In this document: one piece after another, positions 1 to 34,215 of the stretch
Position numbering within the stretch: the first letter of the stretch is position 1
Layout: every line of letters begins with the position of its first letter
NCBI GenBank assembly: GCA_021805805.1
Contig: JAJZEB010000024.1
Coordinates: forward strand, 1-34,215
Reading direction: 5' to 3'
Length of the DNA stretch: 34,215 bases
Source: Pseudomonadota bacterium
GTDB taxonomy: Bacteria; Pseudomonadota; Gammaproteobacteria; Burkholderiales; Burkholderiaceae_C
Made by a program: the position numbers and the translations under genes
Notes under the pieces: model-generated
Databases searched by the model: none
What the model saw: only the letters and a program-made list of their open reading frames with translations
Told to the model about the DNA's origin: nothing

Positions 1-1
1 G

Positions 2-3127
<3,126 letters not shown>

Positions 3128-3152
3128 CGCACGCGACGTTTGAGGAAAGATC

Positions 3153-4640
3153 ATGGGAAAAATGACCGGCTTCATCGAATTCGAGCGCCAGGAAGAGACC
3201 TACGAGGCCCCGGCCGAGCGAGTTCGGCACTGGAAGGAATTTGTCCACCAGCTTCCCGACGACCAGGCGCGCACCCAGGCCGGGAGGTGCATGGACTGTG
3301 GTATTCCGTTCTGCAACAACGGCTGTCCGGTGAACAACATCATTCCGGACTTCAACGACCTGGTCTGGCATGCCGACTGGCGTGCCGCGCTCGATACCCT
3401 GCACTCGACCAACAATTTCCCCGAGTTCACCGGGCGCATCTGCCCGGCGCCGTGCGAGGCTGCCTGCACCCTGGGCATCAATGCGCGGCCGGTGGGAATC
3501 AAGTCGATCGAGCACGCCATCATCGACAAGGGCTGGGACATGGGTTGGGTGCGGCCGCAGCCGCCGGCGGCGCGCAGCGGTCGACGCGTGGCGATCGTCG
3601 GCTCGGGCCCGGCCGGGCTGGCCGCCGCGCAGCAGCTCGCGCGCGCCGGTCATGACGTGACGGTGTTCGAGAAGAATGACCGCATCGGCGGCCTGCTGCG
3701 CTACGGCATCCCCGACTTCAAGCTCGACAAGCGCCACATCGACCGCCGCATCGAGCAAATGCAGGCCGAAGGCGTTCGTTTCGTCACCGGCACGCTGATC
3801 GGCGCGCTGCCGAGCGAAGGCGCCGGGGCCACGGTGACCAACTGGTCCAGGCAGCAGCGCGCGGCCGGCGAACTGCTGGCCGAGTTCGACGCCGTGCTGC
3901 TGGCCGGCGGCTCCGAGCAGCCGCGCGACCTGCCGGTGCCCGGGCGCGAGCTCGACGGCATCCACTTCGCGATGGAGTTCCTGCCGCAGCAAAACAAGGT
4001 CAACGCCGGCGACAAGATCAAGGGCCAGCTGCTGGCGGCCGGCAAGCACGTGGTGGTGATCGGTGGCGGCGATACCGGCAGCGACTGCGTGGGCACCAGC
4101 AACCGCCATGGGGCCGCGTCGGTGACCCAGTTCGAGCTGCTGCCGCAGCCGCCCGAGGTCGAGAACAAGCCGCTGGTGTGGCCGTACTGGCCGATCAAGC
4201 TGCGCACCTCGAGCAGCCATGACGAAGGCTGCGCGCGCGACTGGTCGGTGGCGACCAAGTCCTTCGTTCCCGGCACCGGCAAGGACAAGAACCGGGTCAA
4301 GGCGATCCAGGCCTGCCGCGTCGCGTGGAAGGACGGGCGCATGCAGGAAGTCCCGGGAAGCGAGTTCACGCTGCAGGCCGATCTGGTGCTGCTGGCGATG
4401 GGGTTCGTGCACCCGCTGGGAAGCGTGCTCGACGCGTTCGGTGTCGAGCGCGACGCGCGCGGCAACGCGGCGGCGACGACCGACGACGCGCGCGGCTATG
4501 CGACCAATGTTCCCAAGCTGTTCGCCGCCGGCGACATGCGCCGCGGTCAGAGCCTGGTGGTGTGGGCGATCCGCGAAGGCCGCCAGGCGGCGCGCGAGAT
4601 CGATCGTTTCCTGATGGGAGCGACCGAGCTGCCGCGCTGA
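3153..4640 (+). CDS. gltD: Glutamate synthase (NADPH) small subunit
   Basis: A 495-residue protein, the usual length for GltD. It takes electrons from NADPH through FAD and 4Fe-4S centres to the GltB subunit. The N-terminal cysteine clusters [14 protein letters not shown] (about residues 47-60) and CPAPCEAAC (about 97-105) supply the iron-sulfur centres. [13 protein letters not shown] at about residue 150 is the FAD dinucleotide fold, and [11 protein letters not shown] at about 305 is the NADPH fold. The start at 3153 is preceded by GAGGAAAG at a good Shine-Dalgarno distance. The gene sits 25 bases behind gltB in the same direction, the classical gltBD order. Confidence 0.97.
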
Positions 4641-4662
4641 GGCGCGGCGCACGCACGGGCCG

Positions 4663-5274
4663 ATGCGCGCGTTCGATCCGGAACTGCTCGAAGCGTCGGG
4701 GCGCGACGCGCAGCAGTTGTACGCCCAGGCCCTGGCGGCGATGCCGCCCGGCGACCTCTGGGTGTTCGGCTACGGATCGCTGATCTGGAACCCCGAAGTC
4801 GCGCACGACGCCCGTCGCGCAGCGCGCGCGTGGGGCTGGCAGCGCGGACTGTGCATGTGGTCGCACGTCAACCGCGGCACCGTGCAGCGCCCGGGGCTGG
4901 TGTTCGCGCTGGTTCCGGGCGGATCGTGCCAGGGCATCGTGCTGCGCGTCCCGCGCGCGCGCGCCGAGGCCGAACTGCAGCGGCTGTGGCAGCGCGAAAT
5001 GCCCAGCCCGGTCTATGACCCGCGCTGGCTGCGCTGCCGCACGCCCGGCGGCGACGTGCGCGCGCTGGCGTTCACGCTGTCGCGCGCAAGCCCGAGCCAC
5101 GCCGGGCGGCTCGATGCCGATGCCTTGCTGCCGATCCTGCGCGACAGCCGCGGGCGCTACGGCAGCACGCTCGAGTACGTGTTGCGCACTGCGCAGGCAC
5201 TGCGTGCCGAAGGCATCCGCGACCGCGCGCTCGAGCGCATCGTGCAACTGGCCGAAGCGGCAGGGCTGCGCTGA
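4663..5274 (+). CDS. ChaC-type gamma-glutamylcyclotransferase
   Basis: A 203-residue protein of the ChaC/GCG family. Family members cleave glutathione into 5-oxoproline and Cys-Gly in the cytosol. The substrate-binding signature VFGYGSLIWNPEV occurs near residue 30, followed by the family features WSHVNRGT and PGLVFAL and a candidate catalytic glutamate in REMPSPVYDPRW near residue 110. It starts 22 bases after gltD with no obvious strong ribosome site, so translational coupling to gltD is likely. A link to glutamate metabolism (glutathione turnover feeding the glutamate pool) is inference from position. It converges on the membrane protein at 5284, with only 9 bases between the stop codons. 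Confidence 0.88.
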   Translation: MRAFDPELLEASGRDAQQLYAQALAAMPPGDLWVFGYGSLIWNPEVAHDARRAARAWGWQRGLCMWSHVNRGTVQRPGLVFALVPGGSCQGIVLRVPRARAEAELQRLWQREMPSPVYDPRWLRCRTPGGDVRALAFTLSRASPSHAGRLDADALLPILRDSRGRYGSTLEYVLRTAQALRAEGIRDRALERIVQLAEAAGLR

Positions 5275-5283
5275 ACGCCCGGC

Positions 5284-6402
5284 TCAGCCGATGCGTCGCA
5301 GCGCCGCGACGGCAACCAGCAGCAGCGCGGCAGCGCCGGGCGCGCGCAGCATCGGCTCGATCGCGGCATTCGGCAGCAACCCGACCGCGAAGGCTGCTGC
5401 GAACGTGCCGATGCCGAATCCCGCGCTCCAGCCGCGACTGGTCTGCACGCGTGCTGCGCTGCTGCGGCCGAGCACAGGCTCGGTGGTGCTGCCGCCGAGC
5501 AGCAAGCCGACGCCGAGCAGCAAGGCCGCGACACCCGGCGCCGCGAACAGCACCAGTGCGGCAAGTCCGGTCGCCAACAGCGCTGTCCATTGCAGCCACG
5601 AGACGACGCGCGCGCTGGGCCGCGCGACGAGCAGCCGTGCGATCTTCGCCGCTCCGAGCATGGCGCCGAGCAGCAGCGCGACCAGCAGCGGGGACAGATA
5701 CATGCCGCTCGGCCCCAGGCAGACGAACGCCGCCTGCAGGGCCGGCAACGCCGCGCTGGCGCTCGCCCAGCCGCGCAGTGTCGATGCGATGACCAGCAGC
5801 GCGGGCGCGCGGGTCGTGCCTGGCCTGGGTGCTGCGGGCGCCGGAACCGATCGCGCGAGCCAGGCCGCGAACAGCCACAGCGCGACCGCGGCGGTGACCG
5901 AGGCCGTCACGGCCAGCGGTACGCTGGCCGTGACGCCCACGCCGAAGCCTAGCCAGCGGCATACCGCAGCCACGGTGCCGCGCCGCATGCGGGCTTGCGG
6001 CAGGCTGCCACGCGCCAGCGCGATGCGCTGCGCCAGCAGCGCGTAACCGCTGCCCAGGCCGAGCAGCGCGCTGGCGGCACTGGCGGCAAGCAGCGACCAG
6101 CCGGTGCCGCCGCCGGCGGCAGCCAGCGCGGTGGCCGCCGCGCACAGTGGCAATGCGTGTCGCGCCACCGACGCACGGGTGCCCAGCAACGCGGCACAGA
6201 CCGTGTGCGCGGCAGCGTACAGCAGCAGCGGCCAGGCCACGAGCAGCCCCGGCATGCGGTCGAGCAGGACTCCGGCGGCCAGCCCCGTGGCGATCGCGCC
6301 GGCAAGCAACGCGCCGAACAGCGCCGCCAAAGGCATCCGCACGGCGTCGCGCCGGTTGCGGCGCGGCACCATCGGCAAGACGAATGCACTGCGCGCATGC
6401 AT
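5284..6402 (-). CDS. Multi-pass inner-membrane protein, MFS-like
   Basis: A 372-residue protein made almost wholly of alternating hydrophobic segments and short basic loops, consistent with roughly ten to twelve transmembrane helices. I see no diagnostic transporter motif, so a major-facilitator-type fold is a guess from length and helix pattern; substrate and direction are unknown. The start at 6402 is chosen because GGGGAG lies about nine bases upstream on the coding strand. It lies 81 bases downstream of the anti-sigma gene on the same strand, so it is probably the third gene of the sigma/anti-sigma unit and may belong to the same stress response. That gap is very GC-rich with self-complementary runs and could reduce read-through. 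Confidence 0.7.
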   Translation of the reverse strand: MHARSAFVLPMVPRRNRRDAVRMPLAALFGALLAGAIATGLAAGVLLDRMPGLLVAWPLLLYAAAHTVCAALLGTRASVARHALPLCAAATALAAAGGGTGWSLLAASAASALLGLGSGYALLAQRIALARGSLPQARMRRGTVAAVCRWLGFGVGVTASVPLAVTASVTAAVALWLFAAWLARSVPAPAAPRPGTTRAPALLVIASTLRGWASASAALPALQAAFVCLGPSGMYLSPLLVALLLGAMLGAAKIARLLVARPSARVVSWLQWTALLATGLAALVLFAAPGVAALLLGVGLLLGGSTTEPVLGRSSAARVQTSRGWSAGFGIGTFAAAFAVGLLPNAAIEPMLRAPGAAALLLVAVAALRRIG

Positions 6403-6483
6403 CGGTACGGACTCCCCGGGCCAGGGCGCGGCCCTCGCCCTTGGATGCGGAGGGTGCCCGGGTAGTTCCGCGCGCGCCGGCAG

Positions 6484-6687
6484 TCAGTCGTCGCCGCGGT
6501 AGCTGCGCCAGGCTTTCAGCGCGTCGCGCATGGTGGTGATCTCCTGCGCGAAATTCGGGCATGCCTTGCACACCGCCAGGTGCAGCCGAAGCGCCACGCG
6601 CTCGAGCGGGCGCAGCGCGCGGTCCTCGCGGGCGAGGATCAGCGCGGCGGCTTCGCGACAGCTTCGGCGAAGCGGATAGCGCATCAT
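6484..6687 (-). CDS. Small zinc-binding (ZAS/zf-HC2) anti-sigma factor
   Basis: A 67-residue protein beginning MMRYPLRR. It carries the zinc anti-sigma signature H36-x3-C40-x2-C43 (HLAVCKAC), known from ChrR/RsrA/MseR-type proteins that hold an ECF sigma factor in an inactive complex. No membrane segment is present, so it should act in the cytosol. The ATG at 6687 overlaps the stop codon of the sigma gene by four bases (ATGA), and GGGGAG lies just upstream, so synthesis is coupled to the sigma factor. Longer in-frame starts exist upstream but would run through the sigma gene and were rejected. The short length matches single-domain anti-sigma factors of Neisseria and related bacteria. Confidence 0.87.
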
Positions 6688-7256
6688 GGCCTGCTCCCCA
6701 GCGTGTTGCCGAACCAGTCGAGCTGCAGGCACTCGCGCAGCCGCATGCGCGCGCGACTGAGCATGGTCCACAGGTTCGCCGGCGAGATCGCAAGCTCGTC
6801 GCAGATCGCCGAGCTGTCGAGTTCGAGCCACTCGCGCATCAGGAACACCCGTCCGAGGCGTTCGGGAAGGCGTTCCATGCACGCTTCGAGCACGGCGAGG
6901 AACTGGCGCTGCTGCAAGGCTTCGTGCGGCTGCGACCAGACTTGCGGCATTGCGCGGAAATGGCCGTCGGCGGCGAACACCAGGTCATCGATGTCGGTGT
7001 CGCCGTCGTCATCGTCGCCCAGGCAAGCCTCGCGCTGGCGCAACCGCAGTTGATCGATCACCTTGTGCCGCAGGATGCTGATCAGCCAGGTCTTGAGCTG
7101 CGCGCGTCCGTCGAAGCGTGCCGCGCCTTCGAGCGCTGCCAGCACGGTTTCCGACACCGCGTCTTCGGCCCAGTGCGCGTTGCGCAGCTGCAACTGGGCC
7201 AGGCGGAGCAGGCTGGGGCGCAAGGCTTCGATTCGGCTGCTCAGGTCCGGTTCCAT
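6684..7256 (-). CDS. ECF-family RNA polymerase sigma factor
   Basis: A 190-residue sigma-70-family protein from the ATG at 7256 ([12 protein letters not shown]). Region 2 spans about residues 13-72, including the core-binding segment around [15 protein letters not shown] and the promoter-melting part [21 protein letters not shown] in two pieces. Region 4 spans about 128-182, with the helix-turn-helix [19 protein letters not shown] and RARMRLREC. An acidic linker ([12 protein letters not shown]) separates them. The upstream in-frame extension overlaps pdxH and was rejected. It is followed with a four-base overlap by a zinc anti-sigma factor, so activity is probably set by sequestration, likely responsive to thiol oxidation or zinc. 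It is divergent from pdxH with 51 bases between starts. Confidence 0.92.
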
Positions 7257-7295
7257 GATGCGCCCGATTCTTCCACAGAATGCAAGGCCGTTGCC

Positions 7296-7301
7296 TATAC
7301 T
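7296..7301 (+). promoter_or_regulatory. -10 element of a possible leaderless pdxH promoter
   Basis: TATACT lies exactly six bases before the pdxH ATG at 7308. A start seven bases after the hexamer would be the A of the ATG, giving a leaderless message. No Shine-Dalgarno is visible before pdxH. A clear -35 is not seen; TTCCAC at 7271 is a weak candidate. Confidence 0.45.
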
Positions 7302-7307
7302 GGCGCG

Positions 7308-7946
7308 ATGAACTCGCTGGCCGATCTTCGCAAGGACTATTCGCGCGCCGAATTCGACGAAACACACGCCGATGCCGACCCACTGCGCCAGTTCGAGCGC
7401 TGGCTCGGCGAGGCTGTGCGGGCCGAGGTTCCCGAGCCCAATGCGATGACCCTGGCCACCGTCGGCGACGACGGCAGGCCGTCGACTCGGGTGGTGCTGA
7501 TCAAGGCGGTCGACTCCCGCGGCATTGTCTGGTTCACGAACTACGCCAGCCGCAAGGGGCGCGAGCTGGCTTGCCATCCGTTCGCTGCCTTGCAGTTCCA
7601 TTGGGTCGAGCTCGAGCGGGTGGTGCGAATCGAGGGCGACGTGGAGCGGGTCGATGAAGCCGAGTCGGACGCGTATTTCGCCAGCCGGCCGCTGGCCTCG
7701 CGCATCGGCGCGTGGGCTTCGGCGCAGAGCGAGCCGATCGAATCGCGTGCGGTGCTGCTGCGCCGCGCAGCCGAGTTCGGTCTGAAGTTCGGCCTGCATC
7801 CGCCGCGCCCGCCGCACTGGGGCGGGTTCAGGCTGCGGCCGCTGGCGTGGGAATTCTGGCAGGGCCGCCCGTCACGCCTGCACGATCGCGTGGCGTACCG
7901 GCAACGGCCTGAAGGCGGCTGGCTGCGCCAGCGGCTTGCGCCGTGA
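7308..7946 (+). CDS. pdxH: Pyridoxamine 5'-phosphate oxidase
   Basis: A 212-residue FMN enzyme that oxidises pyridoxine or pyridoxamine 5'-phosphate to pyridoxal phosphate, the last step of vitamin B6 coenzyme synthesis and salvage. Signatures are [19 protein letters not shown] with VVLIK (FMN and substrate site, about residues 42-66), [13 protein letters not shown] (about 73-85), [15 protein letters not shown] (about 125-139) and the C-terminal family motif [14 protein letters not shown] (about 183-196). The start at 7308 gives the normal length and N-terminus ([11 protein letters not shown]); the frame remains open far upstream but that part overlaps the divergent sigma gene. The supply of PLP may matter for glyA in this window, though the two genes are 9 kb apart. 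Confidence 0.96.
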
Positions 7947-7995
7947 CGCCGCGGGCTGCGCAGCGTCTCAGCGAGGATCGATCGGGAGACACACC

Positions 7996-8586
7996 ATGCA
8001 CGACACCACGAAGCTGACGCGCCGCCGCGTCGCGAAGGCGCTGGCGCTGCTGCCGCTGGGCACGGTGCCGCCGGCGCATGCCGCGTCGCGCTCGGATCGG
8101 GCGGCAGCGCGCATCCTGGCGCATCTGGACCTCGCGACCTGCATCGTCGAAGGGCGCGGCCCGAGGCGACTGGTGGTGTTCTTCGATCCGAACTGCCCGT
8201 ACTGCCACCGGTTGTATCAGGCGCTGCGTCCGCTTGTCGGCAGGAACGGCCTGAGCGTGTGCTGGATCGTGCTGGGCATGTTGACCGCGAGCAGCCTGCC
8301 GAAGGCCGCCGCGATGCTGCAGGCTGCCGATCCGTTGCGCGCGTTGCACCGCAACGAGGATGATTACGACTTCGCCGCGAACGGTCAGCCCGGCGGCGGC
8401 ATCGCGCCGGCGCGCAGCATCACGCCGGGCACCCGTGACCGCTTGCAGCGCAACCTGATCCTGTATCACAGCGCGCAGCTCGTCGGCGTGCCGGTGATGG
8501 TCTGGCGCGACGCACACGGCGCGCACCTGAGCGTCGGAGTTCCGTCGGCCTCCGACCTGCGCGCGATCGTCGCGTCGGTTCGCTGA
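7996..8586 (+). CDS. Exported thioredoxin-fold (DsbC/DsbG-like) protein
   Basis: A 196-residue protein with a Tat-like signal peptide: TRRRVAKALALL near the N-terminus, ending near AHA. The mature part carries VVFFDPNCPYCHRLYQ with a CPYC active site of the DsbC/DsbG disulfide isomerase and reductase family, and a cis-proline-like GVPVMVWRD segment near residue 165. It lacks the N-terminal dimerisation domain of full-size DsbC, so it is either a monomeric reductant or uses another partner. The start at 7996 has GGGAGA at a good distance. The gene is 49 bases behind pdxH and converges on msrA. A periplasmic role in repairing oxidised thiols would suit the neighbouring msrA and sigma/anti-sigma genes; that is inference. 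Confidence 0.83.
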   Translation: MHDTTKLTRRRVAKALALLPLGTVPPAHAASRSDRAAARILAHLDLATCIVEGRGPRRLVVFFDPNCPYCHRLYQALRPLVGRNGLSVCWIVLGMLTASSLPKAAAMLQAADPLRALHRNEDDYDFAANGQPGGGIAPARSITPGTRDRLQRNLILYHSAQLVGVPVMVWRDAHGAHLSVGVPSASDLRAIVASVR

Positions 8587-8592
8587 AGGCGC

Positions 8593-9135
8593 TCAGCCCG
8601 GTGCGCGCAGCAGCGAAGCGAACGCGCTGCGCACGGTGTCGAGCTTGGGCCTGATCACGACCTGGCAATAGCCCTGTCCCGGATGCCGCGCGTAGTAGTC
8701 CTGGTGCTCGGCCTCGGCCGGCCAGAACACGCGCAGCGCCTGGACTTCGGTGACGACCTGGGGGCCCATCGCTTCGACCAGAGAGCGCACCTGCGCGCAC
8801 TGCGTCTCGTCGCTGCAATAAATGCCCGAACGGTATTGCGGCCCGACGTCGGCGCCCTGGCGGTCGCGGCTGGTCGGGTCGTGGATGGCGAAGAACACCT
8901 CGAGCACGCGGTGCAGCGGCAGCCGCTGCGGGTCGAAGCGCAGGCGCACGGCCTCGGCGTGCCCGGTGCGCCCGCTGCACACCTCGGCGTAGGTCGGGTT
9001 CGGCAACGCGCCCTGGGCATAGCCGCAGGTGGTCTCGAGCACGCCGTCGAGCGCGCGCAGCGCGGCATCGACGCACCAGAAGCAGCCGCCGGCCAGGGTG
9101 ATGGTCTGCTCGGACGAGGGCGCGTCGGTCGGCAT
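8593..9135 (-). CDS. msrA: Peptide methionine-S-sulfoxide reductase MsrA
   Basis: A 180-residue protein that reduces the S-epimer of methionine sulfoxide in proteins. The active-site signature GGCFWC lies near residue 17, with the family blocks TCGYAQG, NPTYAEVCSGRTGHAEAV and HPGQGYCQVVI, the last holding a likely resolving cysteine. No signal peptide is present, so it is cytosolic. The ATG at 9135 has TGGAG about nine bases upstream; the open frame extends to 9294 but that N-terminus is not family-like. A sigma-70-like promoter about 190 bases upstream implies a long leader. Its position close to a zinc anti-sigma/ECF pair recalls the Neisseria sigma-E/MseR system, which controls msr genes. 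Confidence 0.95.
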   Translation of the reverse strand: MPTDAPSSEQTITLAGGCFWCVDAALRALDGVLETTCGYAQGALPNPTYAEVCSGRTGHAEAVRLRFDPQRLPLHRVLEVFFAIHDPTSRDRQGADVGPQYRSGIYCSDETQCAQVRSLVEAMGPQVVTEVQALRVFWPAEAEHQDYYARHPGQGYCQVVIRPKLDTVRSAFASLLRAPG

Positions 9136-9266
9136 CGTGTTCGGCTCCAGATGGCGTGGAACGAAGAAGGCCGCGTGCCATGATCGGCAACGCGGCCCGT
9201 ACGATTGCGGCTTCGGGGTTCGCTGCCCGACACCGCACCCTGCAGGGATGCAGGGACTCGAGGTTG

Positions 9267-9289
9267 CACAATGGGCTGCGCCCACTGTG
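9267..9289 (-). other. Hairpin in the msrA leader
   Basis: Ten-base arms CACAATGGGC and GCCCACTGTG around the loop TGC, with one A-C mismatch. It lies within the proposed 180-base msrA 5' leader. No T-run follows on either strand, so it is not a typical terminator. A role in RNA stability or attenuation is possible but not shown. Confidence 0.4.
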
Positions 9290-9323
9290 ACCACCGCCGC
9301 GGCTGCACCGCAACGGCCATTCC

Positions 9324-9352
9324 AATGTAGGACTGCAGGCGGCCGGAGTCAA
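9324..9352 (-). promoter_or_regulatory. Candidate sigma-70 promoter for msrA
   Basis: On the minus strand TTGACT (9352-9347) and TACATT (9329-9324) are separated by 17 bases. Transcription would begin near 9317, giving msrA a leader of about 180 bases. Apart from this promoter, the hairpin at 9267 and the tandem repeat at 9375, nothing is seen in the gene-free stretch 9136-9460. Confidence 0.5.
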
Positions 9353-9374
9353 TCAAACTTACAAGGCCGCCATG

Positions 9375-9438
9375 GTCTTGGGCGATCGAAGTCTTGGGCG
9401 ATCGAAGTCTTGGGCGATCGAAGTCTTGGGCGATCAAA
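9375..9438. repeat. Four tandem copies of a 16 bp repeat
   Basis: The unit GTCTTGGGCGATCGAA starts at 9375, 9391, 9407 and 9423. Three copies are identical and the last ends CAAA instead of CGAA. Each of the first three units contains the palindrome CGATCG. The block lies between the stop of the DUF748 gene (9461) and the proposed msrA promoter, outside any gene I accept. Confidence 0.95.
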
Positions 9439-9460
9439 GCGGTCGCTCAGGGATCCATGC

Positions 9461-12400
9461 TCAGGGCAGGCTCAGCGAAAGCATGGCCTGCGGAGCCTCG
9501 GCGCGCAGCAGCGGCGCGCCGATGAACTGCCGCGCGCCGGGAACGCCGCGCGCCTGCAGTGCAGCGCGCAGCGCCACCGCGCGCTGCATGGCCAGCGCAC
9601 GCAGCTGCGCGTCGTCGGCCGGAATCTGGCGCAGCAGCAGCGCGCGCATGGTCGCGACCGGAACGGATTTCGGCAAACCGAGCAGATTGCGCGGCTTGTC
9701 GGGCAACGCGGTCGCGCGGTACAGCGAGGCGAGCGCCGCGTCGCGCTGCGTCGGCGGGATCGCTTGCGCTGCCTGCTCGTCGCGCGGCTGGTGGCGACGC
9801 CAGTGCAGCAGCATGCGGTGCGCGAGCACCGCGTCGCGCAGCGCGTCGCGCTCTGTGGGCGACGCCGTCCCGGTGATCGTCAGGATCAGGTCCGGGCGGT
9901 CGCGCAGCGCCTGCGCGACGCGGTCGAGCAGCGCGCCCGACGAGTCGGGCAGCCGGGCGATTCCAGGAACGAAGGCAATCCGGTCGAGATGCTGTCCCGC
10001 GGCTGCGGCACCGAGGTGCGCGAGCAGCGTGAACGGCGCGGTCAGCGCGCGCTCGAACAGGTTGCGCACCACCCGCGCGGCCAGCGCGGCGAAATTGAAT
10101 TCGGGGTCGTGCAGCGAACCCGAGACCGGGATATCGAGTTCGATTCGTCCCTGCGGGTCCTTCAGCAGCGCCAGCGCCAGCGCCACCGGCAGATGCGTGG
10201 CGTCCGGGCTGTCGACGTGCGCACCGAGCGTGAGCTGGTCGAGGCTCAGGTGATTGTCGGCGCTGAGCTGACCGCCCGGATCGATGCGATAGTGCACATG
10301 CATCGCCAATTGCCCGCGCGCGATGGCGTAGCCGGCGTAGCGCTCGGCATACGGCGACAGTGGCGCGAGCTGGAACTCGCGCAGGCTGCCGACGAGATCG
10401 AGTCGGGGCGGTTGCCGCAGCGGCGCGACGGCGCCGTCGATGCGCACCGGCGCATCGCCCTGCGCGGTCGCGCGCAGCCGCACCGGCGCCAGCGCGCTCG
10501 ACCCGGTGCCGAACGCACCGACGGTGCCTTGCACCCCGAGCAGGCTGGTGGCGTAGTTCGGACGCACGAAATAGTCCGTATAGTCGATTCGACCGTCGCG
10601 CAGCGCAACGCCGCCGATGTGCAGCCGCAGCGCAGCGCCGGCGGGCGCTGCCCGGGCCGGCGCGGCCCTGCGCGCCGGTGGCGCGTGCCAGGCCTGCGTC
10701 AGATTGAGCTGCGCATCGGCGGACAGCACGACGCGGGCGTAGAAGTGCTGCAGCGCAATCTGTCCGATGCTCAGCGAGGTCGGCGCGCGCGGCGCCATGC
10801 GCAGCCGCATGCGCTGCAGCCGCACGCTGCGCCAGCCCAGCAGCGGCTGCCGCGCGGCGTCGACGCTGACGTCGTCGAGCGCGGCGTCGCCATCGAAGCG
10901 CACGGCGCTGCCGCGCAGCGCCAGCTGGCCCTGCGCACTGCCCAGCGCGCGCAGCACCCGCACCGCGACTTCGTGCGGCAGGTATGCCGCGGCACTTTGC
11001 AGCGGCAATCGCTGCGCAGCCAAAGTGCCGCGCAGCCGCAGCGGCGACAGTCCGAAGCGGCCGTCGAAGCGCACGCTGCCGGCCTGCGGCGCGATGCTGG
11101 TCGGCTGCGGCGCCGGAGCATTGCCCAGCGGCAACGGCGGACGTCCGCCCGGCTGCGGCGCCGGCGCCGCAGCCGGCTGCGCCGGTGGCATGCGATCGCG
11201 CACGCGGGCGCTGAAGTGCATCGAGGCCATCGACGACGACGGCCACGCCACGTCGCGCAGCGTCAGCTGCATGCGGTCCATGGCGAGCACGACCGGCGTG
11301 GCCGGCTCGGTGTCGGCCAGGTAGGCGCCGCCGTCGACCACCTGCGCGTCGCGCAGCCGCAGCTGCCACGGACTTCCCGAGGCCGTCGATTTGCGGCCGC
11401 CGGAAGTCGTGTGGTGGATTGCCAAGCCGGCGACCGACCAGCGACCGGCCGCGTCGCGCGACACACTGGCCTGCGGCCGCTGCAGCACCAGCTGCGCGAC
11501 GCTGGCGCGGTGCGCGATCAGATCGACGTGCGCACCGCGCAATACGACGCGTGCTGCACGCAATGCGCCGTGCGGCCCGATCCGCGGCGCGTCCAGCGTG
11601 GCTTGCGCGACCTGCAGCTGCAGGCGGCTCGGCCTTGCCTGCCAGCGCAGCTGCGCGTTGCGCACGTCGAGCAGGCCTTGCGGCAGCAGCGCGCGCAGGC
11701 TCGGCAGATACGGCCCCGCGAGGCGCGGGTCCAGATGCGTGAGCGCAACGTCGAGCCGGGCTTGCGCCAGATCGGCGTCGCCGTGCAACTGCAATCGAGC
11801 CGCTTGCGGCCCGGAGATCGAGGCGGCGAAGGCCACCGGCTGGCGCAGCGGCCACTGCAGAGAGCCGAGCGTGGCGCGCGACACCTGCCAGCGCCAGTCG
11901 ACGCCGACGCCGGGATCGGACCAGTGCAGCGAGCCATCTTGAAGCGCGGCGCCTGCCCATGTCACCGCCCATGTCGGCGCGGCGCTTTGCTTGCCGGCGC
12001 GCCCGCCGGGCGCCTTCGCGCTGCCCGAAGCGGCGCTGCCGGGCGCGGCGCCCGCGGTCGGCAGCGCGCCGCGGCGCAGATGCACGCGCAGGCCATCGAT
12101 CTGCAGCGCGCCCAGCGTGGCGCGGTGCGCCGCCGGCAGCACCCGCTGCAGGACCAGCGCTGCGCTGCGCCAGCCTCCGAGCGCGGTGCCGGCGCGGTCG
12201 TCGACGCGTGCGTCGTCGATGCGCACGCTGCCGCCGATGGCCGGCGCCGCCAGCGACCCGGACAACTGCAGCGCCACGCTCAGGCTGCCGTTGCGCAGGT
12301 GCACGGGCAGGCCGATCGGCTGGTAGCCGGCCAGCGGTTGCAGCGCAAGCCCCTGCAGCGTCAACCGACCGCGCAGCGTTCCCGCGGCGCGCATCGGCGT

Positions 12401-13036
12401 GCCTTGCAGGCGCACGCGCAGCGGCGCGCCATCGAGCCGCGCCTGCAGAAACGCGCGCGCCGGTGCCGCGTCGGGCAGTGTCGACAGGCCGTCGACGCTG
12501 AGCGTGTCCAGGTCGAGCGCGGTGCGCGCGTGTGCCGCACGGTCGTCGAGCTCGATGCGGCCGTCGCGCACGCTCAGCGCATCGAGGCGCATGCGCGGCG
12601 GCGCCGCGCTGCTTTTCGGACCGCTGCGCAGCCGCGCGACGACGTCGGCGATGTCCAGGCGGCCATCGCTCAGGCGCACCAGGCGCAGCCGCGGCGCCTG
12701 CAGCCGCAGCAGCGCGATGTCGGGAACGCCGTGCCAGAGCGTGGACCAGGCCAGACGCAGGGTGATGGCGCCCACACGCAGCGTGTCGGAACGACCTTGC
12801 GCGTCCTCGACGCGCAAGTCCGACACCTGAAGCTGCAGGTGCAGCGGATTGAAGGTCACCGCACCGATCGACGCGTGGCGGCCGACATGGGCGTCGATCC
12901 ACTGCGGCGCCTTGGCGCGCAGCAGCGCGGGCACCGTCCACGGCGAAGTCCCGAACAGCGCGAGCACCGCGCATATGGCGACGGATGCGAGCCATATCGC
13001 GGCCTTGATTAACGCGCGCTTGGTACCTTGGTGCAT
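9461..13036 (-). CDS. DUF748 (AsmA-like) envelope protein
   Basis: A very large protein of 1191 residues. One N-terminal transmembrane helix (about residues 9-29, AAIWLASVAICAVLALFG) anchors it in the inner membrane, and the rest should lie in the periplasm. The first part resembles AsmA/TamB-type repeats: alternating beta-strand phrases such as FNPLHLQLQVSDLRVED, and many 'VRLDG'-like segments. The C-terminal part has the DUF748 pattern RIELDIPVSGSLHDPEF, then LFERALTAPFTLLAHL and a final segment resembling an OmpA-type fold (RPDLILTITG). AsmA-like proteins bridge the envelope and are implicated in phospholipid transport and outer-membrane homeostasis; the precise role here is unknown. Translation signals are weak: no clear Shine-Dalgarno, but a -10-like hexamer lies six bases before the ATG. 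Confidence 0.87.
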   Translation of the reverse strand: MHQGTKRALIKAAIWLASVAICAVLALFGTSPWTVPALLRAKAPQWIDAHVGRHASIGAVTFNPLHLQLQVSDLRVEDAQGRSDTLRVGAITLRLAWSTLWHGVPDIALLRLQAPRLRLVRLSDGRLDIADVVARLRSGPKSSAAPPRMRLDALSVRDGRIELDDRAAHARTALDLDTLSVDGLSTLPDAAPARAFLQARLDGAPLRVRLQGTPMRAAGTLRGRLTLQGLALQPLAGYQPIGLPVHLRNGSLSVALQLSGSLAAPAIGGSVRIDDARVDDRAGTALGGWRSAALVLQRVLPAAHRATLGALQIDGLRVHLRRGALPTAGAAPGSAASGSAKAPGGRAGKQSAAPTWAVTWAGAALQDGSLHWSDPGVGVDWRWQVSRATLGSLQWPLRQPVAFAASISGPQAARLQLHGDADLAQARLDVALTHLDPRLAGPYLPSLRALLPQGLLDVRNAQLRWQARPSRLQLQVAQATLDAPRIGPHGALRAARVVLRGAHVDLIAHRASVAQLVLQRPQASVSRDAAGRWSVAGLAIHHTTSGGRKSTASGSPWQLRLRDAQVVDGGAYLADTEPATPVVLAMDRMQLTLRDVAWPSSSMASMHFSARVRDRMPPAQPAAAPAPQPGGRPPLPLGNAPAPQPTSIAPQAGSVRFDGRFGLSPLRLRGTLAAQRLPLQSAAAYLPHEVAVRVLRALGSAQGQLALRGSAVRFDGDAALDDVSVDAARQPLLGWRSVRLQRMRLRMAPRAPTSLSIGQIALQHFYARVVLSADAQLNLTQAWHAPPARRAAPARAAPAGAALRLHIGGVALRDGRIDYTDYFVRPNYATSLLGVQGTVGAFGTGSSALAPVRLRATAQGDAPVRIDGAVAPLRQPPRLDLVGSLREFQLAPLSPYAERYAGYAIARGQLAMHVHYRIDPGGQLSADNHLSLDQLTLGAHVDSPDATHLPVALALALLKDPQGRIELDIPVSGSLHDPEFNFAALAARVVRNLFERALTAPFTLLAHLGAAAAGQHLDRIAFVPGIARLPDSSGALLDRVAQALRDRPDLILTITGTASPTERDALRDAVLAHRMLLHWRRHQPRDEQAAQAIPPTQRDAALASLYRATALPDKPRNLLGLPKSVPVATMRALLLRQIPADDAQLRALAMQRAVALRAALQARGVPGARQFIGAPLLRAEAPQAMLSLSLP

Positions 13037-13042
13037 TCGGCG

Positions 13043-13048
13043 ATTATC
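13043..13048 (-). promoter_or_regulatory. -10-like hexamer six bases before the DUF748 gene
   Basis: GATAAT on the minus strand is separated by CGCCGA from the ATG at 13036. No Shine-Dalgarno is evident, so transcription could start at the ATG itself. A convincing -35 was not found. Confidence 0.35.
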
Positions 13049-13147
13049 GTGCGGAATATGGGGATTTGACTGCCCCGTTCGAAGGGTTTTCGTCGGAGTC
13101 GTCAGCGGTGCCCGCTATGCTGGGAAGCAAACGCGACGGATACTGCG

Positions 13148-13915
13148 ATGACCTGGAACCCGGATCAGTACCTGAAGTTTGCCCAGGCGCGGGCCCGGCC
13201 GGCGCTGGACCTGCTGGCGCGGGTCGAGCATCCCGGGCCGCGGCATCTATGCGACCTGGGCTGCGGCGCCGGCAACGTCACCGCGTTGCTCGCGCAGCGC
13301 TGGCCGCACGCCGACCTGATCGGGGTCGATGACTCTGCGGCGATGCTCGAGCGCGCGCGCCTGGCGTTGCCCGAGGTGCGCTGGATGCGCGCCGACATCG
13401 CCACCTGGCGTGCCTCGCGGCCGCTGGACCTGCTGTTCAGCAACGCCGCGTTGCACTGGCTCGGCGATCACCCCCGACTGTTCCCGGAGCTGTTCGCGCA
13501 ATTGGCGCCGGGCGGTGTTCTGGCGGTGCAGATGCCGGTGAACTTTGCTTCGCCGTCGCATACGGCGATCGCCGAAACGGTTTACGACGGCGCCTGGCAG
13601 CAGCGCCTGGAGCCGCTGCTGCGGCCCGAGCCGGTTGCTCCGGCGGCCGCGTATTACCGGATGATCGCGCCCGCTGCCGCCGAGGTCGACATCTGGGAAA
13701 CCCAGTATCTGCACGTGCTGGTGGGCGCCGACCCGGTCAAGGAGTGGACCAAGGGGACGTGGCTGAAGCCGTTCCTCGACGCACTCGACGCCGACGAAGC
13801 CGCCGAGTTCGAGGCGGCGTACGCGGCACGGTTGCGGCTGGCGTATCGCCCGCTCGCCGACGGCACGACGCTGTTTCCGTTCCGCCGTCTGTTCATCGTC
13901 GCGCGCCGCGGCTGA
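13148..13915 (+). CDS. tam: Trans-aconitate 2-methyltransferase
   Basis: A 255-residue SAM-dependent methyltransferase. The Tam N-terminus MTWNPDQYLKFAQARARPA is very characteristic. Motif I is CDLGCGAGNVTALLA (about residues 36-50), the acidic loop is IGVDDSAAMLERAR, and FSNAALHWLGDHPRLF (about 96-111) is the family-specific region before the post-methyltransferase motif. Family members methylate trans-aconitate, a spontaneous inhibitor formed from cis-aconitate in the citric acid cycle. It is cytosolic. GACGGA shortly upstream is a weak ribosome site, and TATGCT at 13116 is a possible -10. It is divergent from the DUF748 gene (111 bases between starts) and converges on ubiD. Confidence 0.94.
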   Translation: MTWNPDQYLKFAQARARPALDLLARVEHPGPRHLCDLGCGAGNVTALLAQRWPHADLIGVDDSAAMLERARLALPEVRWMRADIATWRASRPLDLLFSNAALHWLGDHPRLFPELFAQLAPGGVLAVQMPVNFASPSHTAIAETVYDGAWQQRLEPLLRPEPVAPAAAYYRMIAPAAAEVDIWETQYLHVLVGADPVKEWTKGTWLKPFLDALDADEAAEFEAAYAARLRLAYRPLADGTTLFPFRRLFIVARRG

Positions 13916-13924
13916 GCCGCGGCG

Positions 13925-15454
13925 TCAGCGCGCCGGCCACAGTGCGTCGACGAGCGCGCTGGCGCGCGCAGCGCAGGCCGCGTCGGGCACGATCGCACGG
14001 CCCCATTCGCGCCGCGTCTCGCCTGGCCATTTGTTGGTCGCGTCGAGCCCCATCTTGCCGCCCAGGCCCGATTCGGGCGACGCGAAATCGAGATAGTCGA
14101 TCGGGGTGTTGGGGACCAGCGTGGAGTCGCGCACCGGATCCATGCGGGTGGTGATGGCCCAGATGACCTCGCGCCAGTCGCGAATGTCGACGTCGTCGTC
14201 GGTCACGACAATGAACTTCGTATACATGAATTGCCGCAGGAAACTCCAGACGCCGAACATCACGCGTTTGGCGTGACCCGCGTACTGTTTGCGGATCGAC
14301 ACCACCGCGAGTCGGTACGAGCACCCTTCGGGTGGCAGGTAGAAGTCGGTGATTTCCGGGAATTGTTGCTGCAGCAGCGGCACGAACACTTCGTTGAGCG
14401 CCACGCCCAGCACCGCCGGCTCGTCGGGAGGCTTGCCGGTGTACGTCGAGTGGTAGATCGCGTCGTCGCGTCGAGTCAGGCGATCGACTTCGAACACCGG
14501 GAACCAGTCCTGCTCGTTGTAATAGCCGGTGTGGTCGCCGAACGGGCCTTCGAGCGCGTGCAGGTAACCGCCGATGGATTTCAGCTGCACGCCGCCGTCG
14601 GCTTCGCCGTGCCAGCCGTCGGGGGCGCACGGGATGTGCCCCTCGAGCACGATCTCGGCGCGCGCCGGCACCTGCAACGGGACCCCGATGCAGTCGGCCA
14701 GTTCGGTGCGGCTGCCGCGCAGCAGCCCGGCGAACTGGTACTCGGACAGATTGTCGGGAACCGGAGTGACCGCGCCGAGCATCGTCGCCGGGTCGGCGCC
14801 GAGCGCGACCGCGAGCGGGAAAGGCTGCCCTGGGTGCGCGGCGGCGTGGTCGCGGAAATCCAGCGCCCCGCCGCGATGCGCCAGCCAGCGCATGATCAGC
14901 CTGTTGCGCGCGATGCGCTGCTGCCGGTAGATGCCCAGGTTCTGTCTCGCCTTGCGCGGGCCGCGGGTGATCACCAGACCCCAGGTCAGCAGCGCACCGG
15001 CGTCGCCGGGCCAGCACGTCTGCAGCGGCAGTTGCGCGAGATCGACATCGCCCGCGCCGAGCACGACCTGCTGGCACGGTGCGCCGCGCACGACGCTCGG
15101 GCGCATGTCCCAGACGGCGCGCGCCAGTTGCAGCAGTTCGCCGGCGTCCTTCAGACCGCGCGGCGGCTCGGGCTGCTTGAGCGCGGCCAGCACATGGCCG
15201 ATGCGGCGCAACGCGCCGACTTCGGCCACGCCCATGCCAAGCGCAACGCGTTGCGTCGTGCCGAAGAGGTTGCCCAGCACCGGCATGGTGTGTCCGGTCG
15301 GCTTGCGAAACAGCAACGCCGGGCCTTCCCGACGCAGCATCGCATCGCACACGGCAGTCATCTCCCAGCGCGGCGAGACCGGCTCATCGACATCGATCAA
15401 TTCGCCCCGGGCTCGCAGCGCATCGAGGAAATCGCGCAGATCTCGGTATTTCAT
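13925..15454 (-). CDS. ubiD: UbiD, 4-hydroxy-3-polyprenylbenzoate decarboxylase
   Basis: A 509-residue prenylated-FMN decarboxylase of ubiquinone synthesis from the ATG at 15454 ([13 protein letters not shown]). That start aligns with residue 4 of the E. coli protein. Family regions include [38 protein letters not shown], the catalytic-region segment [17 protein letters not shown], and [20 protein letters not shown] near residue 350. The flavin prenyltransferase UbiX that makes its cofactor is not in the window. An alternative ATG at 15490 adds 12 residues ([12 protein letters not shown]) and lies six bases after a TATACT hexamer, so a leaderless longer form is possible; neither start has a Shine-Dalgarno. 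It converges on tam with a 9-base gap. Confidence 0.95.
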
Positions 15455-15496
15455 ATGATTAGAAGTTTGTTTGTGCGACGCCTTATGCATTGACAG

Positions 15497-15502
15497 AGTA
15501 TA
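15497..15502 (-). promoter_or_regulatory. -10 element of the ubiD promoter
   Basis: TATACT on the minus strand is followed by CTGTCA and then the ATG at 15490. This supports either a leaderless longer UbiD or a 36-base leader to the ATG at 15454. No good -35 is seen. Confidence 0.45.
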
Positions 15503-15622
15503 ACGACGCCGTAAAATTAGGCAGCAGTCGCACCGAGCCCTGGCTCGACGTGCGCTTTTTGCGACCCGAACAGCCTCCGGCCCGAGACAGGCCGGCCGAT
15601 CACAGGCATCTTAGAGGCGTGA

Positions 15623-15638
15623 GGCTCGAACACGAGCC
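15623..15638. other. Small perfect hairpin in the ubiD / transglycosylase gap
   Basis: GGCTCG and CGAGCC flank the loop AACA. It lies 85 bases before the transglycosylase start, in the divergent region 15491-15722. No T-run follows. It could be an operator or leader structure; nothing else was found in this gap apart from the promoter at 15497 and the ribosome site of the next gene. Confidence 0.3.
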
Positions 15639-15722
15639 GGTTCGGATCTTGTGCCCTGGTATCGGGGCTGTGCCGCGTGCTTGCGCGGTGCCGCTTCCGG
15701 ACCTTCTGACACAGGAGTTGAC

Positions 15723-16622
15723 ATGTCGGAAGCAACGCAGACCCAGCACCGAGTGCTGGACTGGCGCGCCGTCGGCGCGCGTGTCTTGGCGTGGATGCAC
15801 AACACCTTGATGCTGGTCGGGTGTCTTGTCGTCGGCGCCGCGGCGTATTTGTATCTGCACCCGCAGTCTCTGGCCGTGCTCGGCAAGGAGCTGGCGCAGT
15901 GGGTGGCCGTTCGCGGCCCGGCGACCGTCGTCGCACAGGCCGAGGATGTGGCGCAGCCTGCGCTGCCGGATGACGGGCGCCTGGCCGTTGTGGCGCAGGC
16001 GCCACAGTTGACGCATGCGCAGAGCGCGATTGCCGATTGGTTGTCCCGGCGCTACAACATTGCGCCGCTGGCGATGCGCGAGCTGGTCAGCAGCGCCTGG
16101 CAGGTCGGGCGCGACGAGCATCTGGACCCGACACTGATCCTTGCCGTGATGGCCGTGGAGTCGTCGTTCAATCCGTACGCGGCCAGTTCGGTGGGCGCCA
16201 CCGGTCTGATGCAGGTCATGGCCAAGGTGCACGAAGACAAGTTCGCCGCCTATGGCGGCGTCGGCGCGAGCCTGGACCCGAAGGCCAATGTGCGCGTCGG
16301 CGCGGCCGTGCTGAAGAATGCGATCGCGCGCGGCGGCTCGCTGCAGGCCGGACTGCGCATGTACGTGGGCGCCAGTTCGGTGGCGAACGAGGGTGGTTAT
16401 GCGCAGAAGGTCCTCGGCATGCAGGCGCGTCTGCGCCTGCTCGCCGACGGCGCGCACCCGCCGGACAACGCGCCGCTGACGGCAGCCGCGGTGGCCGGCC
16501 AGACGGTGCACACCGCGACGCGCGCGACCGCCGCGGCGACTCCGGCGGCCTCGGGCGCGCAGCCCGCGGCATCCGATCCGCAGACGGCCGAGGTCGCGCG
16601 CGCGAGCCCCACGCTGGGCTAA
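15723..16622 (+). CDS. Membrane-anchored lytic transglycosylase (SLT domain)
   Basis: A 299-residue protein. A transmembrane helix at about residues 28-46 (NTLMLVGCLVVGAAAYLYL) is probably an uncleaved anchor with the rest in the periplasm. The SLT/GH23 domain spans about residues 115-235: ILAVMAVESSFNPYAASS holds the catalytic glutamate (VES), GATGLMQVM is the second signature and GAAVLKNAI the third. These enzymes cut peptidoglycan glycan strands with formation of 1,6-anhydromuramic acid. The C-terminus is an Ala/Thr-rich low-complexity tail. The start at 15723 is chosen because CAGGAG lies about seven bases upstream. The glyA riboswitch begins directly after its stop codon, so co-transcription with glyA is possible. 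Confidence 0.9.
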   Translation: MSEATQTQHRVLDWRAVGARVLAWMHNTLMLVGCLVVGAAAYLYLHPQSLAVLGKELAQWVAVRGPATVVAQAEDVAQPALPDDGRLAVVAQAPQLTHAQSAIADWLSRRYNIAPLAMRELVSSAWQVGRDEHLDPTLILAVMAVESSFNPYAASSVGATGLMQVMAKVHEDKFAAYGGVGASLDPKANVRVGAAVLKNAIARGGSLQAGLRMYVGASSVANEGGYAQKVLGMQARLRLLADGAHPPDNAPLTAAAVAGQTVHTATRATAAATPAASGAQPAASDPQTAEVARASPTLG

Positions 16623-16626
16623 ACTG

Positions 16627-16733
16627 ACGCCTTTGCGCGACTGGCGATAGGGCGGGGTCCCGCGCGGGGCACCGTTCGAGGTGGAGCCACCACCGGGGAG
16701 CGCAGACCGGATTGCCGTTCGCCTGGGCCCGCA
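16627..16733 (+). ncRNA. ZTP (pfl motif) riboswitch upstream of glyA
   Basis: The 5' half contains the conserved GCGCGACTGGCG (16635-16646). After a GC-rich linker comes the hairpin GGTG-GAGC-CACC (16680-16691), then ACCGGGGAGCGC (to 16703), and the 3' hallmark GCCGTTCGCCTGGGC (16714-16728). These match the two halves of the ZTP/ZMP aptamer, a sensor of the purine intermediate accumulating when 10-formyl-tetrahydrofolate is short. glyA is a known target class for this riboswitch. Downstream is a perfect hairpin (16737-16752, GCACCA/TGGTGC) and then GCAATCCG (16761-16768), which is complementary to CGGATTGC (16708-16715) inside the aptamer and ends two bases before the ribosome site AAGGAAA (16770-16776). 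No U-tract terminator is visible, so control is probably at translation start. Boundaries are approximate. Confidence 0.9.
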
Positions 16734-16784
16734 GCCGCACCACGTCTGGTGCGAACCACCGCAATCCGCAAGGAAACCCAACCG

Positions 16785-18029
16785 ATGTTCGACCGAAACG
16801 TCACGATCGCACAGACCGACCCAGATCTGTGGTCGGCGATCCAGCATGAAAACCAGCGCCAGCAAGACCACCTCGAACTGATCGCGTCCGAGAATTACAC
16901 GTCGCCGGCAGTCATGCAGGCACAGGGTAGCCAGCTGACCAACAAGTATGCCGAGGGTTACCCCGGCCGGCGCTATTACGGCGGCTGCGAGTACGTCGAC
17001 GTCGCCGAGTCGCTGGCCATCGCGCGCGTCAAGCAGCTGTTCGGCGCCGAGGCGGCGAACGTGCAGCCGCATTCGGGCGCGCAGGCCAACGAAGCCGTGT
17101 TCCTCGCCTTCCTCAAGCCCGGCGACACGATCATGGGCATGAGCCTGGCCGAAGGCGGCCACCTGACGCACGGCATGGCGCTGAACATGAGCGGCAAGTG
17201 GTTCAACGTGGTGCCCTACGGTCTCGATGCCGACGAGGCGATCGATTACGCGCGCATGGAACAGCTGGCGCGCACGCACCGCCCCAAGCTGATCATCGCC
17301 GGCGCGTCGGCGTACAGCCTGCGCATCGATTTCGCGCGCTTTTCGCGGATCGCGAAAGAGATCGGCGCGATTTTCATGGTCGACATGGCGCATTACGCCG
17401 GGCTGATCGCCGCCGGCGTCTACCCCAGCCCGGTGCCGCATGCCGACGTCGTCACCTCGACCACGCACAAGACGCTGCGCGGCCCGCGCGGCGGCATCAT
17501 CCTGATGAAGGCCGAACACGAGAAGGCGATCAACTCGGCGATCTTCCCGGGTCTGCAGGGCGGCCCGCTGATGCACGTGATCGCGGCCAAGGCGGTGGCG
17601 TTCAAGGAGGCGCTGGACCCGGCGTTCAAGGTCTACCAGCAACGCGTCGTCGACAACGCGAAGGTGATGGCGTCGACCCTGGCCGCACGCGGACTGCGCA
17701 TCGTCTCCGGCGGCACCGAAAGCCACCTGATGCTGGTCGATCTGCGCTCCAAGGGGATCACCGGCAAGGAAGCCGAGGCACTGCTCGGTTCCGCGCATCT
17801 GACGGTGAACAAGAACGCGATTCCGAACGACCCGCAAAAGCCGATGGTGACCTCGGGGATCCGCGTCGGCACGCCGGCGCTGACCACCCGCGGTTTCGGG
17901 CCCGAGCAGATCGCGAAGACCGCGAACCTGATCGCCGACCTGCTGGACGCGCCCGCAGACGCCGCGGTGCTCGAGCGCGTGCGCGGCGAGGTCGCGGCGC
18001 TGGCTGCCGCGTTCCCGGTCTACGGCTGA
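16785..18029 (+). CDS. glyA: Serine hydroxymethyltransferase
   Basis: A 414-residue PLP enzyme, close to the 417 of E. coli GlyA. It interconverts serine and glycine while loading one-carbon units on tetrahydrofolate. Visible blocks are [20 protein letters not shown], the substrate and cofactor region [34 protein letters not shown], and the PLP lysine motif [16 protein letters not shown] at about residue 220-235. The start MFDRNV at 16785 follows AAGGAAA by eight bases; an upstream in-frame ATG at 16749 falls in the riboswitch expression platform and is rejected. Expression should rise when ZTP/ZMP accumulates. It converges on galE with a 13-base gap. Confidence 0.97.
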
Positions 18030-18042
18030 CGGCGCGGCGCGC

Positions 18043-19062
18043 TCAGCCGGCGTAGCCGGCGGGGTTGCGCTGCTGCCAGTTCCACGCGTCGTCGCAGATC
18101 TGCTGCAGGTCGCGCGTGGCGCGCCAGCCCAGAACCTGCGCGGCGGCTTCGGCATCGGCCCAGCACGCGGCGACGTCGCCGGCGCGGCGGCCGACGATTT
18201 CGTACGGCAGCGCGCGTCCGATCGTGCGCGCGAACGCGGCGACCAGTTCGAGCACCGAAACGCCGCGCCCGGTTCCGAGGTTGAGGGTGACCATGCCGGC
18301 GTGCGCGCGCAAGTGACGCAGCGCTGCGACATGCCCCTCGGCAAGATCCATGACGTGGATGAAGTCGCGCACCCCGCTTCCGTCCGGGGTCGGCCAGTCG
18401 TCACCGAACACCCGCAGCCGCGGCAGCCTGCCGACCGCCACCTGGCTCACGAAGGGAAGCAGGTTGTTCGGCACGCCTCGCGGGTCCTCGCCGATCAGGC
18501 CGCTCGGGTGAGCACCCACCGGGTTGAAGTAACGCAGCCTGGCGATTCGCCAGTTCGGCTCAGCGGCGTAGAGGTCGCCGAGGATCTGCTCGACCATCAG
18601 CTTGCTGCGCCCGTACGGGTTGGTCGCGCCGAGTGGAGCGTCCTCACGCAGCGGTACGGAACTAGGGTCGCCATAGACCGTCGCGGACGATGAAAAAATC
18701 AGGCGATCGATTGAGGCGCGCTGCATCGACTGCAGCAGCGTCGTGCTTCCGCCGACGTTGTTGTCGTAATAGAGCAGGGGCTTGTCGACCGATTCGCCCA
18801 CGGCCTTGAGCCCGGCAAAATGGATCACCGCGTCGATCTGCCTCGAAGCGAACAACGCATCGAGCGCCGCGCCGTCACGCACATCGCCTTCGACGAAGGT
18901 CGGTCGCAATCCGGCGATGCGTTCGACGCGCGCCAGCGATTCAACGCTGCTGTTGCTCAGGTTGTCGAAGACGATCGGATCGAAGCCGGCTTCGATCAAT
19001 GCGACGCAGGTGTGCGAACCGATATAGCCGGCGCCGCCGGTGACCAGGATTTTGGGTCTCAT
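18043..19062 (-). CDS. galE: UDP-glucose 4-epimerase
   Basis: A 339-residue extended short-chain dehydrogenase, the usual GalE length. The NAD fold is ILVTGGAGYIGSHTCVAL (about residues 5-22), the catalytic serine region is LIFSSSATVYGDP (about 120-132), and the YxxxK pair is in NPYGRSKLMVEQ (about 146-157). It interconverts UDP-glucose and UDP-galactose for surface polysaccharide and galactose use. No clear Shine-Dalgarno precedes the ATG at 19062. Upstream on the same strand lie the tRNA-Lys gene and its terminator, leaving only 15 bases between the U-tract and the galE start; galE is therefore either read through from the tRNA promoter or has a promoter inside that leader. Confidence 0.96.
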   Translation of the reverse strand: MRPKILVTGGAGYIGSHTCVALIEAGFDPIVFDNLSNSSVESLARVERIAGLRPTFVEGDVRDGAALDALFASRQIDAVIHFAGLKAVGESVDKPLLYYDNNVGGSTTLLQSMQRASIDRLIFSSSATVYGDPSSVPLREDAPLGATNPYGRSKLMVEQILGDLYAAEPNWRIARLRYFNPVGAHPSGLIGEDPRGVPNNLLPFVSQVAVGRLPRLRVFGDDWPTPDGSGVRDFIHVMDLAEGHVAALRHLRAHAGMVTLNLGTGRGVSVLELVAAFARTIGRALPYEIVGRRAGDVAACWADAEAAAQVLGWRATRDLQQICDDAWNWQQRNPAGYAG

Positions 19063-19077
19063 GACGCGCAGAGTCCG

Positions 19078-19120
19078 AAAAAAAGCCGGAGGTCCTCGAT
19101 CGATCTGGACATCCGGCTTT
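19078..19120 (-). terminator. Rho-independent terminator after tRNA-Lys
   Basis: On the minus strand AAAGCCGGA (19120-19112) pairs with TCCGGCTTT (19090-19082), and an inner GGAC/GTCC pair lies at 19107-19110 and 19092-19095; the stem runs into seven T residues (19084-19078). It sits between tRNA-Lys and galE. A second small hairpin GGCTCG-GCAA-CGAGCC (19139-19124), with a GNRA-type loop, lies between the tRNA and this terminator. Confidence 0.88.
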
Positions 19121-19145
19121 GGTGGCTCGTTGCCGAGCCTTTGTC

Positions 19146-19221
19146 TGGTGGGGGCACAAGGATTCGAACCTTGGACCTACTGATTAAGAGTCAGCTGCTC
19201 TACCAACTGAGCTATACCCCC
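19146..19221 (-). tRNA. tRNA-Lys (CTT)
   Basis: A 76-base tRNA on the minus strand. The acceptor stem GGGGGTA pairs with TGCCCCC; the D arm is AGCTCAGTTGGTAGAGC; the anticodon loop CTCTTAA between GCTGA and TCAGT gives anticodon CTT (lysine, AAG codons). The T arm contains GGTTCGAATCC, and the 3' CCA is encoded. All stems close without mispairs except one T-G in the acceptor. Confidence 0.97.
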
Positions 19222-19233
19222 GAAGAAACCGGC

Positions 19234-19261
19234 ATGTTAGCACGGCGTTGCGCCATTGCAA
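19234..19261 (-). promoter_or_regulatory. Promoter of tRNA-Lys
   Basis: On the minus strand TTGCAA (19261-19256) and TAACAT (19239-19234) are separated by 16 bases. The start would be near 19227, about six bases before the tRNA 5' end. Confidence 0.65.
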
Positions 19262-19400
19262 AGGTTTAGTCTTGTCCAACGCACATCGACGCCGTCTCCC
19301 ATGTCCGCCGGTGGCCGGTATCGCCCCCTGCGGCCGCTCGACGGTTCGTTCCGATCACCCCGGGGCGGGCCTTTGCACCCTCTACTGGGTGCAACCTGTC

Positions 19401-19426
19401 CGCGGGAGCGGCTTGCCGCTCCCGCG
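19401..19426. repeat. Perfect 26 bp palindrome, REP-like
   Basis: CGCGGGAGCGGC and GCCGCTCCCGCG flank a TT centre. There is no T-run on either side. It resembles the extragenic palindromes (REP/RAYT-type) common in GC-rich Pseudomonadota. It lies in the 290-base gene-free stretch 19222-19512, which otherwise holds the tRNA promoter and a possible -10 (TATAGT, 19456-19461) for the Sel1 gene. Confidence 0.75.
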
Positions 19427-19512
19427 AATCGAGGGTTCGCGAAACGCCCAGCCGGTTATAGTCCGGGTTCGACCTTTGCGCGCATTCGCGCGCGCCACTC
19501 CGCCGTGCCGCC

Positions 19513-20616
19513 ATGCTCCCGTCGCCCGCTCAAGTCGCCACGCGTCTGCTGCTGCCGCTGTTCCTCTGCCTGATCCCCCTGCAAGCCCAAGCCCTCGGCA
19601 ATGCACAGGCCCGCGCGCTGGCCGCGGCGGCCGATGGCGGCGACACCGCAGCGCTGGACAAACTGCTGGCGGCGGCACGCGCCGGAGATCCGAACGCAGA
19701 GAACTGGTATGGAATCTACTGCGTCGACGAGGGCAAGGACTACGGCCTGGCCGCGAACTGGTTCCGCAAGGCGGCCGAACACGGCAACGCGGCGGCGCAA
19801 TACAGCCTCGGCGTCCTCTACACCGACGGCCTGGGCGTGGCAGCGGATCCGCATCGGGCGGTGGCGTGGTATCAGCGCTCGGCGGCGCAGGGCTACGCGA
19901 AGGCCGAGAACAACCTGGCCTGGTTCTACGCCAATGGCAAGGGCGTGGCGCGCGACCCCGGGTTGGCCGCTTCCTGGTATCGCAAAGCGGCCGAGCAGGG
20001 CAATGCCAAGGCGCAGATGAGCCTCGGCCTGCTGTACGCCAGCGGCAGCGGGGTGGCGAAGGATCTGGCGCTGGCGCGTCAGTGGCTGCAGCGTTCGGCC
20101 GCGCAGGGCGACCCCGATGCGGCGCGCGAACTGGCAGCCCTGGGCGGTACCGCGGCCGCGACACCGGTGCCGTCGGTGCATCCCGCCCCGACGGCGCAGG
20201 CCAGCGCCCAGGCCGGCACCCGGCCCGCCCATCCCGCGGCGGCGCAGGGTGCCGCCCCCGGCGTGCAAGCCGGCGCCGCCGGGACCAGCGCGGCGCAGGC
20301 TGCGGTCGGGCAGGCGCTGCAAGGCTGGGCCCGCGCGTGGGCGGCCAAGGATCTGAACGCGTACTTCGCCGCGTACGCGCCCGATTACGCACCCGGAATG
20401 ACCCATGCCGCGTGGATGGCCGATCGGCGCGCGCGCATCGTCGACAAGGCTTCGATCCAGGTCGGAATCAGCGCGCTCGCGGTCCGTGTCGCGGGCGACC
20501 ACGCCGACGCGCGCTTTGTCGAGCACTACCAAGCCGGAACGATCGACTTCACCGGCGTCAAGCACGTGCAGTTGCAGCGCATCGGTGGCCGCTGGCTCAT
20601 CGTGCGCGAGAGCTGA
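19513..20616 (+). CDS. Secreted Sel1-repeat protein with C-terminal NTF2/Cds6-like domain
   Basis: A 367-residue protein with a signal peptide (about residues 1-27, LLLPLFLCLIPLQAQA). Three to four Sel1-type repeats span about residues 60-210, each with the A-x-Y/M-x-L-G-x-L-Y pattern and a 'GVA.D...A..W' turn (for example AAQYSLGVLYTDGLGVAADP). An Ala/Pro-rich linker follows (about 212-260). The C-terminal domain (about 262-367) has the phrases LQGWARAWAAKDLNAYFAAY, ADRRARIVDK and GRWLIVRES, which resemble the NTF2/Cds6-like domain attached to many L,D-transpeptidase-type envelope proteins. Sel1 repeats bind other proteins, so an envelope scaffold role is likely but the partner is unknown. 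No Shine-Dalgarno is clear before the ATG. Confidence 0.82.
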   Translation: MLPSPAQVATRLLLPLFLCLIPLQAQALGNAQARALAAAADGGDTAALDKLLAAARAGDPNAENWYGIYCVDEGKDYGLAANWFRKAAEHGNAAAQYSLGVLYTDGLGVAADPHRAVAWYQRSAAQGYAKAENNLAWFYANGKGVARDPGLAASWYRKAAEQGNAKAQMSLGLLYASGSGVAKDLALARQWLQRSAAQGDPDAARELAALGGTAAATPVPSVHPAPTAQASAQAGTRPAHPAAAQGAAPGVQAGAAGTSAAQAAVGQALQGWARAWAAKDLNAYFAAYAPDYAPGMTHAAWMADRRARIVDKASIQVGISALAVRVAGDHADARFVEHYQAGTIDFTGVKHVQLQRIGGRWLIVRES

Positions 20617-20641
20617 ACGCACAAACCGCGCCGCAGCGCGA

Positions 20642-21121
20642 TCAAGCCTCGCGCAGCGGCAGTCCCGCGCCGGCCTTGACTTCGCGCAGCACGATGCTCG
20701 AGCGCACGTGCGCGACACCGGGCAGGCGGAAGATGCGCTCCTGCAGGAAGCGGTCGTAGCTCTCGATGTCGCGGGTCATCACCGTCAGCAGGTAGTCGGC
20801 CTGACCCGTGGTCGAAAGGCAGCGGACGATCTGCGGCAACGCCAGCACCGCGCGCTCGAACTGTTCGACGACGGCGTCGCTGTGCGGGCTGAGGTTGACT
20901 TCGGCGACGACCATCAGGTTCAGCCCGACGCGCGCGCGGTCGACCAGCGCCGTATAGCCGCGGATCACGCCGGCGGCCTCCATGTCCTTGACGCGCTTCC
21001 AGCACGGCGTGGTCGACAGTCCGATCGAATCGGACAGCTGCTGCATCGTCTGGCGCGCGTCGCGCTGCAGTTCCTCGAGAATGCGCAGGGCGAAAGAGTC
21101 GAGAACGATATTCTCAGGCAT
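20642..21121 (-). CDS. Lrp/AsnC-family transcriptional regulator
   Basis: A 159-residue protein. The N-terminal winged helix-turn-helix covers about residues 6-60 (LDSFALRILEELQRDAR, then MQQLSDSIGLSTTPCWKRVKD in two pieces). The C-terminal RAM effector-binding domain covers about 70-145 (CLSTTGQADYLLTVMTRDIESYD is its ligand-region block, split here as CLSTTGQADYLL and TVMTRDIESYD). Such proteins sense amino acids. It is divergent from the indolepyruvate ferredoxin oxidoreductase across a 111-base AT-rich gap, so it probably controls that gene in response to aromatic amino acids. No Shine-Dalgarno is clear at the ATG. Confidence 0.93.
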   Translation of the reverse strand: MPENIVLDSFALRILEELQRDARQTMQQLSDSIGLSTTPCWKRVKDMEAAGVIRGYTALVDRARVGLNLMVVAEVNLSPHSDAVVEQFERAVLALPQIVRCLSTTGQADYLLTVMTRDIESYDRFLQERIFRLPGVAHVRSSIVLREVKAGAGLPLREA

Positions 21122-21232
21122 TGGCTTGTCGCGGTAGAAATTTTTCCTATTTTGGCAAAAAAATCAGATATTCGGGAAAAAATTTGCCGTGCTGCGAACT
21201 ATGCTTTTTCATGAATTCATCGGGAGAAGCAG
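21122..21232. promoter_or_regulatory. AT-rich divergent control region with inverted repeats
   Basis: In a GC-rich window this gap is strikingly AT-rich. Inverted arms AAATTTTTCC (21138-21147) and GGAAAAAATTT (21175-21185) flank TTTTGGCAAAA (21150-21160). A ten-base palindrome ATGAATTCAT lies at 21211-21220, next to the ribosome site GGGAGAA (21222-21228) of the oxidoreductase. Lrp-family proteins favour AT-rich, bendable dyads, so these are likely operators. Confidence 0.55.
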
Positions 21233-24200
21233 ATGCAGGCCAACGCAGTGGACGGCTACCGGCTCGACGACGCGCTCTGGGCTCAGCACGGCCGCGTGTT
21301 CCTCAGCGGCACTCAGGCGCTGGCCCGGCTGCCGCTGATGCAACGTGCGCGCGACGCCGCGCTGGGGCTCGACAGCCGCGGCTTCGTCAGCGGGTACCGC
21401 GGCTCGCCGCTGGGCGGCCTCGACCAGGCGATCTGGAGCGCCGGCGCCGCGTACGCCGAACACGGCGTTCGCTTCGTCCCGGCAGTCAACGAGGAACTGG
21501 CAGCGACCCAGGTCCTGGGCACCCAGCGTGTCGAATCGGACCCACAGCGCAGCGTCGACGCGGTGTTCGCGCTCTGGTACGGCAAGGGTCCGGGCGTCGA
21601 CCGCGCAGGCGACGCGATCAAGCACGGCAACGCGTACGGCGCGTCGCCGCGCGGCGGCGTGCTGGTCGTCGCCGGCGACGACCACGGTTGCGTGTCGTCG
21701 TCGATGCCGCACCAGAGCGATCTGCTGTTCCAGTCCATGCGCATGCCGGTGCTGGCGCCGGCCGACGTCGGCGAGTACCTCGAGTTCGGCCTGTACGGTT
21801 GGGCGCTGTCGCGCTACAGCGGCGCCTGGGTCGGCTTCACCGCGCTGTCCGAAGTCGTCGAGAGCCGCGCCAGCGTCGATCTCGACGTCGTCGCGTCGCG
21901 CGTGGCGGCATGGCGCGATGCCGACGCGGTGCGTGCCCTCAGTGGCCATCGGCCTCCGCCCGACGGCCTGCATTACCGCTGGCCGGATTTGCCGTCGCTG
22001 CGCATCGAGACCCGGTTGAGCGACAAGCTCGAGGCGGTGGCCGCGTTCGCCGGCGTCAACAGCATCGACCGTGCCGTCGTCGCCTGCGCCGACGCGCGCG
22101 TCGGCATCATCACCTGCGGCAAGGCGCATCACGATCTGATGGAAGCGCTGCGCAGGCTCGACATCGATCCGGACATGCTGGCCGCCGCCGGAGTGCGCAT
22201 CTACAAGGTCGGGCTGGCGTTTCCGCTGCACGGCGGCCGGATGCGCGCGTTCTGCGACGGCTTGCGCGAAGTGCTCGTGGTCGAGGAAAAGGCGCCGGTG
22301 GTCGAAACCCAGCTGCGCGCGCTGCTGTACAACGACGCGCAGCGACCGGTCATCGTCGGCAAGCACGACACCATGGGCGCACCGCTGGTGGCAGCCGACG
22401 GCGAATTGCGTCCGTCGCGGCTGATCGCGCAGGTCGCCGACTGGCTGGTGCGGCATTTCCCCGAGCACGCCGCGTTCAACGACCACCGTCGCCATGTGCC
22501 GGAGTTCACGCCGCCGCCGTTGCCGAGCAACGCCGCCGACGGCGCGCGCCGGTTGCCGTATTTCTGCGCCGGCTGTCCGCACAACACCTCGACCCGAGTT
22601 CCCGAAGGCTCGCACGCCCAGGCCGGCATCGGTTGTCACTTCATGGCCAGCTGGATGCAGCGCGAGACGGTCGGGCTGATCCAGATGGGCGGCGAAGGCG
22701 TCGACTGGGTGTCGCACGCGATGTTCACGCGCGAGGCGCACATGTTCCAGAACCTGGGAGATGGAACCTACTATCACTCTGGGTATCTGGCGATCCGCCA
22801 AGCGGTCGCGGCACGCGCGACGATGACCTACAAGATTCTGTACAACGACGCGGTGGCGATGACCGGAGGGCAGCCGGTCGATGGCCGTCTGAGCGTCGAC
22901 GCCATCGCGCGCCAGGTCGAAAGCGAGGGCGTGGCGCACGTGGCGGTGGTCTCCGACGCGATCGGCAAATACCACGCGCAGCGCCATCGATTCCCGGCCG
23001 GAACGACCTTCCACGATCGTGCCGAGCTCGATGCGGTGCAGCGCAGGCTGCGCGCGACTTCCGGCGTGACGGTGCTGATCTACGAACAGACCTGCGCCGC
23101 CGAGCTGCGTCGGCGCCGGCGGCGCGGCGAGGCGCCCGATCCTGCGCGCCGCCTGTACATCCACGATGCGGTCTGCGAGGGCTGCGGCGACTGCAGCGTG
23201 CAGAGCAACTGCGTGGCCGTGCAACCGCACGCCACCGCGCTGGGGCGCAAGCGCCACGTCGACCAGTCCGCGTGCAACAAGGACTACGCCTGCGCCGGCG
23301 GCTTCTGCCCCAGTTTCGTCGAAGTCAGTTCGGCGCAACTGCGCCGGCGCCCTGGGCTGCTGCGCCGAGACCCGCTGGCCGCGCAGCGCCTGGCTGCGCT
23401 GGTCGCCGCGCTGCCGACGCCGACGCAGCCGGAGTGGACCGGGCCCTGGGATCTGCTGGTCACCGGAATCGGTGGCACCGGAGTGGTCACGGTCGGTACT
23501 CTGGTGGCGATGGCCGCGCACCTGCAGGGGGCCAGCTCCAGCGTTCTCGACTTCATGGGCTTCGCGCAAAAGGGCGGCGCCGTGCTGTCGTTCGTTCGCC
23601 TGGCGCGAAGCGCCGACCAGCTGCATCAGGTCCGCATCGACGCGCAACAGGCCGACGCGGTGCTGGCCTGCGATCTGGTGGTCGGCGCCGGCAGCGATGC
23701 GCTGTCGACGGTACGCCATGGACGCACGCGGGTGGTCGCCAACGTGCACCGCACCCCGCTGGCCGAGACGATGCGCGATCCCGAAGCCGAAGTTCCGGTA
23801 TCGGCGCTGCTGGCCAAATTGCGCGCGGCCGCAGGCGACGGGCGCGTCGATGCGTTCGACGCGCATGAGCTGGCCGAGGAATTCCTCGGCGATACCATCG
23901 GCGCCAACATCGTCGCGCTCGGCTATGCCTGGCAGCGCGGCCTCGTGCCGCTGACGGCCGACGCACTGCAGCGCGCCATCGCGCTCAATGCGGTCGCGGT
24001 CGACGCCAATCGACTGGCGTTCGACATCGGCCGCCTCGCAGCGGCCGATGCTGCAGCCTGCGCTTCGCTGCGCGAAGCCGGCACTGGGCGCATCGATTCG
24101 GCCGACGCCGACGGCCTGGACGCGCTGCTGCCGCGCTACACCGCGCATCTGCAGGCCTGGCAGGACGCGGCGTGGGCGCGGCGCTACGCCGAGCGGGTCG

Positions 24201-24799
24201 AGCAGGTGCGACGCCGCGAGGCGGCCATCGGCGGCGACACGCGCCTGACGTGCACCGTGGCGCGCGCGCTGGGCAAGCTGATGAGCTACAAGGACGAATA
24301 CGAGGTTGCCCGTCTGTACACCGACGGCTCGTTGCGCGCAGGACTGGCGCAGGCGTTCGAAGGCCGTCCGCGGATCGCTTTGCTGCTGGCGCCGCCGTGG
24401 CTCGGAAGCCGGCGCAAGATCCGCGTCGGCGGCGGCTGGGCGCTGCCGCTGCTGTCGCTGCTTGCGCGTTGCAGGCGCTTGCGCGGAACGCGCTTCGACC
24501 CGTTCGGGTATGGCGCCGAACGCCGGCTCGAGCGCGGCCTGATCGACGATTACCTGGGGCTGCTCGATGAATTGCTGCCCCGGCTCGACGCAGCGCGCTT
24601 GCCGCTGGCGGTCGAAATCGCCGCGCTGCCGCTGACCATGCGCGGCTTCGGCCACGTCAAGCGCGCCGCGGTCGCAGCGGCGCGCGCGCGGCAGGCCGAA
24701 TTGCTGCATCGATTCGACGCCCAGCGCTGGCCGGCGCCGCCGGACAGCGCGCGCGCGGGTCAGCTGCGCGGAATCGCGATCACCGTGGCGCCGCGCTGA
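21233..24799 (+). CDS. Indolepyruvate ferredoxin oxidoreductase, fused alpha/gamma form
   Basis: A 1188-residue fused enzyme. It oxidatively decarboxylates aryl-2-oxo acids (from aromatic or branched amino acids) to acyl-CoA using thiamine diphosphate and iron-sulfur centres, passing electrons to ferredoxin. The N-terminal pyrimidine-binding half includes FVSGYRGSPLGGLDQ (about residues 51-65). The thiamine-pyrophosphate region lies at about 465-515 (GIGCHFMASW, GGEGVDW, NLGDGTYYHSG). A cysteine cluster CEGCGDCSVQSNC follows at about 647, with further cysteines in CNKDYACAGGFCP. The gamma domain starts near 745 (VTGIGGTGVVTVG, DFMGFAQKGGAV). The start at 21233 follows GGGAGAA. It is probably controlled by the divergent Lrp-type gene. 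Confidence 0.93.
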   Translation: MQANAVDGYRLDDALWAQHGRVFLSGTQALARLPLMQRARDAALGLDSRGFVSGYRGSPLGGLDQAIWSAGAAYAEHGVRFVPAVNEELAATQVLGTQRVESDPQRSVDAVFALWYGKGPGVDRAGDAIKHGNAYGASPRGGVLVVAGDDHGCVSSSMPHQSDLLFQSMRMPVLAPADVGEYLEFGLYGWALSRYSGAWVGFTALSEVVESRASVDLDVVASRVAAWRDADAVRALSGHRPPPDGLHYRWPDLPSLRIETRLSDKLEAVAAFAGVNSIDRAVVACADARVGIITCGKAHHDLMEALRRLDIDPDMLAAAGVRIYKVGLAFPLHGGRMRAFCDGLREVLVVEEKAPVVETQLRALLYNDAQRPVIVGKHDTMGAPLVAADGELRPSRLIAQVADWLVRHFPEHAAFNDHRRHVPEFTPPPLPSNAADGARRLPYFCAGCPHNTSTRVPEGSHAQAGIGCHFMASWMQRETVGLIQMGGEGVDWVSHAMFTREAHMFQNLGDGTYYHSGYLAIRQAVAARATMTYKILYNDAVAMTGGQPVDGRLSVDAIARQVESEGVAHVAVVSDAIGKYHAQRHRFPAGTTFHDRAELDAVQRRLRATSGVTVLIYEQTCAAELRRRRRRGEAPDPARRLYIHDAVCEGCGDCSVQSNCVAVQPHATALGRKRHVDQSACNKDYACAGGFCPSFVEVSSAQLRRRPGLLRRDPLAAQRLAALVAALPTPTQPEWTGPWDLLVTGIGGTGVVTVGTLVAMAAHLQGASSSVLDFMGFAQKGGAVLSFVRLARSADQLHQVRIDAQQADAVLACDLVVGAGSDALSTVRHGRTRVVANVHRTPLAETMRDPEAEVPVSALLAKLRAAAGDGRVDAFDAHELAEEFLGDTIGANIVALGYAWQRGLVPLTADALQRAIALNAVAVDANRLAFDIGRLAAADAAACASLREAGTGRIDSADADGLDALLPRYTAHLQAWQDAAWARRYAERVEQVRRREAAIGGDTRLTCTVARALGKLMSYKDEYEVARLYTDGSLRAGLAQAFEGRPRIALLLAPPWLGSRRKIRVGGGWALPLLSLLARCRRLRGTRFDPFGYGAERRLERGLIDDYLGLLDELLPRLDAARLPLAVEIAALPLTMRGFGHVKRAAVAAARARQAELLHRFDAQRWPAPPDSARAGQLRGIAITVAPR

Positions 24800-24820
24800 C
24801 CGGATTCGCGGGCGCTGCGC

Positions 24821-25852
24821 TCACGCGGGCCCATCGATGACGCTGACCCGATTGCGGCCTGAGTTCTTCGACGCGTACAGCGCGCGGTCGGCGCGCTGCA
24901 ACATGCCGTCGGCCGAATCGCCGGCCTGCCATGCCGTCACACCGACCGAAACCGTGAATGGATCGAGCTGGAAATGGTCGCGCCTGCGCACCAGCCGCAG
25001 GCCGTGGATGCGGGCGCGGATCGCCTCCGCCACTTTCGATGCGCCGTCCAGCGGCGTGTCGGGCAACATGACGAGGAATTCCTCGCCGCCGTAGCGCACG
25101 GCGTGGTCGCCGCCGCGGATGCAGTTGCGGATGGCGTCGGCGACGTTGCGGATGACCGCGTCGCCGAGCGCATGGCCGTAGGTGTCGTTGATCGCCTTGA
25201 AATGGTCGATGTCGACCATCAGCAGCGCGAAGGCGCGCCGCTGCACCAGCAGTTCGTCGAAATGCGCGTCCATGGCGCGGCGGTTGAGCAGGCCGGTCAA
25301 CGGGTCGACCAGCGCTGCGCGGCGATGCTCCTCGAGCTCGCCGCGCAATTGCTCGGTTTCCACGACGGTTTCGCGCAGCCGCTCCTGCAACTGGTCGTTG
25401 CGCTGCTGGGCCTGGCGCGTGGCGTCGAGCATGTCGCCTGCGATGCCACGCAGCGCGTCGGCGTCGACTGCGCTGTCGAGCCGATGCAGGCTGGCGGCGA
25501 GGGCACGGCCGAATTCAGCCGTGCCCTGGCCGGCGTGGTCCAGATTGCGGATCAGCAGCAGCAGCAGCTGCTTCAGATCGTGGCCGACGCTGCGCAACTG
25601 AGCAGCCCGATCGGCGGCGATGTGGGTGTCGAACAGAGCGTGCAGCAGATTTTCGTCGAGCGTTTGCCCACTTTCGATTCGCTGCCGCAGCGCATCGACG
25701 ATTTCCGGGATCGCCGCGCTCGCGTAAGCGTAGGCGACCGTGTAGCTCAGCGGGCTCGGCGCCAGGTGCTGGCCGACGAGCAGGTCGAGCGACATCTGGG
25801 CGAAGGCCCTCGCGTCATCGAAGGGGTGAACGATAGCCTGGATGTCGGTCAT
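24821..25852 (-). CDS. Soluble diguanylate cyclase (GGDEF)
   Basis: A 343-residue protein. The C-terminal GGDEF domain spans about residues 180-340, with the active-site loop GGEEF at 255-259 in RYGGEEFLVM and an allosteric I-site RxxD (R246, D249) five residues before it, so it should make cyclic di-GMP from GTP and be product-inhibited. The N-terminal part (about 10-85, LAPSPLSYTVAYAYASAAIP) resembles the alpha-helical domain of DgcA/DgcB-type cyclases, followed by a coiled-coil stretch (about 145-178). No membrane segment is seen. It lies 67 bases downstream of a cyclic-nucleotide-domain patatin on the same strand and converges on the oxidoreductase with 21 bases between. Confidence 0.92.
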   Translation of the reverse strand: MTDIQAIVHPFDDARAFAQMSLDLLVGQHLAPSPLSYTVAYAYASAAIPEIVDALRQRIESGQTLDENLLHALFDTHIAADRAAQLRSVGHDLKQLLLLLIRNLDHAGQGTAEFGRALAASLHRLDSAVDADALRGIAGDMLDATRQAQQRNDQLQERLRETVVETEQLRGELEEHRRAALVDPLTGLLNRRAMDAHFDELLVQRRAFALLMVDIDHFKAINDTYGHALGDAVIRNVADAIRNCIRGGDHAVRYGGEEFLVMLPDTPLDGASKVAEAIRARIHGLRLVRRRDHFQLDPFTVSVGVTAWQAGDSADGMLQRADRALYASKNSGRNRVSVIDGPA

Positions 25853-25919
25853 TCGATTCTGCCGGGAGTTTGCAGCGCACGTCCTGCCGGTTCGCCTCCG
25901 CGCCTGGGGATCGGCCGCG

Positions 25920-27731
25920 TCAGCCGGCCTCCCGGCCCGGGTTGCGGCTCAGTATATTGTCCCGCGGCGAGGTCGGCGCGGGCACCGCAGCAGCTGCTTG
26001 ACCCCGCGCGTAGTGTTCGAGGGTGTAGCGGTAGGCGTTGTCGATGGTGCGCGACCAGGCGCGCCAGTTCAGCAACCCGACGTCGTCGTGCGGCGGGGTC
26101 AGCAGGCGGGTCGCCAGCGCGCGGCGCATTTCGCTGCTGGCTTCACTTTGCACCATGGCCGCGCGCATCAGGATCGCGAACAGGCTGGGCCATTGGCGGC
26201 CGTGCAGCCATTGCCAGGTCAGCCTCGGCAGCGTCGGCAGCGCGGCGTCCTCGAACGCCGCCGGCAAGGTGTTGGCGCCGCTGATGTCGACAGCGATGAT
26301 GTCGTGCACTCCCGAGTCGCGCATGACGTCGGTCGGCAGGTTGTTCAGCACGGCGCCGTCGACGTGCACCATGCCGCGGTCGAGCAGCGGCGGCAGGATT
26401 CCCGGGATCGCGGCCCCGGCGCGCAACCACTTCCAGAGTCTGCCGCGGCGGTGCACGTCGACGCGGCCGCGGGTCAGGTTGGTCGAGATGCAGAAGAACG
26501 GAATCGCCAGATCCTCGATGCGCCGTTCGGCGAACGCGCGCTGCAGCAGCCGGGTCGTTCGCGTTCCGCGCGTCAGCGCGATCAGCGGCACCGTAAGGTC
26601 GCGCAGCGGATGGCCGGCGATGAAGTTGCGCCGCAACTGCTCGAGCATTTCGGCATCATCCCATTCGCACGCCACTCCGGCACCGACGATGGCGCCGATG
26701 CTGGTGCCGCCGACGGCGTCGATCGGCTGGCCGAGTTCGCGCAGCGCACGCACCACGCCGATGTGCCCGAAGCCGCGCGCGCCGCCGCCTGAAAGCACCA
26801 GGCCGACGGCACGCTGCGCCAGGTGGCGCGCCAGCCGCGCGTAGTCGGCGTTGCTGCGCAAGCGGTGCGGAAGCACCTCGCCACTGAATTGCCGCAACCA
26901 CGCGCTGATGTCGTCGCGCTCGGGCGTCGAAGGCCCGACCAGGAGCAGTCTGCGGGTCCGGTGCAGGGTGTCGCCACCGCTGCGGCACAGCGCATCGGGC
27001 CATGGCTGCGCGGCCACGCCGGTATCGGCCAGCAACAGGAACTGGTCGGCCTGGCGCAGGCAGGTCGCGCGCCACGCAGCATCGTCGCGGTCGGCGACAT
27101 ACAGCACGAAGCGATGCTCGCGTTCACGCTCCGTATGCCACGCCGGGTCGCGTCCGCGTCCGGTGCCGGCATCGAGCAGCAGCGTGGCGCCAAGCGGCCG
27201 GAGCGCAGCGGCAAGCCGCTCGGCGGCGTCGCGCAGCGCGAGCCCGCCGTGGACCCCGACCATCGCGAAGGTGCGCGGCGGCGTCAGCACCTCGCCGTGC
27301 GCGCGTTGGCCCAGTCTGTTCAGGATGTGTCGCAGCGATTCGGCCAGCGCCTGCGGATGCTGCGCCATCAGGCGCAGCATCACGTCGCTGCGGTGCAGGC
27401 GCAGCAACGTGCAGTCGCGCAGCGCGCGCACCGTCGCCGTGCGCGGTTGGCCGGTCAGGAAACCGAGTTCGCCGACCGTCTCGCCCGGGGCGATGACACC
27501 GAGCAGCTGCGGCGCACCGCGTGCCAGGCCGCGGCCGAACACGCCCAGACTTCCCGAGCACAACACGTAAAGCGCATCGGAGCGGTCTCCGATGCGGAAC
27601 AGCAGGTCGCCGCCGCGCAGCTCGTGCGGCGCAGCGTGCGGCAGCAGCGCTGCGCGCACTGGCGCATCGAGCACGCCGAAGACCGCGGTGCGGGCAAGAT
27701 CGTCGAGGATGTCCTGTTGCATCGCTGGCAT
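25920..27731 (-). CDS. Patatin-like phospholipase with cyclic-nucleotide-binding domain (NTE family)
   Basis: A 603-residue protein. Residues about 15-135 form a CRP-type cyclic-nucleotide-binding domain with the phosphate-cassette pattern GELGFLTGQPRTATV (88-102). A middle domain (about 150-300) is typical of NTE-type bacterial proteins. The patatin domain starts at about 308: oxyanion loop GGGARGFGHIG (315-325), nucleophile serine in GTSIG (Ser344), and catalytic aspartate in DGA (458-460). The family hydrolyses phospholipids or lysophospholipids. AAGGAG lies about 12 bases before the start at 27731; a second in-frame ATG nine bases downstream is possible. A diguanylate cyclase follows on the same strand, so the binding domain could be tuned by a cyclic nucleotide; the ligand is unknown. 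Confidence 0.93.
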   Translation of the reverse strand: MPAMQQDILDDLARTAVFGVLDAPVRAALLPHAAPHELRGGDLLFRIGDRSDALYVLCSGSLGVFGRGLARGAPQLLGVIAPGETVGELGFLTGQPRTATVRALRDCTLLRLHRSDVMLRLMAQHPQALAESLRHILNRLGQRAHGEVLTPPRTFAMVGVHGGLALRDAAERLAAALRPLGATLLLDAGTGRGRDPAWHTEREREHRFVLYVADRDDAAWRATCLRQADQFLLLADTGVAAQPWPDALCRSGGDTLHRTRRLLLVGPSTPERDDISAWLRQFSGEVLPHRLRSNADYARLARHLAQRAVGLVLSGGGARGFGHIGVVRALRELGQPIDAVGGTSIGAIVGAGVACEWDDAEMLEQLRRNFIAGHPLRDLTVPLIALTRGTRTTRLLQRAFAERRIEDLAIPFFCISTNLTRGRVDVHRRGRLWKWLRAGAAIPGILPPLLDRGMVHVDGAVLNNLPTDVMRDSGVHDIIAVDISGANTLPAAFEDAALPTLPRLTWQWLHGRQWPSLFAILMRAAMVQSEASSEMRRALATRLLTPPHDDVGLLNWRAWSRTIDNAYRYTLEHYARGQAAAAVPAPTSPRDNILSRNPGREAG

Positions 27732-27828
27732 GGCCGCAGCCGCTCCTTTTGCAGCTCAAGGTAGCACCGAGTCAGCCGTTTTTGAAGCGCGCCGCGGCGT
27801 CATGCCCACACCCTTCACGTGGCTTTGC

Positions 27829-27859
27829 TTGACCGCCTGACGGTCGGCGGAGCTTCAAT
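27829..27859 (+). promoter_or_regulatory. Possible promoter with 19-base spacer
   Basis: TTGACC (27829-27834) and TTCAAT (27854-27859) are 19 bases apart, the unusual spacing of MerR-family-controlled metal-resistance promoters. CCGCC and GGCGG (27833-27837 and 27846-27850) form a dyad within the spacer. The match to known operators is poor, so this is tentative. Confidence 0.3.
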
Positions 27860-27885
27860 GGAGGCGAGATACGGGAGAGCAGGCC

Positions 27886-29442
27886 ATGCCGCATGCCGGC
27901 GTCGCGGCGTCGCGACGCTTCGTTTCGGGCCGATGGCGCGCCGCAGTGCGCGCGGCGTTGCCGTGGCTTGCCGTTGCCGGAGCGGCTGCGCTCGGCCATC
28001 GGCGCGACGCGATCGGTGCCGGAGTCTTGCTCGTCGCCACCGCAGGCCTGGCCCGTGTCGCGCGGCGCATGGCCTGGCGCGTGGTGCAGCGTGCGCCAGC
28101 GGGCGCCGCACAGGGCACCGCCGTGCGCCAGTGCGATGGCCGCTGGGCTTGGCGCACGGCGGCCGAGTTGCGGCGCGGCGACGTGGCCCGGGTCGACAGC
28201 GCAGCGTGCGTGGTCGCCGACGGCCGAGTTCTGGACGGAGGCGGGCGAGTCGACGAAGCCGCGATCACCGGCGATGGTCGACCCTGCGGCAAGCGTATCG
28301 GCGATCGGTTGTACGCCGGAAGCATCAACCTGGGTGCCGCGCTGACCTACAGGATCGACGCGGTGGCCGACGCGACCCTGGCGGCGCGCCTGGCCAGCGG
28401 GCGAATGCGTGCGTTCGCGCGCAGCCTGGGAATGCATCGGCGCCTGCGCCTGGGCGTGTCGCTGCTGCTGGCAGCGGTCGCGGCGGCGGCTTTGCCGACG
28501 CTCAGCGATGCGCTCGATGGCGACGCCGCTTACCGAGCCCTGGTCTGGTTGGCGCTGGCCTGGAACGCCGCGCTGCGCATGTGCGCCCCATGCTGCGCCG
28601 CTGCTGCATTGCTGGTTGCGTCGCGCCGTGGCATCGCTGTCTCCGGAATCGAGTCCTTGCGGCGCGCGGCGCGTGCCACGGTCGTCGATCTCGATGAACC
28701 CCCGGCGCTCGCCGCGCAGGCGCGCGTCGTCGACTGGCAGTTGCTGGGCGTGCGCCGCGCGCCGCGACAACTGCTTGCCGCGGCGCGCGCGCTGGGCGCG
28801 CGTGCGCGCGCACCGCTGGCTGCATTGGCAGCGCTCGATGCACCGCTGCGCCATGCCTCGGCCTGTGCATGCAGCGCTGCAGGCGGAGTTCAGGGCCGCG
28901 TCGACGGCGTCGACTACCGACTCGGCGATCCGGAGTGGGCGTTGCGCGGCATGCACTGCTCGGCGCCACTGGATGCCTTGCTGGAACTGCATCGCGCGCG
29001 CGGACGTTGCGTTGCGTTGCTGGCCGACGGTGCGGGTGCGCTGGCCCTGTTCGCGCTGGAACGCGCGGTGCCGGTCGAGACGGCACAAGCCATCGATGCG
29101 CTGCATGCGTTTGGCGTACGCGGAATTCGCTCTGGCGGGAAGAAGCCGGGGCCGGGCAGGCTGCGCGTCGCGTTCGGTACGGCCGCGCGCGGCCTGGCCC
29201 CAGACGTCGCGGATCTGGTCGTCGTCGGCGATGCGCCCACCGGGCTGGCCGACGCGCTGCGATTGGCGCGGCGCACCGATGCGGCGCTGCGCTGTTCGGT
29301 TCTGGTGGCGCTGGCCGGCAAGTTGCTGGCCGTCGGCCTGGCACTGGCCGGCGCGCTGACCATGTCCACTGCGCTGGGCGTCGAACTGGCCTCGATGCTC
29401 GGCGTGCTCGGCAGCGCGGCGATGCTGCGCCGCCAGAGCTGA
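27886..29442 (+). CDS. Degenerate P1B-type ATPase homologue lacking catalytic motifs
   Basis: A 518-residue membrane protein with an intact reading frame and a good ribosome site (GGGAGAG). The P-type ATPase architecture is readable: actuator-like VDEAAITGDGRPCGK (122-136, where active pumps have TGES), membrane metal-site equivalent CAPCC (233-237, normally CPC), then RRGIAVSGIESLRRAARATVVD (in two pieces) leading to the site of the phosphorylated aspartate. There the invariant DKTGT is replaced by DLDEP (268-272). The nucleotide domain has GGVQGRVDGVDYRLGDPEW (333-351) but the SEHP histidine position reads ARAPLA. The TGD motif is SGG (416-418), and the GDGxND hinge is absent: AFGTAARGLAPDVADLVVV follows almost directly. 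It cannot work as a normal ion pump. A regulatory or binding role is inference; a decaying gene is the alternative. Confidence 0.75.
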   Translation: MPHAGVAASRRFVSGRWRAAVRAALPWLAVAGAAALGHRRDAIGAGVLLVATAGLARVARRMAWRVVQRAPAGAAQGTAVRQCDGRWAWRTAAELRRGDVARVDSAACVVADGRVLDGGGRVDEAAITGDGRPCGKRIGDRLYAGSINLGAALTYRIDAVADATLAARLASGRMRAFARSLGMHRRLRLGVSLLLAAVAAAALPTLSDALDGDAAYRALVWLALAWNAALRMCAPCCAAAALLVASRRGIAVSGIESLRRAARATVVDLDEPPALAAQARVVDWQLLGVRRAPRQLLAAARALGARARAPLAALAALDAPLRHASACACSAAGGVQGRVDGVDYRLGDPEWALRGMHCSAPLDALLELHRARGRCVALLADGAGALALFALERAVPVETAQAIDALHAFGVRGIRSGGKKPGPGRLRVAFGTAARGLAPDVADLVVVGDAPTGLADALRLARRTDAALRCSVLVALAGKLLAVGLALAGALTMSTALGVELASMLGVLGSAAMLRRQS

Positions 29443-29449
29443 GCGCGAA

Positions 29450-30010
29450 TCAGGATGCCACCACCAGCGCCGAGAAATCGCGCGCGATGCTCCGCGCCAG
29501 CTCCGGGGGCAGGCAGGCCCGCTGCAAGCTGCGCACGCCCGCCATCGAGGCGATGAACTTGGCGGCGAACGCGGTCGGGTCGGCCACCGGGTTCGCACTG
29601 GCTTCGGCCTTGCGCACCAGCAGTTGGGCGAGACGATCCAGGCCGTCGCGCACGGTCTGCAGCGTATCCGCGTCGGCGTCGTGCAGCTCAATCAGGCCAT
29701 TGAGCAGCAGACAGCCGCGGCCGTCGGAATTGGACGTCGCGGCGTCGACCAGGAGATATTCGACTGCGGCCGCAAGACCCTGCTGGGCGAACAGCGTTTC
29801 CAGCGCAGCCAGCGACTGCGTGACGTACCTGTCGACGGCGAGCCGAACCAGTTCGGACTTGCTGTTGAACGCGTTGTACAGCGACGATCGGCCGATGCCG
29901 ATCGCGTTTTGCAGTGCGTCGACGCTGGTTGTTCCCAGGCCGCCTCGCCACAACGCCTGCATCGCGGCATCGACAGCTTCGTCGGCATCAAAAGTGCGTG
30001 GTCTGGCCAT
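29450..30010 (-). CDS. TetR/AcrR-family transcriptional repressor
   Basis: A 186-residue protein beginning MARPRTFDADEAVDAAMQAL. The helix-turn-helix covers about residues 10-55 (TTSVDALQNAIGIGRSSLYN, FNSKSELVRLAVDRY). The C-terminal ligand domain is helical. An in-frame GTG at 30016 would add two residues; the ATG at 30010 is preferred because TACAAT lies exactly six bases before it and there is no Shine-Dalgarno, suggesting leaderless initiation. It is divergent from an Old Yellow Enzyme, the usual arrangement of NemR-like repressors with flavin reductases that detoxify electrophiles. The 150-base gap should hold a shared operator, but I could not pick a convincing palindrome. Confidence 0.92.
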   Translation of the reverse strand: MARPRTFDADEAVDAAMQALWRGGLGTTSVDALQNAIGIGRSSLYNAFNSKSELVRLAVDRYVTQSLAALETLFAQQGLAAAVEYLLVDAATSNSDGRGCLLLNGLIELHDADADTLQTVRDGLDRLAQLLVRKAEASANPVADPTAFAAKFIASMAGVRSLQRACLPPELARSIARDFSALVVAS

Positions 30011-30016
30011 CGTCAC

Positions 30017-30022
30017 ATTGTA
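30017..30022 (-). promoter_or_regulatory. -10 element of a possible leaderless TetR promoter
   Basis: TACAAT on the minus strand, then GTGACG, then the ATG at 30010. No Shine-Dalgarno is seen and no strong -35 is recognisable. Confidence 0.45.
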
Positions 30023-30160
30023 ATTCGTCTATGTTCGCTTTGGGCGTGGCGTCCCAAGCAAAATTGTGAACTCATGAATACACTTTCCCCGGTCCGACGA
30101 CCCGCCGCTGCATGAGCGCGCTGCACGGAGGTCGTATCCGCAACCCAGACGAGGAATTTC

Positions 30161-31240
30161 ATGCTGTTCGATCCAGCCCAGATTCGCCACCTGAAGGTTT
30201 CCAACCGCATCGTCATGGCGCCGCTGACGCGAAGCCGTGCTGTCGATTCCAACACGCCGAATGCGCTGATGGCAGAATACTACGCGCAGCGCGCCGCGGC
30301 CGGCCTCATCATCACCGAGGGCACTTCGCCATCGGCCAACGGCCTCGGGTACGCCCGCATCCCGGGTCTGTTCAACGCCCGGCACGTGCAGGGCTGGCGC
30401 CAGGTCACCGATGCGGTGCATGCCTCCGGCGGACGCATCGTGGTGCAGCTGATGCACACCGGGCGCGTATCGCAGCTGGCCAATCTGCCGCCCGGCGCAG
30501 AAGTGCTCGGGCCCGGCGACGCCACGCTGGGCGGGCAGGTGCATACCGACGCCCACGGGATGCAGCCGTACAGCAGGCCGCGCGCAATGCGCGAGTCCGA
30601 TATCGCGCACGCGGTCGACGAATACGCGCAGGCCGCGAGGCTGGCGCTGGACGCCGGCTTCGACGGCGTCGAGGTCCATGCGGCCAACGGCTACCTGATC
30701 GAGCAGTTCCTCAACGCCAACGTCAACCACCGCAGCGACGGATACGGCGGCAGCATCGAGGGCCGCAACCGGTTCGCGCTGGAGGTCGTGCGCGCGGTCT
30801 CTTCGGCCATCGGCGCCGAGCGGGTCGGAATCAGGCTTTCGCCGTACGGGGTATTCAACGAAACCGGAGCATTCGACGGCGTCGATGCACAGTATCGTGC
30901 GCTGGTCACCGAACTGTCGCGCATCGGTCTGCTGTACCTGCACCTGCTCGACCACTCGGCGATGGGCGCTCCGCCGGTGCCCGCCGAGCTCAAGCGGCAG
31001 CTGCGCGCAGCGTTCGACGGTCCATGCATTCTCGCCGGGGGTTTCGACCGCGCCGGCGCCGAGCGCGCACTGGCAGCGGGCGATGCCGACCTCATCGCGT
31101 TCGGCCGCAGCGCGCTGGCCAATCCGGATCTGGTCGAGCGCATGCGCCGCGACGTGCCGCTGAACGCTCCCGACCAGGCAACGTTCTACACGCCTGGGGC
31201 TGCCGGGTATACCGACTATCCGGTGCTGGCCGAAGCCTGA
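30161..31240 (+). CDS. Old Yellow Enzyme family flavin reductase (NemA-like)
   Basis: A 359-residue FMN barrel protein. Characteristic segments are NRIVMAPLTRSRA (about residues 15-27), the substrate-site pair HAANGYLIEQFL (about 178-189, with the H-x-x-N arrangement of alkene reductases), RSDGYGGSIEGRNRF (about 193-207) and the phosphate loop AFGRSALANPDLV near residue 320. Such enzymes reduce activated double bonds such as quinones, N-ethylmaleimide or nitro compounds with NAD(P)H. GAGGAA precedes the ATG at about six bases. It is divergent from a TetR repressor, which probably controls it in response to electrophiles. It converges on the small secreted protein at 31263. Confidence 0.93.
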   Translation: MLFDPAQIRHLKVSNRIVMAPLTRSRAVDSNTPNALMAEYYAQRAAAGLIITEGTSPSANGLGYARIPGLFNARHVQGWRQVTDAVHASGGRIVVQLMHTGRVSQLANLPPGAEVLGPGDATLGGQVHTDAHGMQPYSRPRAMRESDIAHAVDEYAQAARLALDAGFDGVEVHAANGYLIEQFLNANVNHRSDGYGGSIEGRNRFALEVVRAVSSAIGAERVGIRLSPYGVFNETGAFDGVDAQYRALVTELSRIGLLYLHLLDHSAMGAPPVPAELKRQLRAAFDGPCILAGGFDRAGAERALAAGDADLIAFGRSALANPDLVERMRRDVPLNAPDQATFYTPGAAGYTDYPVLAEA

Positions 31241-31262
31241 CGCTGCGCCAGCCGCGCCGCGG

Positions 31263-31763
31263 TCATCGCGCGGCTTCGATGCGCCCGGCGCGGTCGACGC
31301 GCACCCGGGTGCCTACCGGAGGCGGTGTGCTGAGCGTTGCACTGCGCACCGAGCCGTCGTCCATGCGGACTTCGACCCGGTACCTTGTGCGCGCTCCGGC
31401 GCGCGCGCCGGAGCGTTCGGGCGCGGCGTCGGTGCGCAACTGCGCGACGCTGGACACCGTTCCGCAGTCCACGCAACGCGACGGCGGGGGCGGCGCGTGC
31501 ATGCGCCCGCCCTCGACCGAGGGTCGAGGCTGCAGCAACGGCCCGGAAGCTCCTGTGCGCGGGTTCCCGGCACGCGCGCCGGCGCACGCCGCCGCGGACG
31601 CCTGCGGCGCGCGCGCAAGCTGCACCGGCGTGGCGCCGAAGGACTGTGGTGCCGGGCTGCGGGCGGCCGCGGCCGGTGCCGCGACAAGCAGCGCGGCAAG
31701 CGCGCCGGCAATGCCGGGCGCAAGGCGCGGGGTGAGCGTGTCTTCGGAGCGGCCGTGCGACAC
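31263..31763 (-). CDS. Small secreted protein with disrupted 5' end
   Basis: Reading upstream from the stop, the frame gives a hydrophobic signal peptide-like stretch (APGIAGALAALLVAAPAAAA), a low-complexity Ala/Pro/Arg region, and a C-terminal part with CVDCGTV and YRVEVRMDDGSVRS followed by GTRVRVDRAGRI. This C-terminal pattern recalls secreted proteins with a glycine-zipper plus C-terminal beta domain, but no glycine zipper is present. No ATG lies near the signal peptide: the sequence just upstream of it is copy 1 of a duplicated 110 bp block. The best start is a GTG at 31763 inside that copy, giving 166 residues. The original start may have been lost when the duplication arose, so this could be a pseudogene. 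Confidence 0.5.
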   Translation of the reverse strand: MSHGRSEDTLTPRLAPGIAGALAALLVAAPAAAARSPAPQSFGATPVQLARAPQASAAACAGARAGNPRTGASGPLLQPRPSVEGGRMHAPPPPSRCVDCGTVSSVAQLRTDAAPERSGARAGARTRYRVEVRMDDGSVRSATLSTPPPVGTRVRVDRAGRIEAAR

Positions 31764-31838
31764 GCTCAGGCCCCGCCGCTTTCGGACTCGCCGTCGGCCA
31801 CCGATTCGAGGGCCTCGCGTACGCGGTTGCGGCCTGCA
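31729..31838. repeat. 110 bp direct repeat, copy 1
   Basis: Identical base for base to 31885-31994, at an offset of 156 bases. It reproduces the last 73 bases of the PAS-GGDEF gene plus 37 bases beyond its stop. It contains the inverted pair TGAGCGTGTC (31733-31742) and GACACGCTCA (31759-31768). It abuts the signal-peptide coding part of the small secreted protein. Confidence 0.95.
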
Positions 31839-31873
31839 CACGCTCAGGTGGGCACCCCCTTCGCTGCGCTCAG

Positions 31874-31888
31874 CCCCTCCGAGAGGGG
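31874..31888. other. GC hairpin between the repeat copies
   Basis: CCCCTC and GAGGGG flank the loop CGA. On the minus strand it follows the PAS-GGDEF stop after the hairpin TGAGCGTGTC/GACACGCTCA. Neither has a T-run, but together they could slow or end transcription. Confidence 0.4.
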
Positions 31889-31994
31889 TGAGCGTGTCTT
31901 CGGAGCGGCCGTGCGACACGCTCAGGCCCCGCCGCTTTCGGACTCGCCGTCGGCCACCGATTCGAGGGCCTCGCGTACGCGGTTGCGGCCTGCA
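31885..31994. repeat. 110 bp direct repeat, copy 2 (source copy)
   Basis: Covers the last codons of the PAS-GGDEF gene (31922-31994) and 37 bases past its stop. The inverted arms TGAGCGTGTC (31889-31898) and GACACGCTCA (31915-31924) here overlap the stop codon. A further CACGCTCAGG at 31839 lies in the 46-base spacer. Confidence 0.95.
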
Positions 31995-33214
31995 TGCTTG
32001 GCCGTGTACATCGCGCGGTCGACCCTGTCGAGAAGGGCGCGGGCGTGACGGTCGAGGGGACTCCACTGCGCCACGCCGATGCTGACGGTCAGCCCGCCGG
32101 CGGGCAGCCTGGGAGGAGGGTTGCATTCGACCGCGGAACGGATGCGCTCGGCGATGTCGAGGGTGGCTTGCAGTCCAGCGCCGTCGACGATCAACAGGAA
32201 CTCCTCGCCGCCGAGCCGCCCGAGCACGTCGCCGTCGCGGCTGAGCTGCTGCATGATTTCCGTCACGTGCTGCAGTGCCGCGTCACCGGCCAGGTGGCCG
32301 TACGCGTCGTTGACGCGCTTGAACAGGTCCAGGTCGAGCATCAGCACGCACAGCGGCGCCGCATCGCGGCGGCCGCCACGGCGCTCGATGGCCTGCTCCA
32401 GCGTGCCCAGGATCGAGCGCCGGTTCGGCAGGCCGGTCAGGTCGTCGCGCGTGGCCATGCGTTCGAGTTCGCGCTCCATTGCCTTGCGCTGGGTGATGTC
32501 GCGCCAGATGCCTTCGACGCCGGCGAACTGGCCGCGCTCGTCGAACAAGGCGTGGGTGCTGATCGAAATGTCGATGATCGACCCGTCGGCACGCCGCATC
32601 CGGCCCGGGAAATCATGCACGAAACCGTGCTCGCGGATCGCCTGCACCAGGCGCTCGCGCTCGCTGATATCGGGATAGAAAGCAGCCGCCGGAAGGCCGA
32701 TGATCTCGTCGGCGCTGTAACCCAGAACGTTCTTCACCGCCGGGCAGACATAACGGGTCACGCCTTGCGCATCGGTGCGGTAGAACACGTCCTGCATGGT
32801 GTTCATGATGCGCTGGAAATTGCGGTCGGTTTCCTGCAGGCGTGCGTCCATCGCAGCCCGCTCGGTCATGTCGACGAACGCCGCCAGCACGGCGTTGCGG
32901 CCCTCGAACACGGCGTGGTTGCTCGTCATCGCCAGCACACGCTGCACGCCGTTGCAGGTGAAGACGCGGAACTCGGTCGGCGGGTTCGAACCCGATTCCT
33001 CGGCCGCGTACCGGATCCTCGCCTCGACTCGGTGCAGATCCAGCGGATGCACGAAATCGGCGACCGGACGGCCGGCAACCGCGTCCAGCGCATCGGCGTC
33101 CATCAACGTCAGCGCGGCGCGGTTCGCGTAGCGGATGCTGCCGTCGACAATCATGATCACCCCGGCTGGAAGATCTTCAAGCCAAAGGTCTCGAGGTGCT
33201 AATCGTTCGCTCAT
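31922..33214 (-). CDS. PAS-PAS-GGDEF diguanylate cyclase
   Basis: A 430-residue cytosolic protein without membrane segments. PAS domain 1 covers about residues 13-118, PAS domain 2 about 130-245 (with the PAC-type end GVEGIWRDITQRKAME), and the GGDEF domain about 252-418. The active-site loop GGEEF is at 335-339 in RLGGEEFLLIV, and an I-site RxxD (R326, D329) sits five residues before it. LDLDLFKRVNDAYGH is the metal and GTP region. It should make cyclic di-GMP in response to a signal sensed by the PAS domains (redox, oxygen or small ligand; no haem motif identified). The final 24 codons are duplicated downstream at 31766-31838. No clear Shine-Dalgarno lies before the ATG. It is divergent from the lipoprotein gene across 141 bases in which I see nothing else. 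Confidence 0.94.
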   Translation of the reverse strand: MSERLAPRDLWLEDLPAGVIMIVDGSIRYANRAALTLMDADALDAVAGRPVADFVHPLDLHRVEARIRYAAEESGSNPPTEFRVFTCNGVQRVLAMTSNHAVFEGRNAVLAAFVDMTERAAMDARLQETDRNFQRIMNTMQDVFYRTDAQGVTRYVCPAVKNVLGYSADEIIGLPAAAFYPDISERERLVQAIREHGFVHDFPGRMRRADGSIIDISISTHALFDERGQFAGVEGIWRDITQRKAMERELERMATRDDLTGLPNRRSILGTLEQAIERRGGRRDAAPLCVLMLDLDLFKRVNDAYGHLAGDAALQHVTEIMQQLSRDGDVLGRLGGEEFLLIVDGAGLQATLDIAERIRSAVECNPPPRLPAGGLTVSIGVAQWSPLDRHARALLDRVDRAMYTAKHAGRNRVREALESVADGESESGGA

Positions 33215-33355
33215 GGCTCAATTTGGCACGCCTTGGGTTCGTCGTCAACCCTGGTTTATTGATGTGGCTGAAAGCGCGAGCGAGTTCTCGCGCGGCACAC
33301 TGCAGCCGAGTCGAGCGGGCCGGTCGCGTCCGTTCGCACACCAGGAGATCGCGAC

Positions 33356-34084
33356 ATGAAACGCTCGATGTCGATGCTGACTCTGATTGCCGTCGGCATG
33401 GTTCTGGCTGGTTGCGGAGGGGGCGGCGGAAGCGGCACTGCGCTGCCGCCACCAGGGACCACGTTCGGGCTCGAGGCTGCGATGGTCGCGCTGGAGACCA
33501 GCGGATTCCAGAAGACGGCTTCGGTCAGCGGCTCGGCATCGCTTTCCGGGGTGACGTACCCGATCAGCGGAAGCGTGACGCTGACGCTTGCGCCGATCGG
33601 AGCGCAGACCGTGTTCAATGGCCAGAGCGCGCTGCTTTCGAGCAGCAGCTACAGCGGCAGCGTCACGGTCGACGGCCAGACGCTGGCGTTGAATGAAACG
33701 CAACAGGCATATCTGTCAACCAGCTTTGCTCCGCTGGGCTACGTGACCTCGACGGCGTATTGCGTGGCGCCTGTACCGGGCGTGGTGCCGGCGACGGTCG
33801 TGCTCGGCGACAGCGGCACCGTGGTCACCTACGACTGCTACAGCGACGCGACGCTGAGCACGCCCACAGGCAGCGAGTCGCTGAGCTACACCGTCGATCC
33901 GGGAGTCTCGAGCTCGACGGTGACGGTGGCGCTGCACACGAGCATGACGGATGCGTCCGGGCAACAGATCGCGGTCGAGGAGGACGACTACCTTCTCGAC
34001 ACCGCGGGCGTCCTTGCGTTGCAGCGCGCCAGTCTCGGTGGAACGTTCTCCGGCGTGGCGATGACGTTGCAGCTGGCGTTCTAG
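33356..34084 (+). CDS. Putative outer-membrane lipoprotein of unknown function
   Basis: A 242-residue protein with a lipoprotein signal: MKRSMSMLTLIAVGMVLAGC, lipobox LAGC with the lipidated cysteine at position 20, then a glycine-rich linker (GGGGGSG). The mature part is rich in Ser, Thr, Val and Gly with alternating beta-strand character (for example SASLSGVTYPISGSVTLTL), and has two cysteines (TAYC and TYDC) that could pair. I do not recognise the family. AGGAG lies about nine bases before the ATG at 33356. It ends inside a duplicated 18 bp unit shared with the end of the next, convergent gene. Confidence 0.85.
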   Translation: MKRSMSMLTLIAVGMVLAGCGGGGGSGTALPPPGTTFGLEAAMVALETSGFQKTASVSGSASLSGVTYPISGSVTLTLAPIGAQTVFNGQSALLSSSSYSGSVTVDGQTLALNETQQAYLSTSFAPLGYVTSTAYCVAPVPGVVPATVVLGDSGTVVTYDCYSDATLSTPTGSESLSYTVDPGVSSSTVTVALHTSMTDASGQQIAVEEDDYLLDTAGVLALQRASLGGTFSGVAMTLQLAF

Positions 34085-34116
34085 CCTGACGCAGTGGACT
34101 AGCCTGACGCAGTGGA
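34081..34116. repeat. Two tandem copies of an 18 bp unit at a convergent gene junction
   Basis: CTAGCCTGACGCAGTGGA occurs at 34081-34098 and 34099-34116, followed by CTA. The lipoprotein stop TAG is in the first copy, and the stop of the minus-strand ABC gene (CTA at 34117-34119) is the partial third copy. Confidence 0.95.
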
Positions 34117-34215
34117 CTAATGACAGACACGGCCGTCGGCGTCGAACAGCAGCGCGCCGTCGGCAGCAAAACCGATGCGCAGCGTGTTGCCGTGGGCAGG
34201 GACGATGCCGCACTT
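34117..34215 (-). CDS. ABC-transporter ATP-binding protein, C-terminal end (TOBE domain)
   Basis: Only the last 32 codons are inside the window; the gene runs on past base 34215. The frame reads ending ADGALLFDADGRVCH, with HGNTLRIGF before it. The pattern 'G...LRIGF....LLFDADG' is the C-terminal TOBE segment of importer ATPases of the MalK/UgpC/PotA type. The substrate cannot be told from this piece. It converges on the lipoprotein gene. Confidence 0.65.
   Translation of the reverse strand, partial: KCGIVPAHGNTLRIGFAADGALLFDADGRVCH

Follow-up and report, generated by a model that had tools for sequence, protein, structure and literature searches.

The window, that is, the whole stretch of 34,215 nucleotides that we analysed, carries on its forward strand a gene at 27886..29442 that begins with ATG and codes for 518 amino acids without an internal stop, exactly as an earlier note made from the letters alone had read it. 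Based on homology, orthologues and selection, we label it a pseudo-P1B-2 ATPase gene. A likely ribosome-binding site (GGGAGAG, 27873..27879, + strand) lies before the start codon. It was proposed from sequence alone and looks plausible; it aligns with the GGAGGG that precedes the matching ATG in two related genomes (G008 and G019). Upstream and divergent lies a gene for a cNMP-binding and patatin protein of the NTE/RssA-like kind (25920..27731, − strand). Downstream are a convergent TetR-family regulator (29450..30016, − strand) and an OYE-family flavin oxidoreductase (30161..31240, + strand). None of the neighbours is a metal gene. The GC content of the window is about 70%, and an ORF of 639 amino acids is open antisense over the very same place. 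Because of these two properties an uninterrupted frame says little by itself, and what argues for more than chance is the comparison of sequences. Nor is the composition of the gene fully like that of its surroundings, as had been suggested: GC at the second codon position is 0.61 versus 0.42–0.53 in six neighbouring genes.

Homology of the encoded protein to P-type ATPases is confirmed far beyond chance. Pfam assigns residues 78–247 to the E1-E2_ATPase family (E=3.6e-20) and finds no P-domain (hydrolase) family at E≤1; the G008 copy likewise matches E1-E2_ATPase only, without the P-domain hydrolase. The NCBIfam heavy-metal ATPase family matches the window protein at E=1.7e-36, with a score of 126 bits that lies under the curated cut-off of 346, as do its scores under all other NCBIfam cut-offs; for comparison, this family gives 582 bits with an intact pump from the genus. 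The best solved structure in an orthologue-profile search is ZntA (4umv, E=1.9e-26). The initial identification as a heavy-metal P-type ATPase homologue is therefore borne out by Pfam, NCBIfam and the ZntA match together.

To place the gene among its relatives, we used a sample of 28 genomes of the genus, the window genome (G000) included. Matches at E≤1e-20 were obtained in 12 of them, and a degenerate copy is present in three: G000, G008 and G019, all of which are MAG-like assemblies, so that the copy is known from these three only. The G008 and G019 orthologues are both 555 amino acids long and 42–49% identical to the window protein, and they share its losses and its neighbours. The gene order common to all three is indolepyruvate oxidoreductase, GGDEF, patatin, the degenerate copy, TetR, OYE and GGDEF, with the G019 copy being split over two contig ends. 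In the other nine matching genomes, the ten matches taken as loci all have intact DKTGT, GDGxND and SxHP. All 28 extracted pump proteins have DKTGT and GDGxND, 27 have TGES and 24 have SxHP. Orthologues with intact DKTGT and GDGxND, or with frameshifts, had been named beforehand as the sign that the copy is simply decaying; among the 28 genus genomes we found neither an orthologue in which DKTGT or GDGxND is intact nor one that carries a frameshift. The patatin gene serves as a marker of the locus. It occurs in 22 of the 28 genomes, and at these 22 loci (flanks of at most 1.5 kb, some ended by contig ends) a P-type ATPase stands beside it only in the three known cases; no intact copy at the same locus was found in either set. 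Conversely, none of the window-locus neighbours appears in eight neighbourhoods of intact genus pumps.

The question raised earlier, whether neighbouring genomes keep the same losses, has two answers: G008 and G019 do, and G025 is without the gene. G025 is the nearest genome (patatin 90% and TetR 82% identical), and in it the patatin and TetR genes lie about 106 bp apart (L096:3257-3362). Since these two genes adjoin with nothing between them, G025 has lost the gene cleanly, which means that at least one lineage can do without it. Searches beyond the genus brought no further copies. A contig search with the window protein yielded no wider relatives. The same search with the alignment of the three copies yielded four loci, three of them on the G008 and G019 contigs and the fourth (L135) a different, intact P-type ATPase. 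In a sample of 399 family genomes drawn from a larger group, with three candidates scored in each, 90 matched at E≤1e-30; among the places listed there is no further short copy, all except that of the window being frames of at least 602 amino acids.

The state of each motif was read from an alignment of the three copies with 44 intact P1B-2 pumps (44 of the 47 P1B-2 rows of a 79-row tree, L020, L155 and L156 being left out by choice). Of the 199 columns that are at least 95% conserved in the pumps, the three copies all preserve 45 and have all lost 81; a further 14 are gapped in every copy, and 59 are mixed. The TGES position (28267..28278, + strand) reads TGDG in the window, as first noted, and TGER in both relatives. 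The site described earlier as CPC-like, CAPCC (residues 233–237), turns out to be misplaced. It aligns 7–8 residues after CPC, at STPVT, and the true column (28561..28569, + strand) holds W226-N227-A228 in the window and WPF in G008 and G019. At DKTGT the KTGT is indeed gone, and the column reads DEPPA in the window and D--VA and D--GV in the relatives; the acceptor Asp itself (D270, 28693..28695, + strand) is kept in all three copies and is the only invariant column in a 24-row alignment with pumps. The statement that every catalytic motif has been lost thus holds for whole motifs but not for this residue. Both Ser and His of SxHP are replaced in all three copies (by Ala and Ala in the window), so the histidine is gone as reported. 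TGD is lost as well, although the SGG given for it is one residue off: the column is GGK in the window, and GGK, GVD or GAD across the copies. The segment from the TGD hinge to GDGxND is missing in all three copies, in agreement with the reported deletion (deletion point 29155..29160, + strand). An N-terminal metal-binding domain is absent.

Losses are only one side of the pattern. Across the three copies 178 residues are invariant, and 53 of these occur in fewer than 5% of the 44 pumps, which is consistent with a new role. A change that may be significant is C237 (28594..28596, + strand), a Cys in every copy where 98% of the pumps have Thr; the adjacent C236 of the window is not common to the relatives. 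The stretch W284-L297 (WQLLGVR-AP--LL, 28735..28776, + strand) is strongly conserved in the three copies and corresponds to no pump motif. In the C-terminal helices, the Lys of P1B-2 pumps (K479, 29320..29322, + strand) is kept in all three copies, and E500 (29383..29385, + strand) is Glu in all three where all 44 pumps have Asp. We take this Lys and Asp to be residues of the P1B-2 metal path. The window copy is more eroded than its relatives, with TGDG against TGER, WNA against WPF and a shorter N-terminus (the relatives have about 28 additional aligned N-terminal residues).

The predicted domain layout, all on the + strand, follows the P-type order. The first predicted membrane helices (residues 17–35 and 39–69, 27934..28092) are placed by the AlphaFold model, hydropathy and gap runs. 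They are followed by an actuator-like domain (residues 77–160, 28114..28365; Pfam and model), which is the best-kept domain, by predicted helices M3/M4 (residues 165–247, 28378..28626), with M4 broken in the model at residues 225–227 beside the old CPC, and by C-terminal predicted helices (residues 453–487 and 493–515, 29242..29430). The structural comparison with ZntA proposed in the earlier note depends strongly on the input. AlphaFold2 given the orthologue rows alone produced a poor model (pLDDT 47.6, pTM 0.30). With 20 rows of active pumps added, the values rose to pLDDT 82.5 and pTM 0.69, for a fold that may be inherited from the pump rows. A Foldseek search with this pump-aided model returned ZntA 4umw first (E=6.9e-26, query TM 0.53, rmsd 11 Å over several domains). 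The sequence therefore seems compatible with a P-type fold with a shrunken P domain, which is not proof, as the pump rows may lend the fold.

In the 79-row tree the three copies group together with support 100. Their common stem is long, at 3.2 changes per column, and the group sits in an unresolved fork with P1B-2 pumps. In a reduced set of 39 rows the copies are on one branch with P1B-2 (support 98). With the same set, both CopA and FixI/CcoI were rejected as sister (AU p=0.0017 and 0.0012, respectively), as was one genus P1B-2 group (p=0.0195); the other genus P1B-2 group, with p-AU 0.51, is neither supported nor rejected. Judged from these sequence comparisons, the copies share descent with P1B-2 pumps. 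Because of the long branch and the odd composition, their exact sister is unsure.

Selection after the losses could be measured in the G008/G019 pair, as had been recommended. The two genes align over 555 codons with no indel and no stop, are 68% identical in amino acids, and have identities of 0.80, 0.79 and 0.64 at the three codon positions. The maximum likelihood (ML) omega is 0.161 (dN 0.224, dS 1.39), with a likelihood ratio against omega=1 of 179; the Nei-Gojobori estimate of 0.37 is weaker than the ML value. For comparison, we let the G008 gene evolve neutrally to an equal divergence in four sets of 200 simulations. The mean omega of the sets was 0.94–1.06, the minimum over the 800 runs was 0.69, and both copies remained stop-free in only four. 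Of the six frames, the sense frame is the best conserved (0.679 versus 0.52–0.63), and the others hold stops in both copies except for the in-register antisense frame (0 and 1 stops). Adjacent intergenic DNA is identical at 81 of 170 positions, compared with 74% in the gene. Purifying selection has thus acted on the protein after the losses in this pair. Since the omega of the neighbours in the same pair is 0.04–0.06, the constraint on the pseudo-ATPase is real but weaker than theirs, and its dN is 3–6 times faster than that of three neighbours.

For the window branch by itself, the evidence of selection is indirect. Between the window gene and the other two, dS is saturated (3.6 and 15.3), so that the omegas of 0.185 and 0.04 are not trusted. 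The excess of dN over each neighbour differs little from pair to pair (patatin 5.2, 4.3 and 5.3; OYE 5.7, 5.7 and 5.7; TetR 3.2, 3.1 and 4.0), which speaks against a special relaxation on the window branch. All ten gap runs between the window and G008 genes are whole codons as aligned. When neutral branches of 0.25, 0.5, 0.8 and 1.0 changes per site were simulated, the 518 codons stayed stop-free in 21, 3, 2 and 0 of 500 runs, respectively.

We class the protein as a pseudoenzyme derived from P1B-2 ATPases and not as a member of them. It is a homologue of enzymes in which the catalytic motifs are lost, and selection followed the loss, directly seen between G008 and G019 and indirectly on the window branch. 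Its closest known counterparts, ZntA and CadA (4umv/4umw), are alike in being the best match by sequence and fold, in the branch support of 98 and in the C-terminal Lys. They differ in being about 700–800 amino acids long with intact motifs, whereas the copies have 518–555 amino acids and no intact DKTGT, TGES, SxHP, TGD, GDGxND or CPC. A pumping cycle should be impossible because KTGT, GDGxND and TGD (Mg/phosphate handling) are gone together with the metal-binding CPC; and because selection keeps the protein sequence, the job of the protein should be one that does not need pumping. We therefore consider it probable that this is a clade-specific pseudoenzyme from a P1B-2 (Zn/Cd-type) ATPase, a membrane protein kept for a non-pumping job. 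We infer that it is inserted in the membrane, cannot hydrolyse ATP by the usual cycle and has a regulatory or scaffolding role; the best fit is binding or regulation at the membrane without pumping. Under such a role, the P-type layout of membrane helices, actuator domain, nucleotide-domain remnant and shrunken P domain would be kept, and the protein would most likely bind a small molecule, a lipid or a partner protein at the membrane and relay this through a conformational change in the A/N-type domains that it retains. A particular form of this role, a transceptor that no longer transports, in which a membrane receptor has its metal path rebuilt around newly fixed residues (W226, C237 and E500, with the kept K479) and its phosphorylation machine deleted, with the clade-specific stretch W284-L297 transmitting or docking, is a tentative and rather unlikely proposal. 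If true, it would be the bacterial counterpart of the disputed TMEM94 case.

That case also suggests another reading, namely transport by a non-canonical cycle that relies on the retained Asp, which has been claimed for human ERMA/TMEM94. D270, retained in 3/3 copies as the sole invariant column of the 24-row alignment, would suit it, and so would the kept transmembrane Lys and the replacement of the transmembrane Asp by Glu in every copy. According to PMC13322241, ERMA has DKQGI and GSSANL in place of the usual motifs and no TGES, needs its Asp, and is claimed to transport. However, none of the three copies retains KTGT, and each has GDGxND deleted, whereas ERMA keeps the motif Lys and Gly as well as the GSSANL loop; moreover, PMC12134183 describes a rival cryo-EM study of TMEM94 that found no ATPase activity or Mg2+ binding. 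We regard such transport as quite improbable. The likeness to TMEM94/ERMA, as described in these sources (PMC13322241, PMC12134183), comprises a P-type fold in which the acceptor Asp is retained while the motifs for phosphorylation, hinge and dephosphorylation are broken. The human ER protein differs in being eukaryotic, in having ten transmembrane helices, in belonging to another P-type branch and in retaining DK-G and a P domain of full size, much of which is deleted in the bacterial copies. We do not suggest that the two became pseudoenzymes in a common ancestor.

Similarly doubtful is an inactive partner subunit that dimerises with an active P-type ATPase and tunes it. Pseudoenzymes are commonly so used, the fold appears kept in the model, and the genomes hold CopA-like and FixI/CcoI-like pumps. 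The other P-type ATPases found in G000, G008, G019 and G025 are KdpB, P2/P3-like ones and a TPC type whose tail is a hemerythrin. Against this, the copies descend from P1B-2 and not from CopA or FixI (the AU tests above), and the gene is not linked to any pump gene. The suggestion of an active P1B-2 pump as partner fares no better, for our search of the four clade genomes, of which G019 and G025 are only 81–82% complete, brought up no P1B-2 pump that is clearly intact. Two of 30 loci match P1B-2 best, at 34–36% identity: one is of the TPC type (G000:C83) and the other an ambiguous contig-end fragment (G019:C59). As a separate observation, the P-type ATPases L204:663-3026 (G000:C83) and L205 (G008:C82) have TPC in place of CPC, and L204 has a C-terminal hemerythrin domain (Pfam E=1e-12), features that resemble those of P1B-5 pumps.

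A decaying pseudogene, open because stops are rare in 70% GC DNA and perhaps confined to the window lineage, is very unlikely. Long chance ORFs such as the antisense one are common in the window, G025 has lost the gene and the window copy is the most eroded. Yet the G008–G019 omega of 0.16–0.37 lies below all 800 neutral runs, on which ground random decay was rejected for this pair; neutral branches rarely stay open over 518 codons; and the marks of a pseudogene (stops, frameshifts, omega near 1) were not seen. The earlier preference for retention over random decay agrees with the shared losses and this selection, though G025 did lose the gene. Least probable is a metal sensor or chaperone acting through remaining membrane sites or new cysteines, a role also put forward at the outset: C237 is newly fixed in all copies, K479 is kept and E500 replaces a metal-binding Asp, but CPC is lost in 3/3, the N-terminal metal-binding domain is missing, C236 is not shared and the neighbours are not metal genes, so that use of the ancestral metal site in particular looks unlikely from sequence.

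With pseudoenzymes in general (as defined in PMC10211241), the copies share the loss of catalytic motifs with fold and selection kept; that review has no match for P-type, transporter or ATPase. The mode of action proposed here resembles that of transceptors, an idea raised for eukaryotic P1B pumps in PMC10654040; those differ in keeping transport and in sensing through terminal domains that the pseudo-ATPase does not have. Among the papers listed by searches of a collection of open-access literature, we found no bacterial P-type pseudoenzyme. P-type ATPases are known as pumps, and whether their fold can be kept for a task without phosphorylation is disputed for the one well-studied candidate, TMEM94/ERMA. 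The bacterial protein described here is small, its machine is partly deleted and not just mutated, and selection on it is measurable, so that it offers a simple system for that question.

Elsewhere in the window, the interval that separates the OYE gene from the GGDEF gene holds two identical direct repeats of 110 nt (31729-31838 and 31885-31994). Throughout the genome there are 46 matches to a related unit of about 60–85 nt, often arranged in tandem, and the repeats presumably belong to a dispersed REP-like family.
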